Of a stretch of 64,000 nt of DNA, positions 1 through 64,000 are shown one piece after another. The translations under genes and the position numbers were made by a program. Location of the stretch: assembly GCA_902578255.1 (NCBI GenBank), contig CACHCH010000006.1, positions 1-64,000 on the forward strand, read 5' to 3'. The notes beneath the pieces are model-generated. The model was not told where the DNA came from and did no database searches. It saw only the letters and a program-made list of their open reading frames with translations. This DNA is from an uncultured Pelagibacteraceae bacterium (GTDB taxonomy: Bacteria > Pseudomonadota > Alphaproteobacteria > Pelagibacterales > Pelagibacteraceae). How positions within the stretch are numbered: position 1 is the first letter of the stretch; each line of letters opens with the position of its first letter.

Positions 1-1113
1 TGATTGTGGATCAATACCTCTTTCAAATCTAAATTTAGCATCAGTGTCAATATTCAATAATTTTGAAGTTTTTCTAATAGATCTTGGCAAAAAATATGCC
101 GACTCTAACAAAATATTTTTAGTATTAAACTCAGTACCTGATCGTGTGCCTCCTATTATTCCACCCAAGCCTAATACCCCAGACTTATCAGAAATAACAC
201 ACATATCATTATCTAATTTATACTTTTTGTTATCAAGAGCTTCAAACGTTTCACCTTTTTTTGAGGTTCTGATAATAATTTCCTTATCAATTTTATCTGA
301 ATCATATGCATGAAGTGGTCTATTTAAATCCAACATCACATAATTAGTTATATCTACAATTGCTGAAATAGGCTTCTGACCTAGAGATATGATTTTATCC
401 TTCAGCCACTTTGGACTTTCTTTGTTTGTAACATCTTTAATTAAACAGCTGCCAAATATGGTACAGCCTTGATTTTTATCTTTTGTAATAGAAACTTTAA
501 TTTTTTGAGGCCCACTATTTTTAATTTTCATATTAGAGATATTTTTTAATTTACCAACTCCCGCTGCTGCAAGATCTCTTGCTACTCCTCTTACACCTAA
601 ACAATCAGGTCGATTAGGAGTAATGGATAAATCAATAACTTTTTCAGTATTATTTTTAAAAAAATTTTTACCTATTTTGTCAGAGTACTTATTTGACTTT
701 AGTTCTGTTATCCCATCACTTTCATCAGATAAATTTAATTCTGACTCTGAGCACAGCATTCCGTATGAAGTTACACCCCTTATTTTGCTAACTGTGAGTT
801 TCATGTTATTTTTCGGAATCACAGATCCAGGTCCAGCATAAACAGTCAAAAGGTCCTTCTCGGCATTAGGTGCTCCACAGACAACTTTTACCGTATTTTG
901 TTCCCCTATATCAACATCACACACTTTTAACTTATCTGCATTTGGGTGTTGCTCAGCATTTATAATTTTTGCTACTTTAAAATTATCTAAATCGGAACCA
1001 ACTTTTTCAAAGCTCTCAACTTCAAGCCCAACATCTGTCAACTTCTCAATTATTTGATTATCCTTAAACTGAGTATCAAGATGCTCTTTAAGCCAGCCTA
1101 TTGTAAATTTCAT
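1..1113 (-). CDS. pheT: Phenylalanyl-tRNA synthetase beta subunit, partial (runs off window start)
   Basis: Reverse strand from ATG at 1113 reads [15 protein letters not shown]...[19 protein letters not shown]...VVCGAPNA, the PheT N-terminal tRNA-binding domain; directly downstream of pheS with an ATGA overlap. Not in the ORF track because it is partial. Confidence 0.9.
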
Positions 1114-2177
1114 CGACTAAGGCCTCTGTAATTTGATGGTACGTCTAATGGATCAAACCCAAAGTGATTTAGCCACCTATAGTCTGTCTCAAAAAAAGCT
1201 CTTAGATCATTTATTCCATACTTAAGCATAGCTAATCTATCTATGCCAATCCCAAATGCATAACCTTGATACTTGTCTGGGTTTATTTTTACATTTTTAA
1301 GTACATTTGGATGTACCATCCCACAACCTAAAATCTCTAACCATTTATCTCCTTCACCGATAACTATTTTACCATCTTTCAATTCATAACCAATGTCGAC
1401 TTCAGCTGATGGTTCTGTAAATGGGAAGTGACTTGGTCTAAATCTCATTTTGATTTTATCTACTTCAAAAAAGGATTTTATAAAATAATTTAGGCAGCCT
1501 TTTAAATGTCCCATATTTATATTTTTATCAATATGAAGTCCCTCAACTTGATGAAACATAGGAGCATGAGTTTGATCACTGTCTGATCTATATGTTCTTC
1601 CAGGAGCAATAATTTTAAAAGGAGGTTTACCTTTTAACATTGTTCTTACTTGAACTGGAGATGTGTGAGTTCTTAAGAGTAATTCTTTTTTATCATCTAA
1701 ATAAAAAGTATCATGCATGTCTCTTGCTGGATGGTTGTCCGGAGTATTTAGTGCAGTAAAATTATAATGCTCATTCTCTACATCTGGACCCTCCTCAACA
1801 CTAAAACCAATTTCAGAAAATATTGATGATATTTCATCTATAACTTGAGAAACAGGATGTATCTTACCTCTAACAATATCTCTCTCAGGCAAAGTTACAT
1901 CTACTTTTTCATTCTCTAGCTTAGAATTTATTTCTCTAATTTCTATTTCTTGAATCTTTTTATTAATTTTTTCTTGTAATTCATCTTTTACAAAATTTAA
2001 ATCTGATGCAAATTTTTTACGTTCTTCAGGAGGTAGTGATCCAAGATTTTTAAAAAAATTCGAAATTTTACCACTCTTACCAAATAATTCAGATTTAATT
2101 TGATTTACACTTTCAATGTTTAAATCTTCACTTAATTTATGTAAAAATTCATCTTTTATTTTTTTAATATCAGACAT
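1110..2177 (-). CDS. pheS: Phenylalanyl-tRNA synthetase alpha subunit
   Basis: Class II aaRS motifs ([40 protein letters not shown]-type C-terminus). Confidence 0.97.
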
Positions 2178-2220
2178 ATCTGTAGAATATTTGTTAACCT
2201 TAGAAAAACAACAATGAAAA

Positions 2221-2577
2221 TTAATTCAATGCTGATTGGGCTTTTTGTACAATTGTTTTGAATGCTTCTGGGCTATCATAAGCAATTTCGGCAAGAATCT
2301 TTCTGTCTATTGCAATACCACATTTACTTAATCCGTTTATGAATTTAGAATATGTCATTCCTTCAGCTCTGACACCTGCGTTGATTCTTTGTATCCATAA
2401 AGATTTGAAATCTCTTTTTTTGTTTCTTCTGTCTCTATAAGCATATTGCATTGATTTTTCCATTGCCTGCTTTGCAACTCTTATAGTATTTTTTCTTCTG
2501 CCCCATTGTCCTTTTACAGCTTTTAAGACTTTTTTATGCTTAGCTTTACTTGTTACACCTCTTTTAACTCTTGCCAT
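2221..2577 (-). CDS. rplT: 50S ribosomal protein L20
   Basis: [31 protein letters not shown]20 signature; infC-rpmI-rplT order. Confidence 0.98.
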
Positions 2578-2579
2578 TA

Positions 2580-2786
2580 TTAACCTCTTAAACTGTAGGG
2601 CATGTAAGATTTAACAATTTTTCCATCTTGCTTGGACATTGTTGTAGTGCCTCTTAATTTTCTAATTTGAGAATTTGTTCTTTTAATCATGCCGTGCCTT
2701 TTTCCAGCTTGGGCTGTCATCACTTTCCCCTTGGCTGATATCTTAAATCTTTTTTTTGCTGAGCTTTTTGTTTTTAATTTAGGCAT
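2580..2786 (-). CDS. rpmI: 50S ribosomal protein L35
   Basis: [22 protein letters not shown]; gene order. Confidence 0.97.
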
Positions 2787-2839
2787 AATTCAGCGGACTT
2801 ATACAAAGAATGGTATAATTTTACAACCTCTATTAAACC

Positions 2840-3385
2840 CTATAAAGGTTGGATAACCATAATCATTTGCTTACCATCAAATTTTGGATGAAGCTCTACC
2901 TTACCAATATCTTTCATGTCTTCCTTAATTTTGCCCATTAACTCGTTTCCTAAGTGTGAGTGTTGTAGTTCTCTACCTTTAAATCTAATTGTGAATTTTA
3001 CCTTATCCCCTTTAGCGATAAATTTTTTTGCATTTTTAACTTTAAAATCATAATCATGCGTTTCTGTTACAGGTCTCATTTTAATTTCTTTTAACAAAAC
3101 TATTTTTTGTTTCTTTTTTGCAAGATTTGCCTTTTTTTGGGCATCATATTTGTACTTACCCATATCCATAATTTTACAAACTGGAGGGTTTGCATTTGGT
3201 GCTATTTCAATTAAATCAAGCCCTTGATTTTTTGCCATTGAGATAGCCTTATTGGTATTAAGCACACCAAGATTTTCACCATCGCTTGCAATAACCTGAA
3301 CATCAGGTGAGGAGATTCTATTATTAGATCTTGGGCCTCTATCCTTAGTTCTTCTTTGAAAATAATTTTGTTTAAAATCTGCCAC
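2840..3385 (-). CDS. infC: Translation initiation factor IF-3
   Basis: Typical IF-3 sequence (DLIEIAPNANPPVCKIMDMGKYKY, KVKFTIRFKGRE). Confidence 0.97.
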   Translation of the reverse strand: MADFKQNYFQRRTKDRGPRSNNRISSPDVQVIASDGENLGVLNTNKAISMAKNQGLDLIEIAPNANPPVCKIMDMGKYKYDAQKKANLAKKKQKIVLLKEIKMRPVTETHDYDFKVKNAKKFIAKGDKVKFTIRFKGRELQHSHLGNELMGKIKEDMKDIGKVELHPKFDGKQMIMVIQPL

Positions 3386-5302
3386 TTAGTTTGAAGATGC
3401 TTTATTTAAAGCAGAGAAAGTTTTTAAAAATGTGTCTATATCCATATTTTCTTGTTTGTTAGAGTCTAATCTTCTAATCGTTACAGAATTGGAGTCAACT
3501 TCTTTTTTACCACAAATTAATAAAAGAGGGATTTTAGCTAACGAATGATCTCGTATTTTATAATTTAAATTTTGATTTTTTAAATCAACAGAAGAGCTAA
3601 TACCTACATTTATAATTTTCTTAGATATATCAGTAGCATAATCATTAAATTCTTCTGAAATAGGAATTACCATTGTTTGTAAAGGCGATATCCAAAATGG
3701 AAATTTACCTGCATAATTTTCAATTAAAATTCCAATAAATCTTTCTAAAGATCCAAATAGAGCTCTATGGAGCATTACAGGAATTTTTCTACTCCCATCT
3801 TTATCAACATAAGAAGCACCTAATCTCTCAGGTAAATTTAGATCAACTTGCAAAGTTCCACATTGCCAATCTCTTCCGATGGCATCCCTTAGAACAAACT
3901 CAATTTTAGGACCATAGAATGCTCCTTCTCCCTTGTTAATACTATATTCTAATTTTGAGGCTTTTACTGCCTCTAGCAATGATGCTTCTGCTTTATCCCA
4001 AACTTCGTCATCACCAACTCTTACCTCTGGTCTATCTGCATATTTTAGAATTACATTTTCAAACCCAAGGTCTTTATAAATATCCAAAATTAAATTAGTA
4101 ACAATTAAACACTCACTTGTAATTTGATCCTCTGAACAAAAAATATGCGCATCGTCTTGTGTAAAGGCTCTCACTCTAAGTAAACCATGTAAAGCTCCGG
4201 ATGGTTCATATCTATGAACTTTTCCAAACTCCGCGTAACGTAAAGGAAGATCTCTATAACTTTTTATTCCTTGATTAAATACTTGGACATGTCCTGGGCA
4301 ATTCATTGGTTTTATAGCAAATACCTTCTCATCTGGTGTTTCAGATGTATACATGTTGTCACCATATTTTCCCCAATGTCCTGATTTTTCCCATAATTGT
4401 CTATCCAATACTTCAGGTGTATTTATTTCTCTGTAACCAGCTGCATCTTGTCTATTTCTCATGTAGTTTATTAAATTTTGAAATAACGCCCAGCCTCTTT
4501 CATGCCAAAAAACAGATCCTGGACTTTCTTCTCTGAAATGAAATAAATCCATTTCTTTTCCTAATTTTCTATGATCTCTCTTCTCTGCTTCTTCTATTCT
4601 TTTAAGATGTTCGTCTAAATCTTTTTGGGTTGCCCAACTAGTACCATAAATTCTTTGAAGCATTTCATTTTTTGAATCTCCTCTCCAGTAAGCACCAGAG
4701 ACTTTGGTTAGTTTGAAATACTTTCCAATTTTACCTGTTGAAGATAAATGAGGACCTCTACAAAGATCATGCCAATCACCATGAAAATAAATTGAGACAT
4801 CTTCTTTCTCTGGTATAGCTTTAATTAATTCAGATTTATAAATTTCACCTTTTTTTTTAAAATGATCGATAGCCTTATTTCTATCCCAAACTTCTCTCTT
4901 TGTAATTTCATCTCTGTCCACAATTTCTTTCATCTTATTTTCAATTTTTACTAAATCATCTTCGGTAAAAGGTTCTTTTCTAGCAAAGTCATAGTAAAAT
5001 CCATTTTCAATAACTGGACCAATTGTAACTTGAGTACCAGGAAATAATTCTTGAACAGCCATTGCCAATATATGCGCAGTATCATGTCTAATTGTCTCCA
5101 GACCCTCTGGATTTTTTGAAGTAAAAATTTTGACTGAGCAGTCTTTTTCAATTAAATAATCTAAATCCTTAAGTTCGCCATCAACGCTTATTACTATTGC
5201 TTGTTTTGCCAATGACTTACTTATTTTTTCAGCTACCTCAGCACCGGTAACTTTTTTTGAAAAATTTAGATTATTTCCGTCTGGTAATGTTATTGTAGGC
5301 AT
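3386..5302 (-). CDS. thrS: Threonyl-tRNA synthetase
   Basis: TGS domain, HDTAHILA motif, class II core (MNCPGHVQVF), anticodon-binding domain. Confidence 0.97.
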   Translation of the reverse strand: MPTITLPDGNNLNFSKKVTGAEVAEKISKSLAKQAIVISVDGELKDLDYLIEKDCSVKIFTSKNPEGLETIRHDTAHILAMAVQELFPGTQVTIGPVIENGFYYDFARKEPFTEDDLVKIENKMKEIVDRDEITKREVWDRNKAIDHFKKKGEIYKSELIKAIPEKEDVSIYFHGDWHDLCRGPHLSSTGKIGKYFKLTKVSGAYWRGDSKNEMLQRIYGTSWATQKDLDEHLKRIEEAEKRDHRKLGKEMDLFHFREESPGSVFWHERGWALFQNLINYMRNRQDAAGYREINTPEVLDRQLWEKSGHWGKYGDNMYTSETPDEKVFAIKPMNCPGHVQVFNQGIKSYRDLPLRYAEFGKVHRYEPSGALHGLLRVRAFTQDDAHIFCSEDQITSECLIVTNLILDIYKDLGFENVILKYADRPEVRVGDDEVWDKAEASLLEAVKASKLEYSINKGEGAFYGPKIEFVLRDAIGRDWQCGTLQVDLNLPERLGASYVDKDGSRKIPVMLHRALFGSLERFIGILIENYAGKFPFWISPLQTMVIPISEEFNDYATDISKKIINVGISSSVDLKNQNLNYKIRDHSLAKIPLLLICGKKEVDSNSVTIRRLDSNKQENMDIDTFLKTFSALNKASSN

Positions 5303-6457
5303 TTAATTTAATAGTCTTTTATACTCTGAATAAGTAGAAAAACACATTTTTTCAACATTAAATCTTTGAGTTACGTTTTTTCTTGCCTCTATTCCCATGA
5401 TTTTTAAAGATGCTTCATCCATATTGAGAACTCTTAAAATCTGTTTACTTAAAGATTCGGCGTTGTTTGACTCAAATAACAAACCTGTTTTTTCATTGAT
5501 TACTGTTTCATTAGAGCCACCAATATTGCTAGCTATTATTGGTTTTCCCATTGATTGGGCTTCTACTGACACTCTTCCAAAAGCTTCAGGTTCATTTGAA
5601 GCTGAAACTATTATATCCGAAACTTTATATGCCAAAGCCATATTTTTACAATGGTCTATAAATCGTATTTGTTTTGACATTCTATATTGTTCAGACAGTC
5701 TAATTAATTTTTTTTTGTAAAGCTCACGACCTTGATCACTGCCAAGAATGACTGTATAGAATGCCTCATATCCAAGTTCTATATTAACTAAATTAACTGC
5801 CTCAATAAATACTTCCTGACCCTTCCATGAAGTTAATCTACCTGGTAAAAGTATAATTTTTTTATCTTTCTCAATATCCCATTTTTTTAATAATTTTTTT
5901 TCATCATTTTCAAGAGTTGTAGATGAGTCAAAATAATCAACATTAATACCTCTAAAAATTACCAAGAATTTTTTTTTATTATTTAAGTACATAGAATAAT
6001 TTTCTTTAATATGAGAAAATATAAAATTCGATCCTGCAATAATTAAATCAGATCTTACCATGACAGAATTATAAAATTTTTTAAAATTAGTTTTAAAATT
6101 GTAAGTACCATGAAAAGTTGTCACAAATTTTCTTCCAGTAATTTTTGATGCTATCAAACAGGACCATGCAGGTGCTCGACTTCGAGCATGAACTATTGAA
6201 ATATTATTTAGTAAAATAATTCCAATTAAAATAATTGAGTTAATAAAAATTAATAAAGGATTTTTACTTTGTACAGGAAGCTTAAAAATTTTTACCTTTT
6301 TTTTATCAACAAACTTAAGTAATTCACCACCACTTGTTACAATAAATGACTGACAATTATTTTCTGGCAAATAATGGGCTATATCAAAACAGCCTGTTTC
6401 TGCCCCCCCGTATCCTAATTTGGGGATGACTTGTAAAACTTTTAAATTAGTTGCCAT
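5303..6457 (-). CDS. Glycosyltransferase family 4-like
   Basis: LQVIPKLGYGGAETGCFDIA N-terminus, LLPGRLTSWKGQEVFIEA, EAFGRVSVEAQSMGKPIIASNIGGSNETV. Confidence 0.88.
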   Translation of the reverse strand: MATNLKVLQVIPKLGYGGAETGCFDIAHYLPENNCQSFIVTSGGELLKFVDKKKVKIFKLPVQSKNPLLIFINSIILIGIILLNNISIVHARSRAPAWSCLIASKITGRKFVTTFHGTYNFKTNFKKFYNSVMVRSDLIIAGSNFIFSHIKENYSMYLNNKKKFLVIFRGINVDYFDSSTTLENDEKKLLKKWDIEKDKKIILLPGRLTSWKGQEVFIEAVNLVNIELGYEAFYTVILGSDQGRELYKKKLIRLSEQYRMSKQIRFIDHCKNMALAYKVSDIIVSASNEPEAFGRVSVEAQSMGKPIIASNIGGSNETVINEKTGLLFESNNAESLSKQILRVLNMDEASLKIMGIEARKNVTQRFNVEKMCFSTYSEYKRLLN

Positions 6458-6498
6458 CTGGTAAACTTATATATTATTAGACTAAATATATAAACGAA

Positions 6499-7242
6499 AT
6501 GGCAAATTTCAGATATCATAAGATCTCAAAAACCAAGAAAATTAGATATATTTCTAAAATTTATAAAAATAGTTTGTCTATAGTTTTTCTGCATGGATTT
6601 ATGTCAGATCTTGAAGGAGAGAAGCCTAAAGCATTATTAAATTTTGCTAAAAAAAATAAAATAAATTTCTTGGCGCTTGAATATTCTGGGCATGGTAAAT
6701 CTTCAGGAAAATTTACAAAAGGTAATATTTCAAAATGGAGTGATGAAACTTCAAAATTAGTTAGGAGATATTTAAAAAACCACAAAATAATATTTATAGG
6801 TTCAAGCATGGGTGCTTGGATTGCTTTAAAACAATTTAAAATTTTTAAAAATCAAATAGTTGGTTTTTTAGGAATTGGTGCAGCTCCCGAATTTTTAGAA
6901 CATATTATGTGGAAAAAATTTTCCAAAAAGATGAAAAAAGAAACAATTATAAAAGGGATTTATAATTTAAAACACGGAAATTATGAATATCCTATAACAT
7001 ATCAACTAATTAAAGATGGAAGAAAAAATAAAGTTTTAAATAAAAAAATTAATTTAAAAATTAAAGTTACTATGGTTCATGGAGAAAAAGATGAGGCCGT
7101 TAAGATTTCTTATTCTAGAAAAGTTTTAAAACTTTTTCCAAATGCAAAAAAAAGGTTAAACATAGTCAAAAAAGGCGATCATAGTTTGTCTAGTAAGAAA
7201 GGTCTAAAAATAATTCTTAAAGAATTGAAACTATTAATTTAA
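6499..7242 (+). CDS. Alpha/beta hydrolase (serine aminopeptidase-like)
   Basis: VFLHGFMSDLEGEK, GSSMGAW nucleophile elbow, MVHGEKDE. Confidence 0.8.
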   Translation: MANFRYHKISKTKKIRYISKIYKNSLSIVFLHGFMSDLEGEKPKALLNFAKKNKINFLALEYSGHGKSSGKFTKGNISKWSDETSKLVRRYLKNHKIIFIGSSMGAWIALKQFKIFKNQIVGFLGIGAAPEFLEHIMWKKFSKKMKKETIIKGIYNLKHGNYEYPITYQLIKDGRKNKVLNKKINLKIKVTMVHGEKDEAVKISYSRKVLKLFPNAKKRLNIVKKGDHSLSSKKGLKIILKELKLLI

Positions 7243-10200
7243 CTAACTTTTTTAATACCTTTAAGAGTAATTGGTTTGTCTAGTTTGTCTAACATTTCTT
7301 TAGGACAAACTTGAACAAAATTAATTAACTCCTTTTCATAATTTTTAATTATATTTCTTGAAAATTCAGATCCTGTTTCTTTGGAGTGTTCAGATATTAA
7401 ATTCTTTAAAATTTCTTTCCAATAGTCTGTTTCTACAGTTTGCCAAACAACTGACTCTGGATTTACTTTTTTTGTAAATTGATTCGATTTATCGTAAATA
7501 AAAGCCATACCACCTGTCATTCCTGCTGCAAAATTATCTCCTACCTCTCCTAAAATTACTACCATTCCACCAGTCATATATTCGCAACCATTTGAATCAC
7601 ATCCCTCAATTACTGTTGTAGCTCCAGAATTTCTTACAGCAAATCTTTCTCCTGCTTGACCTGCTGCAAAAAGTTTACCAGAGGTAGCACCATAAAGAAC
7701 TGTATTTCCTAAAATTGTATTTTCATTGGAAACCAAATTACTTTCCTCTGGCAATTTAATTGAAATTGTTGCACCTGATAAACCTTTTCCAACATAGTCG
7801 TTAGCGTCTCCTTTAAGAACTAGTTTTAACCCTTTAGAAGAAAATGCTCCAAAAGACTGTCCAGCAGAGCCTTTAAAATTTAAAGTTAAAAAATCATCAT
7901 TAAGTTTTTCATATCCATATTTTTTGTAGAGATGATGAGAAATTCTTGTTCCAACAGCTCTATGTGTATTTTGTATTGGATAAACCTTTTCAATTATTTC
8001 TGAACTATCTAAAGACTTTTCTATTTCAGGCCAAATCTTTTGATCCAAAGTATCTGGTACACTGTTTATTTCTGGAATATCGCAATACCTTTTATTATTT
8101 CCTGTATCAGCTTGAACAAATAATGGATTTAAATCTAAATCGTCTAAGTTTGGAGATCCTTTACTAACCTGTCTTAATAGATCAGTTCTACCAATTATAT
8201 CATTTAAAGATTTAAATCCTAGTTTTGCTAATATTTCTCTTACTTCAGTTCCAATAAATGTGAACAGATTAACTACCTTTTCTGGTGTACCAGTAAATTT
8301 TTCTCTCAATTTTTCATCTTGGGTACAAACACCTACTGGACAGGTGTTCGAATGACATTGTCTTACCATAATGCAGCCCATTGCTACCAAGGCTGTAGTA
8401 GCAACACCATACTCTTCAGCTCCCATCATGGCTGCAATAACAACATCTCTTCCAGTTTTAATTCCTCCGTCTGTTCTCAAAGTAACTTTGTGTCTAAGGT
8501 TATTTAAAGTTAAAACTTGATTAGCTTCAGTCAAGCCCATTTCCCATGGTATTCCAACGTATTTAACACTTGTTTGAGGTGTTGCTCCAGTTCCACCATT
8601 ATGTCCTGATATCAAAATTATATCTGCTTTAGCTTTGGCAACACCAGCTGCAATTGTTCCAACACCAGAAGAAGCAACTAGTTTTACTCCTATCCTTGCT
8701 TTAGGGTTAATTTGTTTCAAATCATAAATTAATTGTGCAAGATCTTCGATTGAATAAATGTCGTGATGTGGTGGAGGAGAAATTAATGTTACTCCTGGTG
8801 TAGAATGTCTGAGTCTTGCGATTTCCTTAGTAATCTTAAATCCTGGAAGCTGGCCGCCTTCTCCTGGTTTTGCTCCTTGTGCAATTTTAATTTCAATTTC
8901 ATTACAATTATTTAAATAATTGACTGTTACTCCAAATCTCGCAGAGGCTATTTGTTTTACCCTAGAATTTGCGCTATCTCCATTTTCTAATACCTTAAAT
9001 CTTTTTTCATCCTCTCCTCCTTCTCCACTGCAAGAGGCACCTTTAATTCTATTCATTCCAGTAGCTAATGTTTCATGAGCTTCTTTTGACAAGGCACCAT
9101 GTGACATGCTCCCACTTCCAAATCTTTTTAATATATTTGCTAGAGGCTCCACTTCTGAAATATCAATTGATCCGTTTAATTTTTTTGTTCTAAAATCAAT
9201 TAAATCTCTTAAATTTATTGGCGGTAGATTATAAATACCCTCTGCATATCTTTTGTAAGCATCATAAGAATTAGAACCTACAGCACTTTGAAGTAAATGA
9301 ATTAATTTTCCTTGATACTGATGAGTCTCTCCATTTTTTCTATATCTATAAATTCCACCTATAGGGAGAATTGTATCACTACTTTCAAAAGCTTCTTTGT
9401 GTATTTCTCTAATTTTTTTTTCAATTCCTGTTAGTCCTATACCCGAAATTTTTGATACTACTCCAGGAAAATAGTCTGCAACTATTGTTCTACTTAAACC
9501 AACCGTCTCAAAATTACATCCTCCTCTATAAGAACTTAAAACAGAAATACCCATCTTAGACATTATTTTTAAAAGTCCTGCATTTACCGACTTGATATAT
9601 CTTTCAACACATTCATCAAAACTAAATTTTCCAAACAATTTCTTTTCATGCCTTTGATATAAACTGTCAAAAGCTAGATACGGATTTACTGTAGTTGCAC
9701 CAACTCCAATTAAAGTTGCAAAAGAGTGAGTATCCATTGCTTCTCCTGACTGGACATTGATAGAAACATACCCTCTCAATTTTTTTTCAATTAAAAATGA
9801 GTTGATCGCACCAACTGCGAGTAACATCGGAATTGGAAGCTTCACGTTTGAAAACTCTTTGTCACTCAAAATTAATTGAGTAACTCCTTGTCTTACTGCT
9901 ATTTCTGCGTCTTTTTGAATTCTTTTTATAGACTCATGCAAATTTTCATTGTTTGAGAAAGTACAATCAATTATGGAAGAATTTTTACCAAAAAAACTAA
10001 TAAATTTCTCAAATTGTGAATTTGATAAAATTGGACTATTTAAAACGTAAATATTTTGCTTTGTTAGATTGTCAAAATTAAGGATATTTCCAAGATTTCC
10101 AAATCTTGTTTTTAAACTCATCACTTTATTTTCTCTTAAAGAGTCTATCGGAGGGTTTGTTACTTGACTAAAGTTTTGTCTAAAAAAATGATATAGAGGT

Positions 10201-11741
10201 CTATATCTGTCTGATAATACTGCCAGAGGAGTATCATCTCCCATCGATCCTATAGCTTCTTTAGCATCCTCTGCCATCGGATGTAATATCAATTCTAAAT
10301 CTTCTAAACTAATTCCAAATGCATATTGTCTTCTTCTTAATTCGTCTCCAGAATAAAAATTTTTCTCATCAGAAATTGTTAATTTTTCATCTAAGTCAAT
10401 AATTTGAGAATTAAAATGTTTGTACTCTTTTGCTAGATAATCTTTAATTTGCTTATTTTTAAAAACTTTTCCTTTTTCAATTCTAACACCAATGATTTCT
10501 CCTGGTCCTAATCTACCCTTAGAAAGTATTCTTTTTTCATTTAGTTCAATCATGCCAGTCTCTGATCCTGCAAATAATAATTTATCTTTTGTAATTGCAT
10601 ATCTTAATGGTCGTAATCCATTTCTGTCATTAGCAGCAATTACCCATTCGTTATCTGTTCCTGCAATAGCTGCTGGACCATCCCATGGTTCCATTGTACT
10701 GTTTAAAAAATTAAACAATTGTTGGTGATCTTTAGGTAAAGTTTCATTTTTTTTAGACCACGCATCTGGAACCAACATTAACTTAGCTAGAGGTGCAGGC
10801 TGACCAGAAATATTGAGCAATTCAAACACGTTATCTAGCGCAGCAGAATCTGAAGTACCTTGTTGAATTACTGGTTTTAAATTTTCTATATTTTCAAAAA
10901 GATTACTATTCATTTCTTGTTCATGAACTTTCATCCAATTTTTATTTCCTCTGAATGTATTTATTTCACCATTATGAGCGATTGCTCTAAATGGTTGGGC
11001 TAAATTCCAACTTGGAGCCGTGTTCGTCGAAAATCTTTGATGAAAAATTGCAAATCTTGAAATAAATCTTTCATCTTTTAAATCTAAATAAAAATCTGAA
11101 ATTGCCTCAGCTAAAAACATACCTTTGTAAATAATTGACTTAGAGCTTAATGAACAAATGTAAAAATGATTTAAAGATTTTTTAAATGCCTCATTTTCTA
11201 TTTTTCTTCTAGTTTCATATATTTTTCTTTCTAGATCTTTATTTGTAAGTTCTGGATCATACGATTTAAACAAAACCTGAATGATTTCAGGCATAGTCTG
11301 TAGTGCCTTTTCGCCTAATACGTTTGGATTAATTGGAACTTGTCTCCAACCATAAATACTAAAACCATTTTTTGTTAATTCACTCTCCACTATTGTTTTG
11401 CAGCTTTCTTGAGCTTCATAATCATTTCTAGGTAAAAAAATCATACCAACGCCTATTTCAGAGTTATCATGGGTATGACCAGTCACCTCTATTTTTTCGA
11501 CAAAAAAACCTTTTGGAATTTCAACATGAATACCTGCACCATCTCCTGTTTTTCCATCTGCATCTACTGCGCCTCTGTGCCAAACAGCTTTTAAAGCTTC
11601 AATACCATACTCAACAACTTTACGAGATTTTTTACCTTCAGTGGATGCAATAATTCCAACTCCACACGCATCATGCTCCATATCGTCAGAGTAAACATGA
11701 TTTTGTTTTAATAATTCTTTATTCTTAATGTATTTTTTCAC
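7239..11741 (-). CDS. gltB: Glutamate synthase large subunit
   Basis: 1500 aa; class II GATase N-terminus (EHDACGVGIIA), FMN-binding and GXGXG domains; adjacent to gltD. Confidence 0.97.
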   Translation of the reverse strand: MKKYIKNKELLKQNHVYSDDMEHDACGVGIIASTEGKKSRKVVEYGIEALKAVWHRGAVDADGKTGDGAGIHVEIPKGFFVEKIEVTGHTHDNSEIGVGMIFLPRNDYEAQESCKTIVESELTKNGFSIYGWRQVPINPNVLGEKALQTMPEIIQVLFKSYDPELTNKDLERKIYETRRKIENEAFKKSLNHFYICSLSSKSIIYKGMFLAEAISDFYLDLKDERFISRFAIFHQRFSTNTAPSWNLAQPFRAIAHNGEINTFRGNKNWMKVHEQEMNSNLFENIENLKPVIQQGTSDSAALDNVFELLNISGQPAPLAKLMLVPDAWSKKNETLPKDHQQLFNFLNSTMEPWDGPAAIAGTDNEWVIAANDRNGLRPLRYAITKDKLLFAGSETGMIELNEKRILSKGRLGPGEIIGVRIEKGKVFKNKQIKDYLAKEYKHFNSQIIDLDEKLTISDEKNFYSGDELRRRQYAFGISLEDLELILHPMAEDAKEAIGSMGDDTPLAVLSDRYRPLYHFFRQNFSQVTNPPIDSLRENKVMSLKTRFGNLGNILNFDNLTKQNIYVLNSPILSNSQFEKFISFFGKNSSIIDCTFSNNENLHESIKRIQKDAEIAVRQGVTQLILSDKEFSNVKLPIPMLLAVGAINSFLIEKKLRGYVSINVQSGEAMDTHSFATLIGVGATTVNPYLAFDSLYQRHEKKLFGKFSFDECVERYIKSVNAGLLKIMSKMGISVLSSYRGGCNFETVGLSRTIVADYFPGVVSKISGIGLTGIEKKIREIHKEAFESSDTILPIGGIYRYRKNGETHQYQGKLIHLLQSAVGSNSYDAYKRYAEGIYNLPPINLRDLIDFRTKKLNGSIDISEVEPLANILKRFGSGSMSHGALSKEAHETLATGMNRIKGASCSGEGGEDEKRFKVLENGDSANSRVKQIASARFGVTVNYLNNCNEIEIKIAQGAKPGEGGQLPGFKITKEIARLRHSTPGVTLISPPPHHDIYSIEDLAQLIYDLKQINPKARIGVKLVASSGVGTIAAGVAKAKADIILISGHNGGTGATPQTSVKYVGIPWEMGLTEANQVLTLNNLRHKVTLRTDGGIKTGRDVVIAAMMGAEEYGVATTALVAMGCIMVRQCHSNTCPVGVCTQDEKLREKFTGTPEKVVNLFTFIGTEVREILAKLGFKSLNDIIGRTDLLRQVSKGSPNLDDLDLNPLFVQADTGNNKRYCDIPEINSVPDTLDQKIWPEIEKSLDSSEIIEKVYPIQNTHRAVGTRISHHLYKKYGYEKLNDDFLTLNFKGSAGQSFGAFSSKGLKLVLKGDANDYVGKGLSGATISIKLPEESNLVSNENTILGNTVLYGATSGKLFAAGQAGERFAVRNSGATTVIEGCDSNGCEYMTGGMVVILGEVGDNFAAGMTGGMAFIYDKSNQFTKKVNPESVVWQTVETDYWKEILKNLISEHSKETGSEFSRNIIKNYEKELINFVQVCPKEMLDKLDKPITLKGIKKVS

Positions 11742-13180
11742 TAAGCTACTCTTCTCTCTTTTAAAGACTTATTTTCTAAATAATTTTTAATTGAAGTTGC
11801 TGCATCTCTTCCATCTTTAATTGCCCAAACCACTAAAGAAGCACCTCTAATTATATCACCAGCAGCAAATACACCTTTAATATTGGTCTCCATAGTATCA
11901 AAATCAGCTTTAATTGTTCCCCATTTTGTCACTTGTAACTCATTTGCTTCAAACATTTTTGGTAAATCTTCAGGGTCAAAACCCAAAGCCTTTATAACCA
12001 TATCAGCATTTATTTCATAACTTGAACCCTCCTGAACTTGTGGTTTCCTTCTTCCACTTTCGTCAGGATCACCAAGTTTGATTTGATCTACAACTAATTT
12101 TTCAATTTTATTTGTACCTTTAAATTCTTTTGGGCTTGATAGCCAAACAAATTGCACTCCTTCCTCCTCAGCATTAGCAACCTCTCTAGCTGAACCAGGC
12201 ATATTTTCTTTATCTCTTCTATATAAACATTTTACAGATTTTGCTTTTTGTCTAATAGATGTCCTTACACAATCCATAGCAGTATCACCGCCTCCAATTA
12301 CAACAACGTCTTTACCTTCGGCGTTTAAAATTCCTTTGTCAAATAATTCAACTTTATCTCCTAAACCTTTTTTATTTGAAGCAGTTAAAAAATCCATGGC
12401 TGGGAAAATATTATCCAAATCATTTCCCTTTAACTCAACTTCTCTTGCTTTATAAACTCCAGTTGCGATCAAAATTGCATCATGCTTTTTACGTAATTGA
12501 TCTAAAGTTGCATCTTTACCAACCTCAAAATTTTGAACAAACTCTATTCCTCCATCTTTTAGAAGTTTCGTTCTTCTTTCAACAATTTCTTTTTCTAATT
12601 TAAAATTTGGAATTCCATATATTAACAAGCCACCTGCTCGATCGTATCGATCATAAACACTAATTTTATATCCAATTTTTCTTAATTGCTCTGCAGCTGC
12701 TAATCCTGCTGGACCTGCTCCAATAATGCCTACACTTTGATTTTTTTCTTGTTTAACTTGAATTGGTTTTACCCAGCCTTGTTCCCAAGCATTATCAGTA
12801 ATATATTTTTCTACTGAACCAATCGTTACAGTTCCATGACCAGATTGTTCAATTACACAATTTCCTTCACACAATCTGTCTTGAGGACATATTCTCCCAC
12901 AAACTTCGGGCATATTATTTGTGCTTTGTGATAATTCATAGGCTTCTTTAAGTCTCCCTTCAGCAGTAAGCTTTAGCCAATCCGGTATATTGTTGCTTAA
13001 AGGGCAATGGACTTGACAAAAAGGAACTCCACATTGTGAGCATCTACTAGACTGCTCTTTAGCTTTTTCATTTATATATTCGTCGTAAATCTCGTTAAAA
13101 TCCTGTTTCCTAGACCCAACTTGCCTTTTAGGTGGTGTTTGTTGACCTATTTTAACAAATTTTAACATTTTATCAGACAT
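11741..13180 (-). CDS. gltD: Glutamate synthase small subunit
   Basis: Fe-S cysteines (SRCSQCGVPFCQVHCPLSNNIPDWL), GAGPAGLAAAEQLRKIGY, VVVIGGGDTAMDCVRT. Confidence 0.96.
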   Translation of the reverse strand: MSDKMLKFVKIGQQTPPKRQVGSRKQDFNEIYDEYINEKAKEQSSRCSQCGVPFCQVHCPLSNNIPDWLKLTAEGRLKEAYELSQSTNNMPEVCGRICPQDRLCEGNCVIEQSGHGTVTIGSVEKYITDNAWEQGWVKPIQVKQEKNQSVGIIGAGPAGLAAAEQLRKIGYKISVYDRYDRAGGLLIYGIPNFKLEKEIVERRTKLLKDGGIEFVQNFEVGKDATLDQLRKKHDAILIATGVYKAREVELKGNDLDNIFPAMDFLTASNKKGLGDKVELFDKGILNAEGKDVVVIGGGDTAMDCVRTSIRQKAKSVKCLYRRDKENMPGSAREVANAEEEGVQFVWLSSPKEFKGTNKIEKLVVDQIKLGDPDESGRRKPQVQEGSSYEINADMVIKALGFDPEDLPKMFEANELQVTKWGTIKADFDTMETNIKGVFAAGDIIRGASLVVWAIKDGRDAATSIKNYLENKSLKERRVA

Positions 13181-13238
13181 AATAATTTCTTAATTTTTGG
13201 CAAATTATAGCTTGATTTTATTTAATAAAGTATAAAAT

Positions 13239-13257
13239 AGGTCATAAATTATGACCT
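13239..13257. promoter_or_regulatory. 19-bp palindrome in the gltBD/uppP divergent intergenic region, candidate operator
   Basis: AGGTCATAA-A-TTATGACCT: 9-bp arms and 1-nt centre read directly; about 60 bp upstream of gltD ATG. Confidence 0.5.
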
Positions 13258-13364
13258 TAATTTGATGACTCTACCCGAATTTAAACAACTTTCTAATAAA
13301 TGCATACCTAATATGATCAAATCGAATTGTTTTAAATCCATATTTTATAAGCTACGAAGAAGCG

Positions 13365-14129
13365 ATGTTTCAAAATATAATAGAAGTATTAATCCTTTCA
13401 GTAATACAAGGTGTGTCAGAGTTCTTGCCTGTAAGTTCGTCAGCACACTTAATTCTGGTTTCAAGCTTATATGAGTTTAAGTCTAATTCGTTGTTAATAG
13501 ATATTAGTCTTCATTTAGGATCTTTGTTAGCAATAATTTATTTTTTTAGAGAAGAATTATTAGACGTTAAAAATAACAAAAGATTATTAAGTTTAATTGT
13601 TCTTGGTTCTATTCCATTAATAGTTGTTGGATATATTTTATACTCTACAAATTTTATTTATGCTCTAAGAGATATAAAATTAATTGCATGGACCACCCTT
13701 GTATTTGCAATAGTTTTATACATCGCAGATAAAAATAGATTTGATAAAAAAATTTCAACTAATTTAAATATTCAAACAATATTTTTCATTGGTCTTTTTC
13801 AAGTTTTATCGCTTGTGCCAGGTGTAAGTAGAGCAGGTATTACCATAACAGCTGCTAGAATTTTAAAATTTAATAGAGTTGACTCTAGTAAAATATCTTT
13901 TTTACTTTCTATACCCGCACTTGGTGGAGCAAGCTTTTTGGGATTAAAGGATATTGTAAATCAACCTATTGAATTAAATTATTTGGTGTTTGTCGCAATA
14001 ATATCATCTTTTATATTGTCTTTTATGACAGTCAAATTTTTTTTAATTTATATAAATAAATTTTCTATGAATGCTTTTGTAATTTATAGAATAATAATAG
14101 CTTTAATTTTATTTAGCTTAATTTATTAA
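13365..14129 (+). CDS. uppP: Undecaprenyl-diphosphatase
   Basis: SVIQGVSEFLPVSSSAHLIL and LVPGVSRAGITITAAR motifs. Confidence 0.95.
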   Translation: MFQNIIEVLILSVIQGVSEFLPVSSSAHLILVSSLYEFKSNSLLIDISLHLGSLLAIIYFFREELLDVKNNKRLLSLIVLGSIPLIVVGYILYSTNFIYALRDIKLIAWTTLVFAIVLYIADKNRFDKKISTNLNIQTIFFIGLFQVLSLVPGVSRAGITITAARILKFNRVDSSKISFLLSIPALGGASFLGLKDIVNQPIELNYLVFVAIISSFILSFMTVKFFLIYINKFSMNAFVIYRIIIALILFSLIY

Positions 14130-15019
14130 GCATACCCTTTTTTCATTAAAGGAAGTAACTGAGATAATAGTACTCCACACAAAATAAAAAAACAGCCAAG
14201 TAAGTTATTAATATCTAAAATCTGGCTCAATAGAAACCAAGCAGCTATTGTAGCAAACACTCCCTCAAGTGAAAAAATAATTGCTGCTGGCGCAGGTGAA
14301 ATATTTTTTTGCGCATAAATCTGTAATACAAATGCTAATCCTCCAGATAAAATTCCAGCATATAGTATTGAGTCTAATTCTTTTAATATATTTCCTAAAA
14401 TAAATTCCTCATACACTAAACCAATAGCAAATGAAAATATTGAGACTATTAATGTTTGTACAGCACCTATAGTAAGTGGTAGATTGTATTTTTTTACTAT
14501 AATTCCGACAAAAATAATATGGGTACTCCAAAAAAGTGCCCCTAAAATAACTAAACCGTCTCCAAGCCTAATTGTAGCATCATAAAAATTTGTTAGTAAA
14601 TACCCTCCTATTAAACATAAAATTACAGATGGCCATATACTCCAATGTATAGAAATTTTTCCAAACAAAAAAATTATAATCGGCACCATTGGCACATAAA
14701 AAATTGTAAAAAAAGCTGCATTAGCTACATCGGTATAAAGTAAAGCAACCTGTTGCAAACCAGAACCTAAAAAAAGAGAAGAGCCAATCAAAAAAGAGAA
14801 AATTGCAAATGTTTTAAAATCAACCTTGAACTCGGATTTCATTTTTTTTACCTCAAATAGGAGTACCAATGGTATAATAGCTAAAAAACCTATAAAAAAT
14901 CGGGCCGCATTAAATGTAAAGGGTCCTATATTATCCATTCCAGTATCTTGAGCTACAAATGTTGTTCCCCAAATAAAAGTGCACAGTAAAGCACTGAGTA
15001 AAGATATAGATTTTGTCAT
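14126..15019 (-). CDS. EamA/DMT-family transporter
   Basis: About ten hydrophobic segments, WGTTFVAQ..., EamA-like halves. Confidence 0.88.
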   Translation of the reverse strand: MTKSISLLSALLCTFIWGTTFVAQDTGMDNIGPFTFNAARFFIGFLAIIPLVLLFEVKKMKSEFKVDFKTFAIFSFLIGSSLFLGSGLQQVALLYTDVANAAFFTIFYVPMVPIIIFLFGKISIHWSIWPSVILCLIGGYLLTNFYDATIRLGDGLVILGALFWSTHIIFVGIIVKKYNLPLTIGAVQTLIVSIFSFAIGLVYEEFILGNILKELDSILYAGILSGGLAFVLQIYAQKNISPAPAAIIFSLEGVFATIAAWFLLSQILDINNLLGCFFILCGVLLSQLLPLMKKGYA

Positions 15020-15025
15020 AAATAA

Positions 15026-16282
15026 TTATACGGCTAACTTATAAGCGAAATTATTTCCTAAATTTTCTTTTAAATCGTTATTAAACCGAGCAGCTTCTGC
15101 TCCGTCAATAATTCTGTGATCATAAGATAGAGAAATTGGTAACATCGTTCTTATTTGAAACTTTCCATTTAAAAAAACTTGTTTTTTTTCTGACCTTCCA
15201 ACACCCAAAATAGCTACTTCAGGATAATTTATAATTGGTGTAAAGAAAGATCCGCCAATTCCTCCTAGACTTGTAATCGTCATTGATCCCCCAAATAATT
15301 CCTTCTTATCTATTTTTAGATTTCTACAAAGTTCACTGACTTGTTTTAATTCTTTACCGATCAATGAAATTTTTTTATTATTTGCGTCTCTGATTTTTGG
15401 AACCATCAATCCATTTGGAGTATCAACTGCAATTCCAATATGATAGTATTTTTTTAAAGTCATTTTTCCGCTTTCAATCTCATCTATTGAAGAATTAAAA
15501 CTTGGAAACTTTTTTAAAGAAGCAACTAATGCTTTAATAATAAATGCCAAAGGAGTAATTTTTATTTTTTTTCCAGTATAAACATCTTTCAAAGAAGTTC
15601 TAAAACTTTCCATTTCGGTTATATCTACTTCATCATGATTAGTTACATGAGGAATGGTTGTCCAAGAATTTGTAAGATAAGTTGAAGCTAATTTCTTTAC
15701 TCTTGGTATATCTTTAATCTCAACTTTTCCAAAATCTGCATGTTCATACTCATTCTTAATTTTAATTGGTTTAATTTCCTTTGCTTGATAATTATTTCCT
15801 TTTTTTGATGAAACAAATTTTTTAATATCATCCTCTATTACTCTTCCATCTTTTTCACTACCTACGACTTGGTTGATGTTAACACCTAGCTCCCTTGCAA
15901 ATTTTCTAGCTTTTGGACTTGCTGAGGAAATATTTTTAATTTTTTTTTCGGATATAGAAATTTGTTCTGTTGCTTGTTTTAATTCTACAATCGGTTCAGA
16001 TTGTTTTTCAATTTTTGTTTCTTCTTTAATTTTACCATTACTTGACAAACTTTCTAATATTAAAATTAAATCACCCTCTGAAACTTTATCGCCAACTTTT
16101 AATTTAAGAGATTTAACTTTTCCTTCAAAGTTTGATGGAATTTCAACGCTGGATTTATCACTCTCAATTGTTATTAATGGATCATTTTTTAAAATATCTT
16201 GGCCTTCATTTACCAAAACCTCTATTACTTCAACGTCTGTGAAGTCACCAATATTTGGAACCTTAATATTAATCTCTTTCAT
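15026..16282 (-). CDS. aceF: Pyruvate dehydrogenase E2 (dihydrolipoamide acetyltransferase)
   Basis: Lipoyl domain (IESDKSSVEIPS), E3-binding domain (ASPKARKFARELGV), catalytic domain (SLSYDHRIIDGAEAARF); ATG at 16282 preferred over the listed 16318, which overlaps aceE. Confidence 0.94.
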   Translation of the reverse strand: MKEINIKVPNIGDFTDVEVIEVLVNEGQDILKNDPLITIESDKSSVEIPSNFEGKVKSLKLKVGDKVSEGDLILILESLSSNGKIKEETKIEKQSEPIVELKQATEQISISEKKIKNISSASPKARKFARELGVNINQVVGSEKDGRVIEDDIKKFVSSKKGNNYQAKEIKPIKIKNEYEHADFGKVEIKDIPRVKKLASTYLTNSWTTIPHVTNHDEVDITEMESFRTSLKDVYTGKKIKITPLAFIIKALVASLKKFPSFNSSIDEIESGKMTLKKYYHIGIAVDTPNGLMVPKIRDANNKKISLIGKELKQVSELCRNLKIDKKELFGGSMTITSLGGIGGSFFTPIINYPEVAILGVGRSEKKQVFLNGKFQIRTMLPISLSYDHRIIDGAEAARFNNDLKENLGNNFAYKLAV

Positions 16283-16283
16283 T

Positions 16284-19200
16284 TTATAATTTAGTGGGCA
16301 TTGGCTTGTTGCCATCAATGTTATATTTTTTCATTGCTTCTTTTGCATGTTTTGAGGCTATAAGTTGCTCTTTCGCTAAAATACTTAATCCATATGCAAC
16401 TATGTGCTCTTTATCCACTTCAAAGAATTTTCTTAAATTTTTTCTTGTATCACTCCTACCAAAACCATCAGCGCCCAGAGAGTAGAAACTTTTATTAGTA
16501 TAAGGTCTAATTTGATCTGAATTCATTCTCATATAATCTGAAGCAGCCATAATCGGACCCTCTGTTTTACCTAAACATTCCTCAACAAAAGATATTTTTG
16601 CTTCTTTATCTGGATTTAACAAATTATATCTCTCAACCTCCATTCCATCTTTTCTAAGTTCATTAAAACTAGTAACACTCCAGATTTCACTATCAATTTG
16701 ATAATCTTTTTGCAAAATTTCAGCTGCAGAAATCATTTCTCTAAGTATTGTACCTGATCCAAGAAGTTGAATTTTAGTTTTTTTATGTTTGTCAAAATCT
16801 TTTATTTTGTACATCCCTTTTAATATTCCCTCTTCTGTATTTTTATCTTTTGGCATCTCTGGATGAGAGTAATTTTCATTCATTGTCGTAATATAATAAA
16901 AGACATTTTCTTTTTTCTCATGCATTCTTCTCAAACCTTCTCTAAAAATTACTGCTAGTTCATAATGAAATGTTGGATCATAAGTTACACAATTTGGAAT
17001 GGTAGAAGCAATTAAATGACTATGACCATCCTGGTGTTGTAGACCTTCCCCAGCCAATGTCGTCCTTCCTGCAGTAGCACCAATCAAAAAACCTCTGGCT
17101 TGACTATCTCCAGCTGCCCAAGCAAGATCTCCAATTCTTTGAAAACCAAACATAGAATAAAAAGTGTAGATTGGAATCATTTCAATATCATGATTTGTGT
17201 AAGCTGTTGCTGCAGCTATCCATGAAGACATAGCACCTGCCTCATTAATTCCTTCCTCTAGAACTTGTCCACTTTTTTCTTCTCTATATGAGCTTAATTG
17301 TGCAGAGTCTTCTGGTTCATATTTTTGACCTTCATGAGCATAAATTCCAATTTTTTGAAAAAATCCTTCCATACCAAATGTTCTTGCTTCATCTGGAATT
17401 ATAGGAACTAATCTCGGAGAAATATTTTTATCTCTCATTAAATTGGTTAACATTCTAACAAGAGCCATTGTAGTAGACATTTCTTTTTCACCAGTTGATA
17501 CTTTCATAAAATCAAAAATATCTTTTGAAGGTGCTTTAATAGGTTTTGCAAAAGTCGACCTCTCTGGTAAAAATCCACCTAGTTTAATTCTTCTATCTTT
17601 TAAATATTTAATTTCTTGAGATTTTTCATCAGGTCTAAAATATTCAATATTTCTAACTTGTTCATCTGTCAAAGGTACATCAAAGCGATCTCTGTAATAC
17701 ATTAGATCATCCACATCTAATTTTTTTGTTTGATGGGTTGTGTTCACACTTTCTCCAGATTTTCCCATACCATATCCTTTAATAGTTTTAGCAATAATAA
17801 CAGTCGGGCTTCCTTGATGTTTGGTTGCTTTATCATATGCTGCATAAACTTTATGTGGATCATGGCCGCCTCTGTTTAATCTCCAGATATCTTTATCTGA
17901 TAAACTTGAAACCATTTCTAAAGTTTGAGGATATTTTCCAAAGAATTTTTCTCTTACATAAGCACCATCCCTTGCTTTAGCTGCTTGGTATTCTCCGTCA
18001 ACTGTCTCATTCATAAGTTTTACTAAATGACCTTCTTTATCGTTAGCCAGTAAAGAGTCCCAATAAGAACCCCAAATTACTTTAATTACGTTCCAACCAG
18101 ACCCTCTAAAACTCCCCTCAAGTTCTTGAATTATTTTTCCATTACCTCTAACAGGCCCATCCAGTCTTTGAAGATTACAGTTAATAACAAAAATTAAATT
18201 ATCTAAATTCTCTCTAGCAGCTAAACCAATTGCTCCCATAGACTCTGGTTCATCCATCTCTCCATCACCTAAGAAAGCCCATACTTTTCTTCCTTCATCT
18301 TTAATTAATCCTCTATTAATTAAATATTTCATGTATCTAGCTTGATAAATTGCAAGCATAGGACCAAGACCCATAGAGACTGTTGGAAATTGCCAAAACT
18401 TTGGCATTAACCATGGGTGCGGATAAGAGGATAATCCTCCAGGTTTAACCTCTTGTCTAAAACTATCTAATTGTTTTTCATTTAATCTTCCCTCTAAATA
18501 TGCTCTTGCATACATTCCTGGAGCGCTATGACCTTGAAAGTAAATTAAATCTCCGCCAAATTTATTATTTTTTGCTCTCCAAAAATGGTTCATACCTACA
18601 TCATAAAGAGTTGCTGCTGACGCAAATGTACCTATATGTCCACCTAATTCAGGAAATTTTTTATTAGCCCTAACTACCATAGCAGCTGAATTCCATCTAA
18701 TTAATGATCTTATTCTTCTCTCAATATTTTGATCTCCATTGGATTTTACCTCAGCTTCAGGAGGTATTGTATTAATGTATGGTGTATTTTGAGTATAAGG
18801 AATATTTGCGCCTTCACGGTAAGCTTTATTTATTAATTCTTTAATTAAAAAATGAGCTCTATGATTTCCATCTTTGGAAATTACAGCTGATAAAGATTCT
18901 AACCAATCTTTTGTTTCCAGAGGATCTATATCTGCACCATTGCTGACTTGAATAATTGATTGTTTTTTTTCGGAAATAATATTTTTTATTTCTTCTTCAT
19001 TCTCTTTATCTTTCTGGACAGCAATAACTTCTTCTGCTTGTTTAATTATATTTTCTGTATCCTTTGGAATTGTATCGGTATTTGTAGTTATCGTTGAAGA
19101 TAAATAATTTAAAATTAAATCCCCTTTTGAGACTTTATCACCAACTTTAAGCCCAATGCTTTCAACTTTTCCATCCACTGTTGAAGGAATTTCAACGCTA

Positions 19201-19328
19201 GATTTATCACTTTCAATAGTTATTAAAGGATCATTTTTTTTTATTTGATCACCTGATTTTACTAGTATTTCAATTACTTCAACATTTTCAAATTCACCAA
19301 TATCAGGGACAAGTACTTTTTCGCTCAT
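16284..19328 (-). CDS. aceE: Pyruvate dehydrogenase E1, homodimeric type, with N-terminal lipoyl domain
   Basis: Residues ~1-75 are a lipoyl domain (DPLITIESDKSSVEIPSTVDGKV); remainder is AceE (GDGEMDEPES, GLQHQDGHSH, SLGADGFGRSDTR). Confidence 0.95.
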   Translation of the reverse strand: MSEKVLVPDIGEFENVEVIEILVKSGDQIKKNDPLITIESDKSSVEIPSTVDGKVESIGLKVGDKVSKGDLILNYLSSTITTNTDTIPKDTENIIKQAEEVIAVQKDKENEEEIKNIISEKKQSIIQVSNGADIDPLETKDWLESLSAVISKDGNHRAHFLIKELINKAYREGANIPYTQNTPYINTIPPEAEVKSNGDQNIERRIRSLIRWNSAAMVVRANKKFPELGGHIGTFASAATLYDVGMNHFWRAKNNKFGGDLIYFQGHSAPGMYARAYLEGRLNEKQLDSFRQEVKPGGLSSYPHPWLMPKFWQFPTVSMGLGPMLAIYQARYMKYLINRGLIKDEGRKVWAFLGDGEMDEPESMGAIGLAARENLDNLIFVINCNLQRLDGPVRGNGKIIQELEGSFRGSGWNVIKVIWGSYWDSLLANDKEGHLVKLMNETVDGEYQAAKARDGAYVREKFFGKYPQTLEMVSSLSDKDIWRLNRGGHDPHKVYAAYDKATKHQGSPTVIIAKTIKGYGMGKSGESVNTTHQTKKLDVDDLMYYRDRFDVPLTDEQVRNIEYFRPDEKSQEIKYLKDRRIKLGGFLPERSTFAKPIKAPSKDIFDFMKVSTGEKEMSTTMALVRMLTNLMRDKNISPRLVPIIPDEARTFGMEGFFQKIGIYAHEGQKYEPEDSAQLSSYREEKSGQVLEEGINEAGAMSSWIAAATAYTNHDIEMIPIYTFYSMFGFQRIGDLAWAAGDSQARGFLIGATAGRTTLAGEGLQHQDGHSHLIASTIPNCVTYDPTFHYELAVIFREGLRRMHEKKENVFYYITTMNENYSHPEMPKDKNTEEGILKGMYKIKDFDKHKKTKIQLLGSGTILREMISAAEILQKDYQIDSEIWSVTSFNELRKDGMEVERYNLLNPDKEAKISFVEECLGKTEGPIMAASDYMRMNSDQIRPYTNKSFYSLGADGFGRSDTRKNLRKFFEVDKEHIVAYGLSILAKEQLIASKHAKEAMKKYNIDGNKPMPTKL

Positions 19329-19455
19329 TATTTTTATTTGTTTTATATACTCAAAAAAACTTTATTAAATTCTATTTTTATCACATTAATATGTTTTTTG
19401 TTAATGTTGTTAAGATATTGTGCAAAAAAATTCGCAAAAAACATAATGTACTGTG

Positions 19456-20643
19456 TTAATTTCTCTCAACACACATGGCTATACCCATACCTCCACCAAT
19501 GCAGAGTGCCGCACATCCTCTCCTTTTTCCTTGTCTTTTAAGTTCATGAATTAATGTGACAAGTATTCTTGTTCCTGAGGCACCTATAGGATGACCTAAA
19601 GCTATTGCTCCACCATTTACGTTAACCTTTTCTTCTGGAATTTTAAGTTCTCTTATAACTGCAATAGATTGTGCTGCGAAAGCTTCATTGATTTCAAATA
19701 AATCTACGTCCTCTATTTTCCACTGAGCTCTAAGAAGAGCGTCTTTAATTGAAGGTATCGGTCCAAGTCCCATAAGAGAAGGCTCGACTCCTGATGATGC
19801 CCAAGACACAATGTTTGCAAGTATTTCTAAGGATTTTAACTCGGCTCTTTCTCTAGTCATCAAAACTGTAGCAGCAGCACCATCGTTTAATCCAGATGAA
19901 TTTCCAGGTGTAACAGTTCCATTTTCTTTAAATACTGTTTTAAGTTTTTCTAAGTCATCCAGATTTATGTTATTTCTCAAATATTCATCATGTTCAAAAA
20001 TAAATTTTTCATTGTTAGTTTGGATTTGTAACTTTATTAATTCATCCTTAAACTTTTTTTCTTCATAAGCTTTTTTTGCTTTTTTTTGGGAACTTATTGA
20101 AAAAATATCCTGCTCTTGTCGCGAAATATTATATTTTTCTGCAATATTTTCCGCTGTAATACCCATATGATAATCGTTAAAAGAGTCTGTAAGTCCGTCC
20201 TTAATCATGGTATCTATCAAATTGTCCTCAATAAATTTTTTATCATCTTTTAAGAATATCGCATGTGTTGCTCTAGACATGCTCTCTTGACCACCTGCAA
20301 CAACAATCTCATTTTGCTCTAACTTTATTGATTGATAGGCAGATACGATGGATCTTAAACCAGAACCACATACTTGATTTACAATATGTGCTGGTTTTGA
20401 AACAGGAACGCCTGCATGAATTGAAGCCTGTCTTGCTGGATTTTGACCAAGACCTGCTGTGAGAACATGTCCCATAATAACCTCATCTACATCTTCTCCT
20501 TTAAGGCTTGATTTGAAAATTGCCTCTTTAATAACCAATGCACCAAGCTTATCTGCACTGATGTTTTTGAGAGATCCTTTGTATTTACCTATTGGTGTTC
20601 TTAATGCAGAGGTAATAACTACGTCTTTAGGAATTTTACTCAT
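19456..20643 (-). CDS. Acetyl-CoA acetyltransferase (thiolase)
   Basis: VNQVCGSGLRSIV, NVNGGAIALGHPIGASG, CIGGGMGIAMCVE. Confidence 0.95.
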   Translation of the reverse strand: MSKIPKDVVITSALRTPIGKYKGSLKNISADKLGALVIKEAIFKSSLKGEDVDEVIMGHVLTAGLGQNPARQASIHAGVPVSKPAHIVNQVCGSGLRSIVSAYQSIKLEQNEIVVAGGQESMSRATHAIFLKDDKKFIEDNLIDTMIKDGLTDSFNDYHMGITAENIAEKYNISRQEQDIFSISSQKKAKKAYEEKKFKDELIKLQIQTNNEKFIFEHDEYLRNNINLDDLEKLKTVFKENGTVTPGNSSGLNDGAAATVLMTRERAELKSLEILANIVSWASSGVEPSLMGLGPIPSIKDALLRAQWKIEDVDLFEINEAFAAQSIAVIRELKIPEEKVNVNGGAIALGHPIGASGTRILVTLIHELKRQGKRRGCAALCIGGGMGIAMCVERN

Positions 20644-20716
20644 TAAATTGTCAACATATTATTTTATAAGTTAAATTACATCAAAAACTTTGATATATAA
20701 AATATATAACTAATAA

Positions 20717-20793
20717 GGACCGCTGGCCAAATTGGATAAGGCGCTCGGCTACGAACCGGGAGATTCCAGATTCGAGTTCTGGGCGGTCCACCA
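20717..20793 (+). tRNA. tRNA-Arg (anticodon ACG)
   Basis: Acceptor GGACCGC/GCGGTCC perfect, anticodon loop CTACGAA, T-loop TTCGAGT, encoded CCA. Confidence 0.96.
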
Positions 20794-20805
20794 AAAGGAA
20801 TTAAA

Positions 20806-20904
20806 ATGTTTGATTGGCTTATAAAAGCTTCTTTACAAAAATCAGTTGTATATTTTTTTATTATTATTGTGATAATTTTATTAATTTTAACTTACATTTT
20901 ATAA
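20806..20904 (+). CDS. Small predicted single-TM peptide (32 aa)
   Basis: MFDWLIKASLQKSVVYFFIIIVIILLILTYIL*; AAAGGA SD-like sequence 5' of ATG; fits exactly between tRNA-Arg and the thioesterase ATG; not in ORF track. Confidence 0.55.
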   Translation: MFDWLIKASLQKSVVYFFIIIVIILLILTYIL

Positions 20905-20906
20905 AA

Positions 20907-21305
20907 ATGACTAAAGAATTTGAACAAATAAGTATCAAACCTGGGTTTATGAAACATAACGGTGGTGTTTTGTTTAGAACAATATCTGAAACAGAATATG
21001 AATTTAAATCTGTAATAAATAAAAATCACTTAAATGCTATAAGCATAACTCACGGTGGATATTTATCGGCTTTGATTGATTCTGGAGCTGGAACTGCTGC
21101 TCATCGAGCCGCTGGTAATGTTCCCTGTGTAACAATTTCTCTAGACATAAAATTTATTGGGTCCTCAAAAGAAGGAGACGAAATAGTTGGTCACACTAGA
21201 ATTTTAAAAAGAACTAAAACACTTATTTTTCTTTTTTGTGAACTCAGCTGTGATAAAAAAATTATTACCTCCGCTTCAGGTATTTGGAAAATTTTAAAAA
21301 AATAA
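20907..21305 (+). CDS. PaaI-like hotdog-fold thioesterase
   Basis: HGGYLSALIDSGAGTAAHRAAG, hotdog thioesterase pattern; ATG 20907 (MTKEFEQISIKPGF) preferred over listed 20814. Confidence 0.85.
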   Translation: MTKEFEQISIKPGFMKHNGGVLFRTISETEYEFKSVINKNHLNAISITHGGYLSALIDSGAGTAAHRAAGNVPCVTISLDIKFIGSSKEGDEIVGHTRILKRTKTLIFLFCELSCDKKIITSASGIWKILKK

Positions 21306-21410
21306 AATGAGAACTTTTTGCACTCCGATTCGGTCATGTTTTAGTCTATTTTTGTTCTATAGCTGCAACAATATCTGGTAGGTAAAAAAAAAATAATACC
21401 AAACATAGAA

Positions 21411-23891
21411 ATGAAAAAAAATAAAATTACTGCTGTTCTGGGCCCTACAAATACAGGAAAAACCCATCTTGCAATAGAGACTATGCTCTCGTTTGAAACT
21501 GGAATGATTGGTTTTCCTCTTAGATTGTTGGCAAGAGAAGTATATGACAAAGTAATAAAAAAGATTAGCACTGACAAAGTTGCTTTAATCACCGGTGAAG
21601 AAAAAATTATTCCATCAGATGCAAAATATTTCTTGTGTACAGTTGAGTCTATGCCAATCGACAAATATTTAGAATTTGTTGCAGTAGATGAAATACAAAT
21701 GTGTGCAGATCATGAAAGAGGTCATATTTTTACTGATAGACTTTTAAATATGAGAGGTAAAAAACTTACAATGTTAATGGGATCTAATACTATAAAAAAT
21801 ATTATTACTAAGTTAGATGGTGATATAGAGTTTATAAATAGAGATAGACTGTCAAAACTTACCTATTCAGGTCATAAAAAAATTTCTAGAATAAATAGAA
21901 AAACAGCAATTATAGCATTCTCTGCGGAAGAAGTTTATGCAATAGCTGAGCTTATAAGAAGACAAAAGGGTGGGGCAGCTATAGTAATGGGTTCACTTAG
22001 TCCTAAAACAAGAAATGCTCAGGTAGAATTATATCAGTCGGGAGATGTAGATTTTTTAGTTGCAACTGATGCTATTGGAATGGGTATTAATATGGATTTA
22101 GAACATGTTTATTTTTCTAATCTTAAAAAATTTGATGGAAAAAAATTAAGGAGACTTAATCTTTCCGAGATAGGTCAAATAGCTGGAAGGGCTGGGAGAT
22201 ATTTAAATGATGGCAGTTTTGGTATAACTGGAGAATGTAAAGAAATAACGGCAGAAGATGTAGATCTTCTAGAGAATCACAAATTTGAGGAAATAAGAAC
22301 ATTATTTTGGAGAAATTCAAATTTAAATTTTAATAACTCTTCTAGTTTAATTAAAAGTTTAGATGAAAAACCTCACATGGAATGGTTGAGAAAAATACAT
22401 GAATGTGAAGATGAAAAAGCTCTTAAATATTTTTTAAAAGATTCTAATTTTAATAATTTAAAATTTGATGAGAAAGCTCTAAGTCTACTATGGGAGTGCT
22501 GTCAAATTCCTGATTTTGTAAAAAAAACTTATGGTAACCATTATGAAGTTATTAGTAGTGTATTTAAGTTTTTAAGTAGTGATAAAAGAGCGATTTCAAG
22601 CGATTATATGAGATTACAGCTTATGAAACTTGACAAATTAGACGGAAATGTTGACTCTTTATCAAATAGAATTGCAAATGTTAGAACTTGGTCATATGTT
22701 TCAAATAAAAATAATTGGGTAGAAAATCAAGATTATTGGATTGAGAAAACTAAACACTTAGAAGATAGACTTTCAGATAGACTTCATGAAGAACTTACTA
22801 AAACTTTTATTGATAAAAGAGCAAGTGTACTTGCAAGAGGATTAAAACAAGACATGGAATTTAAAACCGAAATCTTAGAAAATAACGATGTTATGATAGA
22901 TGAACAATTTATTGGAAGAATAAATGGCTTAAAATTAGAGTTAGATTTAAAAAAAGGTGCTTTAGAGACAGATATTAAATCCTTAAAAAAAGCAGCGAGA
23001 CAGACTATTGGTCCAGAACTTGAAAGAAGAATTCAGACAATTATTGATACAGGTTTAATTCAGCTCCATGAAGATTTCAAAATTTATTGGAACGATTTTC
23101 CCATTGCAAAACTTTCTACAGGTGCAGATTATCTAAATCCTAATTTTAATTTATTAATAGATGACATAATTGATCAAGGTCCTAAACAAAAATTAAATGA
23201 ATATATTTACAGGTGGATTCAAACAAAAATTAATGAGGTATTAAAAAGTCTTATTGATCTAAAAAATATTAAAGAAAATAACCCATCGATAAAAGCTTTG
23301 GCCTATCAGCTTTATGAAAAAAATGGTGTCTTAAAGAGAGATCAGGTATCTGAATATTTAAAAAATTTAGGTCAAAATGAAAGAAAAATTCTTAGGGAAT
23401 TAGGTGTAAAATTTGGACGGTATCATGTATTTCTGCATCAATTGATTAAGCCTGAAGCTGTTTCTTTGAGAACTCTATTGTGGAAAAATTTTCACGAAAA
23501 ATTTTATAATTTAAAACCTCCCACATTTGGTCTAAATTTTGTAGACAATAAAGACTTAAAAAATCAAAACTTCATGCTTTTGTGTGGCTTTGAAAAATTT
23601 GACGCATTCTTTGTTAGGATAGATATTCTAGAAAGACTATTCATGTTAATAATTAATTCAAATCCCAAAGAAAAAAGTGACATTAAGGTAGTTCCTGAGA
23701 TGTTAAATTTATTAGGATGCAGCAAAGAAAACTTTAAGAAACTCTTAACAAAGATGAACTATAAAGTATTTGAAAAAGAAAAAGAAACATATTTTAAATA
23801 TAATCCAACTAAAAAGTTCAAAAAAGCTCCTATTAAAAAAGTTTCAAAAGAAAATCCCTTTAAAATTTTAAAAAATTTAAACTTAAGATAA
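21411..23891 (+). CDS. SUV3-like ATP-dependent helicase
   Basis: Walker A GPTNTGKTHLA, VDEIQM, TDAIGMGINMDL, QIAGRAGRY. Confidence 0.92.
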   Translation: MKKNKITAVLGPTNTGKTHLAIETMLSFETGMIGFPLRLLAREVYDKVIKKISTDKVALITGEEKIIPSDAKYFLCTVESMPIDKYLEFVAVDEIQMCADHERGHIFTDRLLNMRGKKLTMLMGSNTIKNIITKLDGDIEFINRDRLSKLTYSGHKKISRINRKTAIIAFSAEEVYAIAELIRRQKGGAAIVMGSLSPKTRNAQVELYQSGDVDFLVATDAIGMGINMDLEHVYFSNLKKFDGKKLRRLNLSEIGQIAGRAGRYLNDGSFGITGECKEITAEDVDLLENHKFEEIRTLFWRNSNLNFNNSSSLIKSLDEKPHMEWLRKIHECEDEKALKYFLKDSNFNNLKFDEKALSLLWECCQIPDFVKKTYGNHYEVISSVFKFLSSDKRAISSDYMRLQLMKLDKLDGNVDSLSNRIANVRTWSYVSNKNNWVENQDYWIEKTKHLEDRLSDRLHEELTKTFIDKRASVLARGLKQDMEFKTEILENNDVMIDEQFIGRINGLKLELDLKKGALETDIKSLKKAARQTIGPELERRIQTIIDTGLIQLHEDFKIYWNDFPIAKLSTGADYLNPNFNLLIDDIIDQGPKQKLNEYIYRWIQTKINEVLKSLIDLKNIKENNPSIKALAYQLYEKNGVLKRDQVSEYLKNLGQNERKILRELGVKFGRYHVFLHQLIKPEAVSLRTLLWKNFHEKFYNLKPPTFGLNFVDNKDLKNQNFMLLCGFEKFDAFFVRIDILERLFMLIINSNPKEKSDIKVVPEMLNLLGCSKENFKKLLTKMNYKVFEKEKETYFKYNPTKKFKKAPIKKVSKENPFKILKNLNLR

Positions 23892-23896
23892 TCATT

Positions 23897-24313
23897 ATGT
23901 TTTTTAAAAAAAATGATAAAAAAATTGAAAATACCTTTTTAATTAAAGTTGGCGCTTTGTTAATCCATACAGCAAAAATTGACGAAAATTATACCGAAAA
24001 TGAAGAAGAAATAATTAAACAAACACTTTTAGAATTGGGAGTTAAAAAAGAAAATCTTTCTTCCACAATTAAGGAAGCAAAAATTGTTGAAGAAAATTCA
24101 AATCAAATTCTTGAATTTACAAGAGAAGTAAAAAATTTATCTGAAAGTGAAAAAATTAAAATAATAGAAGCACTTTGGACTATAATATACTCGAATAAAG
24201 ATGCTGATTTATACGAGACTAATTTAATGAGAAGACTTGCTGGACTTCTTTATATAGATAGCAAAATAATGGGAGATATTAAAAACAAAATTAAAAATGA
24301 AAATTTGAAATGA
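23897..24313 (+). CDS. TerB-like (tellurite-resistance TerB superfamily) protein
   Basis: Acidic helical 138 aa ([24 protein letters not shown]... [14 protein letters not shown]). Confidence 0.75.
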
Positions 24314-24636
24314 CCTATCTAGTCAACGATAAATGTATCAAATGTAAATTAACTGATTGCGTAGATGTGTGTCCAGTTGATTGCTTTTATGAAGGAAAAA
24401 ATATGCTTGTAATTAAACCTGATGAGTGTATAGATTGTGGCGTTTGCGAGCCAGAATGCCCGGTTGATGCCATTAAAGCTGACACTGAACCTGGAAGTGA
24501 AAAATGGTTAGAGATTAATACGAAATATTCTGAGATCTGGCCTAACATAAGTGAAAAAAAAGATCCTCCAGCGGATCATGAAAAATTTAAGGATGAGCAA
24601 AATAAGTACGAAAAATATTTTAAAGAAAATCTTTAA
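24310..24636 (+). CDS. fdxA: 7Fe ferredoxin, FdxA-type
   Basis: [21 protein letters not shown] and [16 protein letters not shown]. Confidence 0.95.
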
Positions 24637-25483
24637 CAGAAAAGTCGAAAAAAAAGTGAAAAAAAAAGTTACTAAAAAAAAAGTTGCTAAAGTTAAAGTT
24701 AAAAAAACAAAAAAAATAAAAAAAGTCACAAAAAAAATAAAAAAAGTTAAAAAAAAAGTTTCCACAAAATCTATAAAAAAAAAATCAATAAAAAAAACAG
24801 CTTCAACTCCAACAGAGCCAAAGGTTGACAATCTAAGAATCTCTAAAACTAACGAGGTAAAACCAGAGATAAAGAAAGTTAAGAAACAAGAAACTGAAAA
24901 AAGAGAATATAAAATTAAAGATTATGTTGTTTATCCCAAACATGGTGTTGGACAAATTACAGAATTTAAAAAAATAAATATAGGTGGAATTGACGTTGAA
25001 ACTTACGTCATAAAATTTGAGAAAGATAAAGCAAATGGAATGGTGCCAGTCAATAAGCAGTCTAATTTGAGACCCTTGGCAACTATTAATCAAGTTAATA
25101 AGTGTATTTCGATTCTTAAAAGCAAACCAAAAATAAAAAGATCAATGTGGAGTAGACGTGCACAAGAATATGAAGCAAAAATTTCATCTGGAAAAATTTA
25201 TGAATTAGCAGAAGTAGTTAGAGATTTGAACAAAGGTGATGATCTAATGGTAGATCAATCTTATAGTGAAAGACAGCTCTTTGAAAAAGCTTATGAGAGG
25301 ATTTTATCTGAATTTCAGATTATTTTGAATTTATCATTAGAAGATACTCAAAAAAAGTTAGATAAAGCGTTAAAGAGAAACATGGGTACCCAAGTACAAG
25401 CTGCGCCAACTGCTAAAGCAGCTGCTACTGAGCTTCCAGTAGATGAACCAATCTCTGATACAGACGAACCTATTGAGGAATAA
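24551..25483 (+). CDS. CarD-family transcriptional regulator with Lys-rich N-terminal extension
   Basis: CarD/CdnL RNAP-interaction domain ([15 protein letters not shown]...[12 protein letters not shown]) after ~100 aa Lys-rich tail; start uncertain (Met at 24551, 24578 or 24593, all overlapping fdxA). Confidence 0.88.
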
Positions 25484-25486
25484 AAA

Positions 25487-25528
25487 AAAACGCCTCTCAC
25501 ACACGAACTGTAATGAGAAGCGTTTTTT
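25487..25528. terminator. Intrinsic terminator, possibly bidirectional, between carD-like gene and convergent small gene
   Basis: AAACGC-c-TCTCA...TGAGA-a-GCGTTTTTT stem with A-run before and T-run after. Confidence 0.8.
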
Positions 25529-25546
25529 GTAAAGAATACTAAGTTA

Positions 25547-25639
25547 CTATTTTCTTCTTCTTTTTTTTGCTTTTTTCTTAGCTTTTTTCTTAGCTTTTTT
25601 CTTAGTTTTCTTTGCCGCTTTTTTTCTTTTCTTAGGCAT
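25547..25639 (-). CDS. 30-aa Lys/Ala/Arg-rich peptide, histone-H1-tail-like
   Basis: ATG at 25639 reads MPKKRKKAAKKTKKKAKKKAKKKAKKRRRK*; GGGAG Shine-Dalgarno (AAAAGGGAGCTAAAGATG); promoter-like TTGACA-17-TAAAAA upstream; not in ORF track. Confidence 0.72.
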   Translation of the reverse strand: MPKKRKKAAKKTKKKAKKKAKKKAKKRRRK

Positions 25640-25691
25640 CTTTAGCTCCCTTTTTTAGTTAAACGAATCAAAATGATTCGCTGTTAATATA

Positions 25692-25720
25692 TTTTTATTT
25701 TTTTCTATAAGTTATGTCAA
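25692..25720 (-). promoter_or_regulatory. Sigma70-type promoter for the 30-aa basic peptide gene
   Basis: Reverse strand -35 TTGACA (25720..25715), 17-nt spacer, -10-like TAAAAA (25697..25692). Confidence 0.55.
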
Positions 25721-25839
25721 ACCTTTAATTGAAACTTAAAATTTGAAAAATTATTTTTTATTTTTTATTTTTTTTTAAATTTTAATCTATTAATTAAGTT
25801 AATGTTTATGCGGTTAATAAACCATCTTATAAAAATAAA

Positions 25840-27537
25840 TTAATAAAGATTTTCTAATTCATTTTTATATTTCTGTATAATTTTATATCTTTTTAATTTT
25901 AATGTCGGTGTTAACAGTCCATTTTCAATTGTAAATTGATCTTTAATAACAATAAATTTTTTTATCTTTTCTATTTTTGATAAGTTTTTATTCACTATTT
26001 CTAGTTTTTTTAAAATTATCTCGTCAAGTATGTTCGACTTTTCTTTATTTAAAACTAATAACGCAACCAAATAAGGTTTATTATCTCCATACACTAAAGT
26101 TTGCTCAACAAAGTCAATTTTTAATAAATCATTTTCAATTTTTATTGGTGAAATATTGTCTCCTCCAGGAGTAATTAGGATATCTTTTTTTCTATCTGTA
26201 ATTTTTAAGTAATTATTTTCAAAATGACCAATATCGCCAGTAGATAACCATCCATCATTTAAAACTTTATTGGTTTCTTCCTCATTATTCCAATAGCCTA
26301 ACATTACGTTTTCACCCTTGACCAAGATCTCGCCATCATCTGCTATTTTAACCTCATTTGCAATAAAAGCAGGTCCAACAGTATCTATCCTTATATCATC
26401 TTTTGGATTACAACTAACCACTGGAGAGGTTTCTGTTAAACCGTATCCCTGTAATGTCGGTAATCCTATTGCATTTAAAAATACCCCTACATCTTTATCT
26501 AAAGCACCACCTCCAGAAATAAATAACTTTAGGGAACCACCAAATTGTGCTTTTATTTTTTTTCTAACTAATTTTTCACAAATAATGTTTTGTACTTTTT
26601 CTAATTTAGATAATTTATTTTTAAATAAAACCTTTTCCCCAAGAGAAAGCATTTTGTTGATAAGATATTTTTTAAGGCCTTTTGTTTTGTTAAAAGATGC
26701 ATTTATTTTTTGATATAAATTTTGATAAAATCTTGGGACAGCAGTCATTATATCAGGATTACATTCACCCATATTTTTTATTAGCTTGTCAATACTTTCA
26801 GCATAAAACACTCTGGCGCCTAATGCTATTTGAACAAATTGAACAGTATGCTCATACGAGTGTGACAATGGTAACCAAGTTAAAAATCTAGCTTTTTTTG
26901 AAATAAACTCTTTTAGTAAAAATAAAGCTCCTTCACAATTACTCAATATTCCTCCATGACTTAACATGACACCTTTGGGGTTTCCTTGTGTGCCTGAGGT
27001 ATAAATTATACAGGCAAGATCTTTTCTAGAAATATCTAAATTTAGGAAATTTTTTTCCTGATATTTTTTTTTCTCAAAAATATTTTTGATATAAATAACT
27101 TCATTTGCATCTTTAATCTCTTCAAAAGATAATATTTTTTTTATGGAAGGTTTGGATTTAACTATATTTTTAATTTTATTATATTGTAAAAAGTCTGAAA
27201 CAATTACAACTGATGGAGTACAATCATTAATTAAATATTCGTAATCTCTTTCTACATAGGTCGTATAAGCCGGAACAGTAATACCTTTTGATAACATTAT
27301 TGCTAAATCAGAAATCATCCATTCAGGTCTATTTTCTGAAATTAACAAACAACGATCTTTATTCTCTATAAATGAACTTAACTCTTCAGATAGTTTTAAA
27401 ATATTTAAATAGGTTTCTTTCCATGTAAATTTATTTTCTAAATTTTTTAATGATTTCAAAAAAATTTGATCAGGCTTTACTTTTAAGTACTGTTGATAAA
27501 AAAGTTCTAAAAGATTATTTTGTTTGTTTATTTCCAT
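25840..27537 (-). CDS. Long-chain acyl-CoA synthetase (AMP-binding)
   Basis: IIYTSGTQGNPKGVMLSHGG, GYGLTETSPVVS, GWLSTGDIGHFE; ATG 27537 (MEINKQ) used because the listed 27573 start lies inside tRNA-Leu. Confidence 0.92.
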   Translation of the reverse strand: MEINKQNNLLELFYQQYLKVKPDQIFLKSLKNLENKFTWKETYLNILKLSEELSSFIENKDRCLLISENRPEWMISDLAIMLSKGITVPAYTTYVERDYEYLINDCTPSVVIVSDFLQYNKIKNIVKSKPSIKKILSFEEIKDANEVIYIKNIFEKKKYQEKNFLNLDISRKDLACIIYTSGTQGNPKGVMLSHGGILSNCEGALFLLKEFISKKARFLTWLPLSHSYEHTVQFVQIALGARVFYAESIDKLIKNMGECNPDIMTAVPRFYQNLYQKINASFNKTKGLKKYLINKMLSLGEKVLFKNKLSKLEKVQNIICEKLVRKKIKAQFGGSLKLFISGGGALDKDVGVFLNAIGLPTLQGYGLTETSPVVSCNPKDDIRIDTVGPAFIANEVKIADDGEILVKGENVMLGYWNNEEETNKVLNDGWLSTGDIGHFENNYLKITDRKKDILITPGGDNISPIKIENDLLKIDFVEQTLVYGDNKPYLVALLVLNKEKSNILDEIILKKLEIVNKNLSKIEKIKKFIVIKDQFTIENGLLTPTLKLKRYKIIQKYKNELENLY

Positions 27538-27543
27538 ATCTTT

Positions 27544-27628
27544 TGGTGGGCGAAGAGAGAATCGAACTCTCACTTCTTGCGAAACACGATTTTGAGTCGT
27601 GCGCGTCTACCAGTTCCGCCATTCGCCC
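27544..27628 (-). tRNA. tRNA-Leu (anticodon CAA)
   Basis: Acceptor GGGCGAA/TTCGCCC, anticodon loop CTCAAAA, long variable arm, T-loop TTCGATT, encoded CCA. Confidence 0.95.
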
Positions 27629-27690
27629 ACTAATTTGAATTAAATTATATTTAAATAGTATAAGAACTAAAATTATATTAAAACCAAAAA

Positions 27691-28296
27691 ATGTTTCAAA
27701 CTCTTTACAGGAAATGTTTAGATTTAGCATCACATAAGAGCTCGAACTTTTATTTGGGTTTAGTTTCGTTTATTGAAAGTTCTTTTTTTCCTATACCACC
27801 AGATGTAATGATTGTGCCTATGGTCATTGCAAAGAAAAAAAATTACATAAAAATATTTTTGATAGCATCTATTTTTTCAGTTTTGGGAGGTGTTTTTGGA
27901 TACTTCCTGGGATCATTTTTTTATGATCTATCTTTCAGTGTGATCGAATTTTATGGATATGAAAATAAAGTTGAAAAATTAAAATATAATCTCTCAATTG
28001 GAGAGGGGTTTCTAGCATGGCTAAGTATACTTTTTTTAGCAGGTTTTACTCCTTTGCCTTATAAAGCTTTCACAATTGCTAGTGGATTAATTGGTTTTAA
28101 TCTGTTCATATTTATTCTTGTAAGTGTTATCTCTAGAAGTCTTAGGTTTTTTATTATTTCTTACTTGTCGTATAAATTTGGACATTTATTTACTGATTTT
28201 ATGAACAGACATGGATCAAAATGGTTTACCATTTTGGGGATATTACTTGTTATTATATTTTTGATAATATTTTTATTTTATAAATTTAATGTTTAA
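27691..28296 (+). CDS. DedA/YqaA-family membrane protein
   Basis: SFIESSFFPIPPDVMIVPMV and AGFTPLPYKAFTIASG motifs. Confidence 0.85.
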   Translation: MFQTLYRKCLDLASHKSSNFYLGLVSFIESSFFPIPPDVMIVPMVIAKKKNYIKIFLIASIFSVLGGVFGYFLGSFFYDLSFSVIEFYGYENKVEKLKYNLSIGEGFLAWLSILFLAGFTPLPYKAFTIASGLIGFNLFIFILVSVISRSLRFFIISYLSYKFGHLFTDFMNRHGSKWFTILGILLVIIFLIIFLFYKFNV

Positions 28297-28774
28297 CCTA
28301 AGCAAAAAAAATTTATTTACAGGTATATTTTTAATAAGCTTTATTGCATTAATATCTGCACATTTCATAGAATACGTTCTTGGTCACCAACCTTGTAATC
28401 TTTGTGTATATGAAAGGATCCCATATTTTTTAGCAATCTTAATTGTATTAATAAATTATAAATACAATAAACTAGAAAAGTATCTAATTCTATCATTGGC
28501 TTTAATTTTTTCAATAGCAACAATATTGTCTTTATATCACTTAGGAATTGAACAAGGTTTTATACAAGAGTCTTTACTTTGCGATCTTGAAAAGGGAGCA
28601 AATATTCTTGATAAAGATGAAATATTAAAGCAATTACAACAAAAAAGTATAAGTTGCAAAGATGTAACATTCAAAATTTTTGGATTATCACTTACAAACT
28701 ACAATATTATAATATCTTTATTACTAACTATTGGTTTAACAAAAATTTACTTTGGATATGAAAAGAACAGATAA
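28289..28774 (+). CDS. dsbB: Disulfide bond formation protein B family
   Basis: EYVLGHQPCNLCVYERIPYF CXXC motif and membrane segments. Confidence 0.9.
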   Translation: MFNLSKKNLFTGIFLISFIALISAHFIEYVLGHQPCNLCVYERIPYFLAILIVLINYKYNKLEKYLILSLALIFSIATILSLYHLGIEQGFIQESLLCDLEKGANILDKDEILKQLQQKSISCKDVTFKIFGLSLTNYNIIISLLLTIGLTKIYFGYEKNR

Positions 28775-29291
28775 AAAAAAAATTGAGGAATTTATAAGAG
28801 TGGATCACGCTGGTGAAAGAGGTGCTGTAAAAATTTATGAAGGTCAATTACTTGCTTTAAATACATTTGTAAAAAATGATAAATTAAAAGAAACTATTGA
28901 AGAAATGAAAATTCATGAAAAAGAACATCGTGATTTTTTTGAAAAGGAAATAAAAAAGAGAAATATAGCTCCTACGAAATTTTTACCTCTTTGGGATTTG
29001 TTAGGTGTAGGTTTAGGTTTTGGATCTACTTTATTGGGTAAAAAAGCTGCAATGCTTTGTACTGCTTCTGTTGAAGAAGTTATTGATGAACATTATTTAA
29101 ATCAGATTAATCAACTTGATAATAGTGAAAAAACGTTAAAAAAAAAAATTATCAAATTCAGAGAAGATGAGCTAAATCATAAAGATATAGCTTATGAAAA
29201 AGGTGCTACCAAAAAAGGACCTTACTTTATTTTAGATAAATTAATAAAAACTGGATCTAAGATTGCTATAAATATATCAGAAAAAATTTAA
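28758..29291 (+). CDS. coq7: Demethoxyubiquinone hydroxylase, COQ7 family
   Basis: DHAGERGAVKIYEGQ, EMKIHEKEHRDFF, DELNHKDIAYEKGA diiron motifs. Confidence 0.93.
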   Translation: MKRTDKKKIEEFIRVDHAGERGAVKIYEGQLLALNTFVKNDKLKETIEEMKIHEKEHRDFFEKEIKKRNIAPTKFLPLWDLLGVGLGFGSTLLGKKAAMLCTASVEEVIDEHYLNQINQLDNSEKTLKKKIIKFREDELNHKDIAYEKGATKKGPYFILDKLIKTGSKIAINISEKI

Positions 29292-29857
29292 GCTTCTAGT
29301 TCTACGTCCCAATATAGATAGTCCATCCAACTTTTATGAAGAAAGTTTGGCGGAAAATGTTTTCCATTTTTGTGTAAATCTTCTGTTGAAGGTCTATAAG
29401 GATACTGGTGTAATTTCATTCCTGAATTTTTTAATAATTTACCACCCTTTTTTACATTACAGGCAGAACACGCAGTAACAACATTATCCCAGTTAGTCTC
29501 GCCACCTTTTGATCTTGGAAGTAAATGATCAAAAGTAAGTTCCTCATCGCTACCACAATACTGACAACAAAATTTGTCTCTTAAGAATACATTAAATCTT
29601 GTAAAGCTAGGCTTTGATTGTGGAACAATATAATCTTTGAGTGCAATAACGCTTGGTAATTGCATATTAAAAGAAGGGCTTCGGATAATTCTATCATAAT
29701 TGCTAACTATGATCACTCTATCTAAAAAAACTGATTTTACTGTGTCTTGCCACGACCATAATGATAAAGGATAATAACTTAACGGTCTGTAATCAGCATT
29801 TAAGACTAATGCTGGACATTTTTCTAATGAAACGTTTTGTTCAATAAAGTTATTCAT
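29288..29857 (-). CDS. HNH endonuclease
   Basis: CQYCGSDEELTFDHLLPRSKGGETNWDNVVTACSACNVKKG. Confidence 0.92.
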   Translation of the reverse strand: MNNFIEQNVSLEKCPALVLNADYRPLSYYPLSLWSWQDTVKSVFLDRVIIVSNYDRIIRSPSFNMQLPSVIALKDYIVPQSKPSFTRFNVFLRDKFCCQYCGSDEELTFDHLLPRSKGGETNWDNVVTACSACNVKKGGKLLKNSGMKLHQYPYRPSTEDLHKNGKHFPPNFLHKSWMDYLYWDVELEA

Positions 29858-29904
29858 AAACTAATTTTAACTTAGTTGATCTACTTAATCAATATTAAGA
29901 GATA

Positions 29905-30555
29905 TTAAAGTTTCTTTAATATATAATTCAATGCTGTACTAGAAGCTTGTATAGGAATGTGATGATCACAATTTTTAATTAAAAGTGTATCAACTTTGAC
30001 ATTATTTCTTATTAAAAAGTCTTTAGCTTCTAGTAAGTTGATTGATGGGACAATTTGATCAGTATCACCATGAATAAGTAAAGTTTCAGTTTTATTTTTG
30101 ATTCTATTTTTTAAGTTATCCTTATCAATAATTTTTCCAGAAAAACCAACGATACAAGAAAATTTTTCATCTGATGTTAAGCCAACATTTAAAGACATCA
30201 TACAGCCTTGGCTAAAACCAGATAAACATATGTCTTTATTTGATAAATCAAATTCTAATTTAACTTCCTCTATAAATTTTTTAAGTATATTCTCAGCTTT
30301 AATTGATTGCTCCAATATATAAGATGGTTCTTCTTTGCTAAGATCAAACCATTGATATCCTGAAGGGTTCATAGCACATGTCTCGTGTCCATTTGGACAT
30401 ATAAAAACTGTATTTGGCATATGTCTTTTCCAATTTAATGAGAGCATACTAATATCCTTTCCATCACCACCATATCCATGTAATAAAATAATTGCCTTTT
30501 TTATTTTAATTCCATTTTCAGGTCTAATAATCACAGCGTTAAGGCAAAATGTCAT
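29905..30555 (-). CDS. Carboxylesterase/phospholipase (alpha/beta hydrolase)
   Basis: ILLHGYGGDGKD, LSGFSQGCMMSLN, LLIHGDTDQIVP. Confidence 0.88.
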   Translation of the reverse strand: MTFCLNAVIIRPENGIKIKKAIILLHGYGGDGKDISMLSLNWKRHMPNTVFICPNGHETCAMNPSGYQWFDLSKEEPSYILEQSIKAENILKKFIEEVKLEFDLSNKDICLSGFSQGCMMSLNVGLTSDEKFSCIVGFSGKIIDKDNLKNRIKNKTETLLIHGDTDQIVPSINLLEAKDFLIRNNVKVDTLLIKNCDHHIPIQASSTALNYILKKL

Positions 30556-30604
30556 AGTTAATTAATTAAGTGTTTTATTTTTAAAAACAATCTACAATAC
30601 AAAA

Positions 30605-30808
30605 ATGTTATCAGGAATTATAGTTAAAGTTCTATCTATTGCTCTTTTAATTGCAGTGGGTGTCGTCCTGATATTAGGTATAGGAACTCTTTTCAAGGGT
30701 GGAGAGACAAGCAAAAAATATTCAAATAAGTTAATGCAAATGAGAGTCATTTTGCAATTTATTGCTATAATTGCTTTGGTCGCTTTTGCTTATTTTTTTA
30801 AAGATTAG
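30605..30808 (+). CDS. Twin-TM HIG1-domain-like protein
   Basis: 67 aa, two TM segments with KGGETSKKYSNKLMQMRVILQ loop. Confidence 0.8.
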   Translation: MLSGIIVKVLSIALLIAVGVVLILGIGTLFKGGETSKKYSNKLMQMRVILQFIAIIALVAFAYFFKD

Positions 30809-31314
30809 CTTAAATTTTTTAGCCAATTGATAAAGTTTTCATCATCAAAATTTATTGAACCAATAATCCTAGCAAATTCTTCTCCTTTAGAATTTAAAAG
30901 TATGGTAGTTGGAAGCCCTCTTAAAGAAAAAGTTTTTGCTAGAGTTGATGGATTATCAAAATAGGGCTCTAAATTATTTATATCTAATTCAGTAAAAAAA
31001 CTTTTAACTTTTTTTAGATTTTCTTTACCAATATTAATTGGGTATATTTTTAAGTTCTTCAGCTTTTGATTTGCTTGTAATCTGTTTAAAGAAGGCATTT
31101 CCTCTTTACATGGTTCACACCAAGTTGCCCAAAAATTTAATATTATCAGCTTACTATCTAAATTTTGAATATTAATTTCTTCATTTGCATCATCTAAAAA
31201 AATAACATTATCGTATATTTTTGGGATTTTATGGACTACAAGATTTTTTAAATCTGGTAATTCGTTTCCAAGAGCATTTGTGATTAAAAAGGTAAATAAT
31301 ATTAAAATTCTCAT
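30805..31314 (-). CDS. TlpA-like thiol:disulfide oxidoreductase
   Basis: Signal peptide, NFWATWCEPCKEEMPSLNRL, RGLPTTILLNSKG. Confidence 0.92.
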   Translation of the reverse strand: MRILILFTFLITNALGNELPDLKNLVVHKIPKIYDNVIFLDDANEEINIQNLDSKLIILNFWATWCEPCKEEMPSLNRLQANQKLKNLKIYPINIGKENLKKVKSFFTELDINNLEPYFDNPSTLAKTFSLRGLPTTILLNSKGEEFARIIGSINFDDENFINWLKNLS

Positions 31315-31338
31315 ATTAAATAGGTATAATTAAATATC

Positions 31339-32724
31339 ATGGCAAAAAATAAAAACAACCAGGCAATATGGAACACACGTATTAAAAAAAATTCATCAAG
31401 CTTATTTCAAAAAGTCGGTAATTCTTTAGATATTGATAAAAGACTTTACAAAGAAGATATCAAAGGATCAATTGTCCACGTTGAAATGCTTTTTAAACAA
31501 AAAATTATCTCGTTTAAAATTAAAAATAAAATTATTTATGGTCTGAATAAAATTGAAAGAGAAATTTCTAATAAAAAATTTGAGTTTAATAAAAAATACG
31601 AAGATATCCATATGAATATTGAAAAAAGACTTTTTCAAATTATTGGTGATGAGGCCGGGTATGTTCATACAGCAAGATCAAGAAATGACCAGGTAATCAC
31701 TGATTTCAAATTGTGGTTAAAATCTGCAACTAATGAAATAAATAATAATTTAGATAAAGTCATTAAATCTTCGATAAAATTAGCTGAAAAAAATATTCAA
31801 ACTATCATGCCAGGTTTTACTCATCTAAAAAATGCTCAAGCAATTTCTTTCGCACATTATCTAATGACTTATGTTGAAATTTTTAATCGAGATAAAAAGA
31901 GATTTTCTAACAATCTAGAAAGTTTAGACGAAAATCCACTTGGTGTTGCTGCTTTATCTGGAACATCATTTAATATAGACAGAAATTATACAACCAAAAA
32001 ACTTGGTTTTAAAAAACCTACAAACAATTCTATTGATACGGTTTCAGATAGAGACTTTGTAATTGATTTTCTTTATAGCGTATCAGTGTGCTCTATGCAT
32101 ATCTCAAGAATAGCAGAAGAGTTGATTATATGGAATTCAGATGGATTTAATTTAATTAACTTGTCTGATAAAGTTGTAACTGGATCTTCGATAATGCCTC
32201 AAAAGAAAAATCCTGATCTTCTAGAATATTTAAGAGGTAAATCTGGAAGTACCTATGGAAGTCTATTTTCTATGCTTACCATCTTAAAGGGTTTACCACT
32301 TTCTTATTTTAAAGATCTTCAAGATGATAAAGAGATTGTTTTTAATTCAAATGATACGCTTGTAAATTGTCTAAAAATTTTTGACGAGGTATTAAAAAAT
32401 TGTAGTCCTAATAAAAAAAAAATGCTTGAACTTGCAAATAAAGGATACATTACTGCAACTGACTTAGCTGACTATCTTGTAAAAAATCATTCAATGTCAT
32501 TTAGAAACGCTTATAAAAAAACCTCCGCTATAGTTAATTTAGCTGAAAAAACAAAAAAAAATTTAAACGAACTTTCTTTAGACCAACTTAAAAAAATTGA
32601 GCCCCAACTTACCGAAGATGTTTTAAAAGTGTTTGATTTAAACAATTCTATCAATTCAAAAAAATCTTTTGGTGGAACATCTTTTGATAATATTAAAAAG
32701 ATGATAATGAAATATAAAAAATAA
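31339..32724 (+). CDS. argH: Argininosuccinate lyase
   Basis: HTARSRNDQVITDFKLW and GSSIMPQKKNPD signatures. Confidence 0.97.
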   Translation: MAKNKNNQAIWNTRIKKNSSSLFQKVGNSLDIDKRLYKEDIKGSIVHVEMLFKQKIISFKIKNKIIYGLNKIEREISNKKFEFNKKYEDIHMNIEKRLFQIIGDEAGYVHTARSRNDQVITDFKLWLKSATNEINNNLDKVIKSSIKLAEKNIQTIMPGFTHLKNAQAISFAHYLMTYVEIFNRDKKRFSNNLESLDENPLGVAALSGTSFNIDRNYTTKKLGFKKPTNNSIDTVSDRDFVIDFLYSVSVCSMHISRIAEELIIWNSDGFNLINLSDKVVTGSSIMPQKKNPDLLEYLRGKSGSTYGSLFSMLTILKGLPLSYFKDLQDDKEIVFNSNDTLVNCLKIFDEVLKNCSPNKKKMLELANKGYITATDLADYLVKNHSMSFRNAYKKTSAIVNLAEKTKKNLNELSLDQLKKIEPQLTEDVLKVFDLNNSINSKKSFGGTSFDNIKKMIMKYKK

Positions 32725-32726
32725 AT

Positions 32727-32858
32727 ATGATCAGAAAATTTACCTTAGCTTTGATGATGTGTTGCATATTAGTCTCTTGTGGAAAAAAAGGTGATCCTGA
32801 ATATAAAGAGTCTAAAATTAAGAGAAGTATGCAACTACTTTTAATTAATAAAGCTTAA
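32727..32858 (+). CDS. Small lipoprotein, LptM/YifL-like (43 aa)
   Basis: MIRKFTLALMMCCILVSCGKKGDPEYKESK...; lipobox LVSC followed by GKKGDP; stop overlaps lysA ATG (TAATG); not in ORF track. Confidence 0.8.
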   Translation: MIRKFTLALMMCCILVSCGKKGDPEYKESKIKRSMQLLLINKA

Positions 32859-34072
32859 TGAAATATAACAATAAACAATTAATAATAGAGAATGTCAGTT
32901 TCAAAAGTTTAGCACAAAAATTTGGCACACCCGCTTATTGTTATTCTTACTCAAAGTTAAAAGAAAATATAGATAATTTTAAAAGAAATTTTAAATCCTT
33001 TTCTCCATTAATCTGTTTTTCAGTGAAATCAAATACTAATGTAAACATGATTAAAGAAATTAAGAAATTTGGTTTAGGAGCTGACGTTGTTTCTAAAGGA
33101 GAACTAATGTTAGCTTTAAAAGCAGGGGTAGATCCAAGCAAAATAGTATTTTCAGGAGTTGGTAAAACTAATGAAGAAATTAATTTTGCTATTGAGAAAA
33201 AAATACTACTAATTAATGCTGAGTCAGAAAGTGAAATTCAAGAGATTAATAAAATTGCAAAACGAAAAAGAAAAATAGTAAAAGTTGGGATAAGACTAAA
33301 CCCAAATACAGACGCAAAAACACTTAAACAGATTTCTACTGGAAAAAGTGAAAATAAATTTGGGGTAAATAGTAAAATATTTTATAAACTTGTAAACTAC
33401 TGCAAAAATTCAAAAAATATTAGTCTACAATGCTTAAGTGTTCATATAGGTAGTCAAATATTAGACCACAAACCGTATGAAAGGATGCTTAAAGCTGTAA
33501 GCAATATAATTGATAAAACCAATCACAAATTTAAATTTGTCGATTTAGGTGGAGGAATGGGAATTTCTTACAGTGATAAAATTAAAAAGCTTAATTATAA
33601 AAAGTATAACCAAGCAATTAAAAATTTTTTAAAAAAACATGATTCAAAAATTATTTTTGAGCCAGGTAGATCAATAATCGGTAATACAGGAACTTTGATT
33701 TCCAGAATAATATATATCAAAGATGGTGGTAATAAAAAATTTATTATTTTAGATGCTGCGATGAATGATCTAATGAGACCGGCTTTATATGGAGCAGTTC
33801 ATAAAATCTTACCCGTTAAGAAATCAAAGAGTATTTCAAAATATATTTATGAGTTTGCAGGTCCTATTTGTGAAAGCACAGATAAATTTGTAACTTTAAA
33901 AAAATTTCAAAAACTAAAAGAAAAAGATTTTGTAGCTATATGTGATGTTGGTGCCTATGGTATGTCCTTAAGCTCTAATTATAACCTTAGGCCAAAAGCA
34001 GTCGAATTACTAATAAAAGGAAGAAAAATTAAAATAATTAAAAATAGACAAAAGCACACAGATTTAATTTAG
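32858..34072 (+). CDS. lysA: Diaminopimelate decarboxylase
   Basis: CFSVKSNTN PLP-lysine motif, HIGSQI, GPICESTD. Confidence 0.96.
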   Translation: MKYNNKQLIIENVSFKSLAQKFGTPAYCYSYSKLKENIDNFKRNFKSFSPLICFSVKSNTNVNMIKEIKKFGLGADVVSKGELMLALKAGVDPSKIVFSGVGKTNEEINFAIEKKILLINAESESEIQEINKIAKRKRKIVKVGIRLNPNTDAKTLKQISTGKSENKFGVNSKIFYKLVNYCKNSKNISLQCLSVHIGSQILDHKPYERMLKAVSNIIDKTNHKFKFVDLGGGMGISYSDKIKKLNYKKYNQAIKNFLKKHDSKIIFEPGRSIIGNTGTLISRIIYIKDGGNKKFIILDAAMNDLMRPALYGAVHKILPVKKSKSISKYIYEFAGPICESTDKFVTLKKFQKLKEKDFVAICDVGAYGMSLSSNYNLRPKAVELLIKGRKIKIIKNRQKHTDLI

Positions 34073-34084
34073 CTTTTGATAAAA

Positions 34085-34786
34085 ATGATCAGAAATTCAT
34101 TATTCTCAATATTTTTTTTTGTAGGAATAATTATTATTTCAATAATATTTTTACCTGCACTACTTTTACCAAGTAAAATTACCTTGCTTGGAGGAAAACT
34201 GATGGGTCATTGGGCTGGGTTTTGTTTAAGATTTTTTCTATCAGTAAAAATTATTATTAAGGGCAAAGAAAACATTATAAATGACCAAAAATTTTTTATT
34301 GCCTCCTCCCACCAGTCTATGTTTGAAACATTTTACCTACAAACTGTTTTCAATTCACCGGTATTTATTTTAAAAAAAGAATTGTTACGAATTCCAATCT
34401 TTGGATGGTACTTAAAAAAAATTGGATCTATCTCTATAAATAGAAACAAGGTAAGTAGAGATAATTTGGGATTTTTTAAGGATATTTTAAGAACAGTTAA
34501 TAATAGCGATAGACCATTAATAATCTTTCCTCAAGGAACAAGAGTTTTACCTGAAGAACGTCCTTCATTTAAAAAAGGAGCAACAAGAATCTATCAGGAG
34601 CTAAATATAAACTGCCAACCCGTTGCTATTAATTCTGGTTACGTATGGCCGAAAAAAGGTAAAAAAATTAGTAATAGAACAATAACTGTTTCTATTTTAA
34701 CGCCTATTAGTGCTGGAATGGATAAAGAAAAATTTTTACAAATTTTAGAAAGTAAAATTTATAATGAGCTCAACTTATTAAGTTAG
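34085..34786 (+). CDS. plsC: 1-acyl-sn-glycerol-3-phosphate acyltransferase
   Basis: ASSHQSMFETFYL (HX4D-like) and FPQGTRVLPEE. Confidence 0.9.
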   Translation: MIRNSLFSIFFFVGIIIISIIFLPALLLPSKITLLGGKLMGHWAGFCLRFFLSVKIIIKGKENIINDQKFFIASSHQSMFETFYLQTVFNSPVFILKKELLRIPIFGWYLKKIGSISINRNKVSRDNLGFFKDILRTVNNSDRPLIIFPQGTRVLPEERPSFKKGATRIYQELNINCQPVAINSGYVWPKKGKKISNRTITVSILTPISAGMDKEKFLQILESKIYNELNLLS

Positions 34787-35895
34787 CCTTTCATTGGCAT
34801 AACGACATAAATACTATCAAAATCACCTGGATCTTTTATTAAAGCTGGAGAACCTGTATCATTAAAAAATATTTCTACTTTTTCTCCATTTAATTGAGAA
34901 GCTACATCTATTAGATATCTAGAATTAAAACTAATTTCTAAGTCGTGATCAAATTTTGCACTTAAGGTCTCCTTTCCATCACCACTGTTAGCATTATTAA
35001 CTGATAAATCTAATGTGTCTTTAGATAAACTAAATTTTACTCCATCTTTTTTATCTAACGAAACTGATGCTACCCTATCAACAGAATTTAAAAATAATTT
35101 TAAATCTATTTCTAATTTTTTTTGATTATTTTTAGGAATTACCTGAATATAATTAGGAAATTTACCATCTATCAGTTTTGATATTAATATACTGTTATTT
35201 AATTCAAATTTAATTTTAGATTTAACATTTGAAACCTTTACTTCACCATCATAACTATCCAAAAGAGAACATAGCTGAAATATTGTTTTTTTTGGTAATA
35301 TTATTGGATCAAAATCAATTTTTTCATCTAATCTAATTTTAGAAATTGACATTCGATGACTGTCAGTAGCTGCTGCTGTAAGATAATTTTTATCTTCTAC
35401 CTCTGTTTGATGAAAATAAATTCCACTTAAGTAATGTCTAGTTTCATCATTAGAAACTGAAAATTTACATTTATTTAGTAATTTCAAAAGCTGTTTAGAT
35501 TTAATGACAAATTCATTCTGGTTAAAATTTTCATCTGTGAGTGGAAACTCTGAAGGGCTTAAACAATTTAAGTTAAAAATAGATTTTTCTGATACTAAAT
35601 GAAGTTTATTTGATTCATTTAAAGTTAAATTAATTTTTTTTCCAGATGATAATTTTCTTACAATATCGTATATAGTTGATGATACTGTTGTGGTTTTCCC
35701 TTCTTCCAATACTTCCACATTGTTTATTTTATGAATAAAAATTAAATCTAAGTCAGTTGCTGTTATTATTAAATTTGAATTATTTGCATCTATTAAAATA
35801 TTAGACAAAATTGGCAAAGTGCTTCTCTTTTCTATAACTCCTTGACAATAATTGAGTGCTTGTTGGAGATCCTGTTGATTAACGTTAAATTTCAT
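34783..35895 (-). CDS. dnaN: DNA polymerase III beta clamp
   Basis: Typical DnaN N-terminus (EKRSTLPILSNILI) and C-terminus (SIYVVMPMKG); beside dnaA. Confidence 0.97.
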   Translation of the reverse strand: MKFNVNQQDLQQALNYCQGVIEKRSTLPILSNILIDANNSNLIITATDLDLIFIHKINNVEVLEEGKTTTVSSTIYDIVRKLSSGKKINLTLNESNKLHLVSEKSIFNLNCLSPSEFPLTDENFNQNEFVIKSKQLLKLLNKCKFSVSNDETRHYLSGIYFHQTEVEDKNYLTAAATDSHRMSISKIRLDEKIDFDPIILPKKTIFQLCSLLDSYDGEVKVSNVKSKIKFELNNSILISKLIDGKFPNYIQVIPKNNQKKLEIDLKLFLNSVDRVASVSLDKKDGVKFSLSKDTLDLSVNNANSGDGKETLSAKFDHDLEISFNSRYLIDVASQLNGEKVEIFFNDTGSPALIKDPGDFDSIYVVMPMKG

Positions 35896-37297
35896 TATCT
35901 TTGTTATTGTATAATATTTGATTTTTTAATTTATTAATATTGTCAACCATCTCTGGGTCCTTTTCTTTAATTTTTTCAATAGTTTTAACTGAGTGTATTA
36001 TTGTTGTATGATCTCTATTTGAAAACTCCCTTCCAATTTCGGGCAATGATTTTGAAGTAAGAATTTTAGTTAAATATATTGCTGTTTGTCTTGGTCTAAC
36101 TAAATACCTCGATCTTCTTGAAGATAACATCTCATTTTTACTAATTTTAAAAAACTTACAGACTACTGTTTGAATTAAATCAATAGTGACTCTGTTTTCA
36201 GATAGATTTAATAAATCCTTCAGGACTACTTTTATTTCATATAAATTTGGGACTTTGTCATATATTCTTGAGAAAGAAACTACTCTATTAATTGCTCCAA
36301 CTAACTCTCTTATACTGCCTTTGATTTCAGTGCTGATAAAATCTTGAATATCTTTTGAAATCTGTAATTGGTCGGAATATATACTGTTTAATTCCTCAGT
36401 TTTTTTTTGTACAATTTTTTTTCTTAATTCTATATCTGGTTTTTGGATATCGACTACTAATCCACCTGAAAATCTAGATTTAATTCTCTCTTGAATTCTT
36501 GATAATTTATTAGGAGGTCTATCTGCAGAGACTATTATCTGTGAGCCTTTGTCCATTAGAGCATTGAATGTATGAAAAAATTCTTCTTGCATGGCCTCTT
36601 TACCGCTTATGAATTGAATATCATCAATTAATAAAATATCAGTGTTTCTAAAGAATTCTTTAAACTTTACCATATCATTCGATTTAATTGATTTTATAAA
36701 TTGATACATAAAACGTTCTGCTGAAATAAACATAACTTTATTATTTTTTTTTAACTGATAACCAATAGAATTTAACAAGTGTGTTTTGCCCATACCAACA
36801 CCGCCATAAATATAAAGTGGGTTATAATGTGAAATATTTTCTGAAACCTTTAGTGATGCCTCGTAAGCCAGCTTATTGCTAGACCCTGTAATAAAATTAT
36901 CAAATCGCTTATTGGGATCAATTCGATTATATTGCAAATAAGAGTCTTTTATAAAGGAAACATTCTCTTTTAAATTACCTTCTAATTCGTCATTAGTTTT
37001 AACAGAGTGATCTGGTTCAACTATTCTAAATTCAATTCTTATAATATCTTTTTTATAAGTTTTTATAATTTGTAATATTTGGTCTAAATATCTTGATGTT
37101 ATCCAGTCTCTAATAAATCTAGTTGGTACAGAAAACAATATATAATTATTAAATTCTTCTATGAATGAAATTTTTTTTAACCAGCTTTCATAAACTTCGG
37201 ATCCCAATTTATTTCTCATATCAGCTTGAAACAGTCTCCATTCAAAATTCTTGGGCTTAAAATTTTCTATGTCTTTATTATTTGTGAGTTTATTCAT
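35885..37297 (-). CDS. dnaA: Chromosomal replication initiator DnaA
   Basis: GGVGMGKTHLLNSIGY, LIDDIQF, DnaA-box-binding FSNRDHTTIIHSVKTIEK. Confidence 0.98.
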   Translation of the reverse strand: MNKLTNNKDIENFKPKNFEWRLFQADMRNKLGSEVYESWLKKISFIEEFNNYILFSVPTRFIRDWITSRYLDQILQIIKTYKKDIIRIEFRIVEPDHSVKTNDELEGNLKENVSFIKDSYLQYNRIDPNKRFDNFITGSSNKLAYEASLKVSENISHYNPLYIYGGVGMGKTHLLNSIGYQLKKNNKVMFISAERFMYQFIKSIKSNDMVKFKEFFRNTDILLIDDIQFISGKEAMQEEFFHTFNALMDKGSQIIVSADRPPNKLSRIQERIKSRFSGGLVVDIQKPDIELRKKIVQKKTEELNSIYSDQLQISKDIQDFISTEIKGSIRELVGAINRVVSFSRIYDKVPNLYEIKVVLKDLLNLSENRVTIDLIQTVVCKFFKISKNEMLSSRRSRYLVRPRQTAIYLTKILTSKSLPEIGREFSNRDHTTIIHSVKTIEKIKEKDPEMVDNINKLKNQILYNNKDNEI

Positions 37298-37457
37298 AAG
37301 TTTGGAAGAAACTTAGTTAGAACTTATTTCAAATAATTTGCAACAAGTTAATAAAAAATTTATAAAAAAAAATAAAATCTAGGATTGTGGATTTAGATGT
37401 CGCATAGTTAGGTTTAAATTTTATTTTATTTCAATGAATTAGAAATTAAAATTATTA

Positions 37458-37505
37458 ATTGAATCAAACAATGATTGAATCAAATGTAGATTGAATTTAT
37501 ATAGA
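37458..37505. repeat. Three 16-bp-spaced iterons in the dnaA-rpsT intergenic region
   Basis: ATTGAATCAAACAATG / ATTGAATCAAATGTAG / ATTGAATTTATATAGA at 37458, 37474, 37490. Confidence 0.6.
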
Positions 37506-37605
37506 GAATATATTTACTAAATCTAAATATAGTAATACAAAACAATATATAAATAGATAATGTACTTACTAAAAGTTGTTTAATAAAATAAGATTTTTTT
37601 AACGC

Positions 37606-37866
37606 TTAGATTGCAGAAATCTTCTTTGTAATTCTGGAAACATTTCTAGAAGCATTTTGTTTCTTGATAATTCCCGTCTTGGCAATCTTCATTAACTCTG
37701 AGTTAAGTTTAGGCAAAAATTTCAAAGCTTCGTCTTTCTTTTTTTTTTCAATAAGAAGGTTCATTTTTTTTAAAGCGTTACGAAATCTACTTTTTCTAGC
37801 CTTATTGACTACTGTTTGCTTGGAAATTCTTCGGATTCTCTTAATTGCTGATTTTGTGTTTGCCAT
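37606..37866 (-). CDS. rpsT: 30S ribosomal protein S20
   Basis: MANTKSAIKRIRRISKQTVVNKARKSRFR; ATG 37866 preferred over listed 37929. Confidence 0.95.
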   Translation of the reverse strand: MANTKSAIKRIRRISKQTVVNKARKSRFRNALKKMNLLIEKKKKDEALKFLPKLNSELMKIAKTGIIKKQNASRNVSRITKKISAI

Positions 37867-37916
37867 CTGCGCAGGGGTATAACTTGAGAATTTATAGTGG
37901 TCAACATAATATTTTA

Positions 37917-38780
37917 CTATTTTTGGCAAGAATCACAAAAAAAAGTTGATCTATTTGATACAATTTTTTTTTTTACAACACTTAAACATCCAGTAGCTTT
38001 GCATCTGTTTCCTTCTTGCTGATAAACCTTGAACTCTTTTTGATAACCACCTAATTTTCCAGATATATCTTGAAAATTTCTAATACTGGATCCTCCTTTA
38101 ATTATTGCTCTATGTAAAATTTTTTTAGAATTAAAAATTATTTTTTTACATTCGTTTTTAGTCAATAATTTTACCTGCTTAAATGGATCAATTTTGGATA
38201 AAAAAAGTATTTCGCTAGCATATATATTACCAATTCCTGAAACAAATCTTTGATCCAATAAAAAACTTTTAATATCTTTATTTTTATCTTTAAAAAAATC
38301 TATCACATAATTTAAATCAAATTTTTTATCGAATGGTTCTGGGCCCAAATGTTTAAATCTTTCATTTAAAGCATTTTTATTTTCAATTAATTCAAAAAAA
38401 CCAAAACGTCTTGGGTCATTATAAATTACTTTAAAATTATCAAATTCAATCACAACATGATTATGTTTTTTAGGAAGTATTGGTGAGTGATAAAAACTAG
38501 TATTTGTGAATTTTGACGGTTTAAGCTTATCAACAATGTGGATTGTGCCTGACATCCCCAAATGAATTAAACAATAACCCCCTTCCCAAAAATGTATTAT
38601 TAAATATTTTGAAAATCTATTTACTTTAATTATTTTTTTATTTTTAATATAACTTTTAAAATTATTTGGTATTAAGAATCGTAGATTTTTATTTCTTATT
38701 ATTACTTTTTTAACCCTTTTTTTATTAATTTTTTTATTTAAGGATTGTCTAACAATTTCTACTTCTGGTAATTCTGGCAT
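37917..38780 (-). CDS. mutM: Formamidopyrimidine-DNA glycosylase
   Basis: MPELPEVEIVRQSL, C-terminal zinc finger cysteines (CKATGC...CDSCQK). Confidence 0.96.
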   Translation of the reverse strand: MPELPEVEIVRQSLNKKINKKRVKKVIIRNKNLRFLIPNNFKSYIKNKKIIKVNRFSKYLIIHFWEGGYCLIHLGMSGTIHIVDKLKPSKFTNTSFYHSPILPKKHNHVVIEFDNFKVIYNDPRRFGFFELIENKNALNERFKHLGPEPFDKKFDLNYVIDFFKDKNKDIKSFLLDQRFVSGIGNIYASEILFLSKIDPFKQVKLLTKNECKKIIFNSKKILHRAIIKGGSSIRNFQDISGKLGGYQKEFKVYQQEGNRCKATGCLSVVKKKIVSNRSTFFCDSCQK

Positions 38781-38809
38781 TTCACACTATATTCAATATA
38801 TAATTTTTT

Positions 38810-39514
38810 ATGCAACAATATCTTCAAAATAAAAAAGGGCTAGTAGAAGGTGTATTTGATCAAGTCTACGACCGTTATGATTTGATGAATGACTTTATGT
38901 CACTAGGTATACATAGGCTTTGGAAAAAAAGTCTAATTTATATGATGGGCCCATCTCTTAATAAAAAATTGGTAGATGTTGCTTGTGGCACTGGTGATAT
39001 TGGTAAACTTTTTTTAGACAAAACCGATAATAAATCAAAAGTTACATCAATTGATCCTAATAAAAAGATGATTAACCAAGGTAAAAATAAATTATCAAAA
39101 TATAAAAGTATAGAATGGATTACAGCTCCAGCTGAAAAGTTGCCTTTAAGTGATAGCTCTTTTGACTACTACACAATCAGTTTTGGTTTAAGAAATACAA
39201 AAAATCTAGATCGAGCACTTTCTGAAGCTTATAGAGTTTTAAAGCCTGGTGGTCGGTATCTTTGCTTAGAATTCTCTAAAATTCAAAACACAAATCTAAA
39301 TTTAATTTACAAAAATTACTCAAAGTTAATCCCTATAATTGGTCAATTTATAGTGGGGGAAAAAGAACCCTATGAATATTTAGTAAAAAGTATCGAGCAG
39401 TTCATTAATCAAGAAGAGCTAATTGATTTGATGCAAAAACATAAATTTCAAAAATGTTCTTATAGAAATTTTTCTAACGGTATTGTTTCAATTCATAGTG
39501 GGTGGAAAATTTAA
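38810..39514 (+). CDS. ubiE: UbiE demethylmenaquinone/ubiquinone methyltransferase
   Basis: VFDQVYDRYDLMNDFMSLGIHRLWK, DVACGTGDIG. Confidence 0.95.
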   Translation: MQQYLQNKKGLVEGVFDQVYDRYDLMNDFMSLGIHRLWKKSLIYMMGPSLNKKLVDVACGTGDIGKLFLDKTDNKSKVTSIDPNKKMINQGKNKLSKYKSIEWITAPAEKLPLSDSSFDYYTISFGLRNTKNLDRALSEAYRVLKPGGRYLCLEFSKIQNTNLNLIYKNYSKLIPIIGQFIVGEKEPYEYLVKSIEQFINQEELIDLMQKHKFQKCSYRNFSNGIVSIHSGWKI

Positions 39515-41082
39515 TGATTAAAAAGTTAATTACCTTGTTTAAATTAGGAAGAAAAATTGCAAAATCAGATATACTTTCAATTGCATCAAAGTTTAAAAAA
39601 CCTCCACTGATTTTAATTGTTTTATTTAAAATATTATCTTTTTCATTTCAAAAAAAAGAAGAACATAATTTAGATAAAGACGAAGGAGAAAGACTTTCTA
39701 GATCGCTAGAATCAATGGGTACCACTTTTATAAAGTTGGGACAATTTCTAGCTACTAGACCTGATATCATTGGGGAAGAATTATCGAAAAAACTTGAAAA
39801 TCTTCAAGATCGTTTACCTCCATTTTCTTTAAGTGAGGCAAAACAAATCATTAGAGATGATCTTGGAGAAGAGTCTTTTAATTCTATAATTGATTTAAGT
39901 GAACCTGTTGCAGCAGCATCAATCGCTCAAGTACATAAAGCAAAAATTAATGACAATGGAACAATTAAAGATGTTGCCATAAAAATTTTAAGACCAGACA
40001 TAAAAAAAATATTTAATGAAGAAATTGATGCAATGATGTTGTTTGCATTTATAATCGAGTCTTTTGTAAAAAAAACAAAAAGATTAAAACTAATAGAGGT
40101 TGTTTTTTTATTAAAAGAGATAACAAATCTTGAAATGGATTTAAGATTTGAAGCAGCAGCTGCTAACGAATATGCTGAGAATACAAAAAATGATGTTGGA
40201 TTTAAAGTTCCAATGATTTATTGGAATTTTACTAGTGAAAATGTAATGACTCTGGATTGGATTGATGGAGTTTCAATTAGAGAAACTGAAGAATTAAAAA
40301 AAAGAAATTTAGATACTAGCAAAATAGCAGAAAATATTATTCAACATTTTCTAAGACACGCCGTAAGAGATGGCTTTTTTCATGCAGATATGCATCAGGG
40401 AAATATTTTTATTAATGATAGTGGTCAAATTGCACCAATAGATTTTGGTATAATGGGCAGGCTAGATAAAGTTAGTAAGAGATTTCTGGCAGAAATTTTA
40501 TTTGGTTTTATTCAAAGGGATTATCGTAAGGTTGCTGAAGTACACTTAATGGCTGGGTTAGTTCCAAAAGATGTTCCAATAGACGACTTGGCTCAAGCTT
40601 TAAGATCAATAGGAGAGCCCATTTTTGGACAAGAGGTAAAAGATATCTCGGGTGGAAAATTATTGAAACAACTCTTTGATGTGACAGAAAAATTTAACAT
40701 GCAAACTCAACCACAGTTATTAATGCTGCAAAAAACGATGGTTGTAGTTGAGGGTGTTGCAAGAAAATTAAATCCAAGTACAAATATATGGACGACTTCT
40801 AAACCTGTGCTTGAGACTTGGTTGAGAGAAACAAAAGATCCAATAACAAGTTTAAATGAGACATTAAAGAGTACTTCTGAGGTAATTAAGCGATTACCAG
40901 AATTTCCTGAGATTATGGATAAAGCTAATCAAGCTTTAACGTTTTTAGCTAGCGGACAAATCCCTCAGAATTCAAACTCCTATACTGCTTTAAATGATAA
41001 AAAAGCAGAAATGAATGCTTTTAGAAATCAGTCTATTATTGGTTTATTACTACTTGTAATTTTTGGACTTATAGTATTTTAA
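39514..41082 (+). CDS. ubiB: UbiB-family kinase-like ubiquinone biosynthesis protein
   Basis: GTTFIKLGQFLATRPDIIG, AAASIAQVHKA, GFFHADMHQGNIF; ATG 39514 overlaps the ubiE stop. Confidence 0.94.
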   Translation: MIKKLITLFKLGRKIAKSDILSIASKFKKPPLILIVLFKILSFSFQKKEEHNLDKDEGERLSRSLESMGTTFIKLGQFLATRPDIIGEELSKKLENLQDRLPPFSLSEAKQIIRDDLGEESFNSIIDLSEPVAAASIAQVHKAKINDNGTIKDVAIKILRPDIKKIFNEEIDAMMLFAFIIESFVKKTKRLKLIEVVFLLKEITNLEMDLRFEAAAANEYAENTKNDVGFKVPMIYWNFTSENVMTLDWIDGVSIRETEELKKRNLDTSKIAENIIQHFLRHAVRDGFFHADMHQGNIFINDSGQIAPIDFGIMGRLDKVSKRFLAEILFGFIQRDYRKVAEVHLMAGLVPKDVPIDDLAQALRSIGEPIFGQEVKDISGGKLLKQLFDVTEKFNMQTQPQLLMLQKTMVVVEGVARKLNPSTNIWTTSKPVLETWLRETKDPITSLNETLKSTSEVIKRLPEFPEIMDKANQALTFLASGQIPQNSNSYTALNDKKAEMNAFRNQSIIGLLLLVIFGLIVF

Positions 41083-41090
41083 TTCTTGAA

Positions 41091-42296
41091 ATGAAAAATC
41101 TGCTAAACAAAAAAATTTTATTTATCATATGTGGTGGAATTTCTGCCTACAAAAGTCTTGAGACAATTAGGCTTTTCAAAAAAAGTGGTGCCGAAATCAA
41201 AACTATACTTACTGCAAGTGCTAAAGAATTTGTAACACCTCTTTCAATTACCGCACTATCTCAAGGCAAAGTTTACAGTGAATTATTCAGTGTAGAAAAC
41301 GAAACGGAAATGGACCATATTTCGCTTTCCAGATGGGCTGATGTAATTGTTATTGCTCCTGCAACTGCAAATACTATTTCAAAGCTGGCTCAGGGCACTA
41401 CTGACGATCTTGCTTCAACTGTTGTTCTGGCTTCAGATAAAAATATTTATTTAGCACCAGCAATGAACGTGAGGATGTGGGAACATAAAACTACCAAAGC
41501 AAATTTAAATAAATTGCATGATTATGGTTATAAATTAATTGGACCTGAAATTGGTGATATGGCTTGTGGAGAATACGGTGAGGGTAAAATGTCTGATCCA
41601 ATAAAAATTGCTGAAGAGATAGACCATTTTTTTTTAAATAAAAAAAGAAATAAAAATTTAAAAGCTTTGGTTACAGCAGGACCTACTAATGAATATATTG
41701 ATCCTGTAAGATTTATAACCAATAAGTCTAGTGGTAAACAAGGCTATGAGATAGCAAAATCTCTTTCTAAAAAGGGATTTGATACAACACTTATTTCAGG
41801 TCCAACTAACTTGGAAATTGATGATGATATTAATCTAATTAACGTTGAAACAGCAGAAGAAATGTTTCTTGCAACTCAAAAAAATTTGCCAACTAATGTA
41901 GCAATTTTTGCAGCAGCTGTAGCTGATTTTAAGTTACAAAAAAAAAATACAAGTAAAATCAAAAAAAAAGAAACCTTAAATTTAAATCTTGAAAAAAACG
42001 TCGATATTTTAAATTATGTTTCCAATCATAATTCAATGAGGCCAAGTCTTGTTATTGGTTTTGCAGCTGAAACTAATAACCACGAAATAAATGCAGAAGA
42101 GAAATTAAATAAAAAAAATTGTGACTGGATAATTTCAAATGATGTTGCAAATAAAAATATAGGATTTAATTCTGATTTTAACGAGGTAACTATTCATTAC
42201 AAAAATAAAAAAAAAAACAACGAAAAACTTTCTTATAAAAAAAAATCTGAAATATCCGATGAAATAGTTGATAGAATTATTGATCAATTAAATTAA
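41091..42296 (+). CDS. coaBC: CoaBC bifunctional phosphopantothenoylcysteine synthetase/decarboxylase
   Basis: GGISAYKSLETIR, APAMNVRMWEH, AGPTNEYIDPVRFITNKSSGKQGYEIA. Confidence 0.96.
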   Translation: MKNLLNKKILFIICGGISAYKSLETIRLFKKSGAEIKTILTASAKEFVTPLSITALSQGKVYSELFSVENETEMDHISLSRWADVIVIAPATANTISKLAQGTTDDLASTVVLASDKNIYLAPAMNVRMWEHKTTKANLNKLHDYGYKLIGPEIGDMACGEYGEGKMSDPIKIAEEIDHFFLNKKRNKNLKALVTAGPTNEYIDPVRFITNKSSGKQGYEIAKSLSKKGFDTTLISGPTNLEIDDDINLINVETAEEMFLATQKNLPTNVAIFAAAVADFKLQKKNTSKIKKKETLNLNLEKNVDILNYVSNHNSMRPSLVIGFAAETNNHEINAEEKLNKKNCDWIISNDVANKNIGFNSDFNEVTIHYKNKKKNNEKLSYKKKSEISDEIVDRIIDQLN

Positions 42297-42733
42297 TGGC
42301 AAAGGTTCTAATCAAAAAATTAGCTTCATCTGTTAAATTACCTTGTTATAAAACTAATGGGGCTTCTGGAATGGATTTAATGGCTTTTATTTCTGAACCA
42401 ATAATTCTTAAACCACAATCTTCAAGTTTAGTACCAACAGGTATTTCTGTTGCTTTTTCAGAAGAATTTGAAATACAAATAAGGCCAAGATCTGGTTTAG
42501 CAGCTAAAAATAATATTAGCGTATTAAATACTCCCGGGACAATTGACAGTGATTACAGGGGTGAAATAAAAGTTATTGTTTTTAATCATGGAAATAAAGA
42601 ATTTATAATTAATAATAATGATAGAATAGCACAAATGATTTTAACACCTGTTGTTAAAATGGAACTTGAAGAAACAGAAACTTTGCCAGAAACAATTCGA
42701 GGAGAGGGTGGATTTGGCTCAACTGGAAAATGA
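42296..42733 (+). CDS. dut: dUTPase
   Basis: GASGMDLMA, RPRSGLAAKN, GTIDSDYRGEI, RGEGGFGSTGK. Confidence 0.97.
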   Translation: MAKVLIKKLASSVKLPCYKTNGASGMDLMAFISEPIILKPQSSSLVPTGISVAFSEEFEIQIRPRSGLAAKNNISVLNTPGTIDSDYRGEIKVIVFNHGNKEFIINNNDRIAQMILTPVVKMELEETETLPETIRGEGGFGSTGK

Positions 42734-43470
42734 GAGCAAAATTAAATAAAAAAGAAATAGAAAAGTTCTCTCGTCAAATTATTTTAAAAAATGTAGGCGC
42801 ACTTGGTCAAAGAAAAATACGAGAAGCAAAAGTTTTAATTATTGGAATGGGGGGCTTAGGTTGTCCAGCTGCAGAATTTTTAATACGATCAGGAATTGGA
42901 ACACTAGGTCTTGCAGACTATGATACAGTTGGTTTATCAAATATACATCGACAAATTTTATATTCTGAGAAAGATATTAATAAGTCAAAAGTTAAAATTT
43001 CAAAAAAAAAGTTGAATGAAATAAATCCAAAAACAAAGATAAATATTTTTGATTACAAGCTTGATAAAATTAAATTAAATAAAATTATCAAAGATTATGA
43101 TTACATTATTGATGGCACGGACAACTTTGAAAGTAAGTTTCTAATCAATGATTTGAGTTTAAAGTATAAAAAATTTCTTGTAGCTGGTGCTATAAGTAAG
43201 TTTGATGGTCATATTTTCAATTTTGATTTTAAAATTAAAAAAAATCCAAGTTTAAGAGATTTTTATCAGGAAGATATTGTTACCAATGATATTTTAAATT
43301 GTGAGTATGATGGTATTTTAGGTACAGTAGCAGGAATTGTTGGCACAATGCAAGCAAATGAAATTTTAAAAAAAATTCTTAATATTGGTCAAAATTTAAA
43401 CGGATTTGTTTTAATTCTAGATTTACTAAATTTAAGTATAAGAAGAGTAAAATTAAGGAAAAGAAAATAA
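42730..43470 (+). CDS. ThiF/MoeB/HesA-family adenylyltransferase
   Basis: FSRQIILKNVGALGQRKI, IGMGGLGCPAAEFLIRSGIG, DGTDNFESKFLIND. Confidence 0.92.
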   Translation: MRAKLNKKEIEKFSRQIILKNVGALGQRKIREAKVLIIGMGGLGCPAAEFLIRSGIGTLGLADYDTVGLSNIHRQILYSEKDINKSKVKISKKKLNEINPKTKINIFDYKLDKIKLNKIIKDYDYIIDGTDNFESKFLINDLSLKYKKFLVAGAISKFDGHIFNFDFKIKKNPSLRDFYQEDIVTNDILNCEYDGILGTVAGIVGTMQANEILKKILNIGQNLNGFVLILDLLNLSIRRVKLRKRK

Positions 43471-43922
43471 TGATTTTAAAAATTAAAGAAATTTCTATGT
43501 CGCTTTGTTTATTATTTTATTGCTCTATCAGCTCTGCAAACGAAATATTTTTATCCTTAAAGAAAAGTAAAGTTAATGTTCGTTATGGTCCAAGTTTTGA
43601 CTCTGATGTTAAGTATGTTTATAAAAAAATAAATCTTCCCATAAAACAAATAGATAAAAAAGAAAATTTTAGAAGAATAATTGACCTAAAGAGTAATAGT
43701 GGTTGGATACACGTTTCACAATTAAAAAAATTTAATTCAGTTATTGCAACAAATGATAAAATTTTATTCAAAAAACCTACATCGTTTGCAAAACCCATAG
43801 CATTAATAAAAAAGGGAAGGTTATTAATTGTTCAAAAATGTGAAAAAAATTGGTGTGAAATAAAAACTGACAATTTTAATGGATGGATTAAAACAGACAA
43901 TCTTTGGGGTTTAACTAACTAA
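43470..43922 (+). CDS. Secreted SH3-domain protein
   Basis: Signal peptide, VNVRYGPSFDSDVKYVYKK, NWCEIKTDNFNGWI. Confidence 0.85.
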   Translation: MILKIKEISMSLCLLFYCSISSANEIFLSLKKSKVNVRYGPSFDSDVKYVYKKINLPIKQIDKKENFRRIIDLKSNSGWIHVSQLKKFNSVIATNDKILFKKPTSFAKPIALIKKGRLLIVQKCEKNWCEIKTDNFNGWIKTDNLWGLTN

Positions 43923-44508
43923 AATCTTCAGACAAAGAGGCTATATTTTCTTTGCTTAATTTAGTGGTGTGAGAGTATTCTTTGTGATCCATTCCAAGTT
44001 CAATATTAACATCACTCGATTTAAATTTTTGAATTTGTTCATCCGTAAAATTAAAATGTATAAATTGAACTGAAGAAGCCTTACCCTCAGCAGAAGTTCT
44101 GTCAACGTCCTCTTCAGGAACAGCTTTAATAGTCTCACCATTTAGCTTCATAAATACCATTTCTTCAATTCCACCAACTTTACCTAAAAAAGCCGCTCTA
44201 GATATAGGGTTATCTATTTCAAACATAAGTGTGGCTGTTAACTCTTTTCCATTTGGAATTAATGGATTGTATGCAATTAACTCATCCTGAAGCTGTTCGT
44301 CTCCCCCTTTTTCAATGTAGAGCATTTCTTGAACTTGAGCTAACATTGTCTCATAGCTTTCAAAATAAAATGTAGCATAAGGACCTAATGCAACTCTTCG
44401 ATTTTTTTTAAAATTTACAATATTTTTTCTTAATTCTTTTCTATCTCTTATATAAGCATCTAACGGCATTATATCAGATTTTTGTATCTCTCTTTTCTCT
44501 TTTGGCAT
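43915..44508 (-). CDS. DUF3501-family protein
   Basis: DAYIRDRKELRKNIVNFKKNRRVALGPYATFYFESYETMLAQVQEML; next to CCG Fe-S protein and rubrerythrin. Confidence 0.8.
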   Translation of the reverse strand: MPKEKREIQKSDIMPLDAYIRDRKELRKNIVNFKKNRRVALGPYATFYFESYETMLAQVQEMLYIEKGGDEQLQDELIAYNPLIPNGKELTATLMFEIDNPISRAAFLGKVGGIEEMVFMKLNGETIKAVPEEDVDRTSAEGKASSVQFIHFNFTDEQIQKFKSSDVNIELGMDHKEYSHTTKLSKENIASLSEDFS

Positions 44509-44510
44509 GA

Positions 44511-45890
44511 TTATAATCTATAACTTTTTGCCATAAGTTCTATTGGATGTAGTGCCTCATCATTAGAAATATTAGTATCTACTTCTAACTGTTTTAAATG
44601 CTTTCCAGCTAAAGGACAATCAGATGCCATGTACTTATTATTTTTATTTTTTATTTGTCTTGCAGTTGGCCTTCCAACTTTATTTGCTAAATCATGTGTT
44701 TCCTTCATCACTCCAAAGGTTCCACCATGGCCTGCACATCTTTCGACAACATCAATTTTTACGTTAGGAATATTTTTTAACATATCTCTAGCTTTTATTC
44801 CCATATTCTGAGCTCTTGCATGACACGCATGGTGAACCGTAACGCCTCCATCAATTTCCTCTAATCCTTCAGCCAATCCCTCGTTATTAGCAATATCAAC
44901 CACATACTCGTCAATATCCATTACATTTGAAGATAATTTTTTTACATTTTCACTTTCAGGTAATAACAAGGGCCATTCAAATTTTAACATTAAGCCACAG
45001 CTTGCAGTTAAAGTTATTACTTTGTAGCCTTTATCAATCCAATCAATTAAATCTTTTGATACTTTTTTGGCTTGTTCAACGACTTTTGGAAGATCGGCCT
45101 GTTCCAAGAAAGGCATTCCACAACAGCCTGGGTAAGCCTCTTGAACTTCTACACCATTCTTTTTTAAAACTTTTAATGCAGCTACACCTGTATTTTTTTT
45201 ATTAAAATTTACAAAACATGTTGAATATATTACAACTTTTCTATCTTTATTGATCACTTCATAAGTAATTTTATTATTGTTCTTTTTAAAAAAGTTTGAA
45301 AATGTCTCTGAGTTATATTTTGGTAACTGAACTCGTTTATCTATTCCAGATATGAATTCTAAAATTTTTCTTATAAATTTATTTTTTATATTTGATGCCC
45401 AATTTACAAATTTAGAGAACATAACTCCAATTTTTGCATTTCTATCAATTTTAGCTAATTGAGCTGGTATAGTTGGCAATTTTCCTAACTTCTTCTGAGC
45501 AGTTCTGTACCTCAACATTAAATGAGGAAAATCTAAATCAAAATCGTGAGGAGGGACATAAGGACATTTAGTCATAAAGCACATATCACATAAAGTACAA
45601 GCGTCTACAACTGGTGCAAATTGATCACTGGATAAACTCTCAACATCTTCATCTTTAGACTCATCAATCATATCAAATAATTTTGGGAAAGAGTCGCAAA
45701 GATTAAAGCATCTTCTGCAACCATGACAGATATCAAATACTCTTCTCATTTCTGAGTCTAATTTTTCAGGATTTAAAAAATCAGGGTGCTCAAAATCAAT
45801 TGGATGTCTAGTTGGTGCATCTAAGCTACCTTCTTTGCTCATAATTTTTGAATTTTTATTTGGATTTTTAGTGGACAAGTTACTGTCCAC
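44511..45890 (-). CDS. Fe-S oxidoreductase with 4Fe-4S and CCG (heterodisulfide-reductase-like) domains
   Basis: CHGCRRCFNLCDSFP, CTLCDMCFMTKCPYVPP, YPGCCGMPFLEQ, ERCAGHGGTFG. Confidence 0.9.
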   Translation of the reverse strand: MDSNLSTKNPNKNSKIMSKEGSLDAPTRHPIDFEHPDFLNPEKLDSEMRRVFDICHGCRRCFNLCDSFPKLFDMIDESKDEDVESLSSDQFAPVVDACTLCDMCFMTKCPYVPPHDFDLDFPHLMLRYRTAQKKLGKLPTIPAQLAKIDRNAKIGVMFSKFVNWASNIKNKFIRKILEFISGIDKRVQLPKYNSETFSNFFKKNNNKITYEVINKDRKVVIYSTCFVNFNKKNTGVAALKVLKKNGVEVQEAYPGCCGMPFLEQADLPKVVEQAKKVSKDLIDWIDKGYKVITLTASCGLMLKFEWPLLLPESENVKKLSSNVMDIDEYVVDIANNEGLAEGLEEIDGGVTVHHACHARAQNMGIKARDMLKNIPNVKIDVVERCAGHGGTFGVMKETHDLANKVGRPTARQIKNKNNKYMASDCPLAGKHLKQLEVDTNISNDEALHPIELMAKSYRL

Positions 45891-45902
45891 TAAACGAATT
45901 AA

Positions 45903-46319
45903 TTAGCTAATAGACTCTAAAGTTTTTTGGAATTTACCAGCATGAGATTTTTCAGCTTTTGCTAAAGTTTCAAACCAGTCAGCAATTTCTTCAAAACCTT
46001 CTTCTCTAGCTGTTTTGGCCATACCTGGGTACATATCAGTGTACTCATGTGTTTCACCTTGCACAGCTGATGCTAAATTTGCTTTAGTTTCACCAATTGG
46101 CATACCAGTTCCAGGATCTCCAACTTCTTCTAAATACTCTAGATGACCATGCGCGTGGCCTGTTTCACCTTCGGCAGTTGATCTAAAAACTGTAGCTACA
46201 TCATTGTATCCTTCGATGTCAGCCTTTTGTGCGAAGTAAAGATATCTTCTGTTTGCTTGACTTTCGCCAGCAAAAGCTTCCTTTAAATTTTCTTCAGTTT
46301 TACTTCCTTTTAATGACAT
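45903..46319 (-). CDS. Rubrerythrin
   Basis: Diiron ExxH motifs ([53 protein letters not shown]). Confidence 0.93.
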
Positions 46320-46348
46320 TTTATTCTCCTTAAATTAATGATTATAAA

Positions 46349-46376
46349 AATATAATACTTCTAAAATGATTGTCAA
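46349..46376 (-). promoter_or_regulatory. Promoter of rubrerythrin operon
   Basis: Reverse strand TTGACA (46376..46371), 16-nt spacer, TATATT (46354..46349); AAGGAG SD before ATG 46319. Confidence 0.65.
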
Positions 46377-46379
46377 CAG

Positions 46380-46396
46380 TTTAGAATAATTATAAT
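46380..46396. promoter_or_regulatory. Candidate Fur-superfamily (Irr/PerR-type) operator upstream of rubrerythrin
   Basis: TTTAGAATAATTATAAT, imperfect dyad lying 3 bp upstream of the -35. Confidence 0.6.
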
Positions 46397-46425
46397 TTAT
46401 AATTTAAGTAATTGATTTTATTGAA

Positions 46426-46854
46426 TTAATTTTGATTTTGATTATCACTCGCAACTCTGACCAAAACTTCCACTGAATTAATTTTTTTTCCAGTTATATT
46501 GTTTTTAACCTTAACACTTTCTATCTCGTTCTCATTACAGTCTATTAACTGATGAGTATCTTCATCATAAAAATGGTGATGAACAGAAGTGTTAGTATCA
46601 AAATAGCTTTTGTTTGAATTTATTGATATTTCTTTCAAATATCCTTTTTTTTGTAAAGCATGAACAGTGTTATAAACTGTTGCAAGTGATATTTTTTCAT
46701 TCAATTCTTCAGATATTTTTTTAACAAGATCGTTGATTGTAAAGTGAAAAGTTTTTTCTCTATTGAACAAAACCTCACAAATTTTAATCCTTTGCTTTGT
46801 AGGTCTGAGCCCAGTTTCTCTTAATTTTTCAATAAAACTGAAGTTTTTTGTCAT
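46426..46854 (-). CDS. irr: Fur-superfamily regulator, Irr-like
   Basis: LRPTKQRIKICEVLF, ISLATVYNTVHALQKKGYLKEI, SKSYFDTNTSVHHHFYDEDTHQLIDC (Irr-like HHH motif). Confidence 0.82.
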   Translation of the reverse strand: MTKNFSFIEKLRETGLRPTKQRIKICEVLFNREKTFHFTINDLVKKISEELNEKISLATVYNTVHALQKKGYLKEISINSNKSYFDTNTSVHHHFYDEDTHQLIDCNENEIESVKVKNNITGKKINSVEVLVRVASDNQNQN

Positions 46855-46859
46855 ATTTC

Positions 46860-46876
46860 TTTATAATAATTCTAAA
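46860..46876. promoter_or_regulatory. Second candidate Irr/PerR-type operator, between irr-like gene and fabA
   Basis: TTTATAATAATTCTAAA; reverse complement TTTAGAATTATTATAAA differs from the first 16 bp of the other box only at the centre. Confidence 0.6.
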
Positions 46877-46947
46877 CTAAGATTAAATTGTATTGTTTTA
46901 TTATATTATATTATCATTAAATCAAGTAATAAGGGAACTCAATTTTT

Positions 46948-47448
46948 ATGAAAAAAAACTCCTACAGCTACGATGACCTAATTACTTGCGGAAATGGTGA
47001 TCTTTTTGGCCCTGGTAATGCTAAATTACCCCTTCCTCCAATGCTTATGTTTGATAGAATAACAGAGATTAATGACAATAATGGGGCCTATAAAAAAGGA
47101 TCTTTAAAGGCTGAGCTAGATATTAAAAATGATCTTTGGTTCTTTGATTGTCATTTTAAATCTGACCCCGTTATGCCTGGTTGCTTAGGGTTAGACGCTA
47201 TGTGGCAGCTGGTAGGTTTTTACCTAGGTTGGCTAGGAAATCCTGGCAAGGGTAGAGCACTAGGTGTTGGAACAGTAAAATTTACTGGTGAAGTTTTGCA
47301 AAGTGTAAAAAATGTAAGGTATGAAATAGATATGAAAAAAATTATGTCACCAGGAGGTACGACTGTTGGTCTTGCTAATGGAGTAGTTTTTGCAGATGAT
47401 AAAAAAATATATTCAGCAGATAGTTTAAAAGTAGGATTGTTTAAATAA
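46948..47448 (+). CDS. fabA: 3-hydroxydecanoyl-ACP dehydratase
   Basis: [43 protein letters not shown]. Confidence 0.97.
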
Positions 47449-48659
47449 TGAGAAGAGTAGTAATTACAGGTTTGGGTGTTGTTTCATGCTTGGGTAATAA
47501 TCAAGAAGAAGTACATCAGTCATTATTGAAAACAAAGTCTGGAATATCTTTTAGTGAAGAATATAAAGAACACAATTTAAAAAGTCATGTACATGGTAAG
47601 CCAAACATAAAACTTGAAGATTATATTGATAGAAAAACAATAAGATTCATGGGTTCTGGTTCTGCTTATAACTATATTGCAATGAAGGAAGCTATTGAAG
47701 ACTCTGGATTAGAGGACAGTGAAGTAAGTAATTTTAAGACAGGAATTGTAATGGGTTCGGGTGGACCCTCAATTGAAAATGTAATTCTAGCAGCTGATAA
47801 GACTAGGGCTAAAACCCCAAAATTAATGGGACCATTCATTGTACCAAGAACCATGGCTAGTACAGCATCAGCTACACTTGCTGTTCCATTTAAAATTAAA
47901 GGGACGAACTACACAATGAGTTCTGCTTGTGCAACAAGTGGCCACTGTATTGGAAACTCAATGGAATTAATTCAAATGGGAAAACAAGATGTTGTTTTTG
48001 CAGGTGGTAGTGAAGAGATACACTGGGCGATGACTGCAATGTTTGATGCCATGACAGCCTTATCTTCAAAATATAATGATACACCAGAGACTGCATCAAG
48101 AGCGTATGATAAAACAAGAGATGGTTTCGTAATTGCTGGTGGTGGTGGAGTGTTAGTGCTAGAAGAATACGAACATGCTAAAGCAAGAGGGGCTAAAATA
48201 TACGCAGAATTAACCGGTTATGGGGCAACCTCGGATGGATATGATATGGTGGCTCCATCAGGAGAAGGTGCTGTAAGATGTATGAAGATGGCTATGGCTA
48301 CATCAAAAAATAAAATTGATTATATTAATACTCATGGAACATCTACTCCAGTTGGAGACATTACAGAATTAAATGCAGTAAAAGAAGCTTTTGGAAATGA
48401 AATTCCAAAAATTAGTTCAACAAAATCTTTGTCAGGTCATCCCTTGGGAGCCGCATCCGTTCATGAAGCGATATATTGTTTAATTATGATGAAAAATAAT
48501 TTTATAGCAGGATCTGCTAATATTAATGAAATGGATGACGAGGCTAAAAGATTTCCAATAGTTGCTAAAACTGAGACAGAAGTAACTTTAAATACAGTAA
48601 TGTCTAATAGTTTTGGTTTTGGTGGAACCAATGCTGCTTTAATTTTCGAGAAGATATAA
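47448..48659 (+). CDS. fabB: 3-oxoacyl-ACP synthase I
   Basis: [14 protein letters not shown] active-site Cys, [22 protein letters not shown]. Confidence 0.96.
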
Positions 48660-48661
48660 TT

Positions 48662-49447
48662 ATGAGCTTGATGAAAGGTAAAAAAGGATTGGTAATGGGT
48701 GTTGCCAATGAAAGATCTATTGCTTGGGGTATTTCACAAAAACTTTCAGAAGCAGGAGCAGAACTAGCATTTACTTATTTAGGAGATGCATTAAAAAAAA
48801 GAGTTATTCCATTAGCTGAAAAATTAAATTCAAAAGTTACATTTAGCTGTGATGTAGAAAAGAAAGATGATGTAACAAAGTTGTTTGAAGATGTTAAATC
48901 ACAATGGGGTGAGATTGACTTTATAGTACATGCAATTGCTTTTTCAGATAAATCAGAGTTATCTGGTGAATATTTAAACACAACTAGAGAAAACTTTTTA
49001 AGAAGTATGTTAATTTCATGTTTTTCATTTACTGAAGTTGCAAAAGAGGCATCCAAAGTAATGAAAGAAGGCGGAAGTTTAATCACATTAAGTTATGAAG
49101 CTAATAAAGCTATTCCAAATTATAATGTAATGGGTGTTTGTAAAGCTGCATTAGAGTCTAGTGTTAAATATCTTGCAAGAGATTTGGGTGCTAAAGGTAT
49201 TAGGGTTAATGCTATAAGTGCTGGACCTATTAAAACGCTAGCAGCATCTGCAATCGGAGATGCAAAATTCCTTTATAAATGGAACGAAGACCATTCATTG
49301 CTCAAAAGAAATGTGGATATTCATGATGTTGGAAATTCAGCTTTATATCTATTGAGTGACCTTGCAAACGGTGTTACGGGTGAAATTCACTATGTAGATG
49401 CTGGATATAATAAGGTTGGGATGCCAGATCCTAAGAATATTACTTAA
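48662..49447 (+). CDS. fabI: Enoyl-ACP reductase (NADH)
   Basis: GKKGLVMGVANERSIAWGI, YNVMGVCKAALESSVKYLA, DAGYN. Confidence 0.96.
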   Translation: MSLMKGKKGLVMGVANERSIAWGISQKLSEAGAELAFTYLGDALKKRVIPLAEKLNSKVTFSCDVEKKDDVTKLFEDVKSQWGEIDFIVHAIAFSDKSELSGEYLNTTRENFLRSMLISCFSFTEVAKEASKVMKEGGSLITLSYEANKAIPNYNVMGVCKAALESSVKYLARDLGAKGIRVNAISAGPIKTLAASAIGDAKFLYKWNEDHSLLKRNVDIHDVGNSALYLLSDLANGVTGEIHYVDAGYNKVGMPDPKNIT

Positions 49448-49452
49448 TAAAA

Positions 49453-49473
49453 TGGCAGGATTTGAACCTGCCA
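49453..49473 (-). terminator. Stem-loop at pnp 3' end with a tRNA T-arm-like loop
   Basis: Reverse strand TGGCAGG-TTCAAAT-CCTGCCA followed by TTTTA; 7-bp perfect stem. Confidence 0.6.
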
Positions 49474-49487
49474 CTCTCTAGTTTTGA

Positions 49488-51560
49488 TTATTCAGAAGCT
49501 TGTTTCATAGAGAGTTTAACTTTACCTCTATCGAAACCAATCACTTTAACTTTTACTTCGTCACCTTCTTTGACAACGTCAGTAACTTTTGCAACTCTTT
49601 TGCCTGCCAGTTCTGAAATATGAACAAGTCCATCTTGTTTTCCTAAGAAATTAACAAATGCACCAAACTCCATAATTTTCATCACCTTACCTGAATAGAT
49701 TTTATTCATTTCAGCTTTTGCAGTAATGTCTTTGATCATTTGCATAGCAATGTTTCTAGATTCTTCATCTGGAGCAGCAACTGTTACAACTCCTTCATCA
49801 TTTACATCTACTTTTGCACCTGATTTTTCAACAATCTCTCTAATTGTTGCTCCTCCTTTTCCAATAACGGCAGCAATATCTTTTTTATCAACAGTTACTT
49901 GTTCCATTTTTGGAGTGTGTTTTCCAACATTAGATCTAGATTCGCCTAAAGCTTTATTCATTTCACCTAAAATATGAATTCTACCATCTTTAGCCTGCTT
50001 CAAAGCCTGCTCCATGATTTCAAAAGTGATACCAGTAATTTTGATATCCATTTGAAGTGAAGTAATTCCGTCTTTTGTTCCAGCAACTTTAAAGTCCATA
50101 TCACCTAAGTGATCTTCGTCACCTAAAATATCTGATAAGACGCTAAAATCATCACCTTCTTTAATTAAACCCATTGCAATACCTGCAACAGGTTCTTTAA
50201 TTGGAACACCCGCATCCATTAATGCTAAAGATGCTCCACAAACAGTAGCCATAGAAGAAGATCCATTAGACTCTGTAATCTCTGATACTATTCTAAAAGT
50301 ATATGGAAACGACTCTTTTGAGGGTAATGAAGAGTTAATTGCTCTCCAAGCTAGTTTTCCATGACCAATTTCACGTCTACCAGTTCCAATTCTTCCAGTT
50401 TCACCGACTGAAAAAGGAGGAAAATTGTAGTGAAGCATAAATCTTTCCCTTTGAAGACCATCTAGACTTTCAATTCTTTGTTCATCATCTGATGTTCCTA
50501 AAGTAGTTACAACAATCGCTTGCGTTTCTCCTCTGGTAAACAAAGCAGAACCGTGGGTTCTTGGTAAAACACCAACTTCACATGAGATAGGTCTTACATC
50601 AGACAATCCTCTACCATCAATTCTGTTTTTATTTTTAAGGATATCAGTTCTAACAATTTTCTTCTCTAGATTTTTAAGCTGAGAGTTAACATCAAGATCA
50701 GAATAGTTTTCATTCTCTTCAAAAAGTTTTTTAGCTTTATCAGTAATTTCTGAAATTTGATTTGATCTATCTTGCTTATCTCTAGTTGCAAAAGCTTTCT
50801 TAAGGTCTTCTGTAAAAGTTTCTACAAGTTTTTTCTTAACCTCGGATAGATCTTTCTTTTCAACAGTCCACTCAGGTTTTCTACATTCTTTTGCAAGTTC
50901 CTCAATCATTTCAATCACTGGAACAAATCCTTCATGACCAAATTTAACTGCTGCTAACATTACTTCTTCTGATAGACCTGATGTTTCAGATTCAACCATA
51001 AGCACTGCATCTTTAGTACCTGCTACAACTAAGTCTAAACTTGAGTTTTCTAACTCCTCTTTTGATGGATTAAGAATATACTTGCCATCAATATAACCAA
51101 CTCTAGAGGCTCCTACAGGACCCATAAATGGCATTCCTGAAATAGCTAAAGCTGCAGATGAAGCTGTAATTGCTAGAATATCTGGTTGGTTTTCTTTGTC
51201 GTAAGAAATTACTGTTGGCAACAACTGTACTTCATTTTTAAATTCATCAGGAAACAAAGGTCTGATAGGTCTATCAATTAATCTTGAGATTAATGTTTCA
51301 CTTTCAGTTGGTCTTGCTTCTCTTTTAAAATATCCACCAGGAATCTTTCCACCTGCATAGTATTTTTCTTGATAATTAACTGATAAAGGAAAATAATCCA
51401 TATCTGGATTTACTTTCTTTGCTCCGACCACTGTTGCTAGAATAACTGTTTCACCACATGTTGCAATGATTGCTCCGTCTGCTTGTCTTGCTACTTTACC
51501 TGTTTCTAAACTTATTTTCTTTCCTGCTACTTCTATTTCCTTCTTGTGTACTTTAAACAT
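49488..51560 (-). CDS. pnp: Polyribonucleotide nucleotidyltransferase
   Basis: Two RNase PH domains, KH ([12 protein letters not shown]) and S1 ([13 protein letters not shown]) domains. Confidence 0.98.
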
Positions 51561-51564
51561 TTCA

Positions 51565-51602
51565 TTTCCATTTCGTTTCGTTCGTTTCGTTCCATTCCGT
51601 TC
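51565..51602 (-). repeat. Degenerate pentanucleotide repeat in the pnp leader
   Basis: Reverse strand ACGGA ATGGA ACGAA ACGA ACGAA ACGAA ATGGA AATG..., purine-rich. Confidence 0.55.
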
Positions 51603-51617
51603 TATCTATCTTGACTT

Positions 51618-51866
51618 CTATTTTCTTAAATTCAATTTCGACAGTACATTCTTGTAAGAATCCATTTTTGTTTTTTTTAAGTATTCTAACAATTTCTTTC
51701 TTCTATTGACCGCTCTCAACAATCCAACAGACGAATGTTTATCTTTTTTGAATTGCTTAATGTGTTTAGAGAGAGTTTCGATTTTATCTGTTAACAAAGC
51801 AATCTGTATCTCCGAAGATCCAGTATCTTTATCATGCGTTGCTAATTCTTGTGCCTTTTTGTTCAT
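51618..51866 (-). CDS. rpsO: 30S ribosomal protein S15
   Basis: THDKDTGSSEIQIALLTDKIETLSKHIK. Confidence 0.97.
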   Translation of the reverse strand: MNKKAQELATHDKDTGSSEIQIALLTDKIETLSKHIKQFKKDKHSSVGLLRAVNRRKKLLEYLKKTKMDSYKNVLSKLNLRK

Positions 51867-51878
51867 GCCTCGTTTTTC

Positions 51879-52247
51879 CTATTTATTTGTTTGTTTTATT
51901 AAGTTTTCTATTTTTTCCGCATACTCAAAAGACTCATCTTTTCTAAAAAGTAATTTTGGTAAAAATTTCATAACCACTTTCTGTGATAGAATTTTTCTTA
52001 TTAAAAATGAATACTCTTTTAACGTATCTATTGTCTCCTCTGCATCTTTTCCTCCTAATGGAAGTACATATGCTTTAGCGATTTTTAAATCTGGACTCAT
52101 TCTAACTTCAGTGACTGTAATCGTGTTTGTTTCTAAATTTGGCACTTTAGCCTCATTTCTTATAAAAATCATGCTTAAAGACTGTTTGATCATTTCTCCA
52201 ACTCTAAGCTGTCTTTGTGAAATTGGTTTTCCAATTCTATCTGCCAT
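51879..52247 (-). CDS. rbfA: Ribosome-binding factor A
   Basis: SQRQLRVGEMIKQSLSMIF, ITVTEVRMSPDLKIAKAYVLPLG. Confidence 0.93.
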   Translation of the reverse strand: MADRIGKPISQRQLRVGEMIKQSLSMIFIRNEAKVPNLETNTITVTEVRMSPDLKIAKAYVLPLGGKDAEETIDTLKEYSFLIRKILSQKVVMKFLPKLLFRKDESFEYAEKIENLIKQTNK

Positions 52248-54466
52248 TAAATTGACCTCTCTGTAGATGTAACACTAAAAGCCTCTATTGTGTCATTTTT
52301 TTGAAAATCCATATAATCTTTAACTGTTATTCCACATTCTTGTCCATCACTAACCTGTTTTACTTGATTTTTTTCTCTAAAAATAGTTCCAACTTTTCCT
52401 GTGTAAATTATAGCTCCATCTCTGATTATTCTGACATCTGAGGTACTAGTAATTTCTCCTTCAGTAATTTTTGAACCTGCAACTTTACCAGCTCCAGAAA
52501 CTTTAAAAATTTCTAAGATTTGCGCTGATCCAGTTATAGTTTCTTGAACATCTGGAGTTAATAGTCCTGACATTTTTTGTTTAACATAATCAAGCACTTC
52601 ATAGATAATATTATATGAGGAAATTTTTATTTTTTCATTTTCGGCAAGTTTTTTTGCTTCTTTACTCGGCTTAACATTAAAAGCAATCAATACAGCATTA
52701 GACGCTTTTGCTAAAGTAACATCAGTTTCTGTAACCATGCCAATGTCAGCTAAAATAATTTTAGGTTTTACTTCATCATGTTTGATTTGACTAATTGCAT
52801 TTTTAATTGCTTCAGAAGATCCGTGTACATCAGATTTAATAATTAAATTTAATTCCTCTGAAGATTTATCTGAAAAGGCTGACTCTTGTGTAGCAAAGGA
52901 TAAAGGATTTTTTCCATCCTTTGTTTCTTCTGCTCTATTTTCACTTAATGTTTTTGCTTCTTTTTCACTTTCAAGAACAATAAAATCATCGCCAGCTTTT
53001 GCTGCTCCATTAATTCCTAAAATTTCAACTGGAGTAGATGGAGGAGCCTCATCAATATTTTTACCTTTGTCATTTATTATTGCTCTAACTTTCCCCCACT
53101 TCAATCCACTAACAAAAAAATCTCCTTTTTTTAGTGTTCCTGTAGTTACAATGATTGTTGCAACTGGTCCTCGACCTACATCAATTTTAGATTCTAACAC
53201 TATCCCTGTAGCTTTAGACTCATAATCAGTTTTCAAATCTAAAATTTCAGCTTGAAGAATTATAGACTCAACTAATTTATCTAAATTTAATTTTGTCTTT
53301 GCTGAAATCTCCACCATTAAAGTATCACCTAATAGATCTTCGGCAACCAACTCGTGTTCTAGTAATTGATTTTTAATTTTTTGTGGATCTGCGTCTGGAA
53401 GGTCACATTTGTTAATTGCAACAACAATTGGAACATTTGCTGCTTTTGCATGTTTAATTGATTCAATTGTTTGTGGCTTCACACCATCATCTGCAGCAAC
53501 TACTAATACAACTACATCTGTTAATTTTGATCCTCTTGCTCTCATTTCTGTAAAAGCTGCGTGGCCTGGGGTATCAATAAAAGTTAGTTTGTTATCTTGA
53601 CTTTCAATTTGATAGGCTCCTATGTGTTGAGTTATTCCGCCAAATTCTCCTGACACAACATTTGCACTTCTCAAAACATCAAGAACTGACGTTTTACCAT
53701 GATCAACATGGCCCATCACTGTAACAATTGGTGGTCTATTTTTTAAATTTTCCACTCTTGTAGCTTTTATTTTCTGAATTATTTCCTCTGCTTTTTCTTC
53801 TCTTATTGGATTGTGGCCAAACTCTTTAACTAAGAACTCAGCTGTATCTGCTGCAAGAGTTTGATTAATTGTAACTGTTACACCCATACCAAATAAATAC
53901 TTAATCACATTGCTGGATTGCTCAGCCATTCTATTAGCTAACTCTCTAACAGTGATTGCTTCTGGAATATTAATATCTCTTTTGATTGGTTTGAGGCTTT
54001 CCTGATTTTGATCTTTAGAAAAATTTTTATTCTCTTTTAGTCTCGCTCTTTTAACTGAAGCTAAACTTCTTTCCCTTGCCTCAATTTCATCACTTAAAGC
54101 CCTTGAAACTGTTAGTTTTAATTCTCTTTTTTTACTTCCAGATTTTAAATTTTTTTTATCTTTTCCATCACCATCACCTTTGAGTCTTTTTGTTGCTCTC
54201 TGCTCAGCAAGCTTACGTCTTTCAAAATCATTTGTAATAGTGGGTGTTTTTGGTACAAAAGATGGTTTGGTTCCTGTAGCTCTACTAAAAGGAGAGGTTG
54301 GTTTTGGTTTACTTAGGTTAGGTCTAAAAGACCCACCTCTATTTGGAAATTTTCCAGTTTGCTTTTCTATGACAACTGCGTTTTTACTTTGAGCTTTAGC
54401 AATCTCGATATTTTTGATCGATTTTTTGGCTGAGCCAGATATCGTTAATTTTGTTTTTTTTTCCAT
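52247..54466 (-). CDS. infB: Translation initiation factor IF-2
   Basis: [37 protein letters not shown]. Confidence 0.98.
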
Positions 54467-54476
54467 AGCTCATCAC

Positions 54477-56030
54477 TCAATCTTTATAAAAAATTTTTCG
54501 AGCAGACATAATTAGTTCATCTGCCTCTTCTTTTGATAAAGCAAAATCTTCCAGGTACCCTTGAATTTTTACTCTCTCACCTTTTACTACGTCAAAACCG
54601 CCAGTTAATTCATCAGATGCTAGATCTGCAAAATCTTCTAATGTTAAAATTCTTTGTTCTCCTAATGTAACCAACATTCCTGGAGTAAGCCCTTCCAAAT
54701 TAATTAAAGTATCCTCAAGTCCCAATTCTTTGATTCTTGTCGATATATCTTCCTGATCTTTTTGATGAAACTCTTGAGCTCTTTCTATAAGTGCTTTTGC
54801 AGTATCCTCTTCGATACCTTCTATCTTTATTAAATTTTCTGCTGAACTATCTTTAATATCATCAATTGTTGAAAAGCCTTCTGCTACCAATAACTGACCC
54901 AGTGTCTCGTCTAATTCTAAATTTTTTACGAAATTTTCTGTTTTTTCCTTAAATTCTAACTGTCTTCTCTCAGAATCCTCTGCATCAGTCATTATATTAA
55001 TTTCATAATTTAATAATTTTGTGGCTAGTCTTACGTTTTGACCTCTTCTTCCAATAGCTTTACTTAAGTTTTCTTCTGTAAGTATTACATCAAGTTTTTT
55101 TCTTTCTGAGTCTACGTTTACTCTTTGAACATCTGCTGGAGATAAGGCATTTGATACTAAAATAGCTGGATCCTCAGACCAATTAACAATATCAATTTTT
55201 TCGCCCTGTAATTCATTAACAACTGCCTGCACTCTTGATCCTCTCATGCCCACACAAGCTCCAACTGGATCTAATGAGGTATCAACAGCTTTAACACATA
55301 TTTTTGCTCTACTTCCTGGATCTCTTGAAGAAGATTTGATTTCTATTAATCCGTCATAAATTTCAGGTACTTCTTGAACAAAAAGTTTTTCCATAAATTT
55401 AGGATGAGCTCTTGATAAAAAGATTTGTTGACCTCTTGGTTCTCTTCTTACATCATAACAATAAGCTTTGATGCGATCTCCAGCCTTAATATTTTCCCTT
55501 GGAATTAATTCATTTTTTTGAATAATTGCTTCAGTTCTTCCTAAATCAACAATCACATTTCCAAATTCTAATCGTTTTACAATTCCACTTAAAATTGAAT
55601 CTTTTTTATCTATAAAATCGTTAAATTGTCTTTCTCTTTCAGCCTCTCTTACATTGAAGCTGATAACTTGTTTTGCTGTCTGCGCAGCTATTCTTCCAAA
55701 ATCAAAAGATGGTAAAGGCTGGAGAACCTCATCACCAAAAGTTTTATCCTTATTAGTTTCATTTAAATTGATTGCATCTTCTAATTTTATTTCTGTATTT
55801 GTATTTTCAGGATTTTCAACAATTACTAATTTTCTAAAAAGCTCAATATCTCCACTATCTCGGTTGATTGAAACTTTAATTTCATTTTCTTGACCAAATT
55901 TAGATTTAGCTGCTTTAGCAATACCTGTTTCCATTGAACTTATAATTAGCTCTTTATCTATTGATTTTTCTAGGGCAACAGCCTCTGCAATTCTTAATAA
56001 TTCTAGTTTATCTGCTCTTTTATTTAACAT
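54477..56030 (-). CDS. nusA: Transcription termination/antitermination factor NusA
   Basis: S1/KH domains (ACVGMRGSRVQAVVNELQGEKIDIV, AIGRRGQNVRLA); ATG 56030 (MLNKRADKLELL) preferred over listed 56069, which would translate through the terminator hairpin. Confidence 0.95.
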   Translation of the reverse strand: MLNKRADKLELLRIAEAVALEKSIDKELIISSMETGIAKAAKSKFGQENEIKVSINRDSGDIELFRKLVIVENPENTNTEIKLEDAINLNETNKDKTFGDEVLQPLPSFDFGRIAAQTAKQVISFNVREAERERQFNDFIDKKDSILSGIVKRLEFGNVIVDLGRTEAIIQKNELIPRENIKAGDRIKAYCYDVRREPRGQQIFLSRAHPKFMEKLFVQEVPEIYDGLIEIKSSSRDPGSRAKICVKAVDTSLDPVGACVGMRGSRVQAVVNELQGEKIDIVNWSEDPAILVSNALSPADVQRVNVDSERKKLDVILTEENLSKAIGRRGQNVRLATKLLNYEINIMTDAEDSERRQLEFKEKTENFVKNLELDETLGQLLVAEGFSTIDDIKDSSAENLIKIEGIEEDTAKALIERAQEFHQKDQEDISTRIKELGLEDTLINLEGLTPGMLVTLGEQRILTLEDFADLASDELTGGFDVVKGERVKIQGYLEDFALSKEEADELIMSARKIFYKD

Positions 56031-56041
56031 TTTTTTATTTA

Positions 56042-56072
56042 TTCCAAAAAAAAATGGGCAAAAGCCCATTTT
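56042..56072 (-). terminator. Intrinsic terminator after metK, just upstream of nusA
   Basis: Reverse strand AAAATGGGC-TTTT-GCCCATTTTTTTTTGG: 9-bp stem and T-run. Confidence 0.85.
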
Positions 56073-56128
56073 GTAACTTCAATAATGTAAGGGCAATATA
56101 TTAAAGTTTTTTTTTAATTCAACAGAAA

Positions 56129-57298
56129 CTATTTTAAAAAAGCTTTTATTTTATCTGTTTTTTCCCAAGAAAAAGAGCCATTTTCCTCTGGACTTCTTCC
56201 AAAATGACCATAAGCGGCTGTTTTTTCATATATAGGTTTATTTAAATCTAAAATTTCTCTAATTCCCCGTGGACTTAAATCAAAATTATCATTAATTTTT
56301 TCTACAACGAATTTATTTTTTTCAACATCATTATCAAATAAATCAACATAAATTGAAAGCGGCTTTGATACACCTATAGCATATGCTAATTGAATCAAAC
56401 ATTTGTTAGAGATTTTTGAGGCAACTACATTTTTTGCAATGTACCTTGCTGCATAAGCTGCTGACCTATCTACTTTAGTTGGATCCTTTCCTGAAAATGC
56501 CCCACCACCATGGGGTGCAGCACCACCATAAGTATCGACAATAATTTTTCTTCCTGTTAGCCCACAGTCGCCGTCAGGTCCTCCGATTACAAAATTACCT
56601 GTGGGATTTACATAGAACTCCTTTTCATTGAAGCCATCTAAAAAATTTTGGGGGATAGAATTTATCATGTAAGGTCTCAATAAATCTCTAACTTGTATTT
56701 GATTAACATCAGCAGAATGTTGTGAGGAAATAACTACAGACTTAACTTTTGTTGGTTTCCCATCAACATACTCAAAAGTAACTTGGCTCTTAGAGTCTGG
56801 TTCAATATTTTTAAGTTTACCAGACTTTCTGTCCTGGGCCATTAGTCTTAAAATTTTATGTGAGTAATGAATAGGTGCTGGCATTAACTCTTCTGTTTCA
56901 TTGCATGCATAACCAAACATTATCCCTTGATCTCCAGCTCCTTCATCTTTGTTGCCCGAGGCATCTACACCCATGGCTATATCAGCAGATTGAGAATGAA
57001 GATGACTTTCTATTTTTGTAGCCTCTTTCCAAGTAAAACCATCTTGATCATAACCAATATCTTTTATGCAGTGTCTTACTTTTTCAATTAAATCATTTTT
57101 TTTAATTTCTGGACCTCTTACTTCGCCAGCTAAAACAACTTTATTTGTTGTTGTAAGTGTTTCACAAGCTACTCTTGAAAATGGATCTCTTGAAAGGTAA
57201 CTATCAACTACCATGTCAGAGATTCTATCTGAGACTTTATCCGGATGTCCTTCAGAAACTGACTCGCTAGTGAAAAGAAAATTTTTTAAATTACTCAT
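56129..57298 (-). CDS. metK: S-adenosylmethionine synthetase
   Basis: [48 protein letters not shown]. Confidence 0.98.
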
Positions 57299-58835
57299 TG
57301 TTAATTCTATTAAATGAAAAAAATAAAAAAATATACAATAAAATTATTAAACCAAAAATTTTATTTCCATATTTAGAAAATAATGTTGATTGAACTTTTT
57401 TAAATTGACTAAAATCGATATAGCCTGTTTCATTAAAGCTAACTTCTTGTTCAATATCACCAACTGGATTAATTATAGCTGTTATTCCATTATTTGAAGA
57501 ACGCAAAACGTACTTACCACTCTCAATGGCTCTATATATACTATGAGTAAAATGCTGTTTTGGTCCAATAGATTGACCAAACCATCCATCCTCTGAGATA
57601 TTTATTATAAAATCAAAATTTGGATTATTAAAAATCTTTCCAGAATAAATTATTTCATAGCAAATTAGGGGCAAAAACTTTAAAGAGAAATTACTTTCAT
57701 TAATTTTAATTATAGTCCTTTCACTTCCTCTTGAGTAAGACTGGTAATCATTAGTTAACGATTTTAAACCAATATTTTTAAGTATATGTTCAAGTGGTAA
57801 AAATTCTCCAAATGGTACAAGATTAATTTTATCATATGAATTCAATAAATTTAAACTGTGATCATAAACTGAGAGAGAATTAAAATATTTAATAGCACCT
57901 TTATCAACAGATTTACTATTTATACCAAGGACTAATAAATGATTTTCATTAAAATGATTTTCAAATAACCCTTTGTAATCACCAAATTTTTCTTGAGATA
58001 TACCCGGCAGTATTCCTTCTGGCCATACAAAAATAATTTTTTCATTTTTATCAGGTTCACTGAGCTCAATTAAATCCTCAATAGCTGCTATTGGATCAAT
58101 ATTAGAATAAAATCTGTCTAATTTTATATTGGACCCAATAACTCTAATCTTATGGTCAATAAAATTTATTTTAGCTTCAGTAAAATTCTTTTTTAACTGA
58201 GATCCGTAAAGATAAAAAACAATTGTGATTAAAAGAAAAAATAAACACACCCATATGTCCTCTCTTGTATCTCTTAAAATAAATACTGTTGGACTTATAA
58301 AAAGAGAGATACAAAATAAATTAAATCCATAGGTGCCAATAACAGACGTAATATTTAAAATTTCTAAATGATTTGAGAAACTATAAGCAATTAAATTCCA
58401 TGGAAATCCTGTTAAGACAGAACCTCTTACATACTCTAATAAACCAAAAATTATAGAAAAAAGAAAGAAAGATGAAATTACTTTTTTAGTTTTAAGTATA
58501 AAAAATAAAAAAGAAATAATACCGTAAAATAAAGCTAAAAAAGCCGGTATCAGAAATAATGTTATTGGTATCAAAAACTTAAAACTTTCGTCAAAAGTTA
58601 ATGAGATTGATATCCAATAAAGATTTGTTATGAAATAACCAAAACCAAAAAACCAACCATAAAAAAAGAATATTTTTTTATTTTTAATTTCTTCTGACCT
58701 CTTTATTAAAAAAGCAAATAATAAGCTCAGGGTAATAAAGTTTACAATTATATAGTTAAAAGGTGGTAGGCTTAGGGATGTTGCCGCCCCTAAAAATATT
58801 AAAAAAATAAATTCAATATATAATTTTTTAGTCAA
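57291..58835 (-). CDS. lnt: Apolipoprotein N-acyltransferase
   Basis: N-terminal membrane segments, [31 protein letters not shown]. Confidence 0.94.
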
Positions 58836-58836
58836 T

Positions 58837-59298
58837 TTATTTTATTTTAGAAATTACAGACTTATATATTTGAGCCTCTTCTTTTAACATCATTATATGA
58901 TCTTTATTTTTTTTATGATCAAAAGCTAATAGATGGAGGAAACCATGTATAAATATTTTAATTACTTTCTCTTTAAAAAGCTTTGTATTTAATGATTTAG
59001 GTTTGTTTATAAAATTATAGCTAATGATTATATCCCCTAAATAAGTTTGTTTAGAAATTCTAACTTTTTTAGTTAACGGAAATGATAAGATATCTGTAGG
59101 CTTATTTTTTTTTCTAAAAAGTTTATTTAGTTTCTGAATATTCTTATTATTAGAGAGCAACAAAGTAAAACTTACTTTTTTATTTAAAAACTTATATTTT
59201 TTTGGAAAAGTATTACAGATATTTTGAAAAAAAAGATCTTTGTTCCTAAGCCTTTTTGACCAAGCTTTCTCCTCTGAGAAAACATTAATATTAATCAT
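58837..59298 (-). CDS. ybeY: Endoribonuclease YbeY
   Basis: KPTDILSFPL, HGFLHLLAFDHKKNKDHIMM. Confidence 0.94.
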   Translation of the reverse strand: MININVFSEEKAWSKRLRNKDLFFQNICNTFPKKYKFLNKKVSFTLLLSNNKNIQKLNKLFRKKNKPTDILSFPLTKKVRISKQTYLGDIIISYNFINKPKSLNTKLFKEKVIKIFIHGFLHLLAFDHKKNKDHIMMLKEEAQIYKSVISKIK

Positions 59299-60286
59299 TC
59301 TTTGTGTAAGCTTTTACAATTTTAGAGACAAGTGGGTGCCTTACAACATCAGAGTGATCAAAATCTATAACAGATATCTCATTCAAATGTCCTAATAATT
59401 GTTTTGAACGCACTAATCCTGAAATACTTTTGTTTGGTAAATCTATTTGAGTAGGATCACCGTTTACTACAATTTTAGAATTTTCACCAATACGTGTTAA
59501 GAACATTTTGATTTGAGTATCTGTAGCATTCTGAGCCTCGTCCAAAATCGCAAAAGAATTTTTTAGTGTTCTTCCTCTCATAAAAGCTAATGGTGCAATT
59601 TCTATATCGCCTATTTCAATCATTCTTTGAATTTTTTCAAAATCAAAAAGGTCATAAAGGGAATCGTATAAGGGCCTCAAATATGGATCTACTTTCTCCT
59701 TCATATCTCCAGGTAAAAATCCTAGACGCTCCCCTGCCTCAACTGCTGGTCGAGATAAAATAATTCTCTCAATTTTTTTTTCTAATAACATGGTCAATCC
59801 TACAGCAACTGCTAAAAAGGTTTTTCCGGTTCCTGCGGGGCCAGCTGAAATTACAATATCACTTTGTCTTAGTGCTCTTACATAATCCTTTTGTTTTTCA
59901 GACCTTGGAATAATAGATTTTTTTGGAGTTTTGATTATATCAGTAACGTTGTTATTTTTAACTTTTTCATTAATCATAAATTTATCCAATGAAGAAACTA
60001 TATCTTTGCTCTCGATGCTTCCATTGTTAATGAACTGATTGGCTAAAAACTGAATAGCATTTTTTAGTAATTCATTCTTTTCTGCATCTGATTTTATTAA
60101 TATTGAGTTTCCTCTAGAGTATAAACCACAGTTTGTTAATTTCTCTAACTCTTGTAAATTTTTATTAAATTCACCCACAACGCCCATCAACAAATCATTA
60201 TCATGGAATATGACACTTAAAGAATTGTTGTCTGAATAAACAAACTTTAAAGATGGATCAATATTTTTATTTGTTATGCTGCTCAA
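59291..60286 (-). CDS. phoH: PhoH-like ATPase (YbeZ)
   Basis: SAGPAGTGKTFLAVA, RPAVEAGERLGFLPGDMKEKVDPYLRPLYD, LDEAQNAT. Confidence 0.95.
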   Translation of the reverse strand: MSSITNKNIDPSLKFVYSDNNSLSVIFHDNDLLMGVVGEFNKNLQELEKLTNCGLYSRGNSILIKSDAEKNELLKNAIQFLANQFINNGSIESKDIVSSLDKFMINEKVKNNNVTDIIKTPKKSIIPRSEKQKDYVRALRQSDIVISAGPAGTGKTFLAVAVGLTMLLEKKIERIILSRPAVEAGERLGFLPGDMKEKVDPYLRPLYDSLYDLFDFEKIQRMIEIGDIEIAPLAFMRGRTLKNSFAILDEAQNATDTQIKMFLTRIGENSKIVVNGDPTQIDLPNKSISGLVRSKQLLGHLNEISVIDFDHSDVVRHPLVSKIVKAYTKND

Positions 60287-60289
60287 TTA

Positions 60290-61645
60290 TTATGCTACCT
60301 TTTTGTCCAAATCTTTAACAATTTCACCAAATAAGGTGGTTCTATTAAATTTATTTATTTTTACTGGAACAATTTTTCCAATATGTTCTTTATTACCATT
60401 GAATACTACTGATGTCATGTGCTCAGATCTACCAAAAGTTTGAGTTTTGTCATTAGTTAAATTTTCAACCAAAACATTGATTGTTTGGTTTTTAAATAAT
60501 TTATTTCTATTCATTTGATTTTCATATAATTTATTTTGTATTGTTTCTAATCTTTGTATTGAAGTTTTTTTGTCCGTGAGTTCTAAGTCAAAAGCAACTG
60601 TTCCTGGTCTTGGGCTAAAAATAAAAGAATATGAATTAATAAAATTAACTTTTTTAATTAACTTTAATGTATTTTCAAAATCTTTCTCTTTTTCTCCTGG
60701 ATAACCAATAATAAAATCACTTGAAAATTCTATTTTACTATTAATCTTTTTTAATTTTTCAAAAATGTATAAATAATCTTTAATAGTGTGCTTTCTATTC
60801 ATTAATTCTAAAATTTTATCAGATCCACTTTGTACTGGAAGATGTACCAATGGCATTAATTTTTGAGAATTTTTATAAACTTCTATCAAATCTTCAGTCA
60901 TATCTTTTGGGTGAGAGGTGGTATATCTAATTCTTTTAATATCTTGTATTTTTTCTACTTCCATAATTAAGTTGGATAATTTATTTTTTCCATCATTATA
61001 GGCATTTACATTTTGACCGAGGAGTATTATCTCTTTAGTTCCTTTTTCAGCTAAGTATTTGGCCTCATCTATAATTTGTTTAAAGGGTCGTGAGTACTCA
61101 GGTCCTCTTGTATAAGGCACTACACAGAAATGGCAAAATTTATCACATCCTTCTTGAATTGTTAAAAATGAAGAGATTTTTCCAGCCTCATTTTTTATTT
61201 TACTTAAATATTTAAATTTAGAAATAGCATCGAATTCAGTTTCTTCATTTTTTTTCTTATTTTGAATGTGATTCAATATTGTATCATTAATTTTGTGGTA
61301 AGATTGAGGGCCAATTACTAAATCAATGTAAGGCTCACGTCTTAACATTTCATGATTTTCAGCTTGTGCAACACATCCTGCTATAATTACCAATGGCTTT
61401 TTTTTTGATCGGAAAATTTTTTTTACTCTACCTATCTCATGGTAAACTTTTTCTTTAGCTTTATCCCTTATGTGACATGTGTTGAGAAGATAACAATTTG
61501 CATCCTCATAATTGTCTGTTTTTTCAAAACCTATTTTTTTAACGGAGTCATAAATTCTATTTGAATCATACTCATTCATTTGACAACCAAATGTTTTGAT
61601 AAATATTTTTTGTGACATTTTTTTAGGATTTCTTCTTAATCCCAT
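60290..61645 (-). CDS. miaB: tRNA-2-methylthio-N6-dimethylallyladenosine synthase
   Basis: KTFGCQMNEYDS, EGCDKFCHFCVVPYTRG radical SAM, TRAM domain; start probably nearer 61618 (MSQKIFIKTFGC). Confidence 0.95.
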   Translation of the reverse strand: MGLRRNPKKMSQKIFIKTFGCQMNEYDSNRIYDSVKKIGFEKTDNYEDANCYLLNTCHIRDKAKEKVYHEIGRVKKIFRSKKKPLVIIAGCVAQAENHEMLRREPYIDLVIGPQSYHKINDTILNHIQNKKKNEETEFDAISKFKYLSKIKNEAGKISSFLTIQEGCDKFCHFCVVPYTRGPEYSRPFKQIIDEAKYLAEKGTKEIILLGQNVNAYNDGKNKLSNLIMEVEKIQDIKRIRYTTSHPKDMTEDLIEVYKNSQKLMPLVHLPVQSGSDKILELMNRKHTIKDYLYIFEKLKKINSKIEFSSDFIIGYPGEKEKDFENTLKLIKKVNFINSYSFIFSPRPGTVAFDLELTDKKTSIQRLETIQNKLYENQMNRNKLFKNQTINVLVENLTNDKTQTFGRSEHMTSVVFNGNKEHIGKIVPVKINKFNRTTLFGEIVKDLDKKVA

Positions 61646-62033
61646 AAAGTTCTAGTTTATGGTCTACCAATGTATATCCATATTTTTCTGCAACTTTTTT
61701 TTGAAGTTTCTCAATTTCTTCATCTACAAACTCTATGATCTCTCCAGATTTTACATCAATTAGATGATCATGATGTCCCTCATTCAACTCTTCGTATCTA
61801 GCTTTTCCACCCTTAAACTCATGCTTTGTTAAAATCCCAGACTCTTCAAATAATTTTACTGTTCTATAAACTGTAGCAATGCTAATTTTTGAATCAATTC
61901 TAGAAACCCGGTTATATAATTCATCTACATCCGGGTGGTCAGAAGACTCTGACATAACTTGGGCAATTATTTTTCTTTGATCAGTTAACTTAACCCCTTT
62001 GGACAAACATTTTTGCTCGATTGTTTCTGACAT
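61623..62033 (-). CDS. fur: Fur-family regulator (Fur/Mur)
   Basis: GVKLTDQRKIIAQVMSESSDHPDVDELYNRV, ISIATVYRTVKLFEESGIL, HHDHLIDVKSGEIIEF. Confidence 0.92.
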   Translation of the reverse strand: MSETIEQKCLSKGVKLTDQRKIIAQVMSESSDHPDVDELYNRVSRIDSKISIATVYRTVKLFEESGILTKHEFKGGKARYEELNEGHHDHLIDVKSGEIIEFVDEEIEKLQKKVAEKYGYTLVDHKLELYGIKKKS

Positions 62034-62042
62034 AATTCAATT

Positions 62043-62429
62043 CTAACTTAAGTAAATAGGTTTAATCAAATTTTTTTTAATTTTAAATTTGTCACACAAA
62101 TTAGGTATATCCTCATATTTTATATCTTTTTGGTCTTTAAAATCTTCAAAACTATAGCAATAATAATCAATTTTTCTTGATACATTCCACGCTTTGACTA
62201 ATGATAAAGAGTTCCTTATGCCTGCAAAACTGCCTGGGCCTCGATTTACATATATTTTACCAATATCCTCTATTTTTAAATTATTTGAATATAAAAAATC
62301 CTTAACAATTAAAGTCAATTTTTCATAATTAATTTTAGTATTCTCTTTAGTAATATTATAAATATCATCTTTAGTGATGATCATTAAAAACATTTTTTCA
62401 CTTGCAATGTCAATTAGCAGCTTATTCAT
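62043..62429 (-). CDS. tsaB: Short TsaB-like protein (t6A synthesis), 128 aa
   Basis: MNKLLIDIASEKMFLMI, VNRGPGSFAGIRNSLSLVKAW, C-terminal IKPIYLS; ATG 62429 preferred over listed 62480. Confidence 0.82.
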   Translation of the reverse strand: MNKLLIDIASEKMFLMIITKDDIYNITKENTKINYEKLTLIVKDFLYSNNLKIEDIGKIYVNRGPGSFAGIRNSLSLVKAWNVSRKIDYYCYSFEDFKDQKDIKYEDIPNLCDKFKIKKNLIKPIYLS

Positions 62430-63444
62430 AATTATTTTATATTCTAATATTGGTTCTAAAGCAGATGAAAATAATATCAAATACTATTCAAATGATGAAG
62501 GTATTTTATCAATTATGTACCATCGTTTTAATGAATCTAAATATCCATCAACAAATATTCAAATGGATATTTTTAAAGAACATATTCGGATAATTAAAAA
62601 TTCAGATTACACATTTCATAATCCTGTTGAGTTTAAAGAAAAATTTAATACCATAAAATTAAAAAAAGAAATTTTACTTACTATTGATGATGCATTTGAA
62701 TCATTTTATTTTGAGGCATGGCCGTATCTAAAAAAAAATAAAATTCCTTTTATCTTATTTGTTTCAACTAAACCGGTAGGTAAAAATGGCTATATGACAT
62801 GGGATCAAATAAGAGAAATTGAAAAAGAAACTTTTGTTTTAATTGGCCATCACTCACATAGCCATGATTATCTTATTGATGAAACCAATGATAGATTTAT
62901 ATCAGATATTGAAAAGGCAAATAAAATTTTTTTAAAAGAACTAGACTATATTCCAAATTTATTTTCTTACCCATTTGGTGAATATTCAAAATTTATGAGG
63001 GATTATATTTCTAAAAATTTTGAATTTGCTTTTGGTCAACATTCTGGTGTTATTGATGTAAACAAGGATAAATTTGAATTACCAAGATTTCCAATTAATG
63101 AAAAATATGGCGAATTAAAAAGGTTTAGTTCAATCATAAATTATTTTCCACTTGAATATAAAAAATTGTTACCTTTAGAAAAGCAATTAACAAAATCTTC
63201 AAATCCTCCCAAGTTTATAGTTGAATTTTTTCAAGAACAAAAAAATTTAAATAATATTAATTGTTATTCAAATGAAGCCAACAAATGGGAAAAATCAAAA
63301 ACTATTTTTTCAGGTAATACACTAACAATTGAATTTAGAGCACCATTTGAGCCAAGAAGAGGAAGAATAAATTGTTCTCTTAATGATGATGGTAAGTGGA
63401 GATGGTTTGGAATTCAATTTCCAATTAAAAAAATATTAAATTAA
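62374..63444 (+). CDS. Exported polysaccharide deacetylase family protein
   Basis: Hydrophobic N-terminus, SIMYHRFNESKYPSTNI, LLTIDDAFESFY, IGHHSHSHDYL. Confidence 0.87.
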   Translation: MMIIKNIFSLAMSISSLFIIILYSNIGSKADENNIKYYSNDEGILSIMYHRFNESKYPSTNIQMDIFKEHIRIIKNSDYTFHNPVEFKEKFNTIKLKKEILLTIDDAFESFYFEAWPYLKKNKIPFILFVSTKPVGKNGYMTWDQIREIEKETFVLIGHHSHSHDYLIDETNDRFISDIEKANKIFLKELDYIPNLFSYPFGEYSKFMRDYISKNFEFAFGQHSGVIDVNKDKFELPRFPINEKYGELKRFSSIINYFPLEYKKLLPLEKQLTKSSNPPKFIVEFFQEQKNLNNINCYSNEANKWEKSKTIFSGNTLTIEFRAPFEPRRGRINCSLNDDGKWRWFGIQFPIKKILN

Positions 63445-63984
63445 ACTTTCTAAATCCTTACTAGATGGTAGCATTCTTGCTTCATCAAAATCTTTTAAAT
63501 TATTCTGTGTAATTATTTTCTGAAGAACCTCTATATATTCAGTTCCAGTTTCTGCATATTTATCAAGATGATTTGATAAAATTATACTATCCAATGGTTT
63601 ATTTTTATTTCTAAGCTCTGTTCTTGCTCTTCTCAAACTTTTATAAGAAGAGTGCGTATTGAGATTCCTTAAATATGCCCTTACTGAAAGCTGTAAGCTA
63701 TGAAATTTCATAACTTTATGCTCTTCACCCTTTTCGGCATTTTTTGGTTTTAGTCCATCACCAGACCAGGTCCATTGTCCAAATAAAGCATTACCTTTCA
63801 ATGCAAACCTAGATGTTCCCCAACCTGTTTCTTTGGCTGCTTGTGCTATTGCTAATGAGACCGGTATCTCGTCCATTCTAATTTTTAAAGTTGAAAGATT
63901 GTTTTGTTTTACCCCATATTGTTTATATTTTTTTTCTAACCATTTCTTTTCAATATCTGTATTGCTATTTTTACTAAGAATCAT
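63436..63984 (-). CDS. Bax-like glucosaminidase-family protein; N-terminus may extend beyond window
   Basis: PVSLAIAQAAKETGWGTSRFALKGNALFGQWTW; frame remains open from 63984 to the window end. Confidence 0.8.
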   Translation of the reverse strand: MILSKNSNTDIEKKWLEKKYKQYGVKQNNLSTLKIRMDEIPVSLAIAQAAKETGWGTSRFALKGNALFGQWTWSGDGLKPKNAEKGEEHKVMKFHSLQLSVRAYLRNLNTHSSYKSLRRARTELRNKNKPLDSIILSNHLDKYAETGTEYIEVLQKIITQNNLKDFDEARMLPSSKDLESLI

Positions 63985-64000
63985 AAAAAGTCTTTTTCTA

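Follow-up and report, generated by a model that had tools for sequence, protein, structure and literature searches.

The window analysed here, that is, the whole 64,000-nt stretch of uncultured Pelagibacteraceae DNA to which the coordinates refer, contains a gene for a mini-protein of 30 residues built almost entirely of lysine, arginine and alanine. That this ORF is a genuine, stand-alone protein-coding gene, as the preliminary description had proposed, is strongly supported by its order-wide positional conservation, by a bias toward synonymous changes, and by the conservation of its promoter, leader, Shine-Dalgarno sequence and terminator. Its product is probably a free polycation, resembling a histone H1 tail or a protamine, that helps to condense the SAR11 nucleoid together with HU and is expressed from its own promoter, perhaps tied to GcrA and CcrM. 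The features of the locus are as follows.

25547..25639, minus strand: gene of the Lys/Arg/Ala mini-protein, 30 aa, MPKKRKKAAKKTKKKAKKKAKKKAKKRRRK (translation, cross-genome conservation)
25646..25652, minus strand: Shine-Dalgarno sequence AAGGGAG, with a 6-nt spacer to the ATG
25664..25680, minus strand: 5' palindrome and hairpin CGAATCATTTTGATTCG (CGAATCA-TTT-TGATTCG) with two GANTC sites, at the predicted transcript start
about 25684-25686, minus strand: predicted transcription start, placed from the promoter position
25692..25697, minus strand: predicted -10 box TAAAAA, a weak match, 17-nt spacer
25715..25720, minus strand: perfect -35 box TTGACA (promoter scan)
25481..25528, both strands: bidirectional terminator hairpin common to carD and the mini-protein gene; both strands bear a T-run, and the element overlaps the stop codon of carD
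24551..25483, plus strand: carD, the convergent neighbour, outside the mini-protein unit and listed for context (Pfam CarD_TRCF_RID and CarD_C)

The translation matches exactly the peptide given in the preliminary description, with 22 of 30 residues being Lys or Arg and a computed pI of about 12. Such a composition is far from chance, since this ORF is the only one of the 251 ATG-started ORFs of 20-120 aa in the window to reach at least 60% Lys plus Arg, and in one complete genome from the genus of the window (G360) its orthologue is the sole ORF at that level among 4,658. The gene is flanked by the convergent carD on one side and by an acyl-CoA synthetase-like gene on the same strand on the other. 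It is of a size that gene callers skip, and its product matched no PHROGs family, while Pfam and NCBIfam yielded no hit with a meaningful E-value; no description of such a SAR11 gene was found in the open-access literature. A match to the Rfam rhtB-element on the opposite strand (27.3 bits, with a gathering threshold of 55) was dismissed as chance.

A search with the peptide only finds 29 of 101 genomes and misses many orthologues because of the low complexity of the sequence, so orthologues were sought through the neighbouring carD gene instead. The sample was made up of 80 carD loci of public SAR11 genomes, 29 loci found with the peptide, and loci of further genera; with duplicates included it holds 235 loci with a SAR11 carD, two of which (L151 and L169) end too near carD to judge. 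In all 233 loci with enough flank, belonging to 15 genera and two Pelagibacterales families, the mini-protein gene lies on the strand opposite carD and convergent with it, which bears out the conserved place downstream of carD looked for in the preliminary description. The spacing past the carD stop is nearly always 34-70 nt, with a median of 60; the distance is larger in one locus (L158), where the carD match is short. The frame, whose disruption in close relatives had been named as grounds for rejecting the gene, is intact in all but three genomes (L022/L131, L097 and L189), each with a one-base indel within an A-run that may be a sequencing or assembly error; the gene is intact in L098/L133, and in L205 it starts with GTG.

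The length of the mini-protein ranges from 21 to 100 aa across SAR11. In the family of the window (family 1; 11 genera) it is 21-50 aa with 76% Lys plus Arg, and in the sister family (four genera) it is 40-100 aa, mostly 76-100. The sister-family proteins (K 50%, A 25%, R 10%, P 7%; for example, MEELKVIFAKARKKAKKKAAPKKKRKAAKRKPAKKKAAPKKKKRK...) resemble H1 tails and Hc2 in composition, and these longer orthologues lend weight to the likeness to a histone H1 tail noticed at the outset. Such an ORF was found beside carD in none of 29 genomes of other alphaproteobacteria (the flank being short in a few), and thus at its carD-adjacent position the gene is, on present evidence, a Pelagibacterales trait. 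With so biased a sequence, such genes may also exist at other places in other genomes. A class-wide search with an 85-aa form, however, brought up only stretches rich in Lys and Ala, two of which are tails on larger proteins, and spread by phages was rejected, the start-region pattern being absent from viral contigs.

Selection on the coding sequence was examined in 100 distinct family-1 ORFs by counting independent single-base differences between near-identical sequences. In agreement with the synonymous-biased change expected of a real gene, 23 changes are synonymous and six non-synonymous, whereas the mutation models used, among them one with purine transitions only, predict 19-32% synonymous. 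All six replacements are conservative (K/R in four cases, P/A and T/A). Among 3,878 family-1 residues none is acidic or aromatic; the acidic codons GAA and GAG are one step from the dominant AAA and AAG, yet no acidic residue has been accepted in this family.

Judged from the elements around it, the mini-protein gene is a free-standing transcription unit with its own predicted promoter. The strong Shine-Dalgarno sequence that had been claimed is AAGGGAG, 6 nt before the ATG, and GGGAGCTAAAG-ATG is kept across most of the genus of the window. The promoter of the preliminary description holds in its perfect -35 box, but the 17-nt spacer leads to a weak -10 box and the promoter scanner favoured a spacer of 18 nt. 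Likewise, the 5' hairpin is present, but its make-up of CcrM/GcrA-type sites had been overlooked. In the window CGAATCA follows TTGACA by 34 nt. Of 110 distinct leaders, 103 have CGAATC 33-35 nt after the -35 box. The ATG, by contrast, follows CGAATCA at anything between about 37 and 64 nt, so that CGAATCA is in phase with the promoter and falls at the predicted transcript start. Of 176 distinct leaders, 175 carry it no further than 90 nt from the ATG, compared with 0.4% of shuffled leaders. In most family-1 genomes CGAATCA pairs with TGATTCG to form a hairpin of 7-8 bp; other genera build the stem from different letters (CACTTAAA/TTTAAGTG, CACATAAT/ATTATGTG) while leaving CGAATCA unchanged. 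All 110 leaders fold near the 5' end, with a mean of -7.2 kcal/mol that on average 6% of shuffles equal. Since CGAATCA is kept while the stem letters change, and since every leader folds near its 5' end, a sequence constraint and a hairpin constraint both seem to act on the leader.

The terminator claimed downstream of the gene was also found. The window hairpin (about 25485-25528) is strong, though a consensus scanner missed it; its T-run overlaps the stop codon of carD. A T-run follows the stem in 134 of 143 distinct terminators (mean -19.5 kcal/mol), and in 105 the opposite strand has one too; carD and the mini-protein gene therefore share a bidirectional terminator. A list of structured RNAs of 'Ca. 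P. ubique' names no carD-adjacent region (PMC2704228).

Read on the other strand, CGAATCA is TGATTCG, a GANTC (CcrM-type) site matching YGAKTCG. This context has been reported for GcrA-activated, methylated promoters of Caulobacter (Haakonsen et al., as cited in PMC7987155), and, on that cited definition, GANTC occurs in the same context in the mini-protein promoters, in 175 of 176 distinct leaders and at a fixed distance from the -35 box. Two juxtaposed GANTC sites are likewise present in the GcrA-dependent mipZ promoter of Caulobacter (PMC3667746). A CcrM homologue is known in SAR11 (PMC3973325), and the genome of the window encodes GcrA and one N6_N4_Mtase protein (CcrM-type methylase). Just upstream of the CcrM-type methylase gene there are three GANTC sites within about 45 bp (babIM; L272:1358-1406); the 'bablM element', proposed in PMC2704228 as a structured RNA, lies in this rnhB-babIM gap and may in part be a methylation-control region. 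GANTC is strongly depleted in the window (108 observed, 186 expected), as may be expected where CcrM methylates.

The CGAATCATTTTGATTCG palindrome is found a single time in the genome of the window, and none of 60 other genomes of the genus has it more than once. G360 has 14 TGATTCG/CGAATCA sites, of which six are wholly intergenic, compared with 5.8% of all GANTC (P about 8e-5). Besides the one at the mini-protein gene, intergenic sites lie just upstream of clpP-, clpX- and recA-like ORFs and within the gap that precedes a proteorhodopsin-like ORF, these ORFs all being identified by eye.

G360, 385437, 537049, 537742 and 369186: TGATTCG/CGAATCA sites near recA-, clpP-, clpX- and proteorhodopsin-like genes

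We regard these sites as a candidate SAR11 GcrA/CcrM regulon, of which no study was found in the literature, and the mini-protein gene is possibly under GcrA-CcrM control. Alternatively, CGAATCA may owe its conservation to its place in an mRNA hairpin and not to GcrA.

A search for the promoter signature TTGACN-N31-35-CGAATCA in 61 genomes found it in 56, usually once, at the mini-protein gene; the reversed pattern, used as control, gave mostly no matches. Of 24 sister-family genomes, 20 have an extra match, to one recurring sequence. Where its surroundings were read, in six loci (L287, from 1501; L286, L293, and L295-L297), it is the leader of hup downstream of lon, HU being identified by its sequence MNKQDLIAKVADVTGMQKSDSEKAVNAVFDQ..., and the start region reads TTGAC-N34-ACGAATCA, with the hairpin absent. 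HU is the only other gene found repeatedly with the signature. The HU gene of the complete same-genus genome G360 was searched for it and lacks it; the link with HU thus holds for one lineage only, the sister family. Within these bounds, a promoter signature shared with HU, which is independent of composition, points to a nucleoid protein.

On the reading as a nucleoid polycation, the chain would almost certainly be disordered, like a free-standing C-terminal tail of histone H1 or a protamine, and its dense Lys and Arg would bind DNA without sequence specificity. The chain would neutralize the backbone charge and, along with HU, help to compact the nucleoid of SAR11, which is very small. Transcription would start from the gene's own promoter, with its consensus -35 and weak -10 boxes; through the GANTC/YGAKTCG site in the start region, expression may follow the DNA methylation state and the cell cycle via CcrM and GcrA. 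The same start-site sequence would form a 5'-terminal hairpin in the mRNA and could stabilize the message. We infer expression, DNA binding, compaction and GcrA/CcrM control from the sequence data. A bolder version is possible, if doubtful: an order-specific bacterial 'protamine' of SAR11, domain-less and of 21-100 aa, which would be regulated together with HU by a methylation-sensitive GcrA/CcrM element at the start site that couples DNA condensation to the cell cycle. Some considerations count against the nucleoid reading. Polycations bind RNA, ribosomes and polyphosphate as well as DNA, and chains of 21-25 aa are very short to condense DNA stably at physiological salt.

Among known systems, chlamydial Hc2 (hctB) and Bordetella BpH1 are Lys/Ala-rich repetitive DNA binders that vary in length by in-frame gain and loss of blocks, and Hc2 binds RNA in addition to DNA (PMC2848022). 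The Hc2-type traits, a Lys/Ala(/Pro)-rich and repetitive sequence with a variable number of repeats, are found in the composition and lengths of the mini-proteins and in the sister-family sequences. However, Hc2 is 165-237 aa long with K/R-A pentamers, whereas the SAR11 family-1 proteins have 21-50 aa and 76% K/R and are general in a free-living order; no homology is detectable between the two. ScvA of Coxiella, about 30 aa long, is of much the same size as the SAR11 mini-protein but differs in composition, being Gly/Arg-rich. Both ScvA and Hq1 are small basic DNA-binding proteins (PMC4766238); they belong to an unrelated lineage and are tied to the small cell variant. Pseudomonas AlgP and PhaF have H1-like KPAA C-terminal tails that bind DNA, AlgP being associated with polyphosphate granules and the nucleoid (PMC9239181), but there the tails sit on a folded domain, whereas the SAR11 protein is the tail alone. 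The eukaryotic H1 C-terminal domain and the protamines are also disordered polycations, similar to the K/A/P-rich sister family or to the K/R-dominated family 1; the likeness is one of composition only, and no common ancestry is claimed.

The main alternative, which we judge unlikely, is a ribosomal or rRNA-binding mini-protein that fills negatively charged pockets of rRNA. It is a real one because ultra-short basic ribosomal proteins, such as bTHX and bL37, exist; size and charge would fit, and the strong Shine-Dalgarno sequence, the hairpin at the 5' end and a terminator of its own point to high, constitutive expression. A component fitted into the ribosome is, on the other hand, at odds with the almost five-fold range of lengths (21-100 aa), arising by gain and loss of Lys/Ala blocks, and with the lack of Gly or aromatic anchor residues, the termini being conserved in composition only. 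The neighbours, carD and the acyl-CoA synthetase-like gene, are not translation genes, and a PDB search that admitted E values up to 10 gave no matching chain, although such a search is weak for so biased and short a sequence.

It is quite improbable that the partner is another polyanion, the mini-protein serving as a scaffold of polyphosphate or RNA condensates in the way AlgP does for polyphosphate granules. AlgP with its H1-like tail does localize to these granules (PMC9239181) and the sister-family composition is similar, but the mini-proteins have no second domain, no polyphosphate gene was seen at the locus, and, apart from the mini-protein gene, only HU was found repeatedly with the promoter signature. 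A role as transcription accessory to CarD, the free tail being either a competitor of or a complement to the Lys-rich extension at the N-terminus of SAR11 CarD, would account for the invariant convergent pairing and the common bidirectional terminator. We consider it highly unlikely, as the two genes are convergent and not co-transcribed, and gene-dense genomes hold neighbours together for other reasons, the acyl-CoA synthetase-like neighbour being also conserved within family 1. Finally, a small regulatory RNA with a purine-rich stretch that merely looks coding would agree with the conserved 5' hairpin and terminator and the A-rich, low-complexity DNA, but is hardly credible given the conserved Shine-Dalgarno sequence, start (retained as GTG in L205) and stop, a frame kept through many length changes, the synonymous bias, and the lack of acidic codons in family 1.

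SAR11 bacteria are among the most abundant cells in the sea, and their genomes streamline almost everything else away; retention of the mini-protein gene in essentially every genome examined suggests that it is likely to be important to core physiology. Should its product prove to be a nucleoid protein, it would rank with the smallest known and offer a simple model for the organization of a bacterial chromosome by charge alone. A chain of K, R and A only would escape trypsin-based proteomics. The start-site element also provides a concrete and testable entry to a possible SAR11 GcrA/CcrM regulon.

Lys-rich segments were also observed on larger proteins. The N-terminal extension of CarD in the window is Lys-rich (24551-24900, about half K/R) and is absent from most other alphaproteobacterial CarD proteins compared. 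In G360, long Lys-rich N-terminal tails are present on acetyl-CoA synthetase-like, aldehyde dehydrogenase-like and coiled-coil proteins as well as on CarD, those on the metabolic enzymes being odd.
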